A program made the translations under genes and the position numbers. From NCBI GenBank assembly GCA_016235065.1, contig JACRMB010000002.1, positions 124,001-188,000 on the forward strand: 64,000 nucleotides of DNA, read 5' to 3'. This document shows positions 1 to 64,000 of this stretch, piece by piece (the first letter of the stretch is position 1; each line of letters starts with the position of its first letter). The stretch is from Actinomycetota bacterium (GTDB lineage Bacteria > Actinomycetota > Thermoleophilia > BMS3ABIN01). The notes under the pieces are model-generated. The model had not been told where the DNA came from. It saw only the letters and a program-made list of their open reading frames with translations, and ran no database searches.

Positions 1-1
1 G

Positions 2-715
2 CGCAGCGCCAGGAACATCGTCGACGAATTCATATGGCTGAACCGTGACTTTGGTGTTTCCATGTTTTCTTTCCGGGACCCCTCTATGATCTGTAACAGG
101 CGCCGTCTTCTGGAAATCTGTGAACTGGTCGTTGCCAACGGTCTCGATATAGCCTGGACCTGTAGCGCCCGCGCTAACGAAGTGGATTCAGAAATGCTGG
201 CAGCGATGAAGCGAGCCGGCTGCCGCGCCATACAGTATGGCATCGAGGTCGGCAACGCCGACATGCTCATGGAGATCAAGAACATCACCAGAGAGAAGGT
301 AGCTGCTGCGGTGCAGGCGACTCGCAAGGCCGGTATCCATGCCCATGGCTATTTTCTTTTTGGTTTTATGAAAGAGACTCCGGAGACCATCGAGGACACT
401 ATCGATTTCGCCTGTTCACTTTCTCTGGATAGCGCAGGTTTTGCGGTCATGGTGCCATTCCCAGGCACCAGGGAATTTGAGGACTTCAAGAGGGAAGGTC
501 TGCTTCTGACTGAGGATTGGCAGGATTACAATGTCACTGCCAAACCTGTCTACCGTCATAAAAACCTGACTGACGAGCAGCTACGGGCGGCGCCCCGGCG
601 CGCCTATCGTCGCTTCTACATGAGGCCGAGCATCATCCTGCGGCATGCGAAGTTGATCACATCTCCCAGGATTCTGATTAATTATCTGAAGAGCGCCCGG
701 CTGATGTTCAGGTAG
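2..715 (+). CDS. Radical SAM protein, C-terminal part (cut by window edge)
   Basis: The open frame is already running at base 2, so the N-terminus, including any B12-binding domain and the CxxxCxxC cluster, lies outside the window. What remains is the second half of a radical SAM TIM barrel. It has the strand that reads IAWTCSARAN, the AGCRAIQYGIEVGN segment, and the FLFGFMKETPETIEDTIDFA and PFPGTREFED segments typical of B12-dependent radical SAM (BchE/PqqE-like) enzymes. The basic C-terminal tail with RRAYRRFYMRPSII is almost the same as the tail of the complete paralogue at 4763-6238 (RRFYSRPGFIFHR). The gene runs convergently into the glycosyltransferase gene at 764-2446. It is probably part of the same surface-molecule biosynthesis region. 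The substrate cannot be told from sequence. Confidence 0.8.
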   Translation, partial: RSARNIVDEFIWLNRDFGVSMFSFRDPSMICNRRRLLEICELVVANGLDIAWTCSARANEVDSEMLAAMKRAGCRAIQYGIEVGNADMLMEIKNITREKVAAAVQATRKAGIHAHGYFLFGFMKETPETIEDTIDFACSLSLDSAGFAVMVPFPGTREFEDFKREGLLLTEDWQDYNVTAKPVYRHKNLTDEQLRAAPRRAYRRFYMRPSIILRHAKLITSPRILINYLKSARLMFR

Positions 716-763
716 CAAGGTCTGTTTTCAGGCTGTCAGGCGCATCAGCAACTGCCGTCTTTC

Positions 764-2446
764 CTAAGAGCCTCCACCGGTCTCCACCCGATATACCCGA
801 AACGTCTCGACGTCGCTGTTTGAGAAAGTAAAAGGCAGCTTGCCCCAATGGCTGCCGTAGAGGCCGGCATTGACCGCCATGTTCATCACCCGGATTGGAT
901 CGTCAGACTTGATGCCGGTCGAATCCACCAGCTTCAGGCGCTCAACGACAGCATTATCAAGCGGCCAGTCCATCAGGCTGGCCCGCACAACCAGATCGCC
1001 ATCAGCCAGTTCTGTGTTCGCGGAAGTCAGATAGCTGTATCCCTCTGCTTCCATGTAATGCCGCAGACCCCATTCGCCTACGAACCAGACCTCGCCTTCG
1101 GGATGATAGCGTTCCTCGAATCCGGTGGAAAAATCCTTGTATGCCTGGGCCAGCCGGTTGTCCGCGGACGAGACGGCGATTCCAGTCATGAATGTCACAG
1201 CCACGATAACGGCTGCAACCAGGGAAACCGTCGCCGCCGATCTGATACCGGCCTCAAGCTCCCGAAAAACGAGCAACACCAGTGGCGCCAGGAATGGCAG
1301 GCTGTACTTGGCGGTCGCATGCGGCAGAAGCAGCATCACCACGCTTAACATCGCCAACAGCCAGAAAGCCAGAAAAACAAAATCAGAGTCTACCTGCCGC
1401 CGTTTGATCGCATTTGCCAGCTGCACCCACGACTCGCTGGAAATGGAAATGATCACCATGGCTGCAGCTGCCAGAAAGACCGCGAACAGGATCGCCGTTG
1501 CCAGCGGGAAAAACACGATGTGCGTGTAGTAATAATAAGACAGGGCAGCCGAGGCTGTGGCTATGGGTAAAAGCAACATCCAGCGACGGCGCTTCAGACA
1601 ATAAATGCCTGCTGCAAACAGGGGAAATACCGCTGCGCCGCCCATCTGCACGAGATTTCCTTCGACCCGATAAAGAACGCTTGAACCACCCAGGCTCAGA
1701 CCGCGGGCATGCTTGAACCGCGGCAGCGCTCCATAGCGGTAAAGGCTGTAGAGGGCATAGGCGGCAAAACCGGCTATTGGTAGCAGCAATGGCAAGGCGG
1801 TCTTCCAGGTCAGCTTCTGCTGCAGCCAGGCATAGGCCGGCAGCAGCAGGATGAGCACCAGGGCCTGGTATCCGGTAAATACAGCCAGGATCGCCGCGAT
1901 GCCGGCTAGCGCCAGCAAACGATCGTCATCGCGATCGACGCCAAAAATGTATGCGGCGACAGTAGCGAGCCAGAACGCCATCATCGGCAGATCGCCCATG
2001 AGCGTATGAGACGAGGTCATGACTGCCGGAGTCGCTAATAGCAGCATGGTGGCCAGCACCGCGTTATGAGTGAACCTGCTGGCGAGGAAGAACATCGAAA
2101 GACCTGCGACTATCGGGAAGACGATGAAGCCCAGGTGGAGAGGCAGCTCGCTGTCGCTGCCCGTGACCCGCATGATCGCTGCAAGATAGAGCTGGTCCAG
2201 CGGGGGGTGTGTATCACGGAATTCCGGAACGTCAACACCCATCAGCTGATAGTCGGGGAGATGCTGCTGAAACGGGACTTCCTGGTTGTACTTTGCGAAA
2301 TCCCAGAAGATGGCGTCATCGATATGGAAAGCCTGGCCGGCGAACGGCAGGGTCATCAGGAACACAAAAGCCAGTAACGCTCCAAGACTTAAGGCCAGCA
2401 CCAGTCGCGGCGTCCGTTCGCCGATTCCCGCCCCCAGAGGAATCAT
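764..2446 (-). CDS. GT-C membrane glycosyltransferase (ArnT/PMT, GT39-like)
   Basis: A polytopic membrane protein of 560 residues. It has a first membrane span just after the start, a large first outside loop with an acidic pair (HIDDAIFWDFAKYN) and a DTHPPLDQLYLA segment. This acidic motif plus the HPPL pattern is the signature of GT-C enzymes that use polyprenyl-phosphate sugars. About ten more hydrophobic spans follow, then a soluble C-terminal domain ending in FRVYRVETGGGS. The frame stays open to 2578, but that would overlap the upstream radical SAM gene by more than 100 bases, so the ATG at 2446, 14 bases after that gene's stop, is the better start. It is the last gene of a four-gene minus-strand cluster. 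It probably transfers a lipid-linked sugar outside the membrane; the acceptor is unknown. Confidence 0.8.
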   Translation of the reverse strand: MIPLGAGIGERTPRLVLALSLGALLAFVFLMTLPFAGQAFHIDDAIFWDFAKYNQEVPFQQHLPDYQLMGVDVPEFRDTHPPLDQLYLAAIMRVTGSDSELPLHLGFIVFPIVAGLSMFFLASRFTHNAVLATMLLLATPAVMTSSHTLMGDLPMMAFWLATVAAYIFGVDRDDDRLLALAGIAAILAVFTGYQALVLILLLPAYAWLQQKLTWKTALPLLLPIAGFAAYALYSLYRYGALPRFKHARGLSLGGSSVLYRVEGNLVQMGGAAVFPLFAAGIYCLKRRRWMLLLPIATASAALSYYYYTHIVFFPLATAILFAVFLAAAAMVIISISSESWVQLANAIKRRQVDSDFVFLAFWLLAMLSVVMLLLPHATAKYSLPFLAPLVLLVFRELEAGIRSAATVSLVAAVIVAVTFMTGIAVSSADNRLAQAYKDFSTGFEERYHPEGEVWFVGEWGLRHYMEAEGYSYLTSANTELADGDLVVRASLMDWPLDNAVVERLKLVDSTGIKSDDPIRVMNMAVNAGLYGSHWGKLPFTFSNSDVETFRVYRVETGGGS

Positions 2447-2460
2447 CCCGGCATCACGGC

Positions 2461-3555
2461 CTAGGAGGCCGCCCTGGAATGGCCCGGAAGCTCCAGGTAT
2501 TGACGGATCACCTTGCCGGACATCAATGGATTGAAGAGTATGTTTGTGACGAAATAGCATTCGTGAGAACAATAGCATCTGGTCCTGTTGATCTTGGCTC
2601 GCACCTGGTCTGCCTGCTTCGAGAAGAACACCTTACGAAAATCGTAACCCGCTTCCCGGACATTTCCCATTTTGTCTGACAGGATCTCGCACGGGAAGAT
2701 GTCGCCCACCTCGTTCATGACCGCGCCGATGCGGCCGGCATAGCACGGAAGTAGCCGCCGTCCCTGCCTGACGGTCTCATAGATGAGGCGCCGCTGCACC
2801 AGGTCCTGGGCCGTCTTCAGTCGCGCCAGGGTGAAATGGTACATCTTGGAGTTATCACCTTTCAAGTCCTCTTCGAGCCGCATTATAGCCCGGTGGTATT
2901 TTTCCAGATCGATCTCCTTATAGGCCTGATCCGCAGGATTTCCGCGCACCATCGAGATCGTGTGGGTCTCGCAGCCGGGCAGGGTGTTCACGAAGTCGAT
3001 GATCTCGTCCATCCTGTCCTGGTTCTCGCGGCAGAAGACCGTGTTTATCCCAAGTTGCAGGTTATCGTAACGCTCGCCGAGCTTTCGCAGCCGTTCATAA
3101 GTCTCCATGGCCTTGTCGAAGTTGCCCGGCGTGTCGCGCAGACGGTCGTGCTCGTCGCCGATGCCGTCCAGTGAGATCTTGCAGACGACGGCGCTCTGGG
3201 GGGACCGGGAGAGGATCTCCTCGGTCCGGGGCACGATCAGGTCCGGCGCGAAGCCGTTCGTCGGCAAAGTGATGATCACTGGATGGTTGTTGCGGTAAAA
3301 GGCATCCACCAGGTCCGGCAGGTCCTTGCGCAGGAAGATCTCGCCGCCGGAGAAAAGCAGCCAGAGCAGGTTGCCCATCGAAGCCGAGATCTTCTCGACC
3401 TCGTCCACGGTAAGCTCGTCCTGCCCGGTCTTGCGGTCCTTCCAGTAGAAACAGAAGGGGCAGCGGGCGTTGCAGCGCGAGGTCACAAAAAAGGTGAACT
3501 GAAGCGGGTCGCGCTTATAAAAAACCGAGGGTATATATCTTAAGGCTGTATACAT
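2461..3555 (-). CDS. Radical SAM protein with SPASM-like C-terminus
   Basis: A 364-residue radical SAM enzyme. The [4Fe-4S] cluster motif is CNARCPFC near residue 29 (CxxxCxxC), followed by a glycine-rich LLFSGGEIFLR segment that binds S-adenosylmethionine. The C-terminal part has further cysteines (CYAGR, FPCEIL and CYCSHECYF) in the arrangement used by SPASM/twitch domains for auxiliary Fe-S clusters. Enzymes of this type modify peptides, sugars or lipids. It lies between a GT2 and a GT-C glycosyltransferase and near two B12-type radical SAM genes, so a role in decorating a glycolipid or surface polymer is likely but is an inference. An 89-base gap separates it from the upstream GT2 gene. 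Confidence 0.85.
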   Translation of the reverse strand: MYTALRYIPSVFYKRDPLQFTFFVTSRCNARCPFCFYWKDRKTGQDELTVDEVEKISASMGNLLWLLFSGGEIFLRKDLPDLVDAFYRNNHPVIITLPTNGFAPDLIVPRTEEILSRSPQSAVVCKISLDGIGDEHDRLRDTPGNFDKAMETYERLRKLGERYDNLQLGINTVFCRENQDRMDEIIDFVNTLPGCETHTISMVRGNPADQAYKEIDLEKYHRAIMRLEEDLKGDNSKMYHFTLARLKTAQDLVQRRLIYETVRQGRRLLPCYAGRIGAVMNEVGDIFPCEILSDKMGNVREAGYDFRKVFFSKQADQVRAKINRTRCYCSHECYFVTNILFNPLMSGKVIRQYLELPGHSRAAS

Positions 3556-3644
3556 GCATCACACCTGTATCGAAAAGCTGGATCTCGGGAATCGGGAAGC
3601 TGCTGGAAAGGTCCGGACAGCCGGTCATGGTACAAGCGTACCAT

Positions 3645-4757
3645 TTACTGGTAGCGCCGGGTAAGCTTCACTTCCCACAGGTATTTCATGATTCCCATAA
3701 ATGAGCCATAGGCGACGATGTAAGGATAGACGAGCTGGTAATAGGCCATGGCCTTCAGCAGGAACATCCAGCCTTTTTCCTTCTGGATGAGACGCAGGAG
3801 GTTATAACTCATCGCGGTGTTGATCCCATACAGGAAGGCGGCTCCAACCAGCGGGTACCAGCTGCTGGTGGCGATCGCTATTACGACCAGGACGAGGTTG
3901 ATCACCTGGGTTCCGACGTTCACCTTCAATTCATAAGAAGCTGCGCCGGAATCTTTAGTCACGTCACGGTTATGCAGGGAATACATGGTCCAGTACTTGC
4001 TCTTCTTGACTGCGTTTTTCACCGATTTCTTCAGGCTGAAACGGAACATGTGCTGCACCTGGATGTCGCGCGGCATTGAGAGCTGGTAACCGGCTTTGAT
4101 CAGCCGGTGGGAAAGCTCGACGTCCTCAACGCTGGCCGCGTGCCCGATGAAATAATCTTCCTTGAAACCGCCGAACTCGTCATAGGTCTCTTTCCAGATA
4201 GCCATGCAATGCGTGGCGATATAATCCGGGTGCTCGATCTTGGTCTCTACATGGTGGATGTAGAGCGACTGGAAGATACTGAAAAAATCTTTGTCCCATG
4301 GCTCGCGGGTGTAAGCGCCGCCGACGCAGATGCTGTCGCCCTTTCTCAGCGCCTTGACGCTGCGCTCGATAGTGTCCGGCAACACGATGCAGTCGGCGTC
4401 GATGAAAAGGATTATTTCTCCGCGGGCCGCCGCGGCGCCGGCGTTGCGCGCTTTCGAGACTCCCCGGTTCTCCGGGAAGTCAATCAGCCGGAACGGATAC
4501 TTTTTCGTCAGCTCTTTGAGTACCTGGAGGCTGTTATCAGTCGAACGGTCATTGATTATGATGACCTCGAAATTCCTGGATGTGGATTCATAGAGGGCTT
4601 CCAGAACAAGCCCGATTGTATCCGCGCCATTAAAGAGCGGGATGATGACAGAGACTTCGGGGTGGGCCGGCACTACTTCGATCTGGCCGCCTGATTCAGC
4701 GTTTGCGGCGGGCGGAGTGGTAAATCCAGCCTGATTGTCGGGTGCAGGTTCAGTCAT
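3645..4757 (-). CDS. Family 2 glycosyltransferase
   Basis: A 370-residue GT-A fold enzyme. After about 33 residues of polar leader it has the N-terminal nucleotide-sugar binding segment VSVIIPLFNGADTIGLVLEAL, then VIIINDRSTDNS, the DxD metal-binding motif in LFIDADCIVL, and a later acceptor-side segment (EDVELSHRLIKAGYQL). Two hydrophobic stretches near the C-terminus (about 285-310 and 330-350) suggest membrane association, as in polyprenol-phosphate glycosyltransferases. The start lies 5 bases from the stop of the upstream B12-radical SAM gene, so the two are likely translated from one message. A plausible role is to build the lipid-linked sugar used by the GT-C enzyme downstream. Confidence 0.88.
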   Translation of the reverse strand: MTEPAPDNQAGFTTPPAANAESGGQIEVVPAHPEVSVIIPLFNGADTIGLVLEALYESTSRNFEVIIINDRSTDNSLQVLKELTKKYPFRLIDFPENRGVSKARNAGAAAARGEIILFIDADCIVLPDTIERSVKALRKGDSICVGGAYTREPWDKDFFSIFQSLYIHHVETKIEHPDYIATHCMAIWKETYDEFGGFKEDYFIGHAASVEDVELSHRLIKAGYQLSMPRDIQVQHMFRFSLKKSVKNAVKKSKYWTMYSLHNRDVTKDSGAASYELKVNVGTQVINLVLVVIAIATSSWYPLVGAAFLYGINTAMSYNLLRLIQKEKGWMFLLKAMAYYQLVYPYIVAYGSFMGIMKYLWEVKLTRRYQ

Positions 4758-4762
4758 GATTT

Positions 4763-6238
4763 CTATTTCTTTCCGCTCGCAGCTGTCTTCGCCTTCGCTG
4801 AAAGCTCTTTATTCACTGCCAGTGAGTCACGCTTGGCCCATAGCCAGAAAAAGCTCGTGGCCCCCTTTAACACAGTGCGGAAATCGTACCAGCTGCGTAC
4901 TTCGATCAGCCGATGGAAAATAAAGCCGGGGCGCGAGTAGAAGCGGCGGAAAGCCAGGGTCCGCAACTCGTCGATCTGCTCGCGCGTCATCGTGTAGGGT
5001 ACGAAAGCCCCTCCTTCGAAAGTGTAGTCGTCCGTGTTTCCGGACATGGTGCCGTACTCGTCAATATTTTCATAAAGCTCGGTGCCGGGGAAGGGCGTCA
5101 TCGAATGGAAGTTTGCGTAATGCGGATCCAGCTCGATGGCGAAATCGATGGTCTGAAGCGCTTCCTCGTACGTCTCGCCGGGGATTCCGATGATGAAAGG
5201 CGTGTAGACCTTGAGCCCGGCTTTCTTGGCGGCCTTGACCGCGGCGCGGGTCTGGTCGAGGTTGATGCCCTTCTTCATGGTGTTGAGGTTTTTCTGCACG
5301 CCGCTCTCGGCTCCGTAGAGGATGGCCCAGCAGCCAGCCTTCTTCATCTCCTTGAGCAGTTCGAGGTCCACAGTGTTCACCCGCGACGATACGTAGAAGC
5401 TGAATTTTAGCTTCCGCTCCCTGATCTGCCGGAATATCTCCATTGCCCGCTCACGATCAGCGGTAAAGGTCTCGTCAAGAAAGCGGATCTCGCGGAAACC
5501 GTAGACGTTCACCAGCTCCTCGATCTCCTTCATCACGTTCTCTACGCTGCGGAACCTGACGCGGCGCTCGCCTTTCATCTGAAAACAGTAGATACAGCGG
5601 GCCTTGCAGCCACGCGAGGTCATGACGATGGCGATGGGCTTTTCCTTGTAGCTGCCCGGCGGTGACTCATACTTCTCAAAATCTCCCAGTAATTCGCGGC
5701 GGGGGATCGGGATGGAGTCGAGGTCTTCGAGCAGCGGCCGCGGCTCGTTCTTCACAATCGAGCCATCAGCAGCGCGGTAGGCCATTCCGGCGATGCCTTC
5801 GAGGGTTTCACCTTTTTCGAGTCTGGCGATCAGCTCGGGGACGATCTCCTCGCCCTCGCAGATCACGACGGAATCCATATAAGGGCAGAGTTCGAGGCAT
5901 TTTTCCTCGATGGCTGATGGGAACGGTCCGGCGACGGTCACGTGTATTGACGGATCGACTGCCTTGATGTCCTCGGCGGTCTTCATGGCCTTGGTCCACA
6001 TCGAGGCGTTGGCGGAGACGCCCACGAATCCGGGCTTGAACTCGCGCACCTTGTCGATGATTTCCTTGTGAGTCCAGAAGGCGCCGTCTACCAGCTGGAC
6101 TTCGTGGCCTGCTTCCTGGATACAAGTCGCGATATAAAGAAGGCCGAGCGGATGCTGATAACTGATGGCTGATTTTGCCAGTTTGGAGGGATAGATATCG
6201 TCCGCTTTCCAGGACGGCAGGATGACCATTGACTTCAC
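4763..6238 (-). CDS. B12-binding-domain radical SAM protein
   Basis: A 491-residue enzyme. The N-terminal third (about 25-140) is a Rossmann-like cobalamin-binding domain (HPLGLLYIATCIQEAGHEVQLVDG, then VGVSANASMWTKAMKTAE). It lacks the classical DxHxxG base-off motif, as is common in this class. The radical SAM core follows, with GCKARCIYC (CxxxCxxC) near residue 210, REIRFLDETF, and WAILYGAESGVQ. The basic C-terminal tail resembles that of the truncated protein at 2-715. It starts with GTG, preceded by a GAGGAG ribosome site. It is the first gene of the minus-strand cluster (rSAM, GT2, SPASM-rSAM, GT-C). Known relatives catalyse methylations or rearrangements in lipid, hopanoid, pigment or antibiotic pathways; the substrate here is unknown. 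Confidence 0.88.
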   Translation of the reverse strand: MKSMVILPSWKADDIYPSKLAKSAISYQHPLGLLYIATCIQEAGHEVQLVDGAFWTHKEIIDKVREFKPGFVGVSANASMWTKAMKTAEDIKAVDPSIHVTVAGPFPSAIEEKCLELCPYMDSVVICEGEEIVPELIARLEKGETLEGIAGMAYRAADGSIVKNEPRPLLEDLDSIPIPRRELLGDFEKYESPPGSYKEKPIAIVMTSRGCKARCIYCFQMKGERRVRFRSVENVMKEIEELVNVYGFREIRFLDETFTADRERAMEIFRQIRERKLKFSFYVSSRVNTVDLELLKEMKKAGCWAILYGAESGVQKNLNTMKKGINLDQTRAAVKAAKKAGLKVYTPFIIGIPGETYEEALQTIDFAIELDPHYANFHSMTPFPGTELYENIDEYGTMSGNTDDYTFEGGAFVPYTMTREQIDELRTLAFRRFYSRPGFIFHRLIEVRSWYDFRTVLKGATSFFWLWAKRDSLAVNKELSAKAKTAASGKK

Positions 6239-6278
6239 TTAGACTGCTCCTCTTTCAATTTTGGCGGCAGCACGAATC

Positions 6279-6307
6279 ATGATAACTGTGTTCTCGAGCC
6301 GGAACAA
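6279..6307 (-). promoter_or_regulatory. Candidate promoter for the radical SAM/glycosyltransferase cluster
   Basis: Reading the minus strand there is a TTGTTC box (6307-6302), a 17-base spacer, and a TATCAT box (6284-6279, 5 of 6 to consensus). A transcript from here would have a leader of about 34 bases before the GTG at 6238. The -35 match is weak. Confidence 0.35.
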
Positions 6308-6609
6308 ACAGAGAGAAGAGCGCAAATAACACCATAGAAGACCAGTGGCCGAAGAGTATTCCCCGAGCTTCCCTCACCCCATACCTCCAAGTAAGTTTAT
6401 CAGACAAATATAGCTATTTCCACAGCTTTTATCGTGATGAGCAGTAGCTGGAAAGCAGCTTTCGGAACCTTTTAGCGCGAATTTCTCGATTGTCGGCCCC
6501 CAGCTTTTCTGCTACTCTAAAAATCCTGATTTTAACCGCGGTAGCTCGAGGTTTCTCGCCTCCAGCCTGCTACCAGGCAAGACTCCGCGATTACCCTGAG
6601 GCTGGTCCG
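6308..6609. other. Non-coding interval between divergent transcription units
   Basis: Moderately AT-rich DNA between the minus-strand cluster and the plus-strand ASKHA gene. I see no gene in it. It holds a possible plus-strand promoter: TTGTCG at 6490-6495, a 17-base spacer, TACTCT at 6513-6518. An annotation that starts the downstream gene at the TTG of base 6490 would place this -35 box inside the gene. Confidence 0.4.
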
Positions 6610-7863
6610 TTGTCTGAAACATCTGATGAGCAAAACGGAATATCTGTGGTGCCAGGCGGTTATTCTGGTGGTTCCGCTGTATCCGGTGGATATGGTGTCG
6701 CGATCGATGTGGGCACTTCGAGCATCTGGTCTCGCCTCGTGCGGCTTGATGACGACCAGATCGTGGATACGCTGGTGGTCGACAATCCTCAGCAACAGCA
6801 TGGGGCTGATATAACCAGTCGCCTTGGCTCAGCAGCCGAAAACGCAGATATCAGGGCAGCTCTCCATTCCGAAGTCATCAGGACGATGAATATCTCCGTT
6901 GAGCGCCTGTGCACCGAGGCCGGAATCACGGTCGGAGAAGTGAGAGAGATCGTGGCCGTGGGCAATTCGGCCATGTTTGCATTCATGCTGGATATGGATC
7001 CGAAGCCATTATGTGGCACTCCTTACAATCTGAAGGGCGCTGAAGATTATTTCGGGCCCGCCGGAGTGCTGGGCATCGATCCTGCGGAAGCAAGGCTGTT
7101 CATTCCGAAACCGATATTCGGCTTCGTCGGCGCCGATGCGCTAGCTGACATCCTTCTGGTCAACATGGCAAACAGTACTGAGATCGAGCTGATCGTTGAC
7201 GTGGGAACCAATTGTGAGATGGCGCTAGGTAACCGGGAGAAGATACTCGTGGCTTCGAGCCCGGCCGGGCCGGCCTATGAAGACACGCATATGTCTTTCG
7301 GCCTGTCCGCCACCGATGGCGCCATCTACAAGGCAAGGCTGGACGGCGAACGTTTTGAATATTCAGTTGTTGGCGGCGGCGAGCCCAAAGGAATCTGTGG
7401 TTCGGGTCTGATCGATATCATCGCTGAAATGCGGATAAAGGGCTGGATCGACGAGGGCGGCCGACTGCTGCGTGAAGGCCCCGTCGTGATCGCTGACGGT
7501 GAAGATCCCATTACCGTGAGTCAGCATGACATCCGTTCTTTCCAGCTGGTCAAAGCATCTGTGCACGCGGCTATCTCCGTCCTTCAGAAAAAGTTCGGAA
7601 GTGATGAGCTGGGCCGCATGCTGATCACAGGGACCTTTGGCAGCTACATCAATCTCAACAACGCCAGAGTGCTGAAGATGTTCCCCGATCTGCCGAACGA
7701 GCGTATCGAGGTTGTAGTAGACGCAGCCTGCCAGGGCGCTGTCCTGATGCTGGGCGAAGCACACCGGCGTTCGCTGGAGGGAGTCCACGCGAAGATCAGG
7801 CATGTGGCTCTCCCCCTCAACAAGGATTTCCAGGACGAGTTCATTCGCCTGATGGCTATCTAG
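6610..7863 (+). CDS. ASKHA-domain protein (DUF4445/RACo C-terminal type)
   Basis: About 417 residues with an acetate/sugar kinase-Hsc70-actin fold. The first phosphate loop reads YGVAIDVGTSS and the second LIVDVGTNCEMAL; GGGEPKGICGSGLID and MLITGTFGSYINL complete the nucleotide site. This is the C-terminal domain of the RACo family, ATP-dependent activators that reduce corrinoid proteins. Usual members carry an N-terminal plant-type [2Fe-2S] ferredoxin domain, which is absent here. I chose the TTG at 6610 because GAGG (6598-6601) lies 8 bases upstream. The frame is open back to a TTG at 6490, but those 40 residues look random and have no ribosome site. It lies divergent from B12-dependent radical SAM genes, so a link to corrinoid chemistry is possible but not shown. 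Confidence 0.82.
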   Translation: MSETSDEQNGISVVPGGYSGGSAVSGGYGVAIDVGTSSIWSRLVRLDDDQIVDTLVVDNPQQQHGADITSRLGSAAENADIRAALHSEVIRTMNISVERLCTEAGITVGEVREIVAVGNSAMFAFMLDMDPKPLCGTPYNLKGAEDYFGPAGVLGIDPAEARLFIPKPIFGFVGADALADILLVNMANSTEIELIVDVGTNCEMALGNREKILVASSPAGPAYEDTHMSFGLSATDGAIYKARLDGERFEYSVVGGGEPKGICGSGLIDIIAEMRIKGWIDEGGRLLREGPVVIADGEDPITVSQHDIRSFQLVKASVHAAISVLQKKFGSDELGRMLITGTFGSYINLNNARVLKMFPDLPNERIEVVVDAACQGAVLMLGEAHRRSLEGVHAKIRHVALPLNKDFQDEFIRLMAI

Positions 7864-7897
7864 GCCTTCATCAGCCTGTGCCGGACAGCGATTCTTG

Positions 7898-7927
7898 TTG
7901 GCGGATGCTGATAAAAACCGCTAATAT
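7898..7927 (+). promoter_or_regulatory. Candidate promoter of lepB
   Basis: TTGGCG at 7898-7903, an 18-base spacer and TAATAT at 7922-7927, each 4 of 6 to consensus. It lies in the 137-base gap before the signal peptidase gene. Confidence 0.3.
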
Positions 7928-8000
7928 GGAATCGATGTACAGATCTTCATATCGTCCCATAATACGGCTATTCAAGCTGCCGAAAATATACGGGTCTTAA

Positions 8001-8822
8001 GTGTCTGAGTCAGAATCCGGCGACAAGAATCCCAGGGAATCCTGGAACCCCGAAAAGAAAGATTTCCTCACCCCCCGTGTCAAGCATGACCGATGGGTGA
8101 CGCCGCCACCGGAATGGTGGGGCGATGAATTCGGCGGCGGCCATAATACCGAAGCGCCGCAATCCGGCCAGGAAGAGCCTTCCGGTCAGGCGCCTGCCGC
8201 CAGCGGCGCCCTGCAGGCTGACTCAGCCCAGTACCAGCGCCGTGATCCCTTCCAGACACCGGGTGGGGCCGAGCTCGAGGCGCCTCCTCAGAAGCTCGCA
8301 TTTCTTTCAATACGCAAGATCCTGCGCGATGTCGTCTTTCCGCTGCTTGTCGCCTTCATGGTTGCGATGTTCGCCCAGGCGACCGTGGCCAAACCGTACC
8401 AGATCCCTTCAGGGTCCATGTTGCCCACCATCCAGCTGCAGGATCGTATTCTTGCCAACCGGCTGGTCTACCGGCTGCATTCCGTCGAGCGCGGCGATGT
8501 CATAGTCTTCATGCCGCCGGCCTCGATCGATCCGGAGACCCCATATGTAAAACGGGTGATCGGGCTGCCGGGGGACAGGGTAGAGGTCAGCCACGGAAAG
8601 ACTTATGTGAACGGCGAGGAGTTCGCGGTTCCGACCGCCAGCAGCCCCACTTACACCAGGGCTGCAGAAACAGTTCCCGACGGGATGCTCTTTGTCCTCG
8701 GCGATAACCGCAACGAGAGTTCAGACAGCCATATCTGGGGTTACGTGCCGATGGATAACGTCATCGGCCGGGCTGATATCGTCTACTGGCCACCCAAGAA
8801 CCTGCACCTGCTGGGCAACTGA
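8001..8822 (+). CDS. lepB: Signal peptidase I
   Basis: A type I signal peptidase of 273 residues that cleaves Sec/Tat signal peptides on the outer face of the membrane. A long polar, proline-rich cytoplasmic N-terminus (1-100) is followed by one membrane span (about 110-130, FPLLVAFMVAMFAQATV). Box B holds the nucleophile in IPSGSMLPT, box D the general-base lysine in YVKRVIGLPGD, and box E is GDNRNESSDSHIWGYV. The family's serine/lysine dyad is therefore intact. The start is GTG. The N-terminal extension is long for the family but common in actinobacteria. Its presence fits a genome with many secreted proteins, several of which are encoded nearby. Confidence 0.95.
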   Translation: MSESESGDKNPRESWNPEKKDFLTPRVKHDRWVTPPPEWWGDEFGGGHNTEAPQSGQEEPSGQAPAASGALQADSAQYQRRDPFQTPGGAELEAPPQKLAFLSIRKILRDVVFPLLVAFMVAMFAQATVAKPYQIPSGSMLPTIQLQDRILANRLVYRLHSVERGDVIVFMPPASIDPETPYVKRVIGLPGDRVEVSHGKTYVNGEEFAVPTASSPTYTRAAETVPDGMLFVLGDNRNESSDSHIWGYVPMDNVIGRADIVYWPPKNLHLLGN

Positions 8823-8836
8823 AGCCTCACCTGTCA

Positions 8837-9778
8837 GTGGCTGACGGCAGGAAAAAAACCGGTACCAGTACCAGCGCCGCTTCCGCTGGCAAAGCCGGGT
8901 CTGGCGGCAAAAGGACACGCCGCCTTCTGGGGATCCACATCCGCACCGCAAGTGGCCTGGTCACGGGGGCTCGTCATGCCCACGAGATCGGCTGCACGAC
9001 CTTCCAGATAATGTCCGGCAACCCTTCTGCCTGGAACCCCGGTGAACTGGATAAGGAACAGGCAGCCGAATTCGCTGCTTACCTTGATGAGAATGCGATG
9101 CGCCCCGTATTCCTCCATGCCGGCTACCTGATCAACCTCTCCTGCCGCACCGGGCGAAACGCGCCTCTTTATGCCAAATCTGTGAAATTACTCAATAAGA
9201 CGATAGAGAGAGCTGCCGCGCTCTCCTGCGAATATGTGGTCGTACATCTGGGAAGCCGCCGCGGGACCGGGGCTGATGAGGCGCTGGCGTCGCTGGTGGA
9301 TGGCCTCGGCAGGCTGGATAGGGAAGATTCCGGTCCGGTGCTTCTCCTCGAGAACAGCGCCGGCGCCGGCGATACCGTCGGTTCTACTTTTGAGGAGCTT
9401 GCCCTGGTACTGGCCGCGGCGGAAAAGCGCGGAGTCAGGCTGCCGCTTGGTATCTGCCTCGACACAGCCCATATGTGGGGAGCGGGCTATGACATGACTT
9501 CAGGCGCCGCAGCCCGAAGGACGGTCGACGAGTTCGATCGTCTGGTCGGCGTTGAGCGGCTGCATCTGATCCATCTCAACGATTCGCCACTCGAACTCGG
9601 AGCCAGAAGGGACAAGCACGAGCATCTGGGTTGCGGACTGATCCCCCCGAAAGGCCTTGAAGCCATCGTCCGCCATCCGAGACTCCGGTCGGTGGCCATG
9701 ATCATGGAGACGCCAGGCAGCACCGAACCCAGCGACCAGAAGCGAATGGACGATCTGCGGGTACTGGCGGGTATTTAG
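8837..9778 (+). CDS. nfo: Endonuclease IV (AP endonuclease)
   Basis: A 313-residue TIM-barrel enzyme that nicks DNA 5' to abasic sites in base-excision repair. Metal-ligand motifs of the family are present: VFLHAGYLINL, VVVHLGS, LLLENSAG, GICLDTAHMWGAGYD, and the strongly conserved HLNDSPLELGARRDKHEHLG. An EDTP-like MIMETPGST closes the barrel. About 35 basic N-terminal residues (GRKKTGTSTSA through KRTRR) precede the barrel and may aid DNA binding. It starts with GTG, 14 bases after the lepB stop, so it is likely co-transcribed with lepB. A strong palindromic terminator follows. Confidence 0.95.
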   Translation: MADGRKKTGTSTSAASAGKAGSGGKRTRRLLGIHIRTASGLVTGARHAHEIGCTTFQIMSGNPSAWNPGELDKEQAAEFAAYLDENAMRPVFLHAGYLINLSCRTGRNAPLYAKSVKLLNKTIERAAALSCEYVVVHLGSRRGTGADEALASLVDGLGRLDREDSGPVLLLENSAGAGDTVGSTFEELALVLAAAEKRGVRLPLGICLDTAHMWGAGYDMTSGAAARRTVDEFDRLVGVERLHLIHLNDSPLELGARRDKHEHLGCGLIPPKGLEAIVRHPRLRSVAMIMETPGSTEPSDQKRMDDLRVLAGI

Positions 9779-9817
9779 AAAATATGTATACGCCGGCCTC
9801 GGTTTACAGTTTTAAAA

Positions 9818-9849
9818 GGGGGGAACTGCCAATATTGGCAGTTCCCCCC
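9818..9849. terminator. Perfect 32-bp palindrome, bidirectional terminator
   Basis: A perfect inverted repeat centred at 9833/9834: six G, AACTGCC, AAT, then the exact complement ending in six C. It lies between the convergent nfo and the secreted-protein gene ending at 9869. On the minus strand it is followed by TTTTAAAA; on the plus strand a T-rich tract follows after about 15 bases. It should terminate both transcripts. Confidence 0.85.
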
Positions 9850-9868
9850 ACATTCACTATTACTTTTT

Positions 9869-12800
9869 CTAGTCCAGTACTGTTCCCAGCACCTCATTGA
9901 AGTAACCGTTCCAGGTAACACGCTGAGATGCCACGACGTTGCCGTCGGCGGATACCTCGACAGGGCCGTTCATCTTGCCGGGGAAGATAGGAGTCGCCTT
10001 GTCGTGCGCGGCGACGGTGCAGGTTTGCTTGCCAGGCTCGCAGTCCTGGACCACGCCGGCGATACTTATCTGATAGTGAACTTCTGTGTCGCCCGGGTTG
10101 GCCACCAGGACCCAGTTGGCCGAGCCGGCGGAAACCATGTCGTACCAGGTCCAATGGTAATCGGACGCCAGGGTGCTCTTGGGGTAGCCGGGCACCTCTT
10201 CAAAGGAGGAGCCGGCGACGATGCGCTGGGAAGCGATGACATTGCCGCCGGTGGCTATAACCTCCAACGGCCCGTCTATCTTGCCGTCGAAGGTATGCGT
10301 TACCTTGTCGTGGGCGGCGATGATGCAGCCTCCCACTGGGCAGGGTTGGATATCAGAACCGATTTTAGTCTGATAGGTGACGGGAGTGTCATTGGGGTTG
10401 GCGATCAACACCCAGTCGGTGTAGCCGGGACTAGCTTGGTCATACCAGGTCCAGAGGTAGTCGGCTGACAGCTCGCCGGCTGGGATGCCCGGGACCTCGT
10501 TAAAGGCGGCGCCGTAGTTAGATAGGACTCTCTGGGAGGCTATAACGTTTCGCTTGTCGGTAGGCCAGCTATGGCCCGCACCCGCAAGATAGGCCTTAAC
10601 CTCCACCGGTCCACCCATCTTGCCGGGGAAGGTGGGTGTCCAGTTCTTGCCCGGGGCGATGTCGATCTCGGTAGAAACCGGGGTGACGTCTTCAACGTTG
10701 GTAAAGTTGATGACCGCGTGGACCCACTCTGTGTCTGATGGGTTGGCGATTAGCACCCAGTTAGTGAAGCCGGGGCTCTTCTGGTCGTACCAGGTCCAGT
10801 AGAAGTGGTCGGAGAGCTTCTCTGAGTCGGTGCCGAGCACCTCCTCGAAGGAGTTACCCATGAGGCTGCGCTGGCTGACGATAGCTCTGGTGCTTGGCTG
10901 CGATGTCACTTTAACCGAGCCGTCCATTAAGCCTGGCTGACTGAAAACAAGCGTGTCGCCGCCGCTTACTACCCCTGGTCCCAAACCAAAGGAGTCGGCC
11001 AGACTTTTGGTGTCTCCGCCTATTGAGAGATTAAAGCTTAAATTACTTCCGCCTGCTGGATTGGCCATTAGAATCCAGTTTTGCATCGTTTTAGAGTCAT
11101 ACCAGGGCCAGTAGAAGTCGCGATCTCGTAACCAAAATGGATTTACTCTCATCTCAGCCAAGGATAGCCACGCGGTTGCACCCACATGGAGACGATGAAA
11201 GTACAGCCATGGATTTCCATCGTACAGGTTGAATCCTGTAGTCAGTCCATCCCGATCTGCCGCAAACATTCCACCTGATTCAAGCTGAGAAGATTGCAAA
11301 GACGCGATTAATGAACTGAATTGTTCATATTGGCCTAGAAAACCATAGGTTGCGGCCACTTGTGAGGTGCCTTCATACCAGACACCATCACGATCCTGAT
11401 TGAAATCAAAACCGCTGTCCACCGCATGATGCATTTCTGCATAGTCAAGTGCACCTGAGAAAATATCATCCTTTAATGACAATATGGCCCACACCTGTAT
11501 ATCAACGGGAATTACATCCTTATTGATTGTGACACCGTCTGTTGCAGTTCCAGTCCAGAATTTATGCTCAACCGGATCCCACATCGCCTGTACGAAGTTT
11601 CTTGCATGTTCAGCCCTCTCCCTCCAGACATCATCTCCTGTAATTAGAAAAAGACGCTGATATGCGGCATATAAGTCAATGTTGTGTTCGGTTGCCTTGT
11701 ATGTGAGAGCCGTCTGACTGTTTTCCCATCCCTTAAAACCCGCTCGATACCCGCCGGGATTTTGCTCACCGCCTGTGTCGCGGCAACAAGCTTCCACCCA
11801 ATTACCCATTTGCTCGACAGCGGAAAGGTATTGCTCTCCGCCTTCAAGTTCATAGTAAGCCAGCAGTGCCAGCATGGTCCAAGCCATGTTTCCGGTATCT
11901 GTACTTACCTGATACATGTCTTCGCTCCACCCATACTGAGAATCAAACCACCCAGGCATGCGCACAGTACCGCTCTGACCGTTCGGCGACCAGCCCGGAG
12001 GCAGAACAAGATCGCCCCCCTGATACGCGTTTCGTATCCGTCCATCATGAAAATACCGGTCATGAGACTGCGCATAAACCAACGCGTCGGCCAAATATCT
12101 AGCCCTCTCTTTATCACCTGATGCCAAAAAGGACAGCAAGGCCAGGTCGTTATCGTATGTGAAAGCAACATTCCGCATGACGACATCGAAATCATTTGCA
12201 GAATCGATGGTTTGATAGCTGACGAGGAAGCGCGGTTCATTCAGTCTTGGTTTGTCGTATTGAATATCGTCCAGGAAAAAGGTGATATCCCGGCCAGTCT
12301 GCTCAGCGTTGGTTACCCATCCAAACCCGCCTAAAACAGAACCAAGATTCTTTCCATTTAGATTGATCGTATATTTTGTCCACTGGGAAGAAAGAGTTAC
12401 AAAGCCTGTTGAAGCTTTGCGCGATGAATCGGGGAAAGGCGCTATTTGAACTCCTGTGCCGTTTAAATAGCCAATGCCAAAGGCAAAGAATTCTATTTTT
12501 TCACCCCCTTGCGCTCCCTTTGCCCAAAAGCTCAGCTGAGTGGCGCCGCTTAAGTCAATTCCTGCGTTTGGAAACGTGCCCCAATTCTCTTGGGGCGAAG
12601 TTTGACTTCCCTGCAAAGTGCCATTCATAAAATACCAGCCGCCCCAATTGTTACCCTTTGATATAAAAGTAGTTTTGATACAGTCAATACCGGAATGAGG
12701 ATTGTCTTTCCAGTTCTCGATCATGGCCGGAAGTGCATCCGCGTCCCCGCTGCTGCTCATTTTCCCTCTTGCGGCAAAGTGATTACCGGCAGCATGTGAA

Positions 12801-13000
12801 TCCGTGTAGACATCAAAAGCATCATGAAATTGATCCATGACATCGGCAAGGTATTTACTGGTCCGGTTTGCGCCAAGGTTCGACGAACCCGCTGAGCCTG
12901 AGGATAGCTGTACGTTCAGGAGAAGCATTAAACCGAGTATCAGCCAGGAAACCACGAGACCGGGAAGGATGGTGCGAGGTAATTTCTGTGATAAGTGCAT
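9869..13000 (-). CDS. Secreted toroid-fold (CAZyme-like) protein with four WxWYD repeats
   Basis: A 1043-residue exported protein. A signal peptide or membrane anchor covers residues 10-35. Residues about 45-250 resemble a jelly-roll carbohydrate-binding module (WGGWYFMNGTLQGS, LSFWAKGAQGGEKIEFF, ITFFLDDIQYDKP). Residues about 255-620 look like an alpha/alpha toroid of the kind found in glycoside hydrolases and polysaccharide lyases (DTGNMAWTMLALLAYYELEGG, ATEHNIDLYAAYQRLFLITGD, DIQVWAILSLKD, VHVGATAWLSLAEMRVNP-like end). From about 629 to the C-terminus there are four repeats starting near 629, 731, 847 and 946, each with W-[TP]-W-Y-D, NW-[VI]-L-[MIV]-ANP and SQR boxes. The same four-repeat cassette occurs in two other proteins of this window. 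DNA for residues 1-630 (11100-13000) is distinctly AT-richer than the repeat part. A GGAGG ribosome site precedes the ATG. The enzymatic activity is unknown. Confidence 0.85.
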   Translation of the reverse strand: MHLSQKLPRTILPGLVVSWLILGLMLLLNVQLSSGSAGSSNLGANRTSKYLADVMDQFHDAFDVYTDSHAAGNHFAARGKMSSSGDADALPAMIENWKDNPHSGIDCIKTTFISKGNNWGGWYFMNGTLQGSQTSPQENWGTFPNAGIDLSGATQLSFWAKGAQGGEKIEFFAFGIGYLNGTGVQIAPFPDSSRKASTGFVTLSSQWTKYTINLNGKNLGSVLGGFGWVTNAEQTGRDITFFLDDIQYDKPRLNEPRFLVSYQTIDSANDFDVVMRNVAFTYDNDLALLSFLASGDKERARYLADALVYAQSHDRYFHDGRIRNAYQGGDLVLPPGWSPNGQSGTVRMPGWFDSQYGWSEDMYQVSTDTGNMAWTMLALLAYYELEGGEQYLSAVEQMGNWVEACCRDTGGEQNPGGYRAGFKGWENSQTALTYKATEHNIDLYAAYQRLFLITGDDVWRERAEHARNFVQAMWDPVEHKFWTGTATDGVTINKDVIPVDIQVWAILSLKDDIFSGALDYAEMHHAVDSGFDFNQDRDGVWYEGTSQVAATYGFLGQYEQFSSLIASLQSSQLESGGMFAADRDGLTTGFNLYDGNPWLYFHRLHVGATAWLSLAEMRVNPFWLRDRDFYWPWYDSKTMQNWILMANPAGGSNLSFNLSIGGDTKSLADSFGLGPGVVSGGDTLVFSQPGLMDGSVKVTSQPSTRAIVSQRSLMGNSFEEVLGTDSEKLSDHFYWTWYDQKSPGFTNWVLIANPSDTEWVHAVINFTNVEDVTPVSTEIDIAPGKNWTPTFPGKMGGPVEVKAYLAGAGHSWPTDKRNVIASQRVLSNYGAAFNEVPGIPAGELSADYLWTWYDQASPGYTDWVLIANPNDTPVTYQTKIGSDIQPCPVGGCIIAAHDKVTHTFDGKIDGPLEVIATGGNVIASQRIVAGSSFEEVPGYPKSTLASDYHWTWYDMVSAGSANWVLVANPGDTEVHYQISIAGVVQDCEPGKQTCTVAAHDKATPIFPGKMNGPVEVSADGNVVASQRVTWNGYFNEVLGTVLD

Positions 13001-13071
13001 CTAGCCTCCAAAAGTCGTCCTCGGACTTATTGTATTCAGCTGATGACTTACTTGAGGTTTAAAGGAAGGTA

Positions 13072-13100
13072 AGGGTAAACCTAATATGTGAAAATGTCAA
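13072..13100 (-). promoter_or_regulatory. Candidate promoter for the secreted toroid-fold protein
   Basis: On the minus strand a perfect TTGACA (13100-13095), a 17-base spacer and TACCCT (13077-13072, 3 of 6) lie about 70 bases before the ATG at 13000. An inverted repeat GGTTTA/TAAACC (13057-13082 region) overlaps the -10 box and could be an operator. Confidence 0.35.
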
Positions 13101-13163
13101 CCAAAACGCGATTGCGGCATATTGCATTTCAACTGAGGTGTCCTCAATATCGGGTTCTAACTT

Positions 13164-13195
13164 AGGTGACGTCAATAAGTATCAAGCCGTCACCT
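13164..13195 (-). other. Inverted repeat AGGTGACG/CGTCACCT
   Basis: Eight-base perfect arms (13164-13171 and 13188-13195) with a 16-base loop, in the 244-base gap between the RpiR-type regulator gene and the secreted protein it precedes. It has no T-run after it on the minus strand, so it could equally be an operator for the regulator or a weak terminator. Confidence 0.3.
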
Positions 13196-13244
13196 CTTTA
13201 TCAAATGGAAACATCTCAGGAACCGAGAAAAAGATTTTGCTGAG

Positions 13245-14120
13245 CTACAGCCAGTCCGAGCTTAACGGCAGGCTGTGCAGCTTCGCTATATGGGCGTCGT
13301 AGCCGCGTTTATTCCTGATATAGAGCGCCGACACCAGGGCGTTGGCCAGGCTGAACGCACCCACGAGCGAAGGCGCGAACGAGGCTGTGTCCAGCTGGCA
13401 GTAGAGGTTGCGGTCGGCGAGCTTTGACACCTCTGACAGAGTGTTCTCGCTGATACCTACAGATACTGCCCCTCGTTCACGAGCCGCCTTTATCAGCCTT
13501 ATCAGGAACTGGTGAGCTGTCCGGAACCCGATGGCGATCAGCACCGAATCCTCGTCCAGGCCGGCCAGGCCGGCGACCTGCTCCTCTGAATTCCCGGTGA
13601 CCGCGGTCACCGGAAGCCCCATGATTGTCAGGTAATAGCGAAGATACCCGGCAACCATGGCCGCCTCGAACATCCCCGCGACGTAGATCGTATCTGCTTT
13701 TTCCAGAAGCTCGATCGTCTGCAGGAAGTCGTCCGCCTGGTTCTTCTTCATGGTCTCCTCGAGGATGCCCACATCTACACGGACTGCGCGCCCCGAGAAA
13801 TCGTCGTCCACGGGGAAAGCCATCTGGCTCTCCGCGCTTCCACCCGGCGCCGCAGCCATCAGGCGATGCTCTTCCCAGGCAGCCCTCATCATCTCGGGAA
13901 AACCGGAGAATCCCAGGAACTGGGCGAAGCGTACAACCGTTGAGCTGGTTGTGGCGGTGTGGCGTGCGAGATCCTGGGCAGTGAGCACCGGGGCTTCAGA
14001 GAGGTGGTCGATCAGGTAGCGGGCGATGGCCTTTCGCGCCTTTGAATAACTATCGAAGTCATCCTGAAGGGAACGCAGCAGACTGCCATTCGTCGCTCGG
14101 TTGTTTCGCCGCGCCTCCAT
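13245..14120 (-). CDS. MurR/RpiR-family transcriptional regulator (HTH + SIS)
   Basis: A 291-residue regulator. The N-terminal helix-turn-helix of the RpiR type covers residues about 10-85 (SKARKAIARYLIDH, LTAQDLARHTATTSSTVVRFAQFLGFSGFPEM). A SIS sugar-phosphate-binding domain follows at about 140-275 (ADTIYVAGMFEAAMVAGYL, SVLIAIGFRTAHQFLIRLI, GAVSVGISEN). These proteins sense phosphosugars and control sugar or cell-wall catabolic genes. No Shine-Dalgarno site is visible; TTGCAA, a 17-base spacer and TAACCT end about 10 bases before the ATG, suggesting a nearly leaderless message. The next gene on the same strand encodes the carbohydrate-active-like secreted protein, a natural but unproven target. 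Confidence 0.9.
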   Translation of the reverse strand: MEARRNNRATNGSLLRSLQDDFDSYSKARKAIARYLIDHLSEAPVLTAQDLARHTATTSSTVVRFAQFLGFSGFPEMMRAAWEEHRLMAAAPGGSAESQMAFPVDDDFSGRAVRVDVGILEETMKKNQADDFLQTIELLEKADTIYVAGMFEAAMVAGYLRYYLTIMGLPVTAVTGNSEEQVAGLAGLDEDSVLIAIGFRTAHQFLIRLIKAARERGAVSVGISENTLSEVSKLADRNLYCQLDTASFAPSLVGAFSLANALVSALYIRNKRGYDAHIAKLHSLPLSSDWL

Positions 14121-14174
14121 GGTTAGGCAAGGTTACAACAGCGGGAAATGAGTTGCAATTAGACGGAAATGCAA

Positions 14175-14198
14175 CCGGCCGCCTTTGCAGGCGGCCGG
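14175..14198 (-). terminator. GC-rich hairpin after guaB3
   Basis: A perfect 10-bp stem (14175-14184 with 14189-14198) and loop TTGC, between the guaB3 stop and the regulator gene on the same strand. The following minus-strand bases are TTGCATTTCC, a poor U-tract, so termination may be partial. Confidence 0.55.
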
Positions 14199-14251
14199 GC
14201 TTCAGTCAAATATGTCGTTGTCGCGGAAAGCCTGCCGGATCACAGACGGGC

Positions 14252-15409
14252 TTAGCCCATCCCTACATCCTGCTCCTTCTGGAGCTTCTTGCCTTCGGTC
14301 TGCAGCGAAGGCGCCACCATGACTTCGGCCTTCTGGAAAGCCTGGATGTTCTCATAACCGCAGGTCGCCATTGAAGTCTTCAGGGCGCCGAAGAGGTTCA
14401 GGGTACCGTCGTTCTCCCTGGCGGGGCCCACGAGGATCTCCTCGAGGCTCGCGACCTGGTTTGTCTTCACCCTGGTGCCGCGCGGCAGCTGCGGATGGAA
14501 GGTCGCCATTCCCCAGTGATAGCCGCGTCCGGGCGCTTCGTGAGCCCGCGAGAGGGGTGAGCCGATCATGACAGCGTCGGCGCCACAGGCGACTGCCTTG
14601 CAGATGTCGCCGCCGGTGCGCATGCCGCCGTCGGCGATGACCTGCACATAGTCGCCGGTATCCAGAAGATGTTGTATCCGCGCAGCGGCCGCGTCGGCGA
14701 TGGCGGTAGCCTGGGGAACGCCGATGCCGAGAACGCCGCGGGTCGTGCAGGCGGCGCCGGGTCCGACGCCCACAAGAACGCCGAAGGCGCCGGTGCGCAT
14801 CAGGTGCAAAGCTGTGGTATATGAGGCGCAGCCGCCGACGATGACGGGTATCGGGATCTCGGCTATGAACTTCTTCAGGTTCAGCGGCTCGACGATGGAG
14901 CTCACATGCTCGGCGCTTACAACGGTTCCCTGGATGATCAGGACATCGAGACCGGCATCGATCACGGTCTTGTAATACTGGGTGACTTTCTGCGGGGTCA
15001 ATGAAGCCGCCGCGAGTACGCCCTGGGCCTTGATCTCCTTGATCCGCTGGGCGATCAGCTCTTCCTTGACCGGCTCCTGGTAGATCTCCTGAAGCCCGGC
15101 GGTAGCTTCCTGCGCCGGCAGCTTGGCGATCTTCTCGAGTTGCTCGTCGGCGTTCTCAAACCGGGTCTGGATCCCTTCGAGGTTGAGGACGGCGAGGCCG
15201 CCGATCTTGCCCATGGCGCCAGCGAATTTCGTGTCAACGACGCCATCCATGGCCGAGGCCAGGCAGGGGAGTTCCAGTTTGTGGTTACCGATGGACCAGG
15301 TTATATCGACGTCCTCGACGTCGCGGGTCCGCCGGCTGGGTACGATCGCGATGTCGTCCAGCCCATAAGCTCTTCTGCCTTTTTTTCCTCGTCCGATCTC
15401 GACTTCCAT
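14252..15409 (-). CDS. guaB3: GuaB3-type IMP dehydrogenase family protein
   Basis: A 385-residue TIM-barrel protein of the IMP dehydrogenase/GMP reductase superfamily without CBS domains. It has the N-terminal AYGLDDIAIVPSRRTRD, the phosphate-binding VIADGGMRTGGDICKA, the flap/active-site loop GPGAACTTRGVLGIGVPQ with the catalytic cysteine, and GADAVMIGSPLSRA. The long central insertion (about 85-135) and the RGTRVKTNQVASLEEILVGP segment are typical of the GuaB3 class of actinobacteria and cyanobacteria. Cyanobacterial members have been reported to act as GMP reductases; the role here is inferred. A GGAGGG ribosome site precedes the ATG. It is divergent from pdxS. Confidence 0.9.
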   Translation of the reverse strand: MEVEIGRGKKGRRAYGLDDIAIVPSRRTRDVEDVDITWSIGNHKLELPCLASAMDGVVDTKFAGAMGKIGGLAVLNLEGIQTRFENADEQLEKIAKLPAQEATAGLQEIYQEPVKEELIAQRIKEIKAQGVLAAASLTPQKVTQYYKTVIDAGLDVLIIQGTVVSAEHVSSIVEPLNLKKFIAEIPIPVIVGGCASYTTALHLMRTGAFGVLVGVGPGAACTTRGVLGIGVPQATAIADAAAARIQHLLDTGDYVQVIADGGMRTGGDICKAVACGADAVMIGSPLSRAHEAPGRGYHWGMATFHPQLPRGTRVKTNQVASLEEILVGPARENDGTLNLFGALKTSMATCGYENIQAFQKAEVMVAPSLQTEGKKLQKEQDVGMG

Positions 15410-15483
15410 AAACCCTCCGGGGGAGCTGAAATTTACTGGAAAACACGCGCCTGCAGCTAATTCCTGAGCTTCAGGTTACGGGG

Positions 15484-15512
15484 ATGCTACACCCTGCAAT
15501 TATTCTTTTCAA
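15484..15512 (-). promoter_or_regulatory. Candidate promoter of guaB3
   Basis: Minus strand: TTGAAA (15512-15507, 5 of 6), a 17-base spacer, and TAGCAT (15489-15484, 4 of 6), about 75 bases upstream of the guaB3 ATG. Confidence 0.45.
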
Positions 15513-15611
15513 CCCGGGCGCCGCCCGCACATGCCGGCTAAAGCATGCTCGCTGCCATCCTCCGGTTTCTGAGTTCTGCGAGGACGCGGCCGACCTCCGT
15601 GACGCCTGAAT

Positions 15612-15640
15612 TTGTAAGCCCTCCGGCAGTTGGATAAGAT
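15612..15640 (+). promoter_or_regulatory. Candidate promoter of pdxS
   Basis: TTGTAA (15612-15617), a 17-base spacer and TAAGAT (15635-15640), each 4 of 6 to consensus, 33 bases before the pdxS ATG. Confidence 0.4.
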
Positions 15641-15673
15641 GTTTGCACGCAATTTACGGAGGTTTTTACGAAT

Positions 15674-16564
15674 ATGAGCGAGATGAAGATAGGAACAATG
15701 ACCGTCAAGGCGGGGCTGGCCGAGATGCTCAAGGGCGGCGTGATCATGGATGTCACCGACGGCGAGCAGGCAAAGATCGCCGAAGAGGCTGGAGCCTGCG
15801 CTGTGATGGCGCTGGAGCGGGTGCCATCGGATATCCGCGCCGACGGCGGCGTTGCCCGCATGTCGGATCCGGAGAAGATCAGGGAGATACAGGGTGTCGT
15901 GTCCATACCGGTCATGGCCAAGGCCCGCATCGGCCATTTCGTCGAGGCCCAGATCCTGCAGTCGCTCGAAGTCGACTACATAGACGAGAGCGAAGTACTT
16001 ACGCCGGCCGACGAGGCCAACCACATCAACAAGCAAAAGTTTACCGTGCCGTTCGTCTGTGGCGCTGTGAACCTGGGCGAGGCGCTCAGGCGCATCTCTG
16101 AGGGCGCGGCAATGATCCGCACCAAGGGAGAAGCGGGCACCGGCAACGTCGTCGAGGCTGTGCGTCATATGCGAACTATCACCGGCGAGATCAAAAAGCT
16201 GACCAGCATGGACGAGGACGAGCTGTTCAAGGCTGCCAAGGAACTGCGTTCGCCATACGAGCTGGTCAAGTGGGTGGCAGAGAACGGCAAACTGCCTGTG
16301 GTCAACTTCTCCGCCGGCGGCCTGGCGACACCCGCCGACGCCGCCCTGATGATGCAGCTGGGCGCCGAGGGCGTATTTGTAGGTTCAGGCATCTTCAAGA
16401 GCGAGGACCCTGCCGGCCGCGGCAAGGCTATCGTCGAGGCGACCACTCACTATAACGACCCCGAGGTGCTGGCCCGCGTCTCCACCGGCCTTAAGAAAGC
16501 CATGATCGGCATGGAGATAAGGGATATCGGCGAAGAAAACCTGCTGCAGAACCGCGGCTGGTAA
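15674..16564 (+). CDS. pdxS: Pyridoxal 5'-phosphate synthase, lyase subunit PdxS
   Basis: A 296-residue beta/alpha barrel that condenses ribose 5-phosphate, glyceraldehyde 3-phosphate and ammonia into pyridoxal phosphate. The family's lysines lie in [16 protein letters not shown]-like [13 protein letters not shown] and in [34 protein letters not shown] and [31 protein letters not shown] (phosphate site) are near-perfect matches to the family. GGAGG at 15658-15662 gives the ribosome site. The glutaminase partner pdxT follows about 115 bases downstream, after a repeat element. Together they form the DXP-independent vitamin B6 synthase complex. Confidence 0.97.
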
Positions 16565-16570
16565 CCCTCC

Positions 16571-16654
16571 ACCAGGGGGACACCAGGGGGACACATTACT
16601 TAATTGCCAGATAAGGTGACACATTACCTGTCATGGGCGGCCTGTCGGCCGCCC
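16571..16654 (+). repeat. Intergenic GGGGGACACAT + hairpin repeat, copy A
   Basis: Between pdxS and pdxT. The box ACCAGGGGGAC occurs twice (16571 and 16582); the second is extended to ACCAGGGGGACACATTACTT (from 16582), and a related GGTGACACATTAC follows at 16615. It then has a hairpin GGGCGGCC-TGTC-GGCCGCCC at 16635-16654. A second copy (20 of 21 bases in the core) with its own GGGCGGCC hairpin follows the multicopper oxidase gene at 23901-23954. It looks like a REP-type dispersed palindromic element. Confidence 0.65.
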
Positions 16655-16680
16655 TGCCTGTTAGAGATATCATAAGACCG

Positions 16681-17307
16681 ATGAACGACCTTCCTGAAAA
16701 TATGACGATCGGCATCCTCGCCCTGCAGGGCGCATTCCGCGAACACGCCGTCGCTGTCGAACGCTGCGGCGCCACTTCCCGCAAGGTCCGCCGCCGCCGC
16801 GAGCTCGCCGGCATCGACGCCCTGATCATCCCCGGCGGCGAGAGCACTACGATCGGCAAACTGATGGTCAGCTACCACATGCTGGAAGAGATCAAGGATC
16901 TCGGAGCCGCAGGACTGCCCATATTCGGCACCTGCGCCGGCCTGGTGATGCTGGCCCGCGAAGTGGTGGATGGCGATCAGCCCCTGCTGGGCCTCATGGA
17001 TATCACGGTCCGCCGCAACGCCTTCGGCCGCCAGGTCAGCAGTTTCGAGGCAGAGGTTGATATGCCGGTCCTGGCCGGCGCGGAAACCGGGCTGGAAGGA
17101 GAGGATTCGATCACTACGCCCTTCCATGGGATCTTCATCCGCGCCCCCTGGATTGAAGCCGTGGGGTCCGGTGTTGAGAGACTGGCCACCCACGATGGCC
17201 ACATCATCGCCGCCCGTGAAAAAAAGATGCTCGTGACCGCCTTCCATCCCGAACTAACCGGTGACCTCAGGCTTCACGGATTATTCCTGCGGATGGTTGG
17301 CGGATGA
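16681..17307 (+). CDS. pdxT: Pyridoxal 5'-phosphate synthase, glutaminase subunit PdxT
   Basis: A 208-residue class I glutamine amidotransferase that supplies ammonia to PdxS. It has ILALQGAFREHAVAVERCG, the oxyanion PGGESTTIGKLM, the nucleophile cysteine in IFGTCAGLVMLA, and the catalytic His-x-Glu in TAFHPELTGDLRLH. The frame is open to an ATG at 16633 that lies in the repeat hairpin, so I take the ATG at 16681. There is no Shine-Dalgarno site, but TATCAT (16668-16673) ends seven bases before the ATG, so the gene may be transcribed as a leaderless message from its own promoter inside the repeat-bearing gap. Confidence 0.94.
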   Translation: MNDLPENMTIGILALQGAFREHAVAVERCGATSRKVRRRRELAGIDALIIPGGESTTIGKLMVSYHMLEEIKDLGAAGLPIFGTCAGLVMLAREVVDGDQPLLGLMDITVRRNAFGRQVSSFEAEVDMPVLAGAETGLEGEDSITTPFHGIFIRAPWIEAVGSGVERLATHDGHIIAAREKKMLVTAFHPELTGDLRLHGLFLRMVGG

Positions 17308-17382
17308 GCTGAACTTTCATCGCAACAGGTTACGTGCCGTCTGACGATGGATTATCAGGGGGATTTTTCAGGAAGGTGAAGG

Positions 17383-19140
17383 ATGCGCATCGGATCTCTA
17401 CACAGTGCCGCCGCGGTTCTGATTTCCCTGTTTGTGATTTGCGTGCTGCTGCCGACTACCGCGCTGACCGCGGGAAACACCTGGTACGTTTCCACTTCAG
17501 GCGACGACCTTGCCGCCGGAACCGTCGATTCCCCCTGGCGTACCATCCAGCACGCAGTCGCATCCGCCGGTCCTGGCGATACGGTAACGGTCCGCGGCGG
17601 CGCCTATCATGAAGCGGTTATCATCGGAAGTGGCGGTCTGCCAGGACAACCGCTGACCATAACCGCCTTTCCCGGTGAGACGCCGGTCCTCGATGGCGAC
17701 GGCGTCGAATGGGCCGGATTCCAGTTCTCGCCGGGCGTCGGCCAGGTGAATATCAGCGGCTTCCACATACAGGATTATCGCGGTGTCGGCGTGGATGTCA
17801 GCGGCGGCAACTCCGGCATCTCCATGTCGAACCTGGACATCAGGGCCTCCGAAGTCGGAATGCGGATCACCTGGGGTTATTCGGGCGAGGAGCCGATGTT
17901 CGGGCCCGCCGACCATATTTCCCTCAGCGAAAGCGTCCTCCATGATAATCAGTACGCCGGTATCGACTGCACTCCAGGCCCCTGCGATGACATCAGCTTC
18001 AGCGGAGTAGACATCCTCGACAACGGCGTGGGGGAACAGAGTTTTGGCGCCGACGGCCTCGCGGTAGAGAAAGGTTCGCGACTCACCATCGACAGGGTGC
18101 GAGTTGTCAACAACGGTGGCGATGGCATCGACCTGAACTCCCGGGATGGCGGACCGGTCGAGGGCATAGTCGTCAGCCGCTCCGTCGCCGGGAACAACCG
18201 CCGCAACGGCATGAAGCTCTGGGCAGGCGGGCGAATCGAGAACAGCCTCATATATGGCTCGGGAATCGATCCACTGCCGCTTGCGGCTTTTAGCGGCGTC
18301 ACTGTCGAGCTGGTCAACAACACCGTCGCCATGAATATGTGGGACGCTTCATTTTCCGCCCGCGATTATGCCATGACTGTCGGTTATGAAGAAGGCGCCG
18401 CTCTTACCGGCATCGACCTGACGATGGTGAACAACATCTTCGCCTTCAACACCGGACCTGAAGTGGGAAGCCCCACCGGCATCTACCTGGGCCCGGGAGT
18501 GAACATCACCGCTGAAAGCAACAACCTGTTCTTCAGCCGTGACGATTGTGAGATACAGGCAGATCTCACTAGCCAGGGATGCTTCACCCAGGCTGATATC
18601 ACCGGCGGTGACTGGACGGCTGAGACGGGCACGGGCACGGGAGACCTGTCGGCGGATCCTGGATTCACAGACGCGGCCGCGTTCGATCTGCATATCTCCC
18701 GTGACAGCCCGGCTGTTGATACAGCCACCGCCACAGGCGCTCCCATAATTGACATGGACGGACATCTGAGGCCCCGTGGCGCCGGTTTCGATATCGGCGC
18801 CTATGAAGCCGGCGCTTCAGAGCCTCCGTCGCTGGATCTCTCGCTATCCGGCGCGCACTGGGACAGCTATGCGGACTATCTTGCGAGGACCCTGAGCGTG
18901 GACTTCACTCTGGACAATACAGGAGCAGGAGACGCGCTGGCGTTGAATGTGACCGGCGGGACCAGTACCGCCGGGACAGGATTACAGACCCCGTTGCCAT
19001 TATCACTCGGCGATCTGCCTTCTGGCGGAGAGCTGCACTTCACTCTGCGTTTCTGGATTCCCAGCGGCCTCAGCCGGTTCTCGGCAGCCCCAAGATTCAC
19101 GGGGACCGATGGCGATGGGGATTCTTTCAACTGGCCCTAG
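17383..19140 (+). CDS. Secreted right-handed parallel beta-helix protein
   Basis: A 585-residue exported protein with a signal peptide (residues 1-30, AAAVLISLFVICVLLPTTALTAG). The mature N-terminus is typical of DUF1565/pectate-lyase-fold proteins: WYVSTSGDDLAAGTVDSPWRTIQHAV. It continues with repeated short turns rich in N, G and D (ISGFHIQDYRGVGVDVSGG, DNGVGEQSFGADGLAVEKGS, VNNGGDGIDLNSRDGG), up to a closing IDMDGHLRPRGAGFDIGAYEAG, the usual end of such helices. Residues about 470-585 form a separate beta-sandwich-like domain. It may bind or degrade polysaccharide; no catalytic residues can be assigned. It lacks the WxWYD cassette. A strong AGGAAGG ribosome site precedes the start. Confidence 0.85.
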   Translation: MRIGSLHSAAAVLISLFVICVLLPTTALTAGNTWYVSTSGDDLAAGTVDSPWRTIQHAVASAGPGDTVTVRGGAYHEAVIIGSGGLPGQPLTITAFPGETPVLDGDGVEWAGFQFSPGVGQVNISGFHIQDYRGVGVDVSGGNSGISMSNLDIRASEVGMRITWGYSGEEPMFGPADHISLSESVLHDNQYAGIDCTPGPCDDISFSGVDILDNGVGEQSFGADGLAVEKGSRLTIDRVRVVNNGGDGIDLNSRDGGPVEGIVVSRSVAGNNRRNGMKLWAGGRIENSLIYGSGIDPLPLAAFSGVTVELVNNTVAMNMWDASFSARDYAMTVGYEEGAALTGIDLTMVNNIFAFNTGPEVGSPTGIYLGPGVNITAESNNLFFSRDDCEIQADLTSQGCFTQADITGGDWTAETGTGTGDLSADPGFTDAAAFDLHISRDSPAVDTATATGAPIIDMDGHLRPRGAGFDIGAYEAGASEPPSLDLSLSGAHWDSYADYLARTLSVDFTLDNTGAGDALALNVTGGTSTAGTGLQTPLPLSLGDLPSGGELHFTLRFWIPSGLSRFSAAPRFTGTDGDGDSFNWP

Positions 19141-19197
19141 GGGCTGTTTCCCACCCAAAAAAATAACCCAAAAACAAGAGTCCCTCGGTCTGATTTA

Positions 19198-19225
19198 TTG
19201 TAAAAAAATGAGGGTACGCTAAAAG
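19198..19225 (+). promoter_or_regulatory. Candidate promoter of the multicopper oxidase gene
   Basis: TTGTAA (19198-19203), a 16-base spacer and TAAAAG (19220-19225) in an AT-rich tract about 85 bases upstream of the start; GGAGGG precedes the ATG. Confidence 0.35.
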
Positions 19226-19309
19226 GGTATATTTCGGCGGGTGGGGATTTTTCTTTAGCCCTAAGAATCTTGGCACATAAAAACCTTTTTAGACCGGAGG
19301 GAACGAACG

Positions 19310-22300
19310 ATGAGCAAGCATGGCTACCCCAGCAAGCTTCTGGCGACTACGGCAATCCTGGTTATCTGTATCATCGGCCTCATCGCTATCCTGGCGGGAA
19401 CAGCGGCATCGCAGGACAGTCCGTCCGCCCAGACCATCTCGACTACACCGACCGCCCAGACCACGACAGCAGCACAATCAGCCCAGACGGCACAGGCTGC
19501 CCAGGCGCATCCGGCTATGGCGATGCCCGTCGGCACAGGCGCGGGTACAACCCCTGACCCTCATGCTCGGCACAAGGTCACTCAGGCTGACCGTGAGGCC
19601 GCCGCCGACCGCGCTAAAGTGATGGGCGCCGGCGCCAATCCCGTAAGTAATCTTTCCAGTCCTGATGCGATAACTGCCGCTCTCGACCCCCGCGGCGTGC
19701 CCGATTATTTTGGAACCACTCCGAATTACGCACTCAGCCCCCTGCCGGAGACCCAGGGCCTGGGTCCGGCGCGCAACTATTACAGCGCCTGGTATGACGC
19801 CATGTACATGCAGAACTGGGTACTGATGGCCAATCCGACCGGCGCGACGCTTCACCTCAACTTCGGACTTTCCATCGCCGGCAACGCCAAGACGCTGCCG
19901 GATACTTTTGGCCAGGGCGCCGGCGTCGTGCCAGGCGCCAAGACCCTGACCTACTCGGAGCCCGGTCTCATGGGCGGTCCGGTGAAAGCTACTTCCCTTA
20001 CCGGCGGCCAGGCGATCGTCAGCCAGCGCAGCCTGCGGGGAGATTCCATCGAAGAAGTCCTGACCTCTGAGACGAACAAGCTGTCCGACCACTTTTACTG
20101 GCCCTGGTACGACGAAGTGACTCCCGGTTTTGAGAACTGGCTTATTGTTGACAACCCATCGGCGACGGAGACGGTGCATGTCGTCATCGCCTACCTCGAT
20201 TCCGCTACAGCGATGCCGGTCACCATGGGCGAGAGCGACATCGCCCCGGGCGCTACCTGGACTCCCCATTTCCCCGGCCAGATGGTTGGACCGATCGAAC
20301 TCAAGGCATACCTGTCCACGGGGACCTGGGCCACCGATCCCCGGCCGGTCGTAGCTTCGCAGAGGGTGCTGTCCTATTACGGCAACGCTTTTAACGAGTT
20401 CCCGGGTATCCCGGCTAACGAGCTGACGACTGATTACCTATGGACCTGGTATGACATGCAGAGTCCCGGCTTTCAGAACTGGGTGCTGATTGCCAATCCC
20501 GACCTGGTCAACGCCGTCGATTACGAGATCAAGATCGCCGGTGACTCGGTTGAGACCGGCACTCTTCCCGCCGGCGGCATCGTCACACCGATCTTCAATG
20601 GGATAAAGGACGGGCCGGTGGAAGTCATCTCCACGGGTACCGGCGGTGGCGACGGCAAGGTCATCGCCACCCAGCGCATTGTCGCCGGACCCTCGTTCGG
20701 TGAGGTCGTCGGCTATCCCAGATCTGCCCTTTCCGGCGACTACCAGTGGACCTGGTACGACATGTTGAGCGAAGGCAGCGTCAACTGGGTGATGATTTCC
20801 AATCCCGGAGCTTCCGACGTCACTTACACCATCAAGATCGCTGGAACTACAGTAGATAGTGGCACCATAACCGCTGGTGGTTATGTCATACCGGCGTTCC
20901 CGGGCGGGCTAGGCGGACCGGTGCAGGTTACCACCTCAAGCCCGGTAGTCGCTTCCCAGCGCGTCCTCTGGAACGGCTACTTCAACGAGGTCCTGGGAGT
21001 CGGCGGCATCAGCCCTGCGATCGTGGTCCCTGATACCGGCATCAGGAAATTCGAAGACAGGCTTCCGGGGCTTACAGAGCAGAACGAGAACAATCTCGGC
21101 CAGTACATCCCGGTCGCGATCCCGGATACAGAGACTTACCCCGGCGCTGACTACTACGAGATCTCACTGGTGAGGTACACGGAGCAGATGCATTCCGATC
21201 TGCCCGTGACCCAGCTGCAGGGGTATGTTCAGACCAACACAAATGATCCGTCGGTCAGCGCGCCTCACTACCTCGGACCGATGATCATAGCCCAGAAGGA
21301 CAGGCCGGTGCGCATCAAGTTCACCAACGAGCTGCCCACGGGCTCAGGCGGAGATCTATTCCTGCCCGTAGACGAGAGTGTCATGGGCGCCGGCTCCTAC
21401 AATATCGACGACCCTGACAACCCGGGACAGTTCCTGACGGGCGTCTTCACCCAGAACCGGGCGATCATGCACCTCCACGGAGGCGCCACGCCATGGATCA
21501 GCGACGGGACCCCGCATCAGTGGATAACCCCGGAGGGTGAATCCACGAATTACCCCGTGGGCATGAGCATGGAGAACGTGCCCGACATGTGGTTCGATCC
21601 GACCACTCACGAGCCGGTTCCTGAAGGCACGCCTGGCGCGACCATCGATCCCGGCCCCGGTTCGCAGACGCTCTACTATACGAACGAACAGAGTTCGAGG
21701 CTGATGTGGTACCACGATCATGCCTACGGCCTGACCAGGGTCAACGTCTATTCCGGAGAGGCTGCTGGTTATCTCCTGGAAGACGACGTCGAGCAGCAGC
21801 TGGTCTCCGACGATATAATCCCGGCCGATCAGATCCCGTTGATCATCCAGGACAAGACCTATGTTCCGGACGATGAACAGCTGGAAGCCCAGGATCCGAC
21901 CTGGGACAAGCCCAACTGGGGCGGGGAAGGGAACTTATGGTTCCCGCACGTCTACATGCCGGCTCAGAATCCGGCTGATCCCGGCGGCATGAACGCCATG
22001 GGCCGCTGGCATTATGGGCCCTGGTTCTTCCCGCCGACCATCGGCATCGACAATCCGCCGATACCGAACCCGCTGTTCGACTGCGGTACGGGCGGTGAAT
22101 GCACCCGGCCCTGGGAGCCGGCGACGATGCCGGCCACGCCCAATCCGTCGATAGCGGCAGAGGCCTTCATGGATACTCCGGTGGTCAACGGCACGCCATA
22201 TCCGACGGTGAACGTGGATCCAAAGGCATACCGGTTCCGCATCCTGAACGCATCGAACGACCGTTTCTGGAACCTGCAGCTGTACAAGGCCGATACCGTC

Positions 22301-23899
22301 GCCCTCACGGGTGACGGTAGGCACGACACTGAAGTGAAGATGGTCCCGGCGGTAACGACTCCCGGATTCCCCGAGGGCTGGCCGGTCGACGACCGGGAAG
22401 GCGGAGTTCCGGATCCGGCGATGGCCGGGCCGGACTTCATCCAGATAGGCAACGAGGGCGGATTCCTGCCGGCTCCAGTGGTGGTCCCCAACCAGCCTGT
22501 TGACTGGAACCTGGATCCGACGACGTTCAACTTCGGCAACGTGAGCAGCCATGCCCTGCTTCTGGGCACAGCCGAGCGTGCCGACGTGATCATCGATTTC
22601 TCCCAGTATGCCGGAGAGACGCTGATTCTCTATAACGACGCGCCCGCGGCTTTCCCGGCGCGCGACCCGAGGTATGACTACTACACCGGAGCCCCGGATC
22701 TGACGGATACCGGCGGCTCGCCGACGCCGCTTTCCGGATATGGCCCGAACACGCGTACGGTGATGCAGATCAAGGTTGCCGACGAAACCCCGGCGCCTGC
22801 TTTCGATATCGCGGCCCTGAACGCCGCCTTCGCCTCATATGGGGCGACGCCGGGCGCTTACGCGGCTTCGCAGGATCCGGTCCTGGTGCCGCAGGCAGAG
22901 TACAATTCGGCCTACAACGCGAATTACCCGACGACCAACTACGCGCGCATCTTCGACTCGCAGATGACCTTCCTGCCGCAGGGCTCGGTCACACCGTTGA
23001 CGATACCGTTCGAGAAGAAGGCGATCCAGGACGAGCAGGGCGAGGCGTTCGACAGTTACGGCCGCATGAGCGCCAACATGGGCCTGCAGCTGCCGTTCAC
23101 CCCCGGAGGTACCGATTTCGTCCTCCAGGGCTATATAGACGGGACGACGGAAGGCGTGCAGACCTCGGCGACGCCGATGGCGCCAGCCGCCGGTGACGGC
23201 ACCCAGATCTGGAAGATCACCCAGAACGGCGTCGATACCCATACGATCCATTTCCATCTGTTCAACGTGCAGCTGATAAACAGGGTCGCCTGGGATGGAT
23301 CTGTCAGCATGCCGGACGCCAACGAGCTGGGCTGGAAGGAGACCGTCAGGGTGAATCCGCTCGAAGACACGATCGTGGCCCTGAGGCCGGTGGCGCCGAC
23401 GCTGCCGTTCGAAGTGCCCGGCAGCAGCCGCCCCATGGATGTGACCCAGCCGATCGGCTCCGCCAGCGGCTTCAGGCAGATCGATCCGTACTCCGGCATG
23501 CCGATGACGGTGACCAACCAGGTAGTGAATTATGGATGGGAATACGTCTGGCACTGCCACCTGCTGGGCCATGAGGAGAACGACATGATGCGCCCCATCA
23601 GGATCTCGGTGAATCAGCCGGCGGCGCCCAGCGGGCTGACGGCGAACGAGGCGGTGCCCGGAACTGTGACCCTCGACTGGGTCAATAACGCCACGGTGCC
23701 GGCGGTAACGACATTCGTCATCGAGAGGTCGACCAGTTCCGACTTCAGGCAGAACCGGGCCACCTTCTCGGTGGCGGCGCCGACGGTTACGTATAACGAT
23801 GTAGTCGGCCCCGAAGCCGCGACCTACTATTACCGGGTGAGAGCGGAGAATGCTACCGGTTTCTCCGGCTGGTCGAATACGGCGATAGTCGTGACCTGA
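19310..23899 (+). CDS. Surface multicopper oxidase with WxWYD cassette and FN3 domain
   Basis: A 1529-residue exported protein. Signal peptide 10-35, then a T/A/Q-rich linker (38-75). Four WxWYD repeats start near 158, 262, 376 and 478 and end at about 565 (NGYFNEVLG). A CotA-like multicopper oxidase domain follows (about 575-1435) with all copper motifs intact: HLHGG (H721, H723), WYHDHA (H802, H804), HTIHFHLF (H1311, H1314, H1316) and HCHLLGHEENDMM (C1416 as type 1 ligand, H1421, axial M1426). The C-terminus (1440-1529) is a fibronectin type III domain (PAAPSGLTANEAVPGTVTLDW). CotA relatives oxidise phenolics, bilirubin or Mn(II) with O2; the substrate here is open. Fusion of an oxidase to this repeat cassette suggests immobilisation on the cell surface or on a polymer. 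A GC-rich hairpin follows the stop. Confidence 0.93.
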   Translation: MSKHGYPSKLLATTAILVICIIGLIAILAGTAASQDSPSAQTISTTPTAQTTTAAQSAQTAQAAQAHPAMAMPVGTGAGTTPDPHARHKVTQADREAAADRAKVMGAGANPVSNLSSPDAITAALDPRGVPDYFGTTPNYALSPLPETQGLGPARNYYSAWYDAMYMQNWVLMANPTGATLHLNFGLSIAGNAKTLPDTFGQGAGVVPGAKTLTYSEPGLMGGPVKATSLTGGQAIVSQRSLRGDSIEEVLTSETNKLSDHFYWPWYDEVTPGFENWLIVDNPSATETVHVVIAYLDSATAMPVTMGESDIAPGATWTPHFPGQMVGPIELKAYLSTGTWATDPRPVVASQRVLSYYGNAFNEFPGIPANELTTDYLWTWYDMQSPGFQNWVLIANPDLVNAVDYEIKIAGDSVETGTLPAGGIVTPIFNGIKDGPVEVISTGTGGGDGKVIATQRIVAGPSFGEVVGYPRSALSGDYQWTWYDMLSEGSVNWVMISNPGASDVTYTIKIAGTTVDSGTITAGGYVIPAFPGGLGGPVQVTTSSPVVASQRVLWNGYFNEVLGVGGISPAIVVPDTGIRKFEDRLPGLTEQNENNLGQYIPVAIPDTETYPGADYYEISLVRYTEQMHSDLPVTQLQGYVQTNTNDPSVSAPHYLGPMIIAQKDRPVRIKFTNELPTGSGGDLFLPVDESVMGAGSYNIDDPDNPGQFLTGVFTQNRAIMHLHGGATPWISDGTPHQWITPEGESTNYPVGMSMENVPDMWFDPTTHEPVPEGTPGATIDPGPGSQTLYYTNEQSSRLMWYHDHAYGLTRVNVYSGEAAGYLLEDDVEQQLVSDDIIPADQIPLIIQDKTYVPDDEQLEAQDPTWDKPNWGGEGNLWFPHVYMPAQNPADPGGMNAMGRWHYGPWFFPPTIGIDNPPIPNPLFDCGTGGECTRPWEPATMPATPNPSIAAEAFMDTPVVNGTPYPTVNVDPKAYRFRILNASNDRFWNLQLYKADTVALTGDGRHDTEVKMVPAVTTPGFPEGWPVDDREGGVPDPAMAGPDFIQIGNEGGFLPAPVVVPNQPVDWNLDPTTFNFGNVSSHALLLGTAERADVIIDFSQYAGETLILYNDAPAAFPARDPRYDYYTGAPDLTDTGGSPTPLSGYGPNTRTVMQIKVADETPAPAFDIAALNAAFASYGATPGAYAASQDPVLVPQAEYNSAYNANYPTTNYARIFDSQMTFLPQGSVTPLTIPFEKKAIQDEQGEAFDSYGRMSANMGLQLPFTPGGTDFVLQGYIDGTTEGVQTSATPMAPAAGDGTQIWKITQNGVDTHTIHFHLFNVQLINRVAWDGSVSMPDANELGWKETVRVNPLEDTIVALRPVAPTLPFEVPGSSRPMDVTQPIGSASGFRQIDPYSGMPMTVTNQVVNYGWEYVWHCHLLGHEENDMMRPIRISVNQPAAPSGLTANEAVPGTVTLDWVNNATVPAVTTFVIERSTSSDFRQNRATFSVAAPTVTYNDVVGPEAATYYYRVRAENATGFSGWSNTAIVVT

Positions 23900-23900
23900 A

Positions 23901-23954
23901 ACCAGGGGGACACATAACTTATCTCCTATGCGGGCGGCCCTCCGGGCCGCCCGC
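23901..23954 (+). repeat. Intergenic GGGGGACACAT + hairpin repeat, copy B
   Basis: Starts two bases after the oxidase stop with ACCAGGGGGACACATAACTT (one mismatch to copy A at 16582), followed by a perfect 11-bp stem (23930-23940 with 23944-23954, loop TCC) and TCTATTT. The hairpin may also act as the terminator of the oxidase gene. Confidence 0.65.
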
Positions 23955-24025
23955 TCTATTTGTGCTTGAGATTTGCGAGTAAAGCGCATGTCGCCTGAAC
24001 CGGCAACTTCCGTCTGAACCATAGA

Positions 24026-24555
24026 GTGATTCTCGATGTTACTCTGGCCAGACTTTACCAGGTTGAAACAAAGGTACTCATGCAGGCGGTGAGGCGCAAT
24101 ATCGAACGCTTCCCGGATGATTTCATGTTTCAACTGACCAAGGTCGAAGCAGAGGCATCAAGGTCACAATCTGTGACCTTGAAAAGAGGACAAAACATAA
24201 AATATTTGCCTCATGCGTTTACTGAGCAGGGAGTTGCTATGCTATCGAGCGTATTACGCAGCAGGCGCGCAATCCAGGTCAATATAGAAATTATGCGTAC
24301 ATTCGTTCTGATGAAAAAATGCTTTCTTCTTATGAGGAACTTGCGCGAAAGGTCGATGCCCTCGAAAAGAAATATGACGTACAGTTCAGCGCTATCTTCG
24401 ATGCCATCCGTCAGCTGATGACAACGCCTGATCCGAAGAAAAATCAGATCGGGTTCCACTGGGATGAAAAACCAGGAGGGGCGAAGAAGAAGTCGCCTGC
24501 AAAGAAGAAGCAGCCGGCGCGGAAGAAGAGACCTTCAAAGAAAGCTAAAGCCTGA
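24026..24555 (+). pseudogene. ORF6N-domain DNA-binding protein, frameshifted and N-truncated
   Basis: The first frame (24026-24319) encodes the ORF6N core: [53 protein letters not shown] and IMRTFVLM. The expected continuation, [20 protein letters not shown] followed by FDAIRQLM and a lysine-rich tail, is in another frame from 24319. The switch is at a run of six A (24314-24319); one extra A would restore a single protein. The usual N-terminal residues (an IRGxRV-like lead into VILD) are also missing, with an in-frame stop at 23996 and only a GTG start. It therefore looks like a decayed gene, although a sequencing indel or slippage at the A-run could explain the frameshift. ORF6N proteins are phage or mobile-element associated, and this one borders the restriction island. 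Confidence 0.72.
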
Positions 24556-24584
24556 TTAATATTAAGCGGTCCGCCCGCTCCCGG

Positions 24585-24593
24585 TGATATAAT
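24585..24593 (+). promoter_or_regulatory. Extended -10 promoter, leaderless start of the restriction enzyme gene
   Basis: TGATATAAT is a perfect extended -10 element (TGnTATAAT). It ends seven bases before the ATG at 24600, so transcription should begin at or next to the A of the start codon. There is no Shine-Dalgarno site and no good -35 box, which an extended -10 does not need. Confidence 0.65.
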
Positions 24594-24599
24594 CGCCGC

Positions 24600-27482
24600 A
24601 TGTCAACCGGCGACACCACGATAGAGACTGCCCGCGCGAAAATAGCCGAACTGGTCGAGCGATTCCGCGCCAACGAAGCGGCCTACAAGAACCCTGCCTA
24701 CAACGAAACCATGACTCGCCGAGAATTCATCGATCCGTTCTTCAAAGCGCTCGGCTGGGATGTGGACAATGAACGCGGCTATGCTCCCGCCTACAAGGAT
24801 GTAATCCACGAGGACGCCATCAAGGTGGGCGGCATGACCAAAGCGCCCGACTACTGCTTCCGCATCGGCGGCCAGCGCAAATTTTTCGTCGAGGCAAAGA
24901 AGCCGTCAGTGGACATGAAGAACGACCCCGAACCTTACTATCAGCTTCGCCGCTACGCCTATAGCGCCAAGCTCCCGCTTTCTATCGTCACCGATTTTCA
25001 GGAACTAGCCATCGTCGATTGCCGCGCCAAGCCTTCGCCGAAAGAAAAAGCAAGCACCGGCCGCATCCGCTACTGGCATTACGAGGAATATCCTGACCAT
25101 ATCGAGGAGCTGCTAGAAACGTTCTCTCCCGAGGGAATCAAAAAAGGTGGCCTCGACAAGATGGCGATCACGGCAAAATCGAAGCGCGGCACCGGCGAGG
25201 TCGACAAGGAATTCCTCAGGGAGATAGAAACATGGCGTGAACTGCTGGCGCGAAACATCGCCATACGCAACCCCGGCCTTAGCCAGCGGGAACTAAACGA
25301 GGCGGTCCAGGTCACCATCGACCGCATCATCTTCCTGCGTATCTGTGAGGACAGGGGAATCGAGGAATACGGCCAGCTCCAGGCTATGCAGAACGGCGCC
25401 AACATCTATGCCCGCCTCTGCGAACTTTTCCAGAAAGCGGACGAGCGATATAACTCGGGCCTGTTCCATTTCAGGGAGGAGCGCGGCAACCCCAGCCATC
25501 CGGACGAGTTGACCCTCGGACTGGCCATCGACGACAAGACGCTGAAGCAGATAGTCAAAGGACTCTATTACCCGGATAGTCCCTACGAGTTCTCAGTGCT
25601 GCCCATCGACATTCTCGGGCAGGTCTACGAACAGTTCCTGGGAAAGGTCATCCGTCTTACGGCCGGTCACCAGGCCAAAATCGAGGACAAACCCGAGGTC
25701 AAGAAAGCCGGCGGTGTCTATTACACGCCTACCTATATCGTTGATTACATCGTCAGGAACACAGTTGGGAAGCTGCTGGAAGGCTCGACGCCGACCAAGG
25801 CTGCCAAACTGCGAATCCTCGACCCGGCCTGCGGCTCCGGCTCATTTCTGATCGGGGCCTACGAATATCTGCTGGACTGGCACCGAGACTGGTATTCGGA
25901 AAATGACGCCGAGAAGTGGGCCAAAGGCAAGGAGCCCCGCCTGTTCGAGGGCAAGAATGGCTGGCAGCTGACAACCGCCGAGAAGAAGCGCATCCTGCTT
26001 AACAATATATATGGCGTGGATATCGATCCCCAGGCGGTCGAAGTCAGCAAGCTGTCGCTGCTGCTGAAAGTGCTGGAGGAAGAATCACAGGAGACCATGA
26101 ATGCCCAGCTCAAGTTCTTCCACGAGCGCGCGCTGCCGGATCTGGGGAACAACATCAAGTGCGGTAATTCGCTGATCGGAACGGATTTCTTCGAAGGTCA
26201 GCAGTTGGGGTTGCTGGATGAGGAAGAGGCGCTTCGGATAAACGCGTTTGATTGGGATGGTCCGGACGGATTTCCCGAGATCATGAAATCTGGGGGATTC
26301 GATGCGGTGATCGGGAATCCGCCGTATGGCTTGGTGACTGATGATTTATTAAAGAACTATTTTGAGAATCAATTTATAGCAACCGAAGGCCGCGTTGACA
26401 ACTATGAATTGTTCATTGAGCAAGGCATAGGTTTATGTAAAGAGGGCTTGCCTTTGGGGTTAATTGTTCCTAGCCCTCTTCTCAGTAATCTTTACGCACG
26501 AAAACTACGACAGTTTATTCTCAAGAATAGCTCTATTAAAGAAATAACCAACTTTGGCATGGATGTATTTACTGATCCGACTATTCATACGTGCATAATC
26601 ATATTGGCTCGTGGTGTAAAGCTGGATCATCGAATAAAAGTCAGGAAACAAGTAATCGCAGAGCAACAACTCAGGGAAGATTTTGATTATGATGTATTGC
26701 AATCCGGATTTGTTAACACGGAAAATGCCACGTTTGATATTTTTATCGATCCCAGTTCATCGCAACTTATGAAGAAATTATTTCATCTTTCCCGACCGCT
26801 AGGTGACATTTGCTATATAAGACAATGCATAAAGACAGGAAACGATAAGCTTTATGTCACAAAATCTGTCTCGCGACCAAGTGCTTCTTGGAAACCGACT
26901 CTGCGGGGAAAATCAATTTCGCGGTATGCGACTTTGGATGCATGCCTGTGGCTAAATTATGGTCCATGGCTCGCACGCAATTGGAAAAATGTGTCTTTTT
27001 ATGAAACGCCAAAAATAGCAATTCGCGAAACCGGAAATAGAATTACCGCTACCGTTGATTTTGAGGAACGATATTTCTTAAGTTCGCTCTATAGCATTTA
27101 TCCAAAAAAGGACGAAGATCACAGCTCACTGCTTTTTATCCTAGGCTTGCTCAATTCTTCGCTGGCTACATTTTTTGTTAAGAAGGTCGCTTTCGATCTT
27201 ACAAAGGGCGCTTTCACAAAAACTCGTACGAATCAATTAGGGCGCTTGCCTATTCATCGCATTGATTTCTCCAACTCCACCGATAAATCCCGCCACGACC
27301 AGATGGTTGAACTCGTCGAGCGAATGCTCGAAATGAACAAACGCCTCCAGGCCGCCAAAACCGCTCACGAAAAAGAATCTCTCCAGCGCCAGATTGATGC
27401 CACCGACCGCCAGATAGACCGCCTTGTCTATGAGCTCTACGATCTCACCGACGATGAAATCAAAATCGTTGAAAGTGCATGA
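24600..27482 (+). CDS. Type IIG (Eco57I-like) restriction-modification enzyme
   Basis: A 960-residue single-chain restriction endonuclease and N6-adenine methyltransferase. The N-terminal nuclease has a PD-(D/E)xK motif: P83-D84, then FFVEAKK with E98 and K100. A helical linker (about 190-370) leads to the methyltransferase: YYTPTYIVDYIV (motif X), DPACGSGSF at 408-416 (SAM binding, motif I) and NPPY at 573-576 (catalytic motif IV). Residues about 580-885 form the TaqI-like target-recognition region, and the C-terminus ends in a helical segment (RLQAAKTAHEKESLQRQIDATDRQIDRLVYELYDL). Bases about 26330-27250, the recognition part, are strikingly AT-rich, while both flanks are GC-rich like the genome. 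All catalytic motifs are intact, so it should both cut and methylate. The recognition sequence cannot be predicted. mrr and fic genes follow closely. Confidence 0.93.
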   Translation: MSTGDTTIETARAKIAELVERFRANEAAYKNPAYNETMTRREFIDPFFKALGWDVDNERGYAPAYKDVIHEDAIKVGGMTKAPDYCFRIGGQRKFFVEAKKPSVDMKNDPEPYYQLRRYAYSAKLPLSIVTDFQELAIVDCRAKPSPKEKASTGRIRYWHYEEYPDHIEELLETFSPEGIKKGGLDKMAITAKSKRGTGEVDKEFLREIETWRELLARNIAIRNPGLSQRELNEAVQVTIDRIIFLRICEDRGIEEYGQLQAMQNGANIYARLCELFQKADERYNSGLFHFREERGNPSHPDELTLGLAIDDKTLKQIVKGLYYPDSPYEFSVLPIDILGQVYEQFLGKVIRLTAGHQAKIEDKPEVKKAGGVYYTPTYIVDYIVRNTVGKLLEGSTPTKAAKLRILDPACGSGSFLIGAYEYLLDWHRDWYSENDAEKWAKGKEPRLFEGKNGWQLTTAEKKRILLNNIYGVDIDPQAVEVSKLSLLLKVLEEESQETMNAQLKFFHERALPDLGNNIKCGNSLIGTDFFEGQQLGLLDEEEALRINAFDWDGPDGFPEIMKSGGFDAVIGNPPYGLVTDDLLKNYFENQFIATEGRVDNYELFIEQGIGLCKEGLPLGLIVPSPLLSNLYARKLRQFILKNSSIKEITNFGMDVFTDPTIHTCIIILARGVKLDHRIKVRKQVIAEQQLREDFDYDVLQSGFVNTENATFDIFIDPSSSQLMKKLFHLSRPLGDICYIRQCIKTGNDKLYVTKSVSRPSASWKPTLRGKSISRYATLDACLWLNYGPWLARNWKNVSFYETPKIAIRETGNRITATVDFEERYFLSSLYSIYPKKDEDHSSLLFILGLLNSSLATFFVKKVAFDLTKGAFTKTRTNQLGRLPIHRIDFSNSTDKSRHDQMVELVERMLEMNKRLQAAKTAHEKESLQRQIDATDRQIDRLVYELYDLTDDEIKIVESA

Positions 27483-27522
27483 CGAACGCCACACTCAATA
27501 ATTACTTCCGAAAGGTCTGACC

Positions 27523-28422
27523 ATGCCAATCCCCGACTATCAAACCACAATGCTCCCTCTGCTTACTTATGCCGGTGATGGCACTGAACACACGTTGAGG
27601 GAAGCCGTAGATTATCTGGCAGAACAGTTCAAGCTGACCGCTCAGGAGAGGAATGCCCTTCTACCAAGCGGGCAGCAGGCAGTATTCATTAATCGGGTTG
27701 GTTGGGCCAGGACTTACCTCAAAAAGGCTGGCCTGCTGGAGTCTCCCCGCCGAGGATATTTCAAGATCACTAATCGAGGATTGAAGGTACTTAAAGACGC
27801 GCCGCCCCGTATCGACGTTTCTTACCTAAAGCAGTTCCCCGAATTTGTGGAGTTTCAGACTCCGAGGAAAAAGAAAGAAACGAGTCGTGAGTTTGAAGAA
27901 ATCGAGGCCACACCGGAAGAAAGCATAGGCATGGGCTACAAAAAGATACGAGAAGATCTCGAAGCGGAGTTGCTCGATCGAGTCAAAAAATGCAGCCCTG
28001 ATTTCTTCGAAAAACTTGTCGTGGAGCTGATAGTAAAGATGGGCTATGGTGGGTCCAGACAGGATGCGGGTCAGGCCATTGGTAAAACCGGTGACGAAGG
28101 AATCGATGGCGTTATCAAGGAAGACAAGCTAGGCCTGGATAATGTCTATATTCAGGCGAAGAAATGGGAAAATACGGTTAGCAGGGCTGAGATTCAGAAA
28201 TTTGCTGGCGCTCTACAGGGGCAACGGGCTAGGAAAGGCATTTTCATCACGACGTCTTCATTTCAGAAGGGCGCTCTGGAATACGTTTCCAAAATTGACA
28301 GCAAGATCGTACTGATCGATGGTCATGAGCTTACGGAGCTGATGGTGGATAACAATGTGGGAGTATCTCCCATGGCGGTATATGAGATTAAAAAAATGGA
28401 TGAGGACTTTTTTGAGCTATAA
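27523..28422 (+). CDS. mrr: Mrr-type restriction endonuclease
   Basis: A 299-residue protein with an N-terminal winged-helix Mrr_N domain (residues 5-90, [49 protein letters not shown]). After a charged linker (105-145) comes the Mrr catalytic domain (about 160-285), with GDEGIDGV (D195) and YIQAKKW (Q211-x-K213), the D-QxK variant of the PD-(D/E)xK site typical of Mrr, and GIFITTSSF further on. Mrr enzymes cut DNA carrying foreign methylation. It lies 40 bases after the type IIG gene and overlaps the next gene (fic), so all three are probably one transcript. It must tolerate the methylation made by the neighbouring enzyme. Confidence 0.93.
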
Positions 28423-29464
28423 ACCCAAATTCTCCATCACCAACAGGATTTCATCGGCGCTCACAAAAATCGAGCGGGCGCGGGGCTTTCTTGATGCAGC
28501 TAAACTTTCAGATGACTGGATCCTCGATATGCAGGAGCGGGCGCTTGTCCGGGAGGCACATCACACTACTCATATCGAAGGGACTCATCTGACCCTGTCG
28601 CAATCCGAGCAGCTTTTTGCGGGCAAGAAAGTCAATGGCGCTGATCCTCAGGATGTTCGCGAGCTGCTTAATTACCGCACCGCTTTTGAGTTCGTAACCG
28701 GGTATGTTGAGCGCGGAGACCCGATAAACGAAGGGTTGATCCGGGAAATCCACAAATATCTTGTCAAAGGGGTTCGCGGTGGCTCGGCCGCTCCCGGAAA
28801 ATACCGGATAGTACAAAATTATGTAGTCAACTCCTTGACCGGTGACATCATATACACTCCGCCGCCAGCTAATGAAGTGCCCATCATGATGGCGGAAATG
28901 GTTGCGTGGCTCAACAAAAAGTCAGAAATACCGGCGGTCCTGATTGCCGGAATCGCCCAGCATCAACTCGTTAACATCCATCCATTCCTGGATGGCAATG
29001 GTCGGACGGCGAGACTGCTTTCCACGCTTTGCCTTTACCGCTCGGGATATGATTTCAGGCGTTTATTCACGATCAGTGAATACTACGATCGAGACCGGCC
29101 GGCCTATTATCAGGCTATTCAGGACGTTCGCGAAAGCAAAATGGACCTGACGGGATGGCTGGAATACTTCACACAGGGATTGGCGGCTCAATTACTGGAA
29201 GTGCGTGAGCGGGGGGAACTGGTGATTCGCGCCGATCTGATTCTTGCCAAGGGTCGAAAGGCTGGACTGAACGAAAGGCAGGTCGATCTTCTTTCGTATC
29301 TTCTCAAGCGTGGAAAGGGAACGATTGCCGAATTCGAGACCGAACTAAAATTAAATCGGCGTACGCTGCAAAGAGATCTTAAGCTGCTTGGCGAGAAGGG
29401 TTTCTCACGGGAAGTCGGCACCAGCCCTACCGATCCAACCAGGCACTATGAACCGATACTGTGA
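28382..29464 (+). CDS. Fic-domain protein with C-terminal winged helix
   Basis: About 360 residues. The Fic active site is complete: HPFLDGNGR (catalytic H200) near the end of the core helix bundle. Upstream, TTHIEG matches the (S/T)xxxE(G/N) inhibitory motif placed N-terminal to the core, a self-inhibited (class II) architecture. The family leader YKPKFSIT is present. The C-terminal 80 residues ([29 protein letters not shown]) form a winged-helix DNA-binding domain. Fic enzymes transfer AMP or related groups to target proteins. The reading frame overlaps the end of mrr by about 40 bases; starts at 28382 or 28400 are both possible and the frame is open back to 28355. The overlap suggests translational coupling to mrr. 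The target protein is unknown. Confidence 0.9.
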
Positions 29465-29508
29465 CAAGCTGCGACAGGCTGTGACATTTACTGTGACAAG
29501 CTGTGACA
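29460..29508 (+). repeat. Helically phased TGTGACA array
   Basis: Heptamers TGTGACA at 29460, 29480, 29492 and 29502 and TGCGACA at 29470, with spacings of 10, 10, 12 and 10 bases, overlapping the stop codon of the fic gene. Spacing near one DNA turn suggests a protein-binding array, or an in-frame repeat that has drifted past the stop. Confidence 0.55.
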
Positions 29509-29565
29509 TCCTGAAAGGGATTACTACCTGCGCGAGGTTGGATTGATATGCGAATCCTTACTTAG

Positions 29566-29766
29566 CTAACCTCCCGTATGCAGCGACTGCCCACCCATCA
29601 CCGCGGTCAGCAAGATCAGCCCCGCGCCCGCCAATAGAAACAAGCCGGCCAGGGCCCACACAGTCACCCCGCGTGAGAACATCCGCGGCCTCCAGGTATT
29701 CAGGGCAAGCAGCACGACGATTCCGGCGATGCCGCCGATCAGCATTATCGAACCAGCTACAACCAT
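29566..29766 (-). CDS. Small two-span membrane protein, unknown function
   Basis: About 66 residues from the ATG at 29766, which is preceded on the minus strand by GGACAGG. Two hydrophobic segments (VVAGSIMLIGGIAGIVVLLAL and WALAGLFLLAGAGLILLTAVM) are separated by a short basic loop (NTWRPRMFSRG), so both ends probably face the same side. The frame is open to an ATG at 29841, but that adds a charged stretch without a ribosome site. It is divergent from yebC. I do not recognise a family. It could be a chance hydrophobic frame, though the alternating spans and positive loop favour a real gene. Confidence 0.5.
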   Translation of the reverse strand: MVVAGSIMLIGGIAGIVVLLALNTWRPRMFSRGVTVWALAGLFLLAGAGLILLTAVMGGQSLHTGG

Positions 29767-29950
29767 ATCCTGTCCGTTGCGCCTTTCTTTTGATTCCCGC
29801 GCCGCAAGGCTCCAGAAAGCGCCGAGCCTCCCCTGATGCACCTCAATCCGTCCTGTTATATTATTGTATCTGTTGAATTGCGCATTGCCAGCCGTTTGGC
29901 TGGTCTCTGTGCAGGCTTATTTCCGCAAATCGCTACTCCCGGAGGAACCA

Positions 29951-30697
29951 GTGTCCGGACATTCCAAATGGTCATCCATCAAGCACAAGAAGGGCGCTGC
30001 TGACGCCAAGCGCGGCCAGCTCTTCAGTAAGCTCAGCCGCGCCATCACCGTGGCCGCCAAGGAAGGCGGAGGCGATCCTTCCGCCAACGCTACCCTTGCG
30101 ACCGCCATCCAGAAGGCCAAGGACAATTCCATGCCCAAGGACAACATCGAGCGAGCCATCGCCAAGGGCGCCGGCGGCGGCGAGGGCGAGACTTACGAGA
30201 CCATCATCTACGAGGGTTATGGCCCCAACGGCGTGGCCGTGCTGGTGGAGGCCATGACCGATAACCGCAACCGCACAGCGGCCGACATCCGTAATATCTT
30301 CAACCGCACCAACGGCAAGCTGGGAGAGACCGGCACCGTCGCCTGGATGTTCGAGCGCAAGGGCTCCATCGTCGTCGAAGCCAGTGCCGCCGATGAAGAC
30401 ACGCTGATGACCGTCGCTATCGAAGCCGGAGCCGAGGATGTCTCCCAGGACGAGCATATCTATGAGATAGTCACCGATCCCTCCGACTTCATGGCAGTCC
30501 GAGGAGCACTGGAGGAAGCCGGCATCGCTTTTACGTCCGCCGAGCTTGCTATGCTGCCAAAGAACACCGTTCAGCTGGAACAGAGCGACGCCAAGAAGAT
30601 GCTGCGGCTGATGGAATCGCTCGAGGATTGCGACGACGTTCAGGAAGTCCACGCGAATTTCGACATCAGCGAAGAGATTCTGGAAGAGCTGGCCTAG
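29951..30697 (+). CDS. yebC: YebC/PmpR-family protein
   Basis: A 248-residue member of the YebC/TACO1 family. The diagnostic N-terminus is [27 protein letters not shown], followed by [12 protein letters not shown], the middle-domain [24 protein letters not shown], and a C-terminal [20 protein letters not shown] chose the GTG at 29951 because GGAGGA lies directly upstream; longer frames begin in non-conserved sequence. The family has been described both as a transcription regulator and as a ribosome-associated factor that relieves stalling on polyproline. It is often found directly before ruvC, as here. Confidence 0.95.
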
Positions 30698-30739
30698 GCG
30701 CCGGCACGGTAAATTAACGGATTCGAGAGAATCCGCGGA

Positions 30740-31261
30740 TTGGCCCAATTGACTGAAACGCCAAAACTCATCCTCGGCCTCGATCCCGGCACTGCAGTGA
30801 CCGGCTGGGGTGTCATCGAGAATATCCGGGACAGATCGAGCCTGGTCGCGCACGGGACCATCGTGACTTCAGCCAGGGAGCCGGCGCACGAGCGCCTGCA
30901 GCAGATCTACCAGGGGGTGCTCGGCGTCATCGACGAATATCAGCCCCACGCCGCCGCTATCGAGGAACTCTTCGGGGGCGTCAATATCAAGACGGCGCTG
31001 GCGGTAGGCCAGGCCCGTGGGGTCATCGTCCTCGCCTGCGCCGAGCGCGGTGTCACCCCCGCCGACTACACGCCGCTGCGCATCAAGCAGGCGGTAGTAG
31101 GCTATGGCCGGGCAAGCAAACCGCAGGTGCAGCAGATGGTAAAGGTGCTGCTGTCGCTGCCGAAAGTGCCCACTCCCGATCATGCCGCCGACGCTCTGGG
31201 AGTGGCTATCTGCCACGCCCATTCCATGAAAGTCGGCAATCTTGTCAACATGGGAAGGTAG
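30740..31261 (+). CDS. ruvC: Holliday junction resolvase RuvC
   Basis: A 173-residue resolvase that cuts four-way DNA junctions bound by RuvAB. The catalytic acidic residues are in LILGLDPGTAVTGWG, AAIEELFGGVN and PDHAADALGVAICH. The basic DNA-binding segment LRIKQAVVGYGRASKPQVQQMV is typical. It starts with TTG. A 7-bp hairpin with a GAGA loop (30718-30735) lies just before this start and may affect translation. It is followed within 10 bases by ruvA and then ruvB. Confidence 0.96.
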   Translation: MAQLTETPKLILGLDPGTAVTGWGVIENIRDRSSLVAHGTIVTSAREPAHERLQQIYQGVLGVIDEYQPHAAAIEELFGGVNIKTALAVGQARGVIVLACAERGVTPADYTPLRIKQAVVGYGRASKPQVQQMVKVLLSLPKVPTPDHAADALGVAICHAHSMKVGNLVNMGR

Positions 31262-31270
31262 GTCGCGCCG

Positions 31271-31867
31271 ATGATAGCCTCGCTCACCGGACAGATGCGC
31301 TCCCGCGACACCGAAGGCATCGTCCTCGACGTCGCCGGAGTCGGCTACCGGGTGGCCATGCCGGCCCGCAGCCTCGACCAGCTCGACGGTTCCCGCGAAG
31401 TCTTCGTCTACACCTATCTGCACGTCCGCGAAGATGTCATGTGCCTCTACGGGTTCATGGATACCGACGAGCGCGACTTTTTCGAACTGCTGAAGGGAGT
31501 CTCCGGAGTGGGGCCGAAAGTGGCCATCGGCATCCTTTCGGCTTACGGCCCTGTCGATCTGCGCCGGGCGGTGCTCAACCGTGACGTGGCTGTCTTCCAG
31601 AGCATCTCCGGAATCGGCAAGAAGACCGCCGAGCGGCTGGTGCTGGAACTGAAGGACAAAGTCGGGGATATCGGCGCCGCAACCACCGACGGAGCGGGCA
31701 TTGAATCGGGCGCAGCCGGCAACGGCTCATATCAGCTCGCCCGGGAAGCCCTTGTCAGCCTCGGTTACAACTTCGCCGAAGCGGAAGCAGCCCTCTCTGG
31801 AGTCGACCCCGACACCGACGTGGAGGAACTGGTACGCGGGGCGCTGAAGAAGATCGGTGGCAAATGA
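31271..31867 (+). CDS. ruvA: Holliday junction branch-migration protein RuvA
   Basis: A 198-residue protein. The N-terminal OB fold (1-65) includes [25 protein letters not shown]-type strands. Two helix-hairpin-helix motifs follow ([18 protein letters not shown] and [19 protein letters not shown]) that grip the junction. After a flexible A/G-rich linker the C-terminal domain III ([22 protein letters not shown]) contacts RuvB. The last four bases overlap the ruvB start (ATGA), indicating coupled translation. Confidence 0.96.
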
Positions 31868-32889
31868 ACGACGAATCCCGCCTCGCGGATCCGGTGGAAC
31901 ATAGCGAAGACCAGGACCTCGAAGTCTCGCTTCGTCCGCGCCAGCTGGCCGATTTCATTGGCCAGGAGCCCCTCAAGGAGCAGCTGCAGATCTTCATCGA
32001 AGCGGCCCAGACCCGCCGTGAGGCGCTCGATCACGTGCTGCTCGTCGGCCCGCCAGGCCTCGGCAAGACGACCCTGGCCGGCATCATCGCCGGCGAGATG
32101 GGCGTCTCCATCCGTACGACTTCGGGTCCGGCGCTGGAGCGCAAGGCCGACATCGCCGCCATCCTCACCAACCTCGAGGAGGGCGACGTCCTCTTTATCG
32201 ACGAGATCCACCGCCTCGGCCGTTCAATCGAGGAAGTGCTCTACCCGGCCATGGAGGACTACCAGCTGGACATCATCATCGGCCAGGGTCCCAGCGCCCG
32301 CACCATCCGCCTCGACGTGCCGCCTTTCACCATGGTTGGCGCCACCACCCGTACCGGCCTGATAACGACACCGCTGCGCGACCGTTTCGGCGTCACCCAC
32401 CGGCTCGACTATTACACCACAGAGGAACTCGCCCGCATCGCCGCGCGTTCGGCGTCACTGCTGGGAGTCGAGGCAGAGGAGGAAGGACTGCTGGAGATCG
32501 CCGGGCGCTCCAGGGGAACGCCTCGCGTCTGCAACCGCCTGCTCAAGCGGGTGCGCGACTACGCCCAGGTCAAGTCCGACGGGCGCATCACCGCGGAGCT
32601 GGCGCAAAAGGCCCTGAAGTTATTCCAGGTGGACAGCGAGGGGCTCGACAAGACCGACCGGGAGATCCTCCGGCTGATCATGGAGAAGTTCGACGGCGGC
32701 CCGGTGGGCCTGAGTACCCTGGCTGTTGCCATCGGCGAGGAGCGCGACACCATCGAGGACGTCTACGAACCCTATCTGCTCCAGCGTGGCCTGATCCAGC
32801 GCACCCCGCGCGGACGGGTGGTCACGCGGCTGGCGTATGAGCATCTGGGTGCGGAAGCGCCGGCAGCCGGCGGCGAACAGCTTTTCTAG
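31864..32889 (+). CDS. ruvB: Holliday junction branch-migration ATPase RuvB
   Basis: A 341-residue AAA+ motor that drives branch migration with Ruv[20 protein letters not shown] leads to Walker [10 protein letters not shown], Walker [11 protein letters not shown], sensor 1 [18 protein letters not shown] with the arginine finger, and a C-terminal winged helix ([20 protein letters not shown]). It has the normal family length and all motifs. It is the last gene of the yebC-ruvCAB unit; no clear terminator follows. Confidence 0.97.
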
Positions 32890-32938
32890 AAGCATGTAAA
32901 CCGTCCGCGCAGTCAAGCATCAACGACCCCTTTTTGAA

Positions 32939-32967
32939 TTTACGAAATTTAACCTTCGTGGTAAAAT
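32939..32967 (+). promoter_or_regulatory. Candidate promoter of the double-propeller protein gene
   Basis: TTTACG (32939-32944, 4 of 6), a 17-base spacer and TAAAAT (32962-32967, 5 of 6), about 100 bases upstream of the ATG at 33070. Confidence 0.5.
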
Positions 32968-33069
32968 CAATTCCTGTTTTCCGGCTTCCCCAGAGGCCGC
33001 GAACCTCCCGGGATCAGGCTGGTACCCAATTACAGACGATCCACGGGCGGATCGGGGAATGGGGATTCC

Positions 33070-36000
33070 ATGAAGGCTGTTGCGACATCCAGCAGGACCA
33101 GTCCACGCTTGATACTGCCGCTTCTCCTCTTGCTAGTGTTTGTGCCGGCACTTGTTCTTTTCTTCCATTCCGCGCCGGCCGAGTCGGCCCATCCGGGATA
33201 TAACGGCAAGGTCGTCTTTACCAGCAGCCGCGATGGCTACTCTGAGATATATTCCATGAACACCGATGGTTCCGGAGTACCGACCAACCTGACTAATAAT
33301 GGCGCCACACTGGACATCGATCCTGCCTGGTCACCCGATGCCAGCAGGATCGCCTACTCCAGCGGTTCGGGCATCAATGCGGAGATCTGGGTCATGAACG
33401 CCGACGGTTCCGGCCAGACCCGCCTGACCACCGATACCGCATGGGACGTGACCCCTGCCTGGTCGCCCGATGGCACTAAGATCGCCTTTGCCTCCGACCG
33501 TGCCGGCGGCGGCAACTGGGAGATCTACATGATGGACGCCAACGGTTCGGGCCTGACCCGAATGACTAACAGCCTCGGCAACGACGGCGGGCCTTCCTGG
33601 TCCCCCGACGGCACGATGATAGCTTTTAACAGCGACCGTGACGGCAATGTTGAGATCTATATCATGAATGTCGAAGACCGGGCCCTGACGCGCCTGACCA
33701 CCAACACAAGCTGGGATGCATATCCCGACTGGGCCCCCGACGGCACCAAGCTCGCCTTTGAGAGTGACCGTGACGGCAATTATGAGATCTACACGCTCAA
33801 CACCGCCGACAGCACCCAACAGACGCGCCTGACCAGCAATTCCACCAGCGACAACCTACCAGCCTGGTCGCCGGACGGCTCGAAGATCGCCTTCTACAGC
33901 TTCAGGGATGGAAACACCGAGGTGTATACCATGAACGCCGACGGTTCCGGCCAGACCAATCTGACCAGTAACCTGGCCAGCGACGAGTCGCCCGACTGGC
34001 AGCCGGCGCTAGCGCCTACAGTGCTAAAAACGCCCCCGGGGGCGAACGGCAAGATCGTCTTTTCCAGCAATTACGATCTGTTTTCGATGAATGCTGACGG
34101 CTCCGGATTGACGAGCATTACAAGCACCCCAACAGTGGGCGAAGAAAGTCCCGACTTCACACCCGATGGCTCGGCAATAGCCTTTTCCTGCCTGACCAAC
34201 AACTTTGCTATCTGCGGAATGATCGCCAGCGGCGGCCCCTCGGTGACCTTTACCACCCGCCAGTATGACCGTGAGCCTGCCTACTCGCCTGACGGCGGCA
34301 GGGTCGCCTTTTCCAGCAACCGCGATGGCAACCAGGAGATATATGTAATCGACCTGAATAACGCCAGCGAGACGCGGCTGACCCGAAACACAAGTGGCGA
34401 CTATGATCCCGATTTCTCGCCCGACGGCTCGAAGATCGTTTTTCAAAGTATCCGGGACGGCAGCAGCGAGATCTATATCATGAACGCCGACGGCTCGGTT
34501 CAGACGCGCCTGACCACCCAGGCCGAACTGCAAAATCATCAAAATTACAGTCCGGTCTTCTCGCCCGACGGTTCGAAGATAGTCTTCTATAGCGGATACG
34601 GGTTGGAAAAAAGAGACATATGCTTGATGAATGCCGATGGCTCCGGCCTGCTGAATCTGACCAACAGCTCAACTGAAGATGATGTCAATCCCACCTGGTC
34701 GCCGGACGGCTCCAAGCTTGTTTTCATGAAATACGACGTCAATGCCAGCAACAGTGATATCCATGTCATGAATGCTGACGGTTCGGGTCAAACGCTACTG
34801 ACATCTGACAGGCAAGGATTTCTGCATGCTGCCTGGCAGCCTCTCCCCAACTACCACTGGACCTGGTACGACGACATAGGCGGCAACAACTGGGTGCTGA
34901 TGGCGAACCCCGCCTCGGCCGGCAAGAGCCTGACCTACCAGCTTTCAATCAACGGGGATCCCCGTGACCTCTCCACTTTCAGCGATGGCGTCGTCGCTCC
35001 CGGCGGCAGCATCACCCCGAGCTACGGCGATCGCGGTGGCCCCGTGGTAGCCACATCCAGTGCCGGCGGCCGCGGCGTCGTCAGCCAGCGAATCCTCTGG
35101 CCCAGGGGAGGCAGCTCGATCGAGGAAGTCCTCGGCACCGACCGCGGCAGGCTGTCCAGCCACTTCTACTGGACCTGGTACGACCAGTTGAGTGACGGCT
35201 ACCAGAACTGGATCATGGTTGCCAATCCCAGCGCCACCGAGACGGTCAGGGCTGAGATCCTCATCGCCGGCCAGCCGATGCTGAACACGCTGATCGGCAA
35301 TCCTGGTTATGGCCAGACATATTTCGAGATAGCCCCGGATGCTAACGTGACTCCTACTTTCCCGGGAATGAGGAACGGCCCGGTGGAGGTGAGGGCATAC
35401 CGGGACGGCGGCAGCTGGTACGCGCTTTCCGACCACCGCGTGGTGATGGCCTCCCAGCGGGTGTTATCCGGAAACGGCTCCGCCTTCAACGAGGCGGTGG
35501 GTGTGCCGGTGGAAGAGCTCGCCAGCGACTACTACTGGCCCTGGTACGACGACGTCAACGGCCTGAACTGGCTGATGATGTCCAACCCCAATATCGCTCC
35601 CGCGATGTACCGGATCGACATCGGCGGCGGCTGCGATATAAACGGCGTCTGGAACGGAACGCCCAACACCATCTGTCAGACTGGCATGATCAACGGGGGA
35701 GAGATCATTTTCCAGCGCCTCGGCGTCGTCAACGGCCCCGTCCATGTCTACACGCTCAACGGGGTAAGCATCATCGCTTCGCAGCGCATCCTCTTTGGAT
35801 CATCATTCGGGGAGACGATGGGCTATCCGGCCGCCGACCTGGCTGCCACCTACCACTGGACCTGGTACGACCAGCAGACCGCCGGCATGGCGAACTGGGT
35901 GATGATCGCCAACCCGTCCACAACGCAGACAATCGACGTGCAGGTGTGGATGGCGGGGCAGCAGGCGCAGGAGGATGTGGGCGTCCCGACCGCGTCGCCC

Positions 36001-36186
36001 ACGACCTGGACGCTTCTGCCCGGGGAGCGGATCACGCCACGCTTCGGCAATTACATAGGCGGTCCGGTTGAAGTGAGAGCTTTCGTATCCGGTACTACGA
36101 CACCGGCGCCAGGCGGCGCCATCGTCTCCCAGCGAGTCCTTTACAACGGATTTTTCAACGAGGTGCTGGGGACGGTCATCAACTAA
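33070..36186 (+). CDS. Secreted double six-bladed propeller protein with WxWYD cassette
   Basis: A 1038-residue exported protein. Signal peptide 12-38 (LILPLLLLLVFVPALVLFFHS). Residues 45-590 hold twelve TolB/PD40-type beta-propeller repeats, each with a core like IAF.S.RDGN.EIY.MN.DGS...LT and ending ..P.WSPDG. The sixth and twelfth end in WQP and the first and seventh begin with NGK-[VI]-VF, so there are two tandem six-bladed propellers. From about residue 594 to the C-terminus there are four WxWYD repeats (near 594, 698, 820 and 927), homologous to those in the proteins at 9869-13000 and 19310-23899 and ending NGFFNEVLG. No enzymatic motif is seen; propellers of this kind usually bind proteins or sugars. 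Its last 8 bases overlap the convergent DUF3048 gene. Confidence 0.92.
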   Translation: MKAVATSSRTSPRLILPLLLLLVFVPALVLFFHSAPAESAHPGYNGKVVFTSSRDGYSEIYSMNTDGSGVPTNLTNNGATLDIDPAWSPDASRIAYSSGSGINAEIWVMNADGSGQTRLTTDTAWDVTPAWSPDGTKIAFASDRAGGGNWEIYMMDANGSGLTRMTNSLGNDGGPSWSPDGTMIAFNSDRDGNVEIYIMNVEDRALTRLTTNTSWDAYPDWAPDGTKLAFESDRDGNYEIYTLNTADSTQQTRLTSNSTSDNLPAWSPDGSKIAFYSFRDGNTEVYTMNADGSGQTNLTSNLASDESPDWQPALAPTVLKTPPGANGKIVFSSNYDLFSMNADGSGLTSITSTPTVGEESPDFTPDGSAIAFSCLTNNFAICGMIASGGPSVTFTTRQYDREPAYSPDGGRVAFSSNRDGNQEIYVIDLNNASETRLTRNTSGDYDPDFSPDGSKIVFQSIRDGSSEIYIMNADGSVQTRLTTQAELQNHQNYSPVFSPDGSKIVFYSGYGLEKRDICLMNADGSGLLNLTNSSTEDDVNPTWSPDGSKLVFMKYDVNASNSDIHVMNADGSGQTLLTSDRQGFLHAAWQPLPNYHWTWYDDIGGNNWVLMANPASAGKSLTYQLSINGDPRDLSTFSDGVVAPGGSITPSYGDRGGPVVATSSAGGRGVVSQRILWPRGGSSIEEVLGTDRGRLSSHFYWTWYDQLSDGYQNWIMVANPSATETVRAEILIAGQPMLNTLIGNPGYGQTYFEIAPDANVTPTFPGMRNGPVEVRAYRDGGSWYALSDHRVVMASQRVLSGNGSAFNEAVGVPVEELASDYYWPWYDDVNGLNWLMMSNPNIAPAMYRIDIGGGCDINGVWNGTPNTICQTGMINGGEIIFQRLGVVNGPVHVYTLNGVSIIASQRILFGSSFGETMGYPAADLAATYHWTWYDQQTAGMANWVMIANPSTTQTIDVQVWMAGQQAQEDVGVPTASPTTWTLLPGERITPRFGNYIGGPVEVRAFVSGTTTPAPGGAIVSQRVLYNGFFNEVLGTVIN

Positions 36187-37267
36187 TCGCCGGCTGGAAA
36201 CCCACCGGCACCAGCTGCACGAAAGTAAGACCGCGGTTGAGCGGTATCGGCTTGCCGCTGGCATCGAGGTACAAGGTCACCGAGCTCTCGCCATTCCGTT
36301 CCCAGGTCCCTTCGACCATCTGGCCGTCGCGGAAAACCTGTACCCGCCCCGTTCCCTGAAGGCCGAAGACCAGACCCATATTGCCGCCGGCGTCTTCCTC
36401 GATGTCGCTCTCGGAGATGTTCACGTACTGGATGATCACGTTTTTCGGGGATATCTGCACACCGTTGAGGGCGTCGATATGGGGCTCGCCGCCGATCGAT
36501 CGCAGCCAGCTGTTGGTTCCGGCGTCGTAACGGTATGAGACATCGGCGATCCCCGAGTAGGGAACCCCTATATAGGTCACCGCAGGCGCCGGGGTATCGT
36601 CCTTGAAAATCAGGGGCGTGACTTTATAGGTCGCGGGGATGCCCACCGATTCGGCTGCATTCCGGATGTTGCTCGTGCTGGTCATCATGTCATGGGGAGC
36701 CGCACGATCGTCGACCCGCCAGTAAGCCTGGGGATAGCTGGGGTCGTTGATGTTGGGCAGAGCCGCGGCTTCCAGCGCGTCGCTGGTTCCCCGGCTCGAT
36801 CCGGAATTGGACAGCAGGGCTGTGTATTCCGGCACCAGTTCCAGGTTGATCAGGCGGGCGCTCCGCACCGGGCCGATCGCGTCGACCTCCCGGCAGGCGA
36901 AGATCGCAGAAAAGCGGGTAACATCACCCTCGGCCATGGCTTCATAGACGATGTCCGCCTGGCTGAGGCCGGACTGGGGGCGGGCCGCCGGAGCGTTGTC
37001 CACCTGCACCAGGACCGGCCTTTTTTCCGTGGCGGCAAAACTGGTTACCTTGGTGCCGTCGAGGGGGCAATAATATTCAGGAGGCGGAGGCGTGACCGGG
37101 CCGGTGAATGTGCCGGCGGTCCTGGCTGGCTCCGGACCCTGGTTCGCCAGATAGAAAGCCACACCAGCGAAGGCGGCAGCAGCCACCAGAACGATGATGA
37201 GGATGATTGCTATCCATCTTCGCGAGGAGCCGGATTCGGAGCTGTACTTGTGAATCGGGGTAGACAT
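36179..37267 (-). CDS. DUF3048 (YerB-like) membrane-anchored protein
   Basis: About 362 residues. The short cytoplasmic N-terminus is followed by one membrane span (WIAIILIIVLVAAAAFAGVAFYLA), a proline-rich linker and an extracellular domain. The domain has PVLVQVDNAPAARPQSGLSQADIVYEAMAEGDVTRFSAIF and GPVRSARLINLELV, which are diagnostic of DUF3048, and the C-terminal WERNGESSVTLYLDASGKPIPLNRGLTFVQLVP. The frame is open to 37426, but the ATG at 37267 gives a normal membrane-anchored protein. Function is unknown; Bacillus YerB is a lipoprotein of this family. It converges with the propeller gene with an 8-base overlap of the two stop regions. Confidence 0.88.
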   Translation of the reverse strand: MSTPIHKYSSESGSSRRWIAIILIIVLVAAAAFAGVAFYLANQGPEPARTAGTFTGPVTPPPPEYYCPLDGTKVTSFAATEKRPVLVQVDNAPAARPQSGLSQADIVYEAMAEGDVTRFSAIFACREVDAIGPVRSARLINLELVPEYTALLSNSGSSRGTSDALEAAALPNINDPSYPQAYWRVDDRAAPHDMMTSTSNIRNAAESVGIPATYKVTPLIFKDDTPAPAVTYIGVPYSGIADVSYRYDAGTNSWLRSIGGEPHIDALNGVQISPKNVIIQYVNISESDIEEDAGGNMGLVFGLQGTGRVQVFRDGQMVEGTWERNGESSVTLYLDASGKPIPLNRGLTFVQLVPVGFQPAIS

Positions 37268-37316
37268 ACTGACCTTATCGAGGTTAGCGGAATGGTCAGG
37301 CAATGTCAAAAACCAG

Positions 37317-37322
37317 TAAAAT
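37317..37322 (+). promoter_or_regulatory. Candidate -10 box for leaderless queH
   Basis: TAAAAT (5 of 6 to consensus) ends six bases before the ATG at 37329. No convincing -35 box is present. A GAGAAG just before the ATG could also serve as a weak ribosome site for the ATG at 37335. Confidence 0.35.
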
Positions 37323-37328
37323 GAGAAG

Positions 37329-37874
37329 ATGAAGATGCTGCTCCATATATGCTGCGCCCCCTGTTCCACAGCCACGATCGAGGCATGGCGCGCGGACGCG
37401 GCCGAACTGACCGGCGTCTTCTTCAATCCGAATATCCATCCCTTCAGCGAACACCAGCGCCGGTACGAGACCCTGCTCGATTACGCAGGCAAGACAGGCA
37501 TACCGCTGATAGGAGAGCCTCTATACGACGTCGCCGGCTGGCTCCGGCAGGTACATGGCAAGGAAGAAAAAGGCGTTCGCTGCCGTATCTGCATCTCCCA
37601 GCGGCTGCGAAATACCGCTGAGCTTGGCGCCGCCGCCGGCCTCGATGCTTTCAGCACGACGCTGCTGATCAGCCCCTGGCAGGAACACGAGATCATCCGG
37701 GAAGAAGGTGAGCGCGCCGCGGCTGAATTCGGCATCGAGTTCCGCTACCGGGACCTGCGTCCGGCATATCGCCGCAGCGCCGAACTCTCCCGCGAAGCAG
37801 GCCTCTATCGCCAGAAATATTGCGGCTGCATCTTCAGCGAGGCGGAAGCGGCAGCCGAGCGGGCGGCCCGCTGA
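37329..37874 (+). CDS. queH: Epoxyqueuosine reductase QueH
   Basis: A 181-residue member of the QueH (formerly DUF208) family, which reduces epoxyqueuosine to queuosine in tRNA and replaces the unrelated cobalamin enzyme QueG. Cysteine motifs that bind the Fe-S and metal centres are LLHICCAPC, VRCRICISQRL and YCGCIFSE. FFNPNIHPFSEHQRR and STTLLISPWQEH are further family signatures. Its stop overlaps the queA start (TGATG), so the last two enzymes of the queuosine pathway are translationally coupled, in reverse order of the chemistry. Confidence 0.95.
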   Translation: MKMLLHICCAPCSTATIEAWRADAAELTGVFFNPNIHPFSEHQRRYETLLDYAGKTGIPLIGEPLYDVAGWLRQVHGKEEKGVRCRICISQRLRNTAELGAAAGLDAFSTTLLISPWQEHEIIREEGERAAAEFGIEFRYRDLRPAYRRSAELSREAGLYRQKYCGCIFSEAEAAAERAAR

Positions 37875-38914
37875 TGCTCACCAGCGAACTGGATTACAAT
37901 CTGCCGGCGGAGCTCATCGCCCAGAGGCCGGTCGTCCCCCGCGATCACAGCCGCCTGCTGATTTACAACCGCTCCACAAAAGCTATCGAGCATCGGCGCC
38001 TGCCGGACCTGCTCTCGCATCTGAACGCGGGCGACTGCCTCGTATATAACGATTCCCGGGTCCTGAGAGCGCGGGTCCATGCGGTGAAGCCCACCGGCGG
38101 CAAGGTCGAGCTGCTGTTTCTCCAGCGCCGCCGCCCCGGCCTCTGGGAAGCGCTGGTGAGACCGACCGCCCGGCTCCGTGAGGGGACCGGGCTGGAATTG
38201 GCTCCAGACACTCAGCCGGAAGGATTGAAACCGGGAGCCATATTCACTCTGAAGGAGCACTTGGGGGGCGGCCGCTGGCTGGTGAAGAACATGACCGCCA
38301 TGCCGACCGAGCGGCTTCTGGAGCAGATCGGCGAGATGCCGCTGCCGCCATATATCCACGAACAGCCGGACGATCCGGAGCGTTACCAGACAGTTTATTC
38401 CAGGGAGACAGGCTCTGCGGCGGCGCCCACGGCCGGGCTTCATTTCACCCCGGAGCTGATCGAGCGGACCCGGGCCATGGGCATCTCTCTGCTGCCTTTG
38501 ACACTCCACATCGGACTTGACACCTTTCGCCCGGTCAGTGAAGCGGACCTGTCGCTGCACGATATCCACAGCGAGCACTATTCCCTGCCGCAGACGTCCC
38601 TTGAAAAAATCTTGAGGACCAGGGAGGGAGGCGGCAGGGTCGTGGCCGTCGGCACGACCTCGGTGCGGGTGCTGGAGACTGTTTTTCAGGAGCCGCCTGG
38701 TCCGTTAGCCGGCGACACGCGGCTGTTCATCACGCCAGGCTTCGACTTCCGGATCACCGACGCGCTGCTTACCAATTTCCATCTGCCGAAGTCGACGCTG
38801 CTGGCGCTGGTTATGGCGTTCGCGGGAGTCGATGAGACGAAGCGCCTTTACAGGGAAGCCGTCGCCGAGCGCTACAGGTTCTTCAGTTTCGGCGACGCCA
38901 TGCTGCTGCTCTGA
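37874..38914 (+). CDS. queA: S-adenosylmethionine:tRNA ribosyltransferase-isomerase QueA
   Basis: A 346-residue enzyme that transfers the ribosyl part of SAM to 7-aminomethyl-7-deazaguanine in tRNA, giving epoxyqueuosine. It has LDYNLPAELIAQRPVVPRDHSRLL, DCLVYNDSRVLRARV, the substrate loop TGSAAAPTAGLHFTPEL, LTLHIGLDTFRPV, and the C-terminal ITDALLTNFHLPKSTLLALVMAFAG. A longer frame begins at 37820 inside queH; the ATG at 37874, overlapping the queH stop, matches the family start. A strong terminator follows. tgt, which acts earlier in the pathway, lies 1.5 kb downstream after two opposing genes. Confidence 0.96.
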   Translation: MLTSELDYNLPAELIAQRPVVPRDHSRLLIYNRSTKAIEHRRLPDLLSHLNAGDCLVYNDSRVLRARVHAVKPTGGKVELLFLQRRRPGLWEALVRPTARLREGTGLELAPDTQPEGLKPGAIFTLKEHLGGGRWLVKNMTAMPTERLLEQIGEMPLPPYIHEQPDDPERYQTVYSRETGSAAAPTAGLHFTPELIERTRAMGISLLPLTLHIGLDTFRPVSEADLSLHDIHSEHYSLPQTSLEKILRTREGGGRVVAVGTTSVRVLETVFQEPPGPLAGDTRLFITPGFDFRITDALLTNFHLPKSTLLALVMAFAGVDETKRLYREAVAERYRFFSFGDAMLLL

Positions 38915-38950
38915 CCGCAGGTCTGGCCGTGAAGCTCGCGGCCACTATAA

Positions 38951-38974
38951 AAAAACGCGCCGGAGCGCGTTTTT
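38951..38974 (+). terminator. Rho-independent terminator after queA
   Basis: A 10-bp perfect stem AAAAACGCGC-CGGA-GCGCGTTTTT with a T-rich 3' arm. The A-run on the 5' arm makes it work in both directions, so it also serves the minus-strand gene ending at 39000. Confidence 0.85.
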
Positions 38975-38999
38975 AGTCGTTTTATCTGATGTGGATCCT

Positions 39000-39398
39000 T
39001 CAGAAATCCGTGCCAGTGGGCGGCAGTCCCTCATCGGTGCAGACTGTATCTTCGCCGGGATCGACCTCGGTCACGGAATCCCTGGAGACGAGCTCGGATC
39101 CGTTGTGCGGGGCTACCATCTTGATCGTGTCCATGCGCACGATGAGCGTCTCGACCTTGCGCGCCGGCTCCTCGAGATGGCGGATGTTGCGATATGTGGC
39201 GTTGGTGAGCGGCAGATACTGCTGTCCCTTGGCGTTGAGGATGTCGCTGACGCGCGACTGGTAGCCTCCGGGCTTGATGTGCAGAAAACCGTCGATCTCG
39301 TAGTCTTCCGTGGTGATCAACACGCGCACAGCTTTGGTCTCGATGTTGGGGCTGACTCCTGAAACACAAGGTTTGTTGGTGTTCTTGCCGAAGTCCAT
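39000..39398 (-). CDS. Conserved-looking hypothetical protein
   Basis: A 132-residue soluble protein. Its middle reads like a compact beta-rich domain: KAVRVLITTEDYEIDGFLHIKPGGYQSRVSDIL, then QYLPLTNATYRN and VETLIVRMDTIKMVAP. It resembles a short family of uncharacterised bacterial proteins often annotated as DUF6812, but that match is from memory and uncertain. The C-terminus is acidic and loop-like. It is encoded next to the secreted caspase-like gene on the same strand, about 60 bases downstream of it. No signal peptide or membrane span is seen. Confidence 0.7.
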   Translation of the reverse strand: MDFGKNTNKPCVSGVSPNIETKAVRVLITTEDYEIDGFLHIKPGGYQSRVSDILNAKGQQYLPLTNATYRNIRHLEEPARKVETLIVRMDTIKMVAPHNGSELVSRDSVTEVDPGEDTVCTDEGLPPTGTDF

Positions 39399-39460
39399 GT
39401 TCGCTCTCCTACACTAAGCTGGGGATGCCTCCCGGGAAACTGGAGTGGTCGTCTTTTCGG

Positions 39461-40339
39461 CTAGTGAAGCGAGAAACCTAAATCCATGTTTCCTGGATAT
39501 TTATCGGCAATCTGGGGATTTTGACCATATCTGAGGGAGGCCCAGGGAGCGGACAGGCTGAAGGCCTGCTCGATGGTCATGCCCTGGGAGACGCCCAGTT
39601 CGACCATGTATTGCATCATCACGCCGCGTTGCGTTTCCGGGATCTCGTTGGAGAGTTCGTCGGCGCGGCTGGATGTGGTCAGGATGCGGTTGGCGCCCGA
39701 GATGCCTGGCTTGTCGAAGCCGCCGCTGAAGCAGCTGTCGATGTGGATCCACATGCGGCCGGCACGGATGCCGTCGAGCAGGCCGGCCAGTTCGGCGTCC
39801 CAGATCAGGCCCTGCCCTTTCTTGTAATCGAAGTTGATGAAGTCGAAGGGTACCAGGGAATAGGCGTCGGCGATGCCCGGGAGGTTCAGGCCGATGTTGG
39901 GGGCGCTCCGTAATCCGTGACCGCTGTAAAAGACGACTACATCTGAGTCGCTGTCGATATCCGGATTATCCGCCAGCCAGCCCAGAGCATCCAGGATGTT
40001 GCGGCGGGTCGCCTGGGAATTCTGCAACAGGATGACGTTGTTCCTGGGAAAACCGAATTTCTCCGTGACCAGCCTGTACATCGAGGCGGCGTCCTGGTCG
40101 GCGTATGAGATCTGGCCCAGTTCGTAGTTATCGTACACGATGCCCACGATAACGGCGTACTTCTTCTTCGATGGCTGATCCTGGGCGACGCCCTCTTCCA
40201 GGCCCTTGCCGAACCCGGTCTGGGCGATCATGTTGACCGGCACCAGGGATTCGTCAGAAGACACTACTCCCGCAAGGCCGAGAAACAGGATCAGGGTAGC
40301 GAGAAAACTGAGGATGGTCTTGTTACTGAAAAACTGCAT
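39461..40339 (-). CDS. Secreted caspase-family (C14) protease
   Basis: A 292-residue protein from the ATG at 40339 (an ATCAGG precedes it); the longer frame to 40552 adds a non-conserved stretch. Residues 8-28 form a signal peptide (ILSFLATLILFLGLAGVVSS). The caspase fold follows: KKYAVIVGIVYDNYE, YADQDAASMYRLVTEKFGFP, VVVFYSGHG with catalytic H141, and MWIHIDSCFSGG with catalytic C203. TTSSRADELSNEIPETQRGVM is the loop before the C-terminal strands. The dyad is intact, so it should be an active cysteine protease (metacaspase- or gingipain-like) acting outside the membrane. It sits between queA and tgt on the opposite strand, with no recognisable partner other than the hypothetical gene at 39000. 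Confidence 0.9.
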   Translation of the reverse strand: MQFFSNKTILSFLATLILFLGLAGVVSSDESLVPVNMIAQTGFGKGLEEGVAQDQPSKKKYAVIVGIVYDNYELGQISYADQDAASMYRLVTEKFGFPRNNVILLQNSQATRRNILDALGWLADNPDIDSDSDVVVFYSGHGLRSAPNIGLNLPGIADAYSLVPFDFINFDYKKGQGLIWDAELAGLLDGIRAGRMWIHIDSCFSGGFDKPGISGANRILTTSSRADELSNEIPETQRGVMMQYMVELGVSQGMTIEQAFSLSAPWASLRYGQNPQIADKYPGNMDLGFSLH

Positions 40340-40426
40340 CCTGATGATTTTAGCACGCCCATCCGCAGCCGGCGAGGCCGCTGCCACCTCCGCGGGCATG
40401 GCGCCGACCCCAGCCGGGCCACCTGA

Positions 40427-41590
<1,164 letters not shown>

Positions 41591-41606
41591 AGGGAAAGGA
41601 CCAATA

Positions 41607-41981
41607 ATGATCGCTTCCATCACGAACCTGTTTTTTCTGATAGCCCAGGAGGGCGGAGAAGCCGGCGGCGAAGAGGCTGCGGGCGGAGCAGGCAGTTATA
41701 TGCTGTTCATCTATGTGGCGTTATTCGTCGGGGTCTTCTACTTCCTGCTGATCCGGCCCGGGCAGAAACAGCGCAAGCAGCATGAGCAGCTGGTCAGCTC
41801 CATCAGCAAGGGCGACGAGATCATGACCGCCGGCGGCATATACGGGACTATCACAAAAGTCCATGATGACTATGTGATGATCAGTGTCGCTGACAAGACC
41901 GAGATCAAACTGTCGCGCAACTCCATCGCCCGGACCCTGAATGCTTCCGCTGAGGAAGCTGAAGAGGCCACGGAAGAATAA
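41607..41981 (+). CDS. yajC: Preprotein translocase subunit YajC
   Basis: A 124-residue protein with one membrane span (about 30-50, YMLFIYVALFVGVFYFLLIRP), followed by the basic QKQRKQHEQLVSSISKGDEIMTAGGIYGTI, the family signature. A glycine/glutamate-rich N-terminus faces outwards and the tail is acidic. YajC associates with SecDF and the SecYEG channel. GGGAAAGGA precedes the start. It lies 16 bases after tgt, the usual arrangement. Confidence 0.95.
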   Translation: MIASITNLFFLIAQEGGEAGGEEAAGGAGSYMLFIYVALFVGVFYFLLIRPGQKQRKQHEQLVSSISKGDEIMTAGGIYGTITKVHDDYVMISVADKTEIKLSRNSIARTLNASAEEAEEATEE

Positions 41982-42023
41982 CTATCACGGCCGGACTGTT
42001 GCTTCCCCACTAAAACCAGGACA

Positions 42024-42728
42024 ATGCAACTGGAACTCGCTGTCAGCAAGGTGGACAAGTTCGGCGTCTCCCCGGGCGGGGACACCGTCGAAGTCACCGA
42101 GCGCCCTAATGGCGGCGTCAGCATCGTGCTTTCCGACGGCCAGGGTTCCGGAGCTCCTGCCAAGGCGATCAGTGCTTTCGTAGTCTCAAAGGCGATCTCG
42201 ATGATAGCGGACGGAGCCCGTGATGGCGCTGTGGCAAGGGCTGTCAATGACGCCCTCTACGCCCGACGCCGCGCCCAGGTATCCGCCACCCTGACGATAA
42301 TCTCCGCTGACACCGACAACGGTCAGATCATAATCTCCCGCAACTCCAGCTGCCCGGTTATCGCTCTTTCTGATGACGGAGTCAGTTCGATGCTCGACGA
42401 GCGCTCTCTGCCCATCGGCACCCAGCGGATGATACGGCCGCAGATCGTACAGCTGCCACTGAAGGAGCCGCGTACTATCCTGGCATTTTCTGATGGCATC
42501 CTTTCAGGGAACAAGGGTGCGGGCGAAAAAGCGGTCTTCGAGACGATCATCGGACTGGCCGGGAAGGCTGTCACCAGGCCTGCCGAACTCAGCCGGGCGA
42601 TCCTCGACTGGGCTATCGAGCGGGACCAGGGAAGGCCAGTCGACGACATCAGCGTGGTCGCAGTCAGGATCTCTCCGAAGGCCGGTGAGAAGGAAGTCCG
42701 TGAGATGACAATGAAGTTCCCACTGTGA
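42024..42728 (+). CDS. SpoIIE-like PP2C serine phosphatase
   Basis: A 234-residue stand-alone PP2C-type phosphatase domain of the SpoIIE/RsbU class. Metal-binding aspartates lie in SIVLSDGQGSG, ILAFSDGIL and PVDDISVVAVRI. No sensor or membrane domain is fused to it. Such phosphatases normally dephosphorylate anti-anti-sigma factors; no sigma regulator is encoded nearby. It lies between yajC and secD, with AGGAC upstream of its ATG, and probably shares their transcript. Confidence 0.87.
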   Translation: MQLELAVSKVDKFGVSPGGDTVEVTERPNGGVSIVLSDGQGSGAPAKAISAFVVSKAISMIADGARDGAVARAVNDALYARRRAQVSATLTIISADTDNGQIIISRNSSCPVIALSDDGVSSMLDERSLPIGTQRMIRPQIVQLPLKEPRTILAFSDGILSGNKGAGEKAVFETIIGLAGKAVTRPAELSRAILDWAIERDQGRPVDDISVVAVRISPKAGEKEVREMTMKFPL

Positions 42729-42732
42729 AGCC

Positions 42733-43071
42733 ATGCGAATCGTTATCACCGGAGTCTGTGGCTCGGGCAAGACCGTCCTCGCCGAGGGGCTGAAAAAGCT
42801 GGGCTACGACGCCCGCGCAGTCGCCCAGGAGCATTCCCTGGTGCCGGAGCTCTTCCTGCATCCTGAACCCGATGTCGTGTTCTACCTTGATGCCAGCGAC
42901 GAGACGGTAGCTTTACGCAAAGAGACCGGCTGGAAGCCGAGCCAGCTCGCAGAACAGCGGCGCCGGCTCAAGCTGGCGAGGCAACGGGCCGACATCCGGT
43001 TGAACACCGACGGCCTCGAGCCGTCGCAGCTGCTGGAAAGAGCGGGGACGGAGCTGGCCAGACGATTTTGA
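42733..43071 (+). CDS. Small P-loop nucleotide-binding protein
   Basis: A 112-residue protein starting with a P-loop, MRIVITGVCGSGKTVLAEGLKKLG (Walker A GVCGSGKT). DVVFYLDAS resembles a Walker B strand; a basic C-terminal half (RRRLKLARQRADIRLNTDGL) resembles the lid of small nucleoside or adenylate kinases. It is shorter than any standard kinase. It starts 4 bases after the SpoIIE-like phosphatase stop, so the two are likely co-translated. The substrate is unknown. Confidence 0.8.
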   Translation: MRIVITGVCGSGKTVLAEGLKKLGYDARAVAQEHSLVPELFLHPEPDVVFYLDASDETVALRKETGWKPSQLAEQRRRLKLARQRADIRLNTDGLEPSQLLERAGTELARRF

Positions 43072-43174
43072 CACCCCCGAGCTTTTAACCTATGCTTTCG
43101 AATGGTGCGGATTTTCCGTGCCAGTCTCCCATGTCTGGCCAGTGGGGACTCGACCGTGACTTGACGGTGAATAT

Positions 43175-44584
43175 TTGACCGATAAACAGAAAAATCTGCT
43201 CATCCTGGGCATCATGCTGCTCCTGGTGGCTATTTCCATAGTCATCATCTATCCACCGTCGGAGAAGACCAGGCTGGGACTCGATCTTCAGGGAGGCCTG
43301 GAGGTCATCCTCGAAGCCCAGGGCGATGTCACAAGTGAGAAGATGGAGCAGGCTGAGATCGTCGTGCGCAACCGCGTCGACAAACTGGGCGTCTCCGAGC
43401 CGGCGATCAACCGCCAGGGCGAGAACCAGATCTCTGTCGGACTCGCTGGGGTCACCAATGTCGAGGAAGCCATGGCGCTCATCGGCAAGACCGCCCTCCT
43501 GGAGTTCAAGAAAGTGGACGACGACCTGACCCAGCAGTACATCCTGGGAACCCTGACTGAAGACAAGATCCCCGCAAACAAGCAGCTGCTCTTCCAGACC
43601 TCCCGGGACGAAGACGGTGAGCTGGTACGCGGCGAGGACGGGCAACCGGTCCGTTCCCCGGTCATCGTAGACCGCGAGGCTCTGATGACCGGTGAGGCGC
43701 TCGACGATGCCCAGATCGGTTACGACCAGTTCGGCAAGCCGAAGGTGGACATGTCATTCACCAGCGACGGCCAGAAGAAGTTCGCCGAGGTCACCGAGAA
43801 GCTGGCTACGGCCGGAGCCATCACCGGCAAGACCTCTCTGATGGCCAGCGTCCTCGACGACGAGGTCATCTCGGCGCCGACCGTCAAGGACAAGATCAAC
43901 AGCGATTCTGCTGAGATCACCGGCAACATCCCGCTCAAGGAAGTCGAGAATGTGGTCCTGGTTCTTAAGACCGGCGCCCTGCCGGTTGAACTCACGACTG
44001 TCGACAAGAACGAGATCAGCGCCACGCTCGGCAAGGACTCTCTAAGGCAGGGTCTGATCGCAGGCCTTGTGGGACTGTTGCTCGTCATGGCCTTCATGCT
44101 GGTCTATTACCGCCTGCTCGGTATAGTCGCCGACCTGGCGCTCATTATCTACGGGCTGCTTTTTTACGCCGTCCTGACCAACCCGTGGTATCCGGCCACC
44201 CTGACCCTGCCCGGCATCGCCGGCATGATCCTGACCGTAGGAGTGGCGGCCGACGCCAACGTGGTCATCTTTGAGCGCATCAAGGAAGAAGTCAGGGCTG
44301 GCAAGACCATCCGTTCTGCAGTCAATTCCGGTTACACCAAGGGTTTCAAGACCATCCTTGACGCCAATGCTGTCACCGTGATCACCGCGGGAGTCATCTT
44401 CATGGTGGCCACCGCCGGGGTTAAGGGCTTCGCCCTGACACTGATGATCGGTGTCGTCATCAGCATGTTCACCGCCATCCTCGCCACCCGGGCCCTGCTG
44501 GCCCTGCTGGCTGATTTCCGGTTCTTCAATAATCCGACCCTGATGGGCATCAAGCCTCCCAAGAAAGACGAGGCGGCGAAATGA
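43175..44584 (+). CDS. secD: Protein translocase subunit SecD
   Basis: A 469-residue RND-type membrane protein that uses the proton motive force to help pull proteins across the membrane. The first span (9-26) is followed by the signature RLGLDLQGGLEVILEA, a large outside domain with NRVDKLGVSEPAI repeats, and five C-terminal spans with GLLLVMAFMLVYYRLLG, LPGIAGMILTVGVAADANVVIFERIKEE and MIGVVISMFTAILATRALL. It starts with TTG. Its last four bases overlap the secF start. Confidence 0.96.
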   Translation: MTDKQKNLLILGIMLLLVAISIVIIYPPSEKTRLGLDLQGGLEVILEAQGDVTSEKMEQAEIVVRNRVDKLGVSEPAINRQGENQISVGLAGVTNVEEAMALIGKTALLEFKKVDDDLTQQYILGTLTEDKIPANKQLLFQTSRDEDGELVRGEDGQPVRSPVIVDREALMTGEALDDAQIGYDQFGKPKVDMSFTSDGQKKFAEVTEKLATAGAITGKTSLMASVLDDEVISAPTVKDKINSDSAEITGNIPLKEVENVVLVLKTGALPVELTTVDKNEISATLGKDSLRQGLIAGLVGLLLVMAFMLVYYRLLGIVADLALIIYGLLFYAVLTNPWYPATLTLPGIAGMILTVGVAADANVVIFERIKEEVRAGKTIRSAVNSGYTKGFKTILDANAVTVITAGVIFMVATAGVKGFALTLMIGVVISMFTAILATRALLALLADFRFFNNPTLMGIKPPKKDEAAK

Positions 44585-45489
44585 TGCACTTTGATTTCAT
44601 GGCCCACAAGAAGATCTGGTTCACCATCTCGGGGATCATCATCCTGGTGGGCCTGGTCAGCCTGGCCACCCGAGGCCTCAATCTCAGCATCGATTTCAAC
44701 AGCGGCAGCCGCCTGGTCGTCAGCTTCGACCAGGAGACCTCCGTGGACGAGGTGCGCGAATCGGTCAAGAATGCCGGTTACAACGAGGCAGTCGTCCAGA
44801 CTATCGGCGAAAGCCGCTACCAGGTCACCCTGCCCGCGCTGAGCGCGGAAGAGGAGATAGCGGTCATCTCCAATCTGGACGGTACTATCGGCGTGACCGA
44901 GAAATCATGGAAGAGCGTCGGGCCGACTTTCGGCGAGCAGGTTGTGGACTCAATGCTCAAGGCAATCATAATCTCCTGGCTGATCATCATCGCCTATGTG
45001 TCGATACGGTTTGAGTACAAATATGCCGTGGCGACGATCCTCGCCCTTATCCACGACCTGGCGATCACGGTTGGCGTCTATTCCATTGTGGGCCGTGAAG
45101 TCACGACTGCGACAGTGGCAGCGGTGCTGACCATCCTCGGATATTCGCTCTATGACACGATCATCGTCTTTGACCGCGTGCGCGAGAACGCGCCGAGGGC
45201 GCGGCGCGGCGCCTATGCCGAGATGGTGAACGAGTCCATCTGGGAGGTCATGGCGCGCTCGATCATCACGACACTGCTGACCGTCACACCAGTCATCTGC
45301 CTGCTGCTCTTCGGTGGCACGACCCTCAAGGATTTCGCCTTCGCCCTGCTGGTGGGCATCCTGTCGGGAGCTTATTCCTCGATCTTTGTGGCAGCGCCGA
45401 TCCTGTGTCTGTGGAAAGAGCGTGAGCCAAAATATCGCGCCACTACCCGGGGCGGCAAGGGAAGCGTAAAGGCAGCCAAAGCAAGGTAA
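44581..45489 (+). CDS. secF: Protein translocase subunit SecF
   Basis: A 302-residue partner of SecD with six membrane spans. N-terminal KIWFTISGIIILVGLVSL and LNLSIDFNSGSRLVV are typical, followed by the conserved core FEYKYAVATILALIHDLAITVGVYSI, TVAAVLTILGYSLYDTIIVFDRVREN, and NESIWEVMARSIITTLLTVTPVICLL. The C-terminus is basic. The ATGA overlap with secD indicates coupled translation. Many large exported proteins are encoded in this window. Confidence 0.96.
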   Translation: MMHFDFMAHKKIWFTISGIIILVGLVSLATRGLNLSIDFNSGSRLVVSFDQETSVDEVRESVKNAGYNEAVVQTIGESRYQVTLPALSAEEEIAVISNLDGTIGVTEKSWKSVGPTFGEQVVDSMLKAIIISWLIIIAYVSIRFEYKYAVATILALIHDLAITVGVYSIVGREVTTATVAAVLTILGYSLYDTIIVFDRVRENAPRARRGAYAEMVNESIWEVMARSIITTLLTVTPVICLLLFGGTTLKDFAFALLVGILSGAYSSIFVAAPILCLWKEREPKYRATTRGGKGSVKAAKAR

Positions 45490-45504
45490 CAGGAAAGGCG
45501 TCGA

Positions 45505-46179
45505 ATGGGGACGCTGCTTTCGCAAATAACGGCTTTTTTGCCTATCTTCCTGGCAAGTCCGACCATGTACGCCGGCATGCTGCTGATCCTGAACTCTCCC
45601 ATCCACCCCCGCACGCGGGCGTTCGCGGCATTTCTTGGCTCGGTCGTTGTAGCGATCGTCGTCGGTGGCCTGGCCTTTTCCGCGGGTGGCGCCAGCGAAG
45701 CGGTTCGCGAGCCGGGTGACTCATCGGCTGTCATCAACATCATCCTCGGCATCCTCCTGATCTTTCTCGGGATAAAGAACCTGGTCAGGGGCCCCCGGGA
45801 AAAGAAGCCGAAGAAGGATAAATCCACAGACGCCGCCGCCACAGGGCTAAGGTTCGCCAAATATCTGGGCATCGGCGCTATCCTGACTGTCACAAATCCC
45901 ACTTCCATGGCCTCGCTCATAGCTTCGTCGAAGCTGGTCCTCGACTCAGGGCTGGAATCGACCCAGCAGATAATGGCCATGGCCGTTGCGGCATTCTATG
46001 TGACACTCCCGTTTCTGATTCCGCTGGCGCTTGCACTGGTGGCTCCGGATCTTTCCACGAAGTTCCTGAACGGAGTCGACAACATCCTCAAGAAATACAG
46101 CCGTTACATCATCGCGGGCATACTCATGCTGCTCGGCCTGTACCTGATCAAGAAAGGCGTGGATATTTTCAACGGCTGA
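45505..46179 (+). CDS. GAP/SfLAP-like six-span membrane protein
   Basis: A 224-residue integral membrane protein with six predicted spans in two sets of three, separated by a lysine-rich cytoplasmic loop (GPREKKPKKDKSTD). MLLILNSPIHPRTRAFAAFLGS and the AKYLGIGAILTVTNPTSMASLIAS segment (conserved TNP) match the LysE-like GAP (sulfolipid-addressing protein) family seen mostly in actinobacteria. In mycobacteria relatives help export glycolipids; the cargo here is unknown. AGGAAAGG precedes the start. It is the last gene of the tgt-sec run. Confidence 0.8.
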   Translation: MGTLLSQITAFLPIFLASPTMYAGMLLILNSPIHPRTRAFAAFLGSVVVAIVVGGLAFSAGGASEAVREPGDSSAVINIILGILLIFLGIKNLVRGPREKKPKKDKSTDAAATGLRFAKYLGIGAILTVTNPTSMASLIASSKLVLDSGLESTQQIMAMAVAAFYVTLPFLIPLALALVAPDLSTKFLNGVDNILKKYSRYIIAGILMLLGLYLIKKGVDIFNG

Positions 46180-46370
46180 TCCCGATTTCGACTGTCCTCC
46201 GCGTCAGCCCAGCCTCAGCAGGTTCAGTTTCGCCTTCTCGCGGGTATCCTTCCCACAGCGGGTTTCCGCTTAACCACGGCATTCCTGTTCATCTTTTCCA
46301 ACCCGCTGCCGATTGATTATGCGCCCTTCGGCCAATCAAGGCAGAGGGTACTGTTTGGGAGGCGATCCAG

Positions 46371-46829
46371 ATGGCCAACATGCTCGAACGGAGCATCCTC
46401 ATGACTCTCGGCGCCGCCATGCTCACGAAGGAGATGGCTGAGTCGCTGGCGGACAGCCTGGCGCAGAAAGGCGGGGAGACTACCGCTTTGGGGCGCGAGG
46501 CAGTCGATGAGGCGGTAGACAAGGCGAAGGAAGAGGCGCGCTCGTTACGCGGACGATTCGACGACACCATTCAGCGGAACTTTCGCGAATTGGGCCTGGC
46601 TCCCAGCACCGAGATCGAGGAGCTGAAGCTCAAGGTAGCCCAGCTCGAGCATCGGATAAGACTGCTGGAAACAGATTCACAGAAATCCAGGGCTGAGACA
46701 GGCTCGCCGGGAGTCATCGGCGAGGCGGTTTCGAAAGAGCCGGATATGAAGGCTGCACCAGTCGAGCCGGAGGAACCGGGCGCCGCGGCGCCGAAATCTG
46801 AAGCAGCAGCCACTTCAGTAGAAGGGTAG
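46371..46829 (+). CDS. Phasin-like coiled-coil protein
   Basis: A 152-residue soluble protein, mostly helical. An amphipathic N-terminus (ILMTLGAAMLTKEMAESLADSLAQKG) and a charged helix (DEAVDKAKEEARSLRGRFDDTIQRNFRELGL) lead to a short leucine heptad coil (IEELKLKVAQLEHRIRLLET) and a disordered tail rich in E, A and P. The pattern resembles phasin/PhaF-type proteins that precede ABC1/UbiB kinase genes in other genomes. GGGAGG precedes the start. It ends 6 bases before the kinase gene, so the two form an operon. Confidence 0.8.
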   Translation: MANMLERSILMTLGAAMLTKEMAESLADSLAQKGGETTALGREAVDEAVDKAKEEARSLRGRFDDTIQRNFRELGLAPSTEIEELKLKVAQLEHRIRLLETDSQKSRAETGSPGVIGEAVSKEPDMKAAPVEPEEPGAAAPKSEAAATSVEG

Positions 46830-46835
46830 GACGAC

Positions 46836-48497
46836 ATGCGCCTGGCAAGCAGCGTCCGCAACGTCGACCGGATCCGCGACATAACCGAGATAGCCGCCAA
46901 GCATGGTTTCGGCTACTGGTTCGAGCGCCATCAGATGCGCAATCTGCTGCCCAAGGGATGGCGCGGCGAACCCAAGCCGGTCGGCAGCCGCGGCGAGCAC
47001 ATGCGCAGGATGTTCGAGGAGCTTGGTCCCACTTTCGTCAAGTTCGGCCAACTGCTCAGCACCAGGCCTGACGCCCTGCCTGCCGACATAATCGCTGAAC
47101 TTCGCAAACTGCAGGACGACGTCCCGCCCTTCCCGCTGGCTGTCGCCGAGGAGACGATTGAGTCGGAGCTGGGGCTCACCATCGAGCGGCTGTTCCTGGA
47201 GTTCGACGAGGCGCCGCTGGCGGCCGCCTCGATCGGCCAGGTCCACCGGGCGGTGCTGCCCAACGGCGACCAGGTGATCGTCAAGGTCCAGCGGCCCGAA
47301 GCGGATGCCAAGATACGCTCTGACATCGACCTCCTTTACCAGCTGGGCTACGTGATCCGTGACCATAGCCCCACGGACTTCTTCATCGATCCCGTAGGCC
47401 TGGTGGACCAGTTCGCCCGCGGTATCCGCAATGAACTCGACTATCACGTGGAAGCCCGGAACGCCGAGCGCTTCCGGGAGAACTTCCGGGATGATCATAC
47501 GGTGCATATCCCGAAGGTCTATCAGCAGTACTCCACCTCGCGGGTACTGACGCTCGAATGGGTCGATGGGGTGCAGCTGGCGGATGTAGACACGCTTGCC
47601 CTGGATCTGGCCGAACGACAGGCCCTGGCCACGACCATCGCCAAGTGCTGGCTCAAGCAGATATATATCGACGGATTCTTCCATGGCGATCCGCACCCGG
47701 CGAACATCATGGTGCTGGATGGCGGCGCGATCGGCCTGGTGGATTTCGGTATCGCCGGGCGCCTGAGCGACAGCGACCGGCAGAACATCATCAGCCTCTT
47801 CATGGATATCATGAACGAGAGGATCGAGAACATCCCCCGTCGTCTTTCCGCCCTGGGGGTGGAATTCCCGAAGGAGAAGGAAGCCGAGTTCATCAGCGAA
47901 TCCAGGGACCTTTTCAACAAGTATTTTGGGGCGAATCTCGAAGAGATGGATCCGGTAGCCGTCTTCCGCGACGTCTTCGGGGCCATCTACCGGCTTAAGC
48001 TGAAGCTGCCGACCCAGTACCTGCTGCTGGAGCGCTCAGCCGGGACCCTGGAGGGGATCGGCAGGCAGCTCTACCCGGGCTTCAACGTTTTCGAATTCGC
48101 CAGGCCTTATACGAGGGAATTCATCCGGCAGCGTTATTCCCCGGAGAACATCGCGGCCCGGGGCGGCAGGGAGTTGCAGAACTATTTCAGCATGTTACGC
48201 GAGTTCCCCGGGCAGCTGCATGATTCGCTGGAGCAGATGACCAGCGGTGATCTCAAGATCAACTTCGTGCATCGCAACCTGGAAGAGCCGATGCACCGGT
48301 TCACGGTCTCCACCAACCGGCTTGTGGTAGCTATCGTGCTCGCCTCGCTGATCCTGGGAACCTCGATCATCGGGCTCTTCGCCGAAGAGGGGCCGAAGAT
48401 CATGGGCATCTCGGTGTTCGCCCTGTTCGGTTTCGTCACTTCGGGCTTCTTCGGCCTGTGGCTGGTGGTTGGCATCCTGAGATCCGGGCGGCTCTGA
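46836..48497 (+). CDS. ABC1/UbiB/AarF-family atypical kinase
   Basis: A 553-residue member of the UbiB family. The family's KxGQ motif is in TFVKFGQLLSTRPDALP; AAASIGQVHRAVLPNGDQVIVKVQRP contains the A-rich nucleotide loop and the ATP lysine. NELDYHVEARNAERF, DGFFHGDPHPANIMVL and IGLVDFGIAG carry the catalytic and metal residues. Two membrane spans close the C-terminus (about 490-512 and 522-545). UbiB proteins support isoprenoid lipid or quinone synthesis through ATPase activity. It follows the coiled-coil gene, which may be its partner. Confidence 0.93.
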   Translation: MRLASSVRNVDRIRDITEIAAKHGFGYWFERHQMRNLLPKGWRGEPKPVGSRGEHMRRMFEELGPTFVKFGQLLSTRPDALPADIIAELRKLQDDVPPFPLAVAEETIESELGLTIERLFLEFDEAPLAAASIGQVHRAVLPNGDQVIVKVQRPEADAKIRSDIDLLYQLGYVIRDHSPTDFFIDPVGLVDQFARGIRNELDYHVEARNAERFRENFRDDHTVHIPKVYQQYSTSRVLTLEWVDGVQLADVDTLALDLAERQALATTIAKCWLKQIYIDGFFHGDPHPANIMVLDGGAIGLVDFGIAGRLSDSDRQNIISLFMDIMNERIENIPRRLSALGVEFPKEKEAEFISESRDLFNKYFGANLEEMDPVAVFRDVFGAIYRLKLKLPTQYLLLERSAGTLEGIGRQLYPGFNVFEFARPYTREFIRQRYSPENIAARGGRELQNYFSMLREFPGQLHDSLEQMTSGDLKINFVHRNLEEPMHRFTVSTNRLVVAIVLASLILGTSIIGLFAEEGPKIMGISVFALFGFVTSGFFGLWLVVGILRSGRL

Positions 48498-48613
48498 ATC
48501 AGGGTAGCTGAATCAGGCCCGCGCCAGCTCTCAGGTCTGGCCGCGCCGTATCTGGTTCGTACAGGGCGTATCTCTCCAGCAGCTTCCACGCTATAACAGA
48601 CAGAAGCCTTTCC

Positions 48614-48632
48614 AGGCAGCCTGCGGCTGCCT
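48614..48632 (+). other. Hairpin just upstream of the diguanylate cyclase start
   Basis: A perfect 8-bp stem AGGCAGCC-TGC-GGCTGCCT ends 19 bases before the ATG at 48652, a gene without a visible ribosome site. It has no T-run after it, so it could be a weak terminator of the kinase gene or a structure affecting translation. Confidence 0.4.
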
Positions 48633-48651
48633 TCATCAATCTTCTTATTCC

Positions 48652-50595
48652 ATGAAACTGCACACAAAGCTATATCTGTTCTTTGCCGGCATCGTGCTTT
48701 TGCCGCTGCTGGTGATGACCGTGGCCGCCAGCGTCGTGCTGGACCGCAGTGCCGAGGATACCTATGAAGGCCGGCTGCAGAGCGGCCTGGCCGCCGCGGC
48801 CGCGATCGTGTCCGCACAGGCGCAGGTTCTGGAGGGCGACCTCCAGGTCGCGCTGCAGAATGCTGACACCGGCGCTTTTTCCAGCGGCGCCGCGGTGAGG
48901 CGCGCCGCGGTCATGAGCACGCTGTTAGCTGACACCGGTGCGGCGGGCATCACTGTTCGCGATCCTTCAGGCGAGGTGGTCGCCGAGGCGGGTGAGACGA
49001 TCAAACCAGGCGATTCCGCCGTCGACCTGACGCCGATGATCGCTGCCACTGCTTCCCTTTCCCAGCCGGATGGAGCCATCTGGCGAGTGACCCTGCTGAA
49101 ACCATATGATACTGAATCCCTTTCACGGGTCTTTTCCTCCCAGGGGCTTGAATGGGGTGTCCTCGAAGACACTTCGCTACTTGCGGGCTCACTACCTCAA
49201 GGCAGCGATGTGCGCGAGGAGGGTGGCGCGTCCATAAGGACTGCTGATTCCTCGGCGCCGACAGACGCGATTCAGGCGCAGGTGGGAGAAGAGGAGTATC
49301 TTGCCTCGGCGATTATGCTGCCCCGCGATATCACCAGCAGCCTGTCGATCCTTGTCGCCGCCGTGCCCCTGGCAGCCGTCGGCGCCGCTTCCATGCAGGC
49401 GCTTGAAGTCGGCCTGTTCCTGATGCTCGGTGTAGCGGTCATGGCGGGATTCCTCGGATTTCTGCTGGCGCGTAACATCACCCTGCCGCTGCGGGAACTC
49501 ACCAGCGCCGCGGCTGCAGGCATAGAGGGCGATCTCGGGCGCACGGTAGAGGTCAAGTCGAATGACGAGATCGGCAGCCTGGCCAGCTCGTTCGGCCATA
49601 TGCAGGCAAGCCTGCGCGATCACATCGGCGACCTGGAGGAATCGCGCACCCAGCTGCTGCTGGCGCTTTCCTATGCCGGCGAGATACTCGGATCTACCTC
49701 GGACCGGGCCCGCATGATGAAGACCACGGCCGAAGCCGCCCGCCTGGCCACGGGAGCAAGTGGTGTCTGGGTCGAACTGTTCGCCAGCAACAGGCCGCCC
49801 GTGCGCAGCGCCGTATCCACGGGGGTGCCGTCATGGTTCTTTGATGACAAGATGAAAAAGCAGGCCGCAGGTATGTCCGAGCAGGTGGCCGCGGGCAGCA
49901 TCACCGCCGGCGAGATCCTCGATTTCGGGCCTGGCAGTGAGGCGGTCGCCTATCCAATGGTCCATGAGCGGCAGGCTCTGGGAGCCATGGTCGCGGTCTT
50001 CGGCACTGATGAGTCATCCGAAGAGAGCCGCAAGATGCTTGGTTCCCTGGCAGCCCAGGCGGCGAGCGCAGTGGAGAACGTTAACTTTGTGGAACTGCAG
50101 GAGCTTCTGGCGACGACCGATCCGATGACCAGCCTGTTCAATTTCCGCTACCTTTGCAATTGCATGGACAAGGAGATCAGCAAGAGCCGCCGTTATAACC
50201 ACAAGCTGTCGGTGGCGATCCTCGACCTTGATGATTTCAAGGCCATCAACGACACGTTCGGGCATCAGGCCGGGGATGAGCTGCTGCGGGCCGTGGGAGA
50301 TGTGCTGAGCAGCGGCGTGCGAGACGCGGATATGGTAGCCCGCTATGGCGGGGAAGAATTCTCGGTAGTATTTCCGGAGACCGATAAGGCGGATGCACTC
50401 AATGTCGTGGAGAAACTGAGGCGGGATATTGCGGATATCTCACTGGTCGAATACCCGGAGGTGCGGGTCACGGCCAGCATCGGCATCGCCGGATTCCCGG
50501 AGGATGGTGAAGACAAGACAGACCTGCTCGTGAGTGCCGATAAGGCGCTTTACCGAGCCAAGGCGGCGGGCAAGAACCGCAGCGTCGCTGCCTGA
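48652..50595 (+). CDS. Membrane diguanylate cyclase (sensor-HAMP-GAF-GGDEF)
   Basis: A 647-residue protein. Two membrane spans (about 8-30 and 243-270) flank an outside sensor domain; a HAMP linker follows (RNITLPLRELTSAAAAGIEGDLG... DEIGSLASSFGHMQ), then a GAF-like domain (about 340-480) and the GGDEF domain. The active-site loop is intact as GGEEF at 566-570, and an RxxD inhibitory site (RDAD, 557-560) is correctly placed five residues upstream, so product feedback is expected. DPMTSLFNFRYL opens the domain. The signal is unknown. It starts a signalling cluster that extends to 56719. No Shine-Dalgarno site precedes the ATG. Confidence 0.92.
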   Translation: MKLHTKLYLFFAGIVLLPLLVMTVAASVVLDRSAEDTYEGRLQSGLAAAAAIVSAQAQVLEGDLQVALQNADTGAFSSGAAVRRAAVMSTLLADTGAAGITVRDPSGEVVAEAGETIKPGDSAVDLTPMIAATASLSQPDGAIWRVTLLKPYDTESLSRVFSSQGLEWGVLEDTSLLAGSLPQGSDVREEGGASIRTADSSAPTDAIQAQVGEEEYLASAIMLPRDITSSLSILVAAVPLAAVGAASMQALEVGLFLMLGVAVMAGFLGFLLARNITLPLRELTSAAAAGIEGDLGRTVEVKSNDEIGSLASSFGHMQASLRDHIGDLEESRTQLLLALSYAGEILGSTSDRARMMKTTAEAARLATGASGVWVELFASNRPPVRSAVSTGVPSWFFDDKMKKQAAGMSEQVAAGSITAGEILDFGPGSEAVAYPMVHERQALGAMVAVFGTDESSEESRKMLGSLAAQAASAVENVNFVELQELLATTDPMTSLFNFRYLCNCMDKEISKSRRYNHKLSVAILDLDDFKAINDTFGHQAGDELLRAVGDVLSSGVRDADMVARYGGEEFSVVFPETDKADALNVVEKLRRDIADISLVEYPEVRVTASIGIAGFPEDGEDKTDLLVSADKALYRAKAAGKNRSVAA

Positions 50596-50617
50596 GAGAC
50601 TGGTTTCGCTGCCGATC

Positions 50618-50667
50618 CGTAAGTAGGCTACCCGGTCATCCTTCGTAAGCAGGCTACCCGGTCATCC
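50618..50667. repeat. 24-bp direct repeat, two copies
   Basis: CGTAAG[T/C]AGGCTACCCGG plus TCATCC occurs at 50618-50641 and 50644-50667 with one mismatch and a two-base spacer, between two convergent genes. Period 26. It may be a short tandem duplication. Confidence 0.75.
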
Positions 50668-50675
50668 CTGGTGGC

Positions 50676-51191
50676 TTAATCTTCGTGGCGCGAGACTTTG
50701 CTCCGGTCGCCAGAACTACTCTCATCCTTCTCGCTTTTCTTGGGCTCTTCACTTCGGCTGCCGGAGCGGTCATCGTCATCCCTGTCTTCGTCATCATCAT
50801 CTCGCGACGGCTCCGCTGATACGCCTGCAACTATGCCGGCCGTGCCGCTATCACTCTGGACGATGGCAACCTGTCCGGACGGGATTCCCCCCGCAAGGAG
50901 CACCGGCGCGACGGGCGTAGCCGGGACTTCGAAACCGGGGCTGATCGCTGGAGCGGGATTCATGGGAACCGGTTCGAGGATACGCGCAGCCGGGAGGCCG
51001 GCGATCGGAGGCGGGGGTAATAGATCGCGGCCGGCGAACATGAAGAGGTACAGGGACGCCGTAAGCGTCAGCACCGAAAGGCTGCCGGCTATGGCAACAG
51101 CCGCCGCTGGGCGCGACAGGATGCCGCCGATGGCGCCGGCGAGCTTCGTCTCCCGCGTGACTGTGAATAATGATCTCATCAAGGCCTTCAA
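50676..51191 (-). CDS. Single-span protein with proline-rich and acidic tail, unknown
   Basis: A 171-residue protein. A basic N-terminus precedes one membrane span (about 32-53, AVAIAGSLSVLTLTASLYLFMF). The outside part is proline/alanine-rich and then strongly charged at the C-terminus (runs of D, E, R, K and S). I recognise no family. The layout resembles membrane-anchored anti-sigma or wall-associated proteins, but no cytoplasmic regulator domain is seen. A plus-strand frame (50698-51267) covers the same DNA, but its serine runs look like the complement of the charged tail. It is divergent from the PAS histidine kinase gene. Confidence 0.6.
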   Translation of the reverse strand: MKALMRSLFTVTRETKLAGAIGGILSRPAAAVAIAGSLSVLTLTASLYLFMFAGRDLLPPPPIAGLPAARILEPVPMNPAPAISPGFEVPATPVAPVLLAGGIPSGQVAIVQSDSGTAGIVAGVSAEPSRDDDDEDRDDDDRSGSRSEEPKKSEKDESSSGDRSKVSRHED

Positions 51192-51322
51192 TAATGAGAG
51201 CGCAGATGCAGCCGAAAAGATACGCGGCCGGGCAGGAAGGCATTATCCGGCCGAAACAGGGGAATGATAAGATGGAATCCCCCCTGAGGTAATGTTGTCA
51301 GACTGGAGGTCCGGTTCAGGCC

Positions 51323-52981
51323 GTGATTCTTGACCGCGTCATAGTCAGGCATAATGACCTCCGCCAGGTGCGGATGGCGAAATCCGCCGCCTGGATCTAC
51401 TGGCTGGGCATCGTCGTCGTGCTACTGGGCGTGATGCTGCCGATGCAGCCGGAGATCGAGCGGACCCCGGTCCTGCTCCTGACCCTTGGCGGATTTCTTT
51501 CCACCGTCGCCCTGATCGTCATCCCCTGGGGGAAGTTCAGCTACAAGCTCTTCTATGCGATGTCAGCGCTCGCCTGCTCGCACATCGCCACCCTTATCTA
51601 TTTCAGCGGCGGAGTCGGAAGCCCGTTCAGCGAACTTTATTTCCTCATTGCCATCTGGGCTGCTTATTTCTTCTCTTTCCGCGGCTACCTTCTGGTCACC
51701 CTCTTTGTGATCGCCAGTTACCTGACGCCCTATTTTTATGACGCCGCGTACGATTCAGGCGATGTCACCGCGGCCTTCCTGCACATCCTGTTCATGCTGA
51801 TCGCAGGCGGCCTGGTCAATCTGCTCGTGCGGCAGGTGCGCGAACGCAACGAGGAGCTGAACCGTACAACCAATTCGCTGGCGCTCAAGATGCGTGAAGT
51901 GCTCCACGAAAAGGAAAAGACCACCGCGGTCCTTGCCAGCGTCGCCGACGGCGTCTATGTGGTCGACATCGGCGGCCAGATAATCCTCTGGAACCGGGCG
52001 GCCGAGGCTATCACCGGCTATACGGCGGAAGAGATGATCGGCACGGACTGCTACGGTTCTGGTGATGAAGGCGTAAGCTCGCCTTTCTGCGCCACCGCCG
52101 CCAGCGTCAGCGAGGGTTTCTCCAGCACCGGCTACGAGGTGCTGATCTCCGGCAAGAGCGGTGACCGGATGTGGCTATCGGTCAGCGCCGCTCCCATCCG
52201 CGACACCGATGGCGCGGTCTCAGGCATCGTCCACGTCTTCCGCGACATCTCCGAGTACAAGGAGATCGACCGCATGAAGTCCGATTTCGTGGCCACTGTC
52301 TCCCACGAATTGCGGACGCCGCTGACATCGATCCTGGGTTTCTCGAAGACGCTGCTGCGCACCGACGCCAGCTTCTCCGACGCCAGCCGCCAGTCGTTCC
52401 TGCTGGAGATCGTCCGCGAGGGCGAGCGCCTGGCGAGGTTGATAGAAGATGTGCTCAGTGTCAGCCGGATCGAGGCCGGTAACCTGAGGCTCGACCTGAA
52501 GCCGGTGGTTGCGGCGCCCACGGTCAATCAGGTGGTCAAGAGTGTCTCCAGGCTGACATCGATCCACGAGTTCGTCACAGATGTGCCGGAGGACCTGCCA
52601 CGTGTCAATGCCGATCCGGACAAGCTGTACCAGGTACTGCTCAACCTGGTGGTCAACGCGATCAAGTATTCACCGGACGGAGGGCCCATAACGGTCATCG
52701 CCAACGCCTCTGGGGCCAGCGTGCTTTTTGAGGTGAGGGATGAGGGTGTCGGTATCAGCCCCGAGCACCTGCCCCACGTCTTCGAGCGCTTCTACCGGGC
52801 GGCCCTCGGCAAGGGCGCCGCCGCCGGCACCGGGCTCGGCCTTTATGTCAGCAAGAGCCTGCTGGAGCAGATGGGCGGCAGGATCTGGGTGGAATCCGAG
52901 TTCGAGAAGGGAAGCCGGTTCTTCTTCGAGCTGCCTGTTGCCGCCGCAGAAGAGGCTTCGGACGAGAAGATAGCTTCGTGA
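51323..52981 (+). CDS. PAS-domain membrane sensor histidine kinase
   Basis: A 552-residue kinase. Five or six N-terminal spans (about 20-165) resemble a small-molecule or redox-sensing membrane module. A PAS domain follows (about 200-310, VLASVADGVYVVDIGGQIILWNRAAEAITGYTAEEMIG). HisKA has VATVSHELRTPLTSILGFSK with phosphorylated H328. The HATPase part shows the N box NLVVNAIKYSPDGG, DEGVGISPEHLPHVFERFYR and GTGLGLYVSKSLLEQMGGRIWVES. It starts with GTG; an ATG at 51374 is an alternative. A single-domain response regulator follows 49 bases downstream, its likely partner. Confidence 0.92.
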   Translation: MILDRVIVRHNDLRQVRMAKSAAWIYWLGIVVVLLGVMLPMQPEIERTPVLLLTLGGFLSTVALIVIPWGKFSYKLFYAMSALACSHIATLIYFSGGVGSPFSELYFLIAIWAAYFFSFRGYLLVTLFVIASYLTPYFYDAAYDSGDVTAAFLHILFMLIAGGLVNLLVRQVRERNEELNRTTNSLALKMREVLHEKEKTTAVLASVADGVYVVDIGGQIILWNRAAEAITGYTAEEMIGTDCYGSGDEGVSSPFCATAASVSEGFSSTGYEVLISGKSGDRMWLSVSAAPIRDTDGAVSGIVHVFRDISEYKEIDRMKSDFVATVSHELRTPLTSILGFSKTLLRTDASFSDASRQSFLLEIVREGERLARLIEDVLSVSRIEAGNLRLDLKPVVAAPTVNQVVKSVSRLTSIHEFVTDVPEDLPRVNADPDKLYQVLLNLVVNAIKYSPDGGPITVIANASGASVLFEVRDEGVGISPEHLPHVFERFYRAALGKGAAAGTGLGLYVSKSLLEQMGGRIWVESEFEKGSRFFFELPVAAAEEASDEKIAS

Positions 52982-53030
52982 TGGTTCAGGACCGTCGGTT
53001 CAGGGAATAAGACCAAAAAATGGAGGCTTG

Positions 53031-53426
53031 ATGGAACCGGACAGCATGGCAGCAAAGCGTATCCTCATCGTCGACGACGAATCGTCGCTGCGGGCACTGG
53101 TCAGGGTCAACCTTGAGGTCGACGGTCTTGAAGTCAGCGAGGCCGTTGATGGGATCGAGGCCATGAATATGCTGCAGGAGTCAAAACCGGATCTGATCCT
53201 GCTGGACATCATGATGCCAGGCAAGGATGGCATCGAAGTGCTCGAGGAACTGGCCGCTGATGAGAACCTGCGTGATATCCCCGTTATCCTGCTGACAGCC
53301 AAAGGCGAGCAGGAAGACCTGGAGCGGGGAGCGGCCCTCGGTGCCCGCGGCCACATAACCAAACCGTTCGATCCCGAGCAGATGGTGAGGACGGTCAAGG
53401 CCGCCGTGGGGATAATCAGGCGCTGA
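53031..53426 (+). CDS. Single-domain response regulator
   Basis: A 131-residue receiver domain without an output domain. Acidic pocket DDES, phospho-acceptor aspartate in LILLDIMMPGKDG, the conserved threonine in ILLTAK and the lysine in ITKPFDPEQM. It starts at ATG 53031 after GGAGG (53022-53026); a TTG at 53028 is too close to that site. Directly downstream of the PAS kinase, it probably relays phosphate to another protein or acts by protein-protein contact. Confidence 0.93.
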   Translation: MEPDSMAAKRILIVDDESSLRALVRVNLEVDGLEVSEAVDGIEAMNMLQESKPDLILLDIMMPGKDGIEVLEELAADENLRDIPVILLTAKGEQEDLERGAALGARGHITKPFDPEQMVRTVKAAVGIIRR

Positions 53427-53458
53427 GAGTTGAAAAATCGGCCTGAGACGGCACAGGA

Positions 53459-53827
53459 TCAGGCGCTGAGATATTTCCTTATCGTCTGGGCCAACTCCCG
53501 GGTGTTGATCGGCTTGGAGATGTAGCCCTCGCAGCCGGCAGCGCGGATCCTCTCTTCATCTCCTGTCATCGCGTGCGCCGTGATGGCGACGATCGGTATC
53601 TTCGCGGTGATTGGATTCTTCTTAAGCTGGCGGGTGGCTTCGAGGCCGTCCATGCCTGGCAGCTGGATATCCATGAGCATGATGTCCGGTGGATCATCGG
53701 CAGCTGCCCTGATCGCTTCCTCGGCGTCGGCCATGACGATTGTAGTGAAGCCATCCCTGTCGAGGACAAATTCCACCAGCCTCGAATTCATCTGGTTATC
53801 CTCTACCAGCATTACCCTTGTCTTCAT
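53459..53827 (-). CDS. Single-domain response regulator (DivK/CheY-like)
   Basis: A 122-residue receiver domain. VMLVEDNQMNSRLVEFVL, the phospho-acceptor in IMLMDIQLPGMDG, IVAITAHAM and GYISKPINTREL closely match the DivK-like receivers that work with hybrid kinases. It follows the hybrid kinase gene on the same strand (39 bases between them) and is the probable downstream acceptor. It is convergent with the other response regulator gene. Confidence 0.93.
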   Translation of the reverse strand: MKTRVMLVEDNQMNSRLVEFVLDRDGFTTIVMADAEEAIRAAADDPPDIMLMDIQLPGMDGLEATRQLKKNPITAKIPIVAITAHAMTGDEERIRAAGCEGYISKPINTRELAQTIRKYLSA

Positions 53828-53866
53828 GCCCTTCCCCCTTTATCGCTCTGGTCTTGAGCCCGTATC

Positions 53867-56719
53867 TCAAACGAGCCGGGCGGCGTCGCCGTCCTGGTCC
53901 GCAAGCACTCGCAGCGCCGCATCCAGGCTTTCCACCAGCTGATCTGGTGTCCTGATCCCGCCGTGGTCCCCCGTGACGGCGACGCTGACGGACAGCGGGA
54001 TGACCTTGCCGTCAGCTCCGGTTATCTGTTTTTCCCTCACCAGCTCCACGACCTTGCCAGCCACCCTGAAGGCTGCTTCCCTGGTGGTCTCGGGCAGGAG
54101 TATGCCGAAACGGCAGGTATCGTAACGCGCCAGAGGATCGGCGGCACGGACGTTGCTCCTGAGGATGCCGGTCAATGCCGCCAGCCGCTGGGCGTGAGAA
54201 GAGACCAGTCCGGCGGGGCTGTCCAGCACGATCATCATCAGCGACAGGTCCAGGGAATACCGCTCCGCCCGCTTCACCTCTTCCGCGAGCCGTTTTTCGA
54301 AATAGCGGCGATTGAACATCCTGGTCTCGCCGTCGATCAGCAGGGCTTTCTCCGGATGCAGTTTTTCCAGGCGGAACATCTCCCCAAGCAACTGGTCCTT
54401 GCCGCTGTCGCCCTTGCGGATGATCTTTTCCACCTGGCCGCTCCTGAGCATATCCTCCTCCCTGCCGCTGATCTCCCGCTCGGTGGTCACAATGACCGGG
54501 GTATCCACGGTTATCGGATGGTTCCGAAGGAAGGAAACGACGTCATAGCTTGCCACGTCGGGCAGGTTGAAATCGACGATGATGATATCCGGGCTCTGCT
54601 CCAGGGCCAGGTCGATGGCATCTTTCCCGTCGCTGGCATGGATAACGCCGAATCCCTGCCGCTCGAGGATCGAGGCCGTGCGGTGCGCGGCTTCGCGGTC
54701 GCTGTCGGCCACCAGCACCTGCGGCTGGGATCGGCGGCCGGGGGAGACCTCCTTCAGGTATCTCAGTTTGTCCAGCAGATGCCGCCGGCTGAGCGGTTTG
54801 ACGCAGTAATCGGCCGCTCCGAGGGCGAATCCCAGTTCCGGGTTGTCCAGGGCTGAGCAGATGATGACGCCGAGGTCTGCGGTCTCAGGGTCAGCTTTGA
54901 GCTGGTGCAGCACCTGCCAGCCGTCCTTGCGGGGCAGCATGATATCAAGGCAGATGGCGAACGGATGGTTCTCCCTGGCTTTTTCCAGAGCCTCGACTCC
55001 GTCGGTTGCATAGTCGACATCGTAACCATCCCTGGTCAGCCAGAGGCCGATCAGCTCCGCCGTCTTCCTGTCATCTTCCACGACGAGAACAGTAGGCGAC
55101 GGCTGGGTCGTGGCGTACTTCCCTTCGTCGACTGGGCAGGCGAGCTGGATCGCCTCCGGGGACGTGTCGGAATAACGCTCGACCCGGGTTGCGACAGGCA
55201 GGCCGCTCTCGGCCGGCAACGGCAGGGTGAAATAGAAAGTGCTGCCAAGGCCGATCCTGCTCTCGACCCAGATCTCGCCCTTCTGCAGCTCCACGAACTT
55301 CCTGGTCAGCGCCAGCCCCAGGCCGGTGCCCTCATACTGGCGCGATGAGGAGCCGTCGACCTGCTGGAACTCGGAGAAGATCCGTTCCTGGTCGGCCTCG
55401 GCGATGCCCACGCCGGTGTCGGTCACGGCAAAACGGGCCATGTTGCCCATCACCGATGCGTTGACCCTGACCGAGCCTCCTTCCGGAGTGAACTTCAGGG
55501 CGTTGCCGATCAGGTTGAAGAGTATCTGCTTGAACTTGGCGACGTCGGCGTAGACCGTGGTCAGGTGCTCGGAGACGTTGATCCCCAGGTCGATGTGGCG
55601 CTTGGCTGCCAGCGGCTGCATCGTGGATATTATCTCCTTGAGCGTCGTGCCTATATAGAATTCCTCGGGGATCAGCTGCATCTGCCCGGCTTCGACCTTT
55701 GCCAGGTCCAGCACGTCGTTGATCAGCTCCAGCAGGTGATGGCCGCTATTGACGATATTGTCACAGAACTCCGTCCGGTCGGAGTCGTCCATCTGGTTTG
55801 AGGGCGTGTCCCGGAGTACTTCCGAGAAGCCGATTATCACGTTCAGCGGTGTACGCAGCTCATGGCTCATGTTGGCCAGGAACTCGGACTTCATCCGGCT
55901 GGCCTGCTCCAGCTCGCGGTTGGCACTTTCCAGCTGGAGGGTGTGTTGCTCCACCGTTCCCGCCATCTCATTGAAAGCCTTCGACACGGCGCTGATCTCG
56001 TTTACCGGGTCTCCCTCGGGCACCCGCGCCGAATAATCGCCGCGACTGATGCGCGTGGATGCCTCGGTGAGCTTGGCCAGCGGCGCCAGGGCGGTAAGCC
56101 TGAGCAGCAGGACCAGGGTCCCTGCCACCAGCACGAAGGTGGCGCCCCCTACTATCAGCAGTATCTGGCGGCTGCGGCCCAGGCTCTCCTGGAGGCTGGT
56201 CGTGCCGATATCCACGCGGATGCCGCCGAGGTTGCCGCTCTGGTTCGGCGGAGCGGTGGTGCGCCCGTGGCACATCAGGCACTCGTCCTTGACCGGGATG
56301 GCGGCGACGTCGGTCATGTGGTCGTCAGCCGGCTCGCCGAATATCTCGTGAGGGTGGTCGCCGTCCATGACTGCGACTGCTTCCGGATCTACCACGGAGC
56401 CTATGGATTCCCGATTGGATGAAGCCCAGATGGTACCGTCAGTGGAAAGGATGTCGATGGAGCGGATGTTCTGCTGGCGGCTGAGGTTGTCGAGTGTCAG
56501 CTGGATGTGGCCGCGGTCGCTCCTCAGCATGTCCTGCTCCAGGCTGTTGAGGATCGTATCGGTAAGGGTCGAGGCGGTCTCCGAGAAGAGCTGGGTACTC
56601 GACTGTTTCTGGCTGGACAGCAGCGCCAGCGCCCCCATGCCTCCCACAAGCAGCATGACCGTGATGACATACAGCGGGATCTTTTGTTGCAGCTTCATGG
56701 CTGGAACGGATTCTATCAC
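53867..56719 (-). CDS. Hybrid kinase with CxxCH sensor, two receivers and degenerate GGDEF
   Basis: A 950-residue membrane protein. Spans at about 13-34 and 187-208 enclose an outside sensor domain with a c-type haem motif, CLMCH (147-151). HAMP 208-262; HisKA with SHELRTPL (H286); HATPase with NLIGNALKFTPEGG, DTGVGIA and GTGLGLALTRKF. Receiver 1 (543-655) has D592 (CLDIMLPRKDG); receiver 2 (667-780) has D716 (IIVDFNLP). The C-terminal GGDEF domain (790-945) has DTCRF at 867-871 in place of the active GGDEF loop, yet keeps the RxxD inhibitory site (RAAD, 858-861). It is therefore probably a c-di-GMP-binding domain rather than a cyclase. It starts with GTG; an ATG at 56698 is an alternative. 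A DivK-like regulator follows. Confidence 0.9.
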   Translation of the reverse strand: MIESVPAMKLQQKIPLYVITVMLLVGGMGALALLSSQKQSSTQLFSETASTLTDTILNSLEQDMLRSDRGHIQLTLDNLSRQQNIRSIDILSTDGTIWASSNRESIGSVVDPEAVAVMDGDHPHEIFGEPADDHMTDVAAIPVKDECLMCHGRTTAPPNQSGNLGGIRVDIGTTSLQESLGRSRQILLIVGGATFVLVAGTLVLLLRLTALAPLAKLTEASTRISRGDYSARVPEGDPVNEISAVSKAFNEMAGTVEQHTLQLESANRELEQASRMKSEFLANMSHELRTPLNVIIGFSEVLRDTPSNQMDDSDRTEFCDNIVNSGHHLLELINDVLDLAKVEAGQMQLIPEEFYIGTTLKEIISTMQPLAAKRHIDLGINVSEHLTTVYADVAKFKQILFNLIGNALKFTPEGGSVRVNASVMGNMARFAVTDTGVGIAEADQERIFSEFQQVDGSSSRQYEGTGLGLALTRKFVELQKGEIWVESRIGLGSTFYFTLPLPAESGLPVATRVERYSDTSPEAIQLACPVDEGKYATTQPSPTVLVVEDDRKTAELIGLWLTRDGYDVDYATDGVEALEKARENHPFAICLDIMLPRKDGWQVLHQLKADPETADLGVIICSALDNPELGFALGAADYCVKPLSRRHLLDKLRYLKEVSPGRRSQPQVLVADSDREAAHRTASILERQGFGVIHASDGKDAIDLALEQSPDIIIVDFNLPDVASYDVVSFLRNHPITVDTPVIVTTEREISGREEDMLRSGQVEKIIRKGDSGKDQLLGEMFRLEKLHPEKALLIDGETRMFNRRYFEKRLAEEVKRAERYSLDLSLMMIVLDSPAGLVSSHAQRLAALTGILRSNVRAADPLARYDTCRFGILLPETTREAAFRVAGKVVELVREKQITGADGKVIPLSVSVAVTGDHGGIRTPDQLVESLDAALRVLADQDGDAARLV

Positions 56720-56896
56720 GCGTCGGCTTATCCGCGCTTGCTTTTCGGCACCGGAAGGCAGTTGTGATACTATATCCTTTCCCGCTATCCACGCGGGTTT
56801 CTGTTAAGGGACATTGCTAAACTTCGGGAACTGAATGGTCTGCGACAGGTCTGCGCGTCGCCGGACTTTTATTACTGACTTACTGGGAAAAGGTCA

Positions 56897-58561
56897 ATGG
56901 AACTCCGTAGCGACGACATCACCAAAGGCATTATCAGGGCGCCACACCGGTCACTGCTGAAGGCCCTCGGGCTGAGCGACCGGGAGATGGGCCTGCCGTT
57001 CATCGGCGTAGCCAATTCCTTCAACGAGGTCATTCCCGGCCATATGCATCTGCGGAGCGTCACTGAAGCAGTCAAGGAAGGCATCTGGGCCGCTGGGGGC
57101 GTGCCGTTCGAGTTCGGCGGCATCGGCGTCTGCGACGGCCTTGCAATGAACCACGAGGGTATGCGATTCTCCCTGGCCAGCCGCGAGATCATCGCTGATG
57201 AGATCGAGGTCATGGCGATGGCTCACGCCTTTGACGGCCTGGCGCTGGTACCCAGTTGCGACAAGGTCGTCCCCGGCATGATGATGGGCGCGCTCAGGGT
57301 CAATATCCCCGCGATCGTCGTCAGTGGCGGACCGATGCTGGCTGGTGACCTGGATGGAACCAAGGTCGACCTCCATAATGTTTTCGAAGCCGTGGGCGCC
57401 GCGCTTACCGGCAAGATGAGCGAAGCGGAACTCACGCGCCTGGAGGACTGCGCCTGCCCCGGCTGCGGCTCCTGCGCCGGCCTCTTCACGGCCAACTCCA
57501 TGAACTGCCTGACCGAGGCGCTTGGCCTGGCCCTGCCGGGGAATGGCACGATCCCCGCGGTCCACGCGGCCCGCATCAGGCACGCTCGCGAGACCGGCCG
57601 CCGCGCCGTCGAGCTGGCGCTGGAAGGTCTCAGGCCCCGCGATATCGTCGATACCCGTGCGGTCATAAACGCGCTCGCGGTCGATTCCTCCATGGGCTGC
57701 TCCACCAACACTGCTTTGCACATCGCCGCCATCGCCCACGAGGCGGGGGTCGGCTTCAGCCTGGCCGAAGTCAACGAGATCACCGCCAGGACTCCGCATC
57801 TCTGCTCTTTGAGCCCGGCAGGGGTCCATCATATGGAAGACCTGTACCGGGCGGGCGGCGTCCAGGCATTGATGAAGACGCTGCTTGACGCCGGCAAGCT
57901 TGATGGCTCGGCAATGACGGTCAGCGGCCAGAGCCTCAACGACCAGCTGGCGTCTGCCCGTGTAGCCGACACGGGGGTCATCCGCTCCATCGATAACGCC
58001 TACCACGAGACCGGCGGCCTGGCTGCCCTTTTCGGCAACCTGGCTCCCAACGGCGCGGTGGTCAAGGAATCAGCGGTCTCGCCGGAGATGTTGAAGCTTC
58101 GCGGCCCGGCTATCGTCTTCGAGAGCGAGCAGGAAGTCGAGGAAGCGCTGGAGGCGGGGAAGATAGTCGCCGGCAGCGTCGTCGTCATCCGCTACCAGGG
58201 CCCCAAGGGCGGACCGGGGATGCCGGAGATGCTCACGCCCACCGCGGCGATAGCCGGCGCCGGGCTCGACCATGCAGTCGCCCTCATCACCGACGGCCGC
58301 TTCTCAGGGGCCACCCGCGGTGCCAGTATCGGCCATGTCTCGCCGGAGGCTTTCGACGGCGGGCCGATCGCGCTCATACGCGATGGCGATGAGATAGAAA
58401 TCGATATTCCGGGTAGAACTCTCAACCTGCTGGTCGACGAGGAAGAACTCGCCGCGCGCACGGCAGCCTGGCAGCCACGGGAACCTCGCTACCAGACGGG
58501 ATTCCTGTCCAGATATGTTAAGCTAGTGAACGGCGCTGAGCGAGGCGCCGTCGTGGAATAG
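56897..58561 (+). CDS. ilvD: Dihydroxy-acid dehydratase
   Basis: A 554-residue Fe-S enzyme that converts dihydroxy-acids to 2-keto acids in valine and isoleucine synthesis. Cluster cysteines lie in [11 protein letters not shown] and [20 protein letters not shown]. Family signatures [29 protein letters not shown] and [10 protein letters not shown] are present. GGGAAAAGG precedes the ATG. It is the first gene of an ilvD-ilvB-ilvN-ilvC cluster. The 177-base upstream gap contains a small CCCGC/GCGGG hairpin followed by TTTCTGTT at 56781, possibly an attenuator, but no T-box signature. Confidence 0.96.
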
Positions 58562-58573
58562 AATGGAGATTTT

Positions 58574-60259
58574 TTGAAGGGCTCGGAAGCGATAATCGAA
58601 TCTTTGAAGGCGGCCGGGGTCGAGGTCGTCTTCGGCCTGCCCGGCGGCATGGTCATCCCGCTTTACGACGCCCTTTATGATTCTGACCTGAAGCACTTCC
58701 TGGTCCGCCACGAACAGGGCGCGGCCCACATGGCCGACGGCTATGCCCGCGCGACCGGCAAGGTCGGCGTCTGTATAGCGACGAGCGGTCCCGGCGCCAC
58801 CAACCTGGTCACCGGCATCGCCAACGCCTACATGGACTCGACGCCCATGGTGGCCATCACCGGCCAGGCGCGCAGCGATCTCATCGGCACCGACGCCTTC
58901 CAGGAAGCCGACATCACCGGCATCACCGAGCCGATCGTCAAGCATAGCTACCTGATCAAGAATCCGAAGGATATCCCCCGGATCTTCAAGGAAGCCTTCT
59001 ATATCGCCTCCACCGGCAGGCCGGGGCCGGTCCTGATCGACATCCCCGCCGACATGCAGTTGGCGGACATCGATTACAAGCCGGCCGGCAAGATCAACCT
59101 GCCCGGCTACAAGCCGACCCTCAAGGGCCACAAGAAACAGATAATCTCCGCGGCGAAAGCGATCGCGGCCGCTGAGAAGCCGGTATTCTACGCCGGAGGC
59201 GGCATCATCACAGCCGGCGCCGAGAAAGAGCTGCTAGCCATCGCCAAGCTGATGAAGATCCCGGTCACGACCACCCTGATGGGTCTGGGCTGTTTCCCCG
59301 AGGACAACGACCTTTCGCTGGGCATGCTCGGCATGCACGGCACCGGCTATGCCAACTACGCGGTCACCCATTCCGACCTGCTGATCGGCGTCGGCGCCCG
59401 CTTCGACGACCGCGTCACCGGCAAGCTGGCGACATTCGCCCGCCATGCCAAAAAGATCCATATCGACATGGACCCGGCCGAGATCAGCAAGAATGTCGCC
59501 ATCGACATCCCCATCGTCGGTGACGCCAAGGATGTTCTCGCCGGTATCCTCGCCGAGCTCAAAAAGATGAAGCGCGAGCCGAAGAAGACCGCGGCCTGGA
59601 CGGACCAGGTCATCGCCTGGAAGAAGAAGCATCCGCTGCACTACAAGGACGAAAAAGGCTCGATCATGCCCCAGTACGTCATCGAGGAGATCAATCGCAT
59701 CACCAAAAGCGAGGCTATCCTCTGCACTGATGTCGGCCAGCACCAGATGTGGTCGGCGCTGTTCTACAAGCACATCAAGCCGCGGCACTGGGTCAGCTCC
59801 GGCGGCCTGGGAACCATGGGCTTCGGCTTCCCGGCGGCCATCGGCGCCAAGGTCGGCTGCCCCGACAAGACCGTCATCGATGTCGCTGGCGACGGCAGCT
59901 TCCAGATGAACATCCAGGAGCTGGCCACCGCCGTCTGCTACAACATCCCGGTCGTTGTCTGCATCCTCAACAACGGCTTCCTGGGAATGGTCCGCCAGTG
60001 GCAGGAACTTTTCTGGAACAAGCGCTATTCAGAGACGGTCATCGCCTGCCAGCCTGATTTCGCTGCTGTGGCCGAGGCTTACGGCGCGCTGGGGATCACC
60101 ATCGACAATAAGAAAGACGTCGGCGACGCCATCCGCACGGCCATCAAATCGAAGCGGCCGGCGGTCCTCGACTTCCGGGTCAAGCAGGAAGAGAACGTCT
60201 TCCCGATGGTCCCGGCGGGCAAGTCCATCGACGAGATGATCGGCGGGCACAAGACATGA
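58574..60259 (+). CDS. ilvB: Acetolactate synthase large subunit
   Basis: A 561-residue thiamine diphosphate enzyme that makes acetolactate or acetohydroxybutyrate. The catalytic glutamate is in FLVRHEQGAAHMADGYARATG; GPGATNLVTGIANAYMDS, the FAD-binding middle domain, and the TPP motif GDGSFQMNIQELATAVCYNIPVVVCILNN are complete. It starts with TTG after a GGAG site. Its final four bases overlap the ilvN start. It is of normal length for a bacterial catalytic subunit. Confidence 0.97.
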   Translation: MKGSEAIIESLKAAGVEVVFGLPGGMVIPLYDALYDSDLKHFLVRHEQGAAHMADGYARATGKVGVCIATSGPGATNLVTGIANAYMDSTPMVAITGQARSDLIGTDAFQEADITGITEPIVKHSYLIKNPKDIPRIFKEAFYIASTGRPGPVLIDIPADMQLADIDYKPAGKINLPGYKPTLKGHKKQIISAAKAIAAAEKPVFYAGGGIITAGAEKELLAIAKLMKIPVTTTLMGLGCFPEDNDLSLGMLGMHGTGYANYAVTHSDLLIGVGARFDDRVTGKLATFARHAKKIHIDMDPAEISKNVAIDIPIVGDAKDVLAGILAELKKMKREPKKTAAWTDQVIAWKKKHPLHYKDEKGSIMPQYVIEEINRITKSEAILCTDVGQHQMWSALFYKHIKPRHWVSSGGLGTMGFGFPAAIGAKVGCPDKTVIDVAGDGSFQMNIQELATAVCYNIPVVVCILNNGFLGMVRQWQELFWNKRYSETVIACQPDFAAVAEAYGALGITIDNKKDVGDAIRTAIKSKRPAVLDFRVKQEENVFPMVPAGKSIDEMIGGHKT

Positions 60260-60735
60260 AGCACACACTCTCGGTTTTAGTCGAAAACAAGCCGGGCGTC
60301 CTCGCCAGGGTCGCCGGCCTGTTTGCACGGCGCGGCTTCAACATCAATTCGCTGGCTGTCGGTATCACCGAAGATCCCGACGTCTCCCGTATGACCATCA
60401 CAGTCGACGCCGAGGAACACCCTATCGAGCAGGTGACCAAGCAGCTGCACAAGCTGATAAATGTCATCAAGATAACCGATCTCGACCCGGAGCGGACCGT
60501 AGCCCGCGAGCTGGCGCTGATCAAGGTAAAGTCCGATACCAAGTCCCGCGCCGAGGTGATGCAGCTCGCCGAGATATTCCGGGCGCAGATCCTCGATGTC
60601 AGCCGCAAGACGATCACTATCGAGATAACCGGCACCTATGAGAAGCTTGACGCGTTCGAGCAGCTGCTCCAGCCTCACGGAGTAGTCGAGATCGTGCGCA
60701 CCGGCCGCATAGCCATAGAGCGCGGCGAGAAATAA
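60256..60735 (+). CDS. ilvN: Acetolactate synthase small (regulatory) subunit
   Basis: A 159-residue regulatory subunit. The N-terminal ACT domain has HTLSVLVENKPGVLARVAGLFARRGFNINSLAVG, the valine-binding signature. The C-terminal domain follows (ELALIKVKSDTKSRAEVMQLAEIFRAQILDVS). It activates the catalytic subunit and confers feedback inhibition by valine. The ATGA overlap with ilvB ensures coupled synthesis. Confidence 0.97.
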   Translation: MKHTLSVLVENKPGVLARVAGLFARRGFNINSLAVGITEDPDVSRMTITVDAEEHPIEQVTKQLHKLINVIKITDLDPERTVARELALIKVKSDTKSRAEVMQLAEIFRAQILDVSRKTITIEITGTYEKLDAFEQLLQPHGVVEIVRTGRIAIERGEK

Positions 60736-60800
60736 CAACTTTGAAGCAGCGGGCGGCGCGGCTTGTATGCCGGCGCCGCCGCGACACGTAAAGGAGACAA

Positions 60801-61808
<1,008 letters not shown>

Positions 61809-61873
61809 ATCTCTCGCGGCAATCAGATATTTGACAACACAAAACTACTAACAAGACAAACGGGAAGCAATCC

Positions 61874-63028
61874 ATGATCAAGAAATTCCTGATGACTCCG
61901 GGACCGACCCAGATACCTTCCGAGGTGCTGCTGGCGTCGGCCCAGCCGATCATCCATCACCGCACGGGCGCCTACTCAGACCTGTTCGCCCGCGTCAATG
62001 AGAACCTCAAGTACGTCTACCAGACGCAGAACGAAGTCATCTCTTTCGCCTCGTCGGGCACCGGTGCCATGGAATCAGCCGTGGTCAACCTCTGTTCGCC
62101 TGGTGATAAGGTGCTCATCGCCTCCTGCGGCAAGTTCGGCGAGCGCTGGCGAGACCTCTCACAGGTCTACGGCCTTGATTATGATTACCGCGAATACGAG
62201 TGGGGGACAGCTGTGATCCCGGGCGATATCGAGGCGGCTCTTGCCGCCGACCCGGACATCAAGGCGGTCTTCGTCACCCACAGTGAGACTTCGACCGGCG
62301 TGGTCAACGACATGGAGGCCATCGGCGCCGCCGTGGCCAAATCCGATGCCGTGCTGGTTTCCGATTCAATCAGCGGCATGGGCTCGTCCGAGATCAAGAC
62401 CGACGCCTGGGGCATCGACGTGGTAGTCGCCGGTTCCCAGAAAGCTTTGATGATCCCGCCGGGGCTGGCCTTCGTCAGTGTCAGCGCCAAGGCCTGGGCT
62501 CTGGTGGAGAAGTCCACCCTTCCCAAGTATTACTTCGACTGGACCAAGGCCCGCAAGGCCCTGGCCCAGGACAAGCCGACAACCGCTTTCACTCCGGCAG
62601 TATCGCTGGTCGTCGGCCTCGACAAGGCACTTTCCATGATCCGTGAAGAGGGTCTGGATAACCTGTTCCAGCGGCATATCACCCTGGGCCGGGCCACCCG
62701 CGCCGCGGTCAAGGGCCTCGGCCTGACCCTGTTCTCGCCCGATGATGACCGCTGCAGCTCGGTGACATCGGTGCTGGTCCCCGAGGGAGTCGACGAGGGC
62801 AAATTGCGCACCCTGACCCGCGACAAATACGGAGTGCAGATGGCCGGCGGCCAGGGGCATATCAAGGGCAAGATCTTCCGCATCGGACATTGCGGCTATT
62901 ACAACTACACTGACATCATCGTCGCCATCACGGCGCTGGAGCTGGCCCTGAAGGAACTGGGGCATCCGGTAGAACTCGGCTCCGGGGTATCCAAGGCGCA
63001 GGCGGTGTTCGGGGAGGAGATGGTTTGA
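61874..63028 (+). CDS. Class V aminotransferase (alanine-glyoxylate / serine-pyruvate type)
   Basis: A 384-residue PLP enzyme. MTPGPTQIPSEVLLASAQPIIHHRT at the N-terminus, FASSGTGAMESAVVNL, the PLP aspartate region LVSDSISGMGSSEIKTDAWGIDVVVAGSQKALMIPPG with the Schiff-base lysine in GSQKAL, and a C-terminal KIFRIGHCGYYNYTDI. It directly precedes and overlaps serA. In several bacteria and archaea such enzymes replace phosphoserine aminotransferase or make glycine or serine, so serine metabolism is the likely role. Confidence 0.93.
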   Translation: MIKKFLMTPGPTQIPSEVLLASAQPIIHHRTGAYSDLFARVNENLKYVYQTQNEVISFASSGTGAMESAVVNLCSPGDKVLIASCGKFGERWRDLSQVYGLDYDYREYEWGTAVIPGDIEAALAADPDIKAVFVTHSETSTGVVNDMEAIGAAVAKSDAVLVSDSISGMGSSEIKTDAWGIDVVVAGSQKALMIPPGLAFVSVSAKAWALVEKSTLPKYYFDWTKARKALAQDKPTTAFTPAVSLVVGLDKALSMIREEGLDNLFQRHITLGRATRAAVKGLGLTLFSPDDDRCSSVTSVLVPEGVDEGKLRTLTRDKYGVQMAGGQGHIKGKIFRIGHCGYYNYTDIIVAITALELALKELGHPVELGSGVSKAQAVFGEEMV

Positions 63029-64000
63029 GCGCAGCTAGCAGGAGTAAAAGCGCGAGCAAGGGCAAGGGCGCCACGGCGGCGAAAAAGTCCGCGGTAAAAA
63101 AGTCTACGGCGAAGAAGTCAGCGGCAGCCGCAAAGGCGAAGAAGCCCGCGACAAAAAAGTCAGCGGTGAAAAAGACTTCAGTGAAGAAATCCGCGGCATC
63201 AAAAGCCGCAAAGCCGCTCGTCCTGGTCAAGGAGAAGATCGCCCAGAGCGGCATCGATCTGCTCAAGAAGGAATTCAACGTCGACGTCCGGCTGGACATG
63301 GACCAGGCCCAGCTCAAGAAGGAGATCGGTAAATACAACGCCATCATCATCCGCAGTTCCACCCGGATGACAAAGGAGATCATCGAAGCCGCTGACAACC
63401 TCAAGGTCATCGGCCGCGCCGGTATCGGCGTCGACAACGTGGACGTCAAGGCGGCCACCAAGAAGGGCATCATCGTCGCCAATGCCCCCCAGAGCAACAT
63501 CGTCGCGGCGGCGGAGCACACCATCGGCCTGTTGCTGGCCCAGAGCCGCAATATCGCCCAGGCCAACAGCTCGCTCAAGGACGGCAAGTGGGAGCGCTCA
63601 AGCTTCGGCGGAGTCGAAGTAGCCGACAAGGTGCTTGGCGTCATCGGCTTCGGCCGCATCGGCGTGCTTGTCGCCCAGCGTGCCCGCGGCCTGAAAATGA
63701 AAGTGATAGCTTACGACCCCTTCGTCAGCGCCGCCCGCTTTGAGGAACTCGGCGTCGAGGGCGCTGACAAGATAGATGACCTTTACAAGCAGGCGGACTT
63801 CATCACCGTCCACCTTCCCAAGAGCCCCGAGACCGAAGGTTTCGTCGACGAGGCTGCCTTTAAAAAGATGAAGAAGGGCGTCCGTATCATCAACTGCGCC
63901 CGTGGCGGCATCGTCAAGGAAGAAGCCCTGGTCAAGGCGCTCAAGTCAGGCAAGGTCGCCGGCGCCGCCATCGACGTCTTCGTCAAGGAGCCGCCGGTAG
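63025..64000 (+). CDS. serA: D-3-phosphoglycerate dehydrogenase with lysine-rich N-terminal tail (3' end cut)
   Basis: The frame is open from a TTG at 63025 to the window end (about 325 residues seen). GGAGGAG at 63012-63018 is ideally placed for this start, which overlaps the aminotransferase stop. Residues 1-63 are an unusual tail made of K, A and S, with repeated KKSA/KKST units like histone H1 or AlgP tails. The enzyme proper begins at KPLVLVKEKIAQSG: GRAGIGVDNVDVKAATKKG, the NAD-binding GVIGFGRIGVLVAQRA, and NCARGGIVKEEALVKAL with the catalytic arginine. It makes 3-phosphohydroxypyruvate, the first step of serine synthesis. Any C-terminal regulatory domains lie outside the window. Confidence 0.94.
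   Translation, partial: MSAASRSKSASKGKGATAAKKSAVKKSTAKKSAAAAKAKKPATKKSAVKKTSVKKSAASKAAKPLVLVKEKIAQSGIDLLKKEFNVDVRLDMDQAQLKKEIGKYNAIIIRSSTRMTKEIIEAADNLKVIGRAGIGVDNVDVKAATKKGIIVANAPQSNIVAAAEHTIGLLLAQSRNIAQANSSLKDGKWERSSFGGVEVADKVLGVIGFGRIGVLVAQRARGLKMKVIAYDPFVSAARFEELGVEGADKIDDLYKQADFITVHLPKSPETEGFVDEAAFKKMKKGVRIINCARGGIVKEEALVKALKSGKVAGAAIDVFVKEPPV

Follow-up and report, generated by a model that had tools for sequence, protein, structure and literature searches.

A role in anchoring proteins to the cell wall has been proposed for LGFP repeats (PF08310; PMC3314691), and LGFP is listed as a cell-wall-binding domain in lysins (PMC8223927). The WYD cassette described here is, like LGFP, a C-terminal repeat module common to several secreted enzymes, and LGFP replaces it on homologues in a sister species, but the two differ in sequence and in repeat length (54 vs. 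~100 aa). FG-GAP repeats (PF01839, PF13517), short propeller-type repeats for which we found no sequence relation to WYD, occupy the same place as WYD in a multicopper oxidase, FG-GAP being the sister species' version. Among catalytic domains, the nearest described fold class is that of the alpha/alpha6-toroid enzymes (GH76, GH78, GH116, GH94, GH127, and cellobiose 2-epimerase); the enzyme studied here shares this class but, unlike those families, has its own motifs (YDN, TEHNxD, and WxEGT) and no Pfam match above cut-off. The gene arrangement around some of its toroid-only relatives, which lie beside GT2 and HlyD genes in agrobacteria and Nitrobacter, resembles that of bgsBA-type beta-glucan synthase operons. 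The bgsBA operon is linked to mixed-linkage glucan, and the R. etli operon is bicistronic, without a toroid gene (PMC9495663). Unlike these operons, the gene considered here has no adjoining synthase. In the literature searched, we found no precedent for the cassette or for domain capture of this kind.

The gene lies in a stretch of 64,000 nucleotides from an Actinomycetota genome of the class Thermoleophilia (contig JACRMB010000002.1), hereafter the window. It encodes what would be a secreted, surface-displayed, putative polysaccharide-active enzyme, with the predicted part order of signal segment, jelly-roll glycan-binding domain, alpha/alpha-toroid glycoside-hydrolase-like putative catalytic domain, and four-repeat WYD cassette (Table 1).

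Table 1. Features of the fusion gene and its insertion site (window coordinates).
Feature	Position	Strand	Basis
Inserted slot between convergent nfo and rpiR-type gene	9779..13244		comparison with close relatives
Perfect 16+16 nt palindrome (32 nt), terminator-like, between convergent nfo and fusion gene	9818..9849		unique in genome
Gene for 1043-aa fusion protein	9869..13000	-	open frame
WYD cassette, residues 626-1043, four repeats of ~100 aa	9872..11125	-	WYD motifs at 631, 735, 850, 950
Cassette repeat 1; first ~80 codons AT-rich, enzyme-like	10811..11125	-	composition scans
Composition junction, codons ~679-711, start of conserved block SQRSLMGNSFEEVLG..WTWYD	10870..10966	-	change-point scans
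Putative catalytic alpha/alpha toroid, ~residues 254-622	11135..12241	-	homologue alignment, AlphaFold model, fold and profile matches
Invariant Glu543 (WYEGT motif), candidate catalytic acid or base	11372..11374	-	60 homologues
Invariant Glu438 (TEHNID motif), candidate catalytic acid or base	11687..11689	-	60 homologues
Invariant Asp283 (YDN motif), candidate active-site residue	12152..12154	-	60 homologues
Jelly-roll domain, ~residues 49-248	12257..12856	-	AlphaFold model, pLDDT 96; phmmer matches
N-terminal hydrophobic signal/anchor segment, ~residues 1-35	12896..13000	-	read from sequence

Gene and Insertion Site

The slot is flanked by nfo (8837-9778) and an rpiR-type gene (13245-14120). 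The gap between these two genes is 3466 bp in the window genome vs. 10-90 bp in close relatives, where they are convergent as well; the complete fusion gene is a private insertion in a slot that is empty in those relatives. The sequence-only reading took the catalytic part to be a recent acquisition, and the sister genomes do not refute this: they carry no full-length orthologue, and the site is empty. Atypical composition, phyletic incongruence, and an empty site in relatives, the marks of a laterally acquired gene, are all present. The palindrome beside nfo is likely a two-way terminator; it was also considered as the end of a mobile element, a candidate rejected because the genome holds no second copy.

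Elsewhere in the window, positions 24600-29464 form a low-GC island with a large methylase-like ORF (NPPY motif), a possible restriction-endonuclease-like ORF, and a Fic-like ORF, all named from motifs only; this is probably another acquired island.

The Enzyme Part

Residues 45-625 are modelled with a mean pLDDT of 96 as a jelly roll and an alpha/alpha toroid. The fold search returned 420 PDB matches with E <= 0.001, with toroid enzymes throughout the top 50; the neighbours, glycoside hydrolases and epimerases of toroid fold, are all distant (the best TM-score among those listed is 0.44 of the query). A profile of the enzyme family reaches cellobiose 2-epimerases at E 2e-7, with GH76 and GH127 as further weak matches. 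No Pfam model scores above its curated cut-off on the fusion protein, GH127 (PF07944) being sub-threshold at 18.5-20.4 bits against a curated 24.9, and a sequence search of PDB with this protein alone returned nothing. Six acidic residues (Asp283, Asp314, Glu438, Asp442, Asp500, and Glu543) are invariant across 60 homologues, and there are no characterised members among the homologues found.

Full-length homologues at 50-61% identity are scattered over bacterial and archaeal phyla: Planctomycetota (Phycisphaerae), Fischerbacteria, Lentisphaerota (Lentisphaerae), Bacillota (Peptococcaceae), Acidobacteriota (Bryobacteraceae), Nitrospirota, methanogens, and others. Homologues from actinobacterial gut bacteria form a separate group with 100% support, and the fusion enzyme falls outside it (in a quick tree). 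A search of 59 relatives gave no enzyme match, and 298 other genomes of the class gave no full-length match and two weak partial ones; no phage records encoding the enzyme were found. The enzyme part thus belongs to a patchy, multi-phylum family and is foreign in pattern, which upholds the earlier proposal of an acquired catalytic part. None of 80 fetched enzyme-family loci carries the cassette, and other C-terminal modules occur among the relatives, as read from sequence: FG-GAP-like repeats in Methanoregula (L198) and a dockerin-like tail in L133.

The gene neighborhoods of relatives give some indication of substrate. Toroid-only relatives adjoin a cellulose-synthase-type GT2 and an HlyD protein in Agrobacterium and Nitrobacter and a GT2 in two cyanobacteria, and relatives of the jelly roll come after GH17 domains in Chlorohelix and Haliscomenobacter. 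No jelly-roll plus toroid forms were found beside beta-glucan synthases, so the beta-glucan link rests on the toroid-only relatives and the GH17 neighbors of the jelly roll. We tentatively infer, with rather low confidence as to the substrate, that the fusion protein could work at the cell surface, bound to it, on a polymer of beta-glucan-like type. The toroid-only proteins next to cellulose-synthase-type GT2 genes (L117, L119, L123, L154, and L168) are unannotated; they may be partners of beta-glucan synthases in glycan processing that have so far been overlooked.

The WYD Cassette and Its Replacement in a Sister Species

The C-terminal part of the fusion protein is a WYD cassette, its four repeats carrying the motifs WYD...NWVLIANP...GPVEV...ASQR. 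The window genome has ~28 cassette genes, in which the partners include a multicopper oxidase, GH26 (twice), M4 and M23 peptidases, NosD helices, and PD40 propellers. Strong matches come only from the window genome's own family, with remote ones (~22-32% identity) elsewhere in the phylum; no relatives were found in Pfam, NCBIfam, or PDB. The cassette model is mostly beta and of moderate confidence (one of five models was confident), and a fold search with it gave no credible analogue. The cassette is therefore native to the window genome's family and restricted to that lineage. The sequence-only reading had called it resident; this stands in so far as the module belongs to the lineage, in many copies, and falls as regards the site, which is empty in relatives. 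Nor is the cassette a fresh copy of a neighbor, since its closest counterpart within the genome shares only 59% identity with it.

Cassette matches are absent from three congeners (G001, G004, and G005) and from G011 and G014, and other family members have many; this pattern suggests wholesale loss or gain, perhaps together with partner machinery. One of the three, G005, is the sister of the window genome on nfo plus rpiR, and its module census, which is partial, covers ~0.8 Mb. The window's multicopper oxidase with an internal WYD cassette (19310-23899) has counterparts in G004 and G005 (L220, L221) that are 83-84% identical to it over 960 residues and carry FG-GAP exactly in the WYD position. 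In G005, LGFP stands instead of WYD on relatives of the M4 protease (67%), GH26 (81% over 258 aa), and glucosaminidase-like (63%), CAP-like (65%), and BNR (40%) proteins, so that, in all, homologues of six cassette-bearing proteins have LGFP or FG-GAP in place of WYD. One G005 contig (C42, L292) holds a cluster of six LGFP-repeat secreted proteins, five of which are related to WYD proteins of the window genome; as these five are clustered on one contig, exchange of modules within one and the same protein context is demonstrated only for the multicopper oxidase. A genome-wide switch to FG-GAP in the sister species was rejected, since few FG-GAP proteins occur there, and the fusion protein itself has no LGFP (PF08310) match.

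This replacement is the best evidence for the role of the WYD cassette. By analogy, and unexpectedly, WYD would fill the slot of a proposed cell-wall anchor, and it probably attaches the fusion enzyme to the cell surface.

The Composition Break and Its Position

In the sliding profile, G+C content falls from ~0.59 to 0.47 on entering the enzyme part; the hand counts made earlier in two short intervals (37 of 60 at 10561-10620 and 27 of 60 at 12601-12660) proved exact on recount. Codon usage was referred to ~350 kb of stretches from the window genome and to the housekeeping genes of the window. Amino-acid-corrected GC3 is 0.43 for residues 1-625, against a genome expectation of 0.69 (0.78 by the housekeeping genes), and 0.71 for the cassette overall, or 0.76 for most of it; in permutations of the codon series (CUSUM), the observed deviation was never reached (p < 2e-4). 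Usage remains non-uniform after amino-acid composition is corrected for, so that this check does not refute the sequence-only reading either, and the composition break within the gene is real, extreme, and far beyond chance. Among those cassette genes of the window genome whose N-terminal part is of some size, the GC gap between cassette and N-terminal part is clearly widest here, and among the cassette genes scanned from the window genome and related genomes this gene has the highest change-point LLR (68.7; next, 25.5).

The position of the break is where the earlier account fails. It was thought to fall near 11050-11120, at the domain boundary; the cassette starts at 11125, and the change is best placed at residue 707, supported over codons 679-711 or 693-710 by two references (the plain-nucleotide estimate is 11021, range 10899-11039). 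The seam thus lies ~80 codons inside the first of the four repeats, at the most conserved block of that repeat, and the cassette DNA of codons ~706-745, where it falls, is among the most conserved between genes. Residues 626-692, the first 67 of the cassette, have a GC3 of 0.48, which cannot be told apart from that of the enzyme (p = 0.59) but differs from that of the remaining cassette (0.76; p = 2e-5). The resulting internal step of -0.24 is the most extreme of 54 aligned cassettes (mean -0.006, SD 0.07). Because the seam is so far into the cassette, the break is no direct mark of the joining of enzyme and cassette, as it had been supposed to be.

Discussion

That a foreign enzyme has been mounted on a surface module of the lineage is, we believe, very probable. 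How this came about is less certain, and the history that we prefer, to which we give a probability of roughly 0.6, has two steps, with the seam made by recombination between cassettes. Horizontal transfer would have brought the enzyme part into the lineage, and its fusion to a WYD cassette would have taken place against an AT-rich background; later, recombination at the conserved block that closes repeat 1 would have exchanged the rest of that cassette, the last part of repeat 1 and repeats 2-4, for the corresponding stretch of a GC-rich one. The seam lies inside a conserved cassette block, and recombination between cassettes is the simplest reading of this. AT-rich cassette genes are indeed present in the window genome, as a GH26-WYD gene (G000 contig C3, L041:13496-15955) is AT-rich throughout (GC3 0.39 and 0.41). 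Quick, unconverged trees of the two parts of the cassette, built on few columns, place both parts near the cassettes of multicopper-oxidase type and speak neither for nor against different histories of the two.

A simpler history, in which a single step fused the foreign catalytic part to a GC-rich cassette that was already there, with the join at the domain boundary, would account equally for a foreign enzyme and a native type of cassette, both of which are supported. We consider it unlikely, because a seam at the boundary (codon 626) is 10.8 log-likelihood units worse than the best position, ~80 codons into the cassette, and an internal step as large is seen in no other cassette. It is similarly improbable that the whole chimeric gene was imported from an unsampled family member with the break already in place. 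The gene does arrive as a complete, private insertion, and repeats 2-4 have their closest counterparts outside this species (in G002 at 71% and in G012 at 69%), although 71% was the best found and no donor cassette of high identity came to light. Against such an import, the enzyme is missing from the relatives and, at full length, from the other genomes of the class searched, and the fusion event would merely be shifted to another genome, not removed.

There is little to recommend a break without historical meaning, arising from expression or codon selection that differs between enzyme and cassette: the third-position GC content of cassettes does generally lie a little above that of their own N-terminal partners, but the usual difference is far smaller, the internal step has no equal in any other cassette, and the enzyme is independently foreign by distribution. 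An assembly chimera is hardly credible, as the frame is open across the seam, the conserved cassette is unbroken, the contig is 259 kb long, and the assembly is 0.57% contaminated.

Beyond the two-step history, a broader and somewhat doubtful proposal is that WYD attaches proteins to the surface as a module not described before, that it is bound to machinery of its own, and that lineages gain or lose it wholesale, the same catalytic domains being remounted on WYD, LGFP, or FG-GAP between sister species; the conserved blocks might then serve as recombination handles for the quick display of foreign enzymes, and the seam would be the scar of one such exchange.

The fusion gene is a testable case of a foreign enzyme placed on a bacterial surface, and it draws attention to an unannotated repeat module; the known modules found in its place in a sister species allow a guess at its role. 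That the seam lies within the module rather than at the join of the parts suggests that recombination between copies helps to mount foreign enzymes. If cassettes do act as recombination handles, domain capture by secreted proteins would become predictable from sequence.
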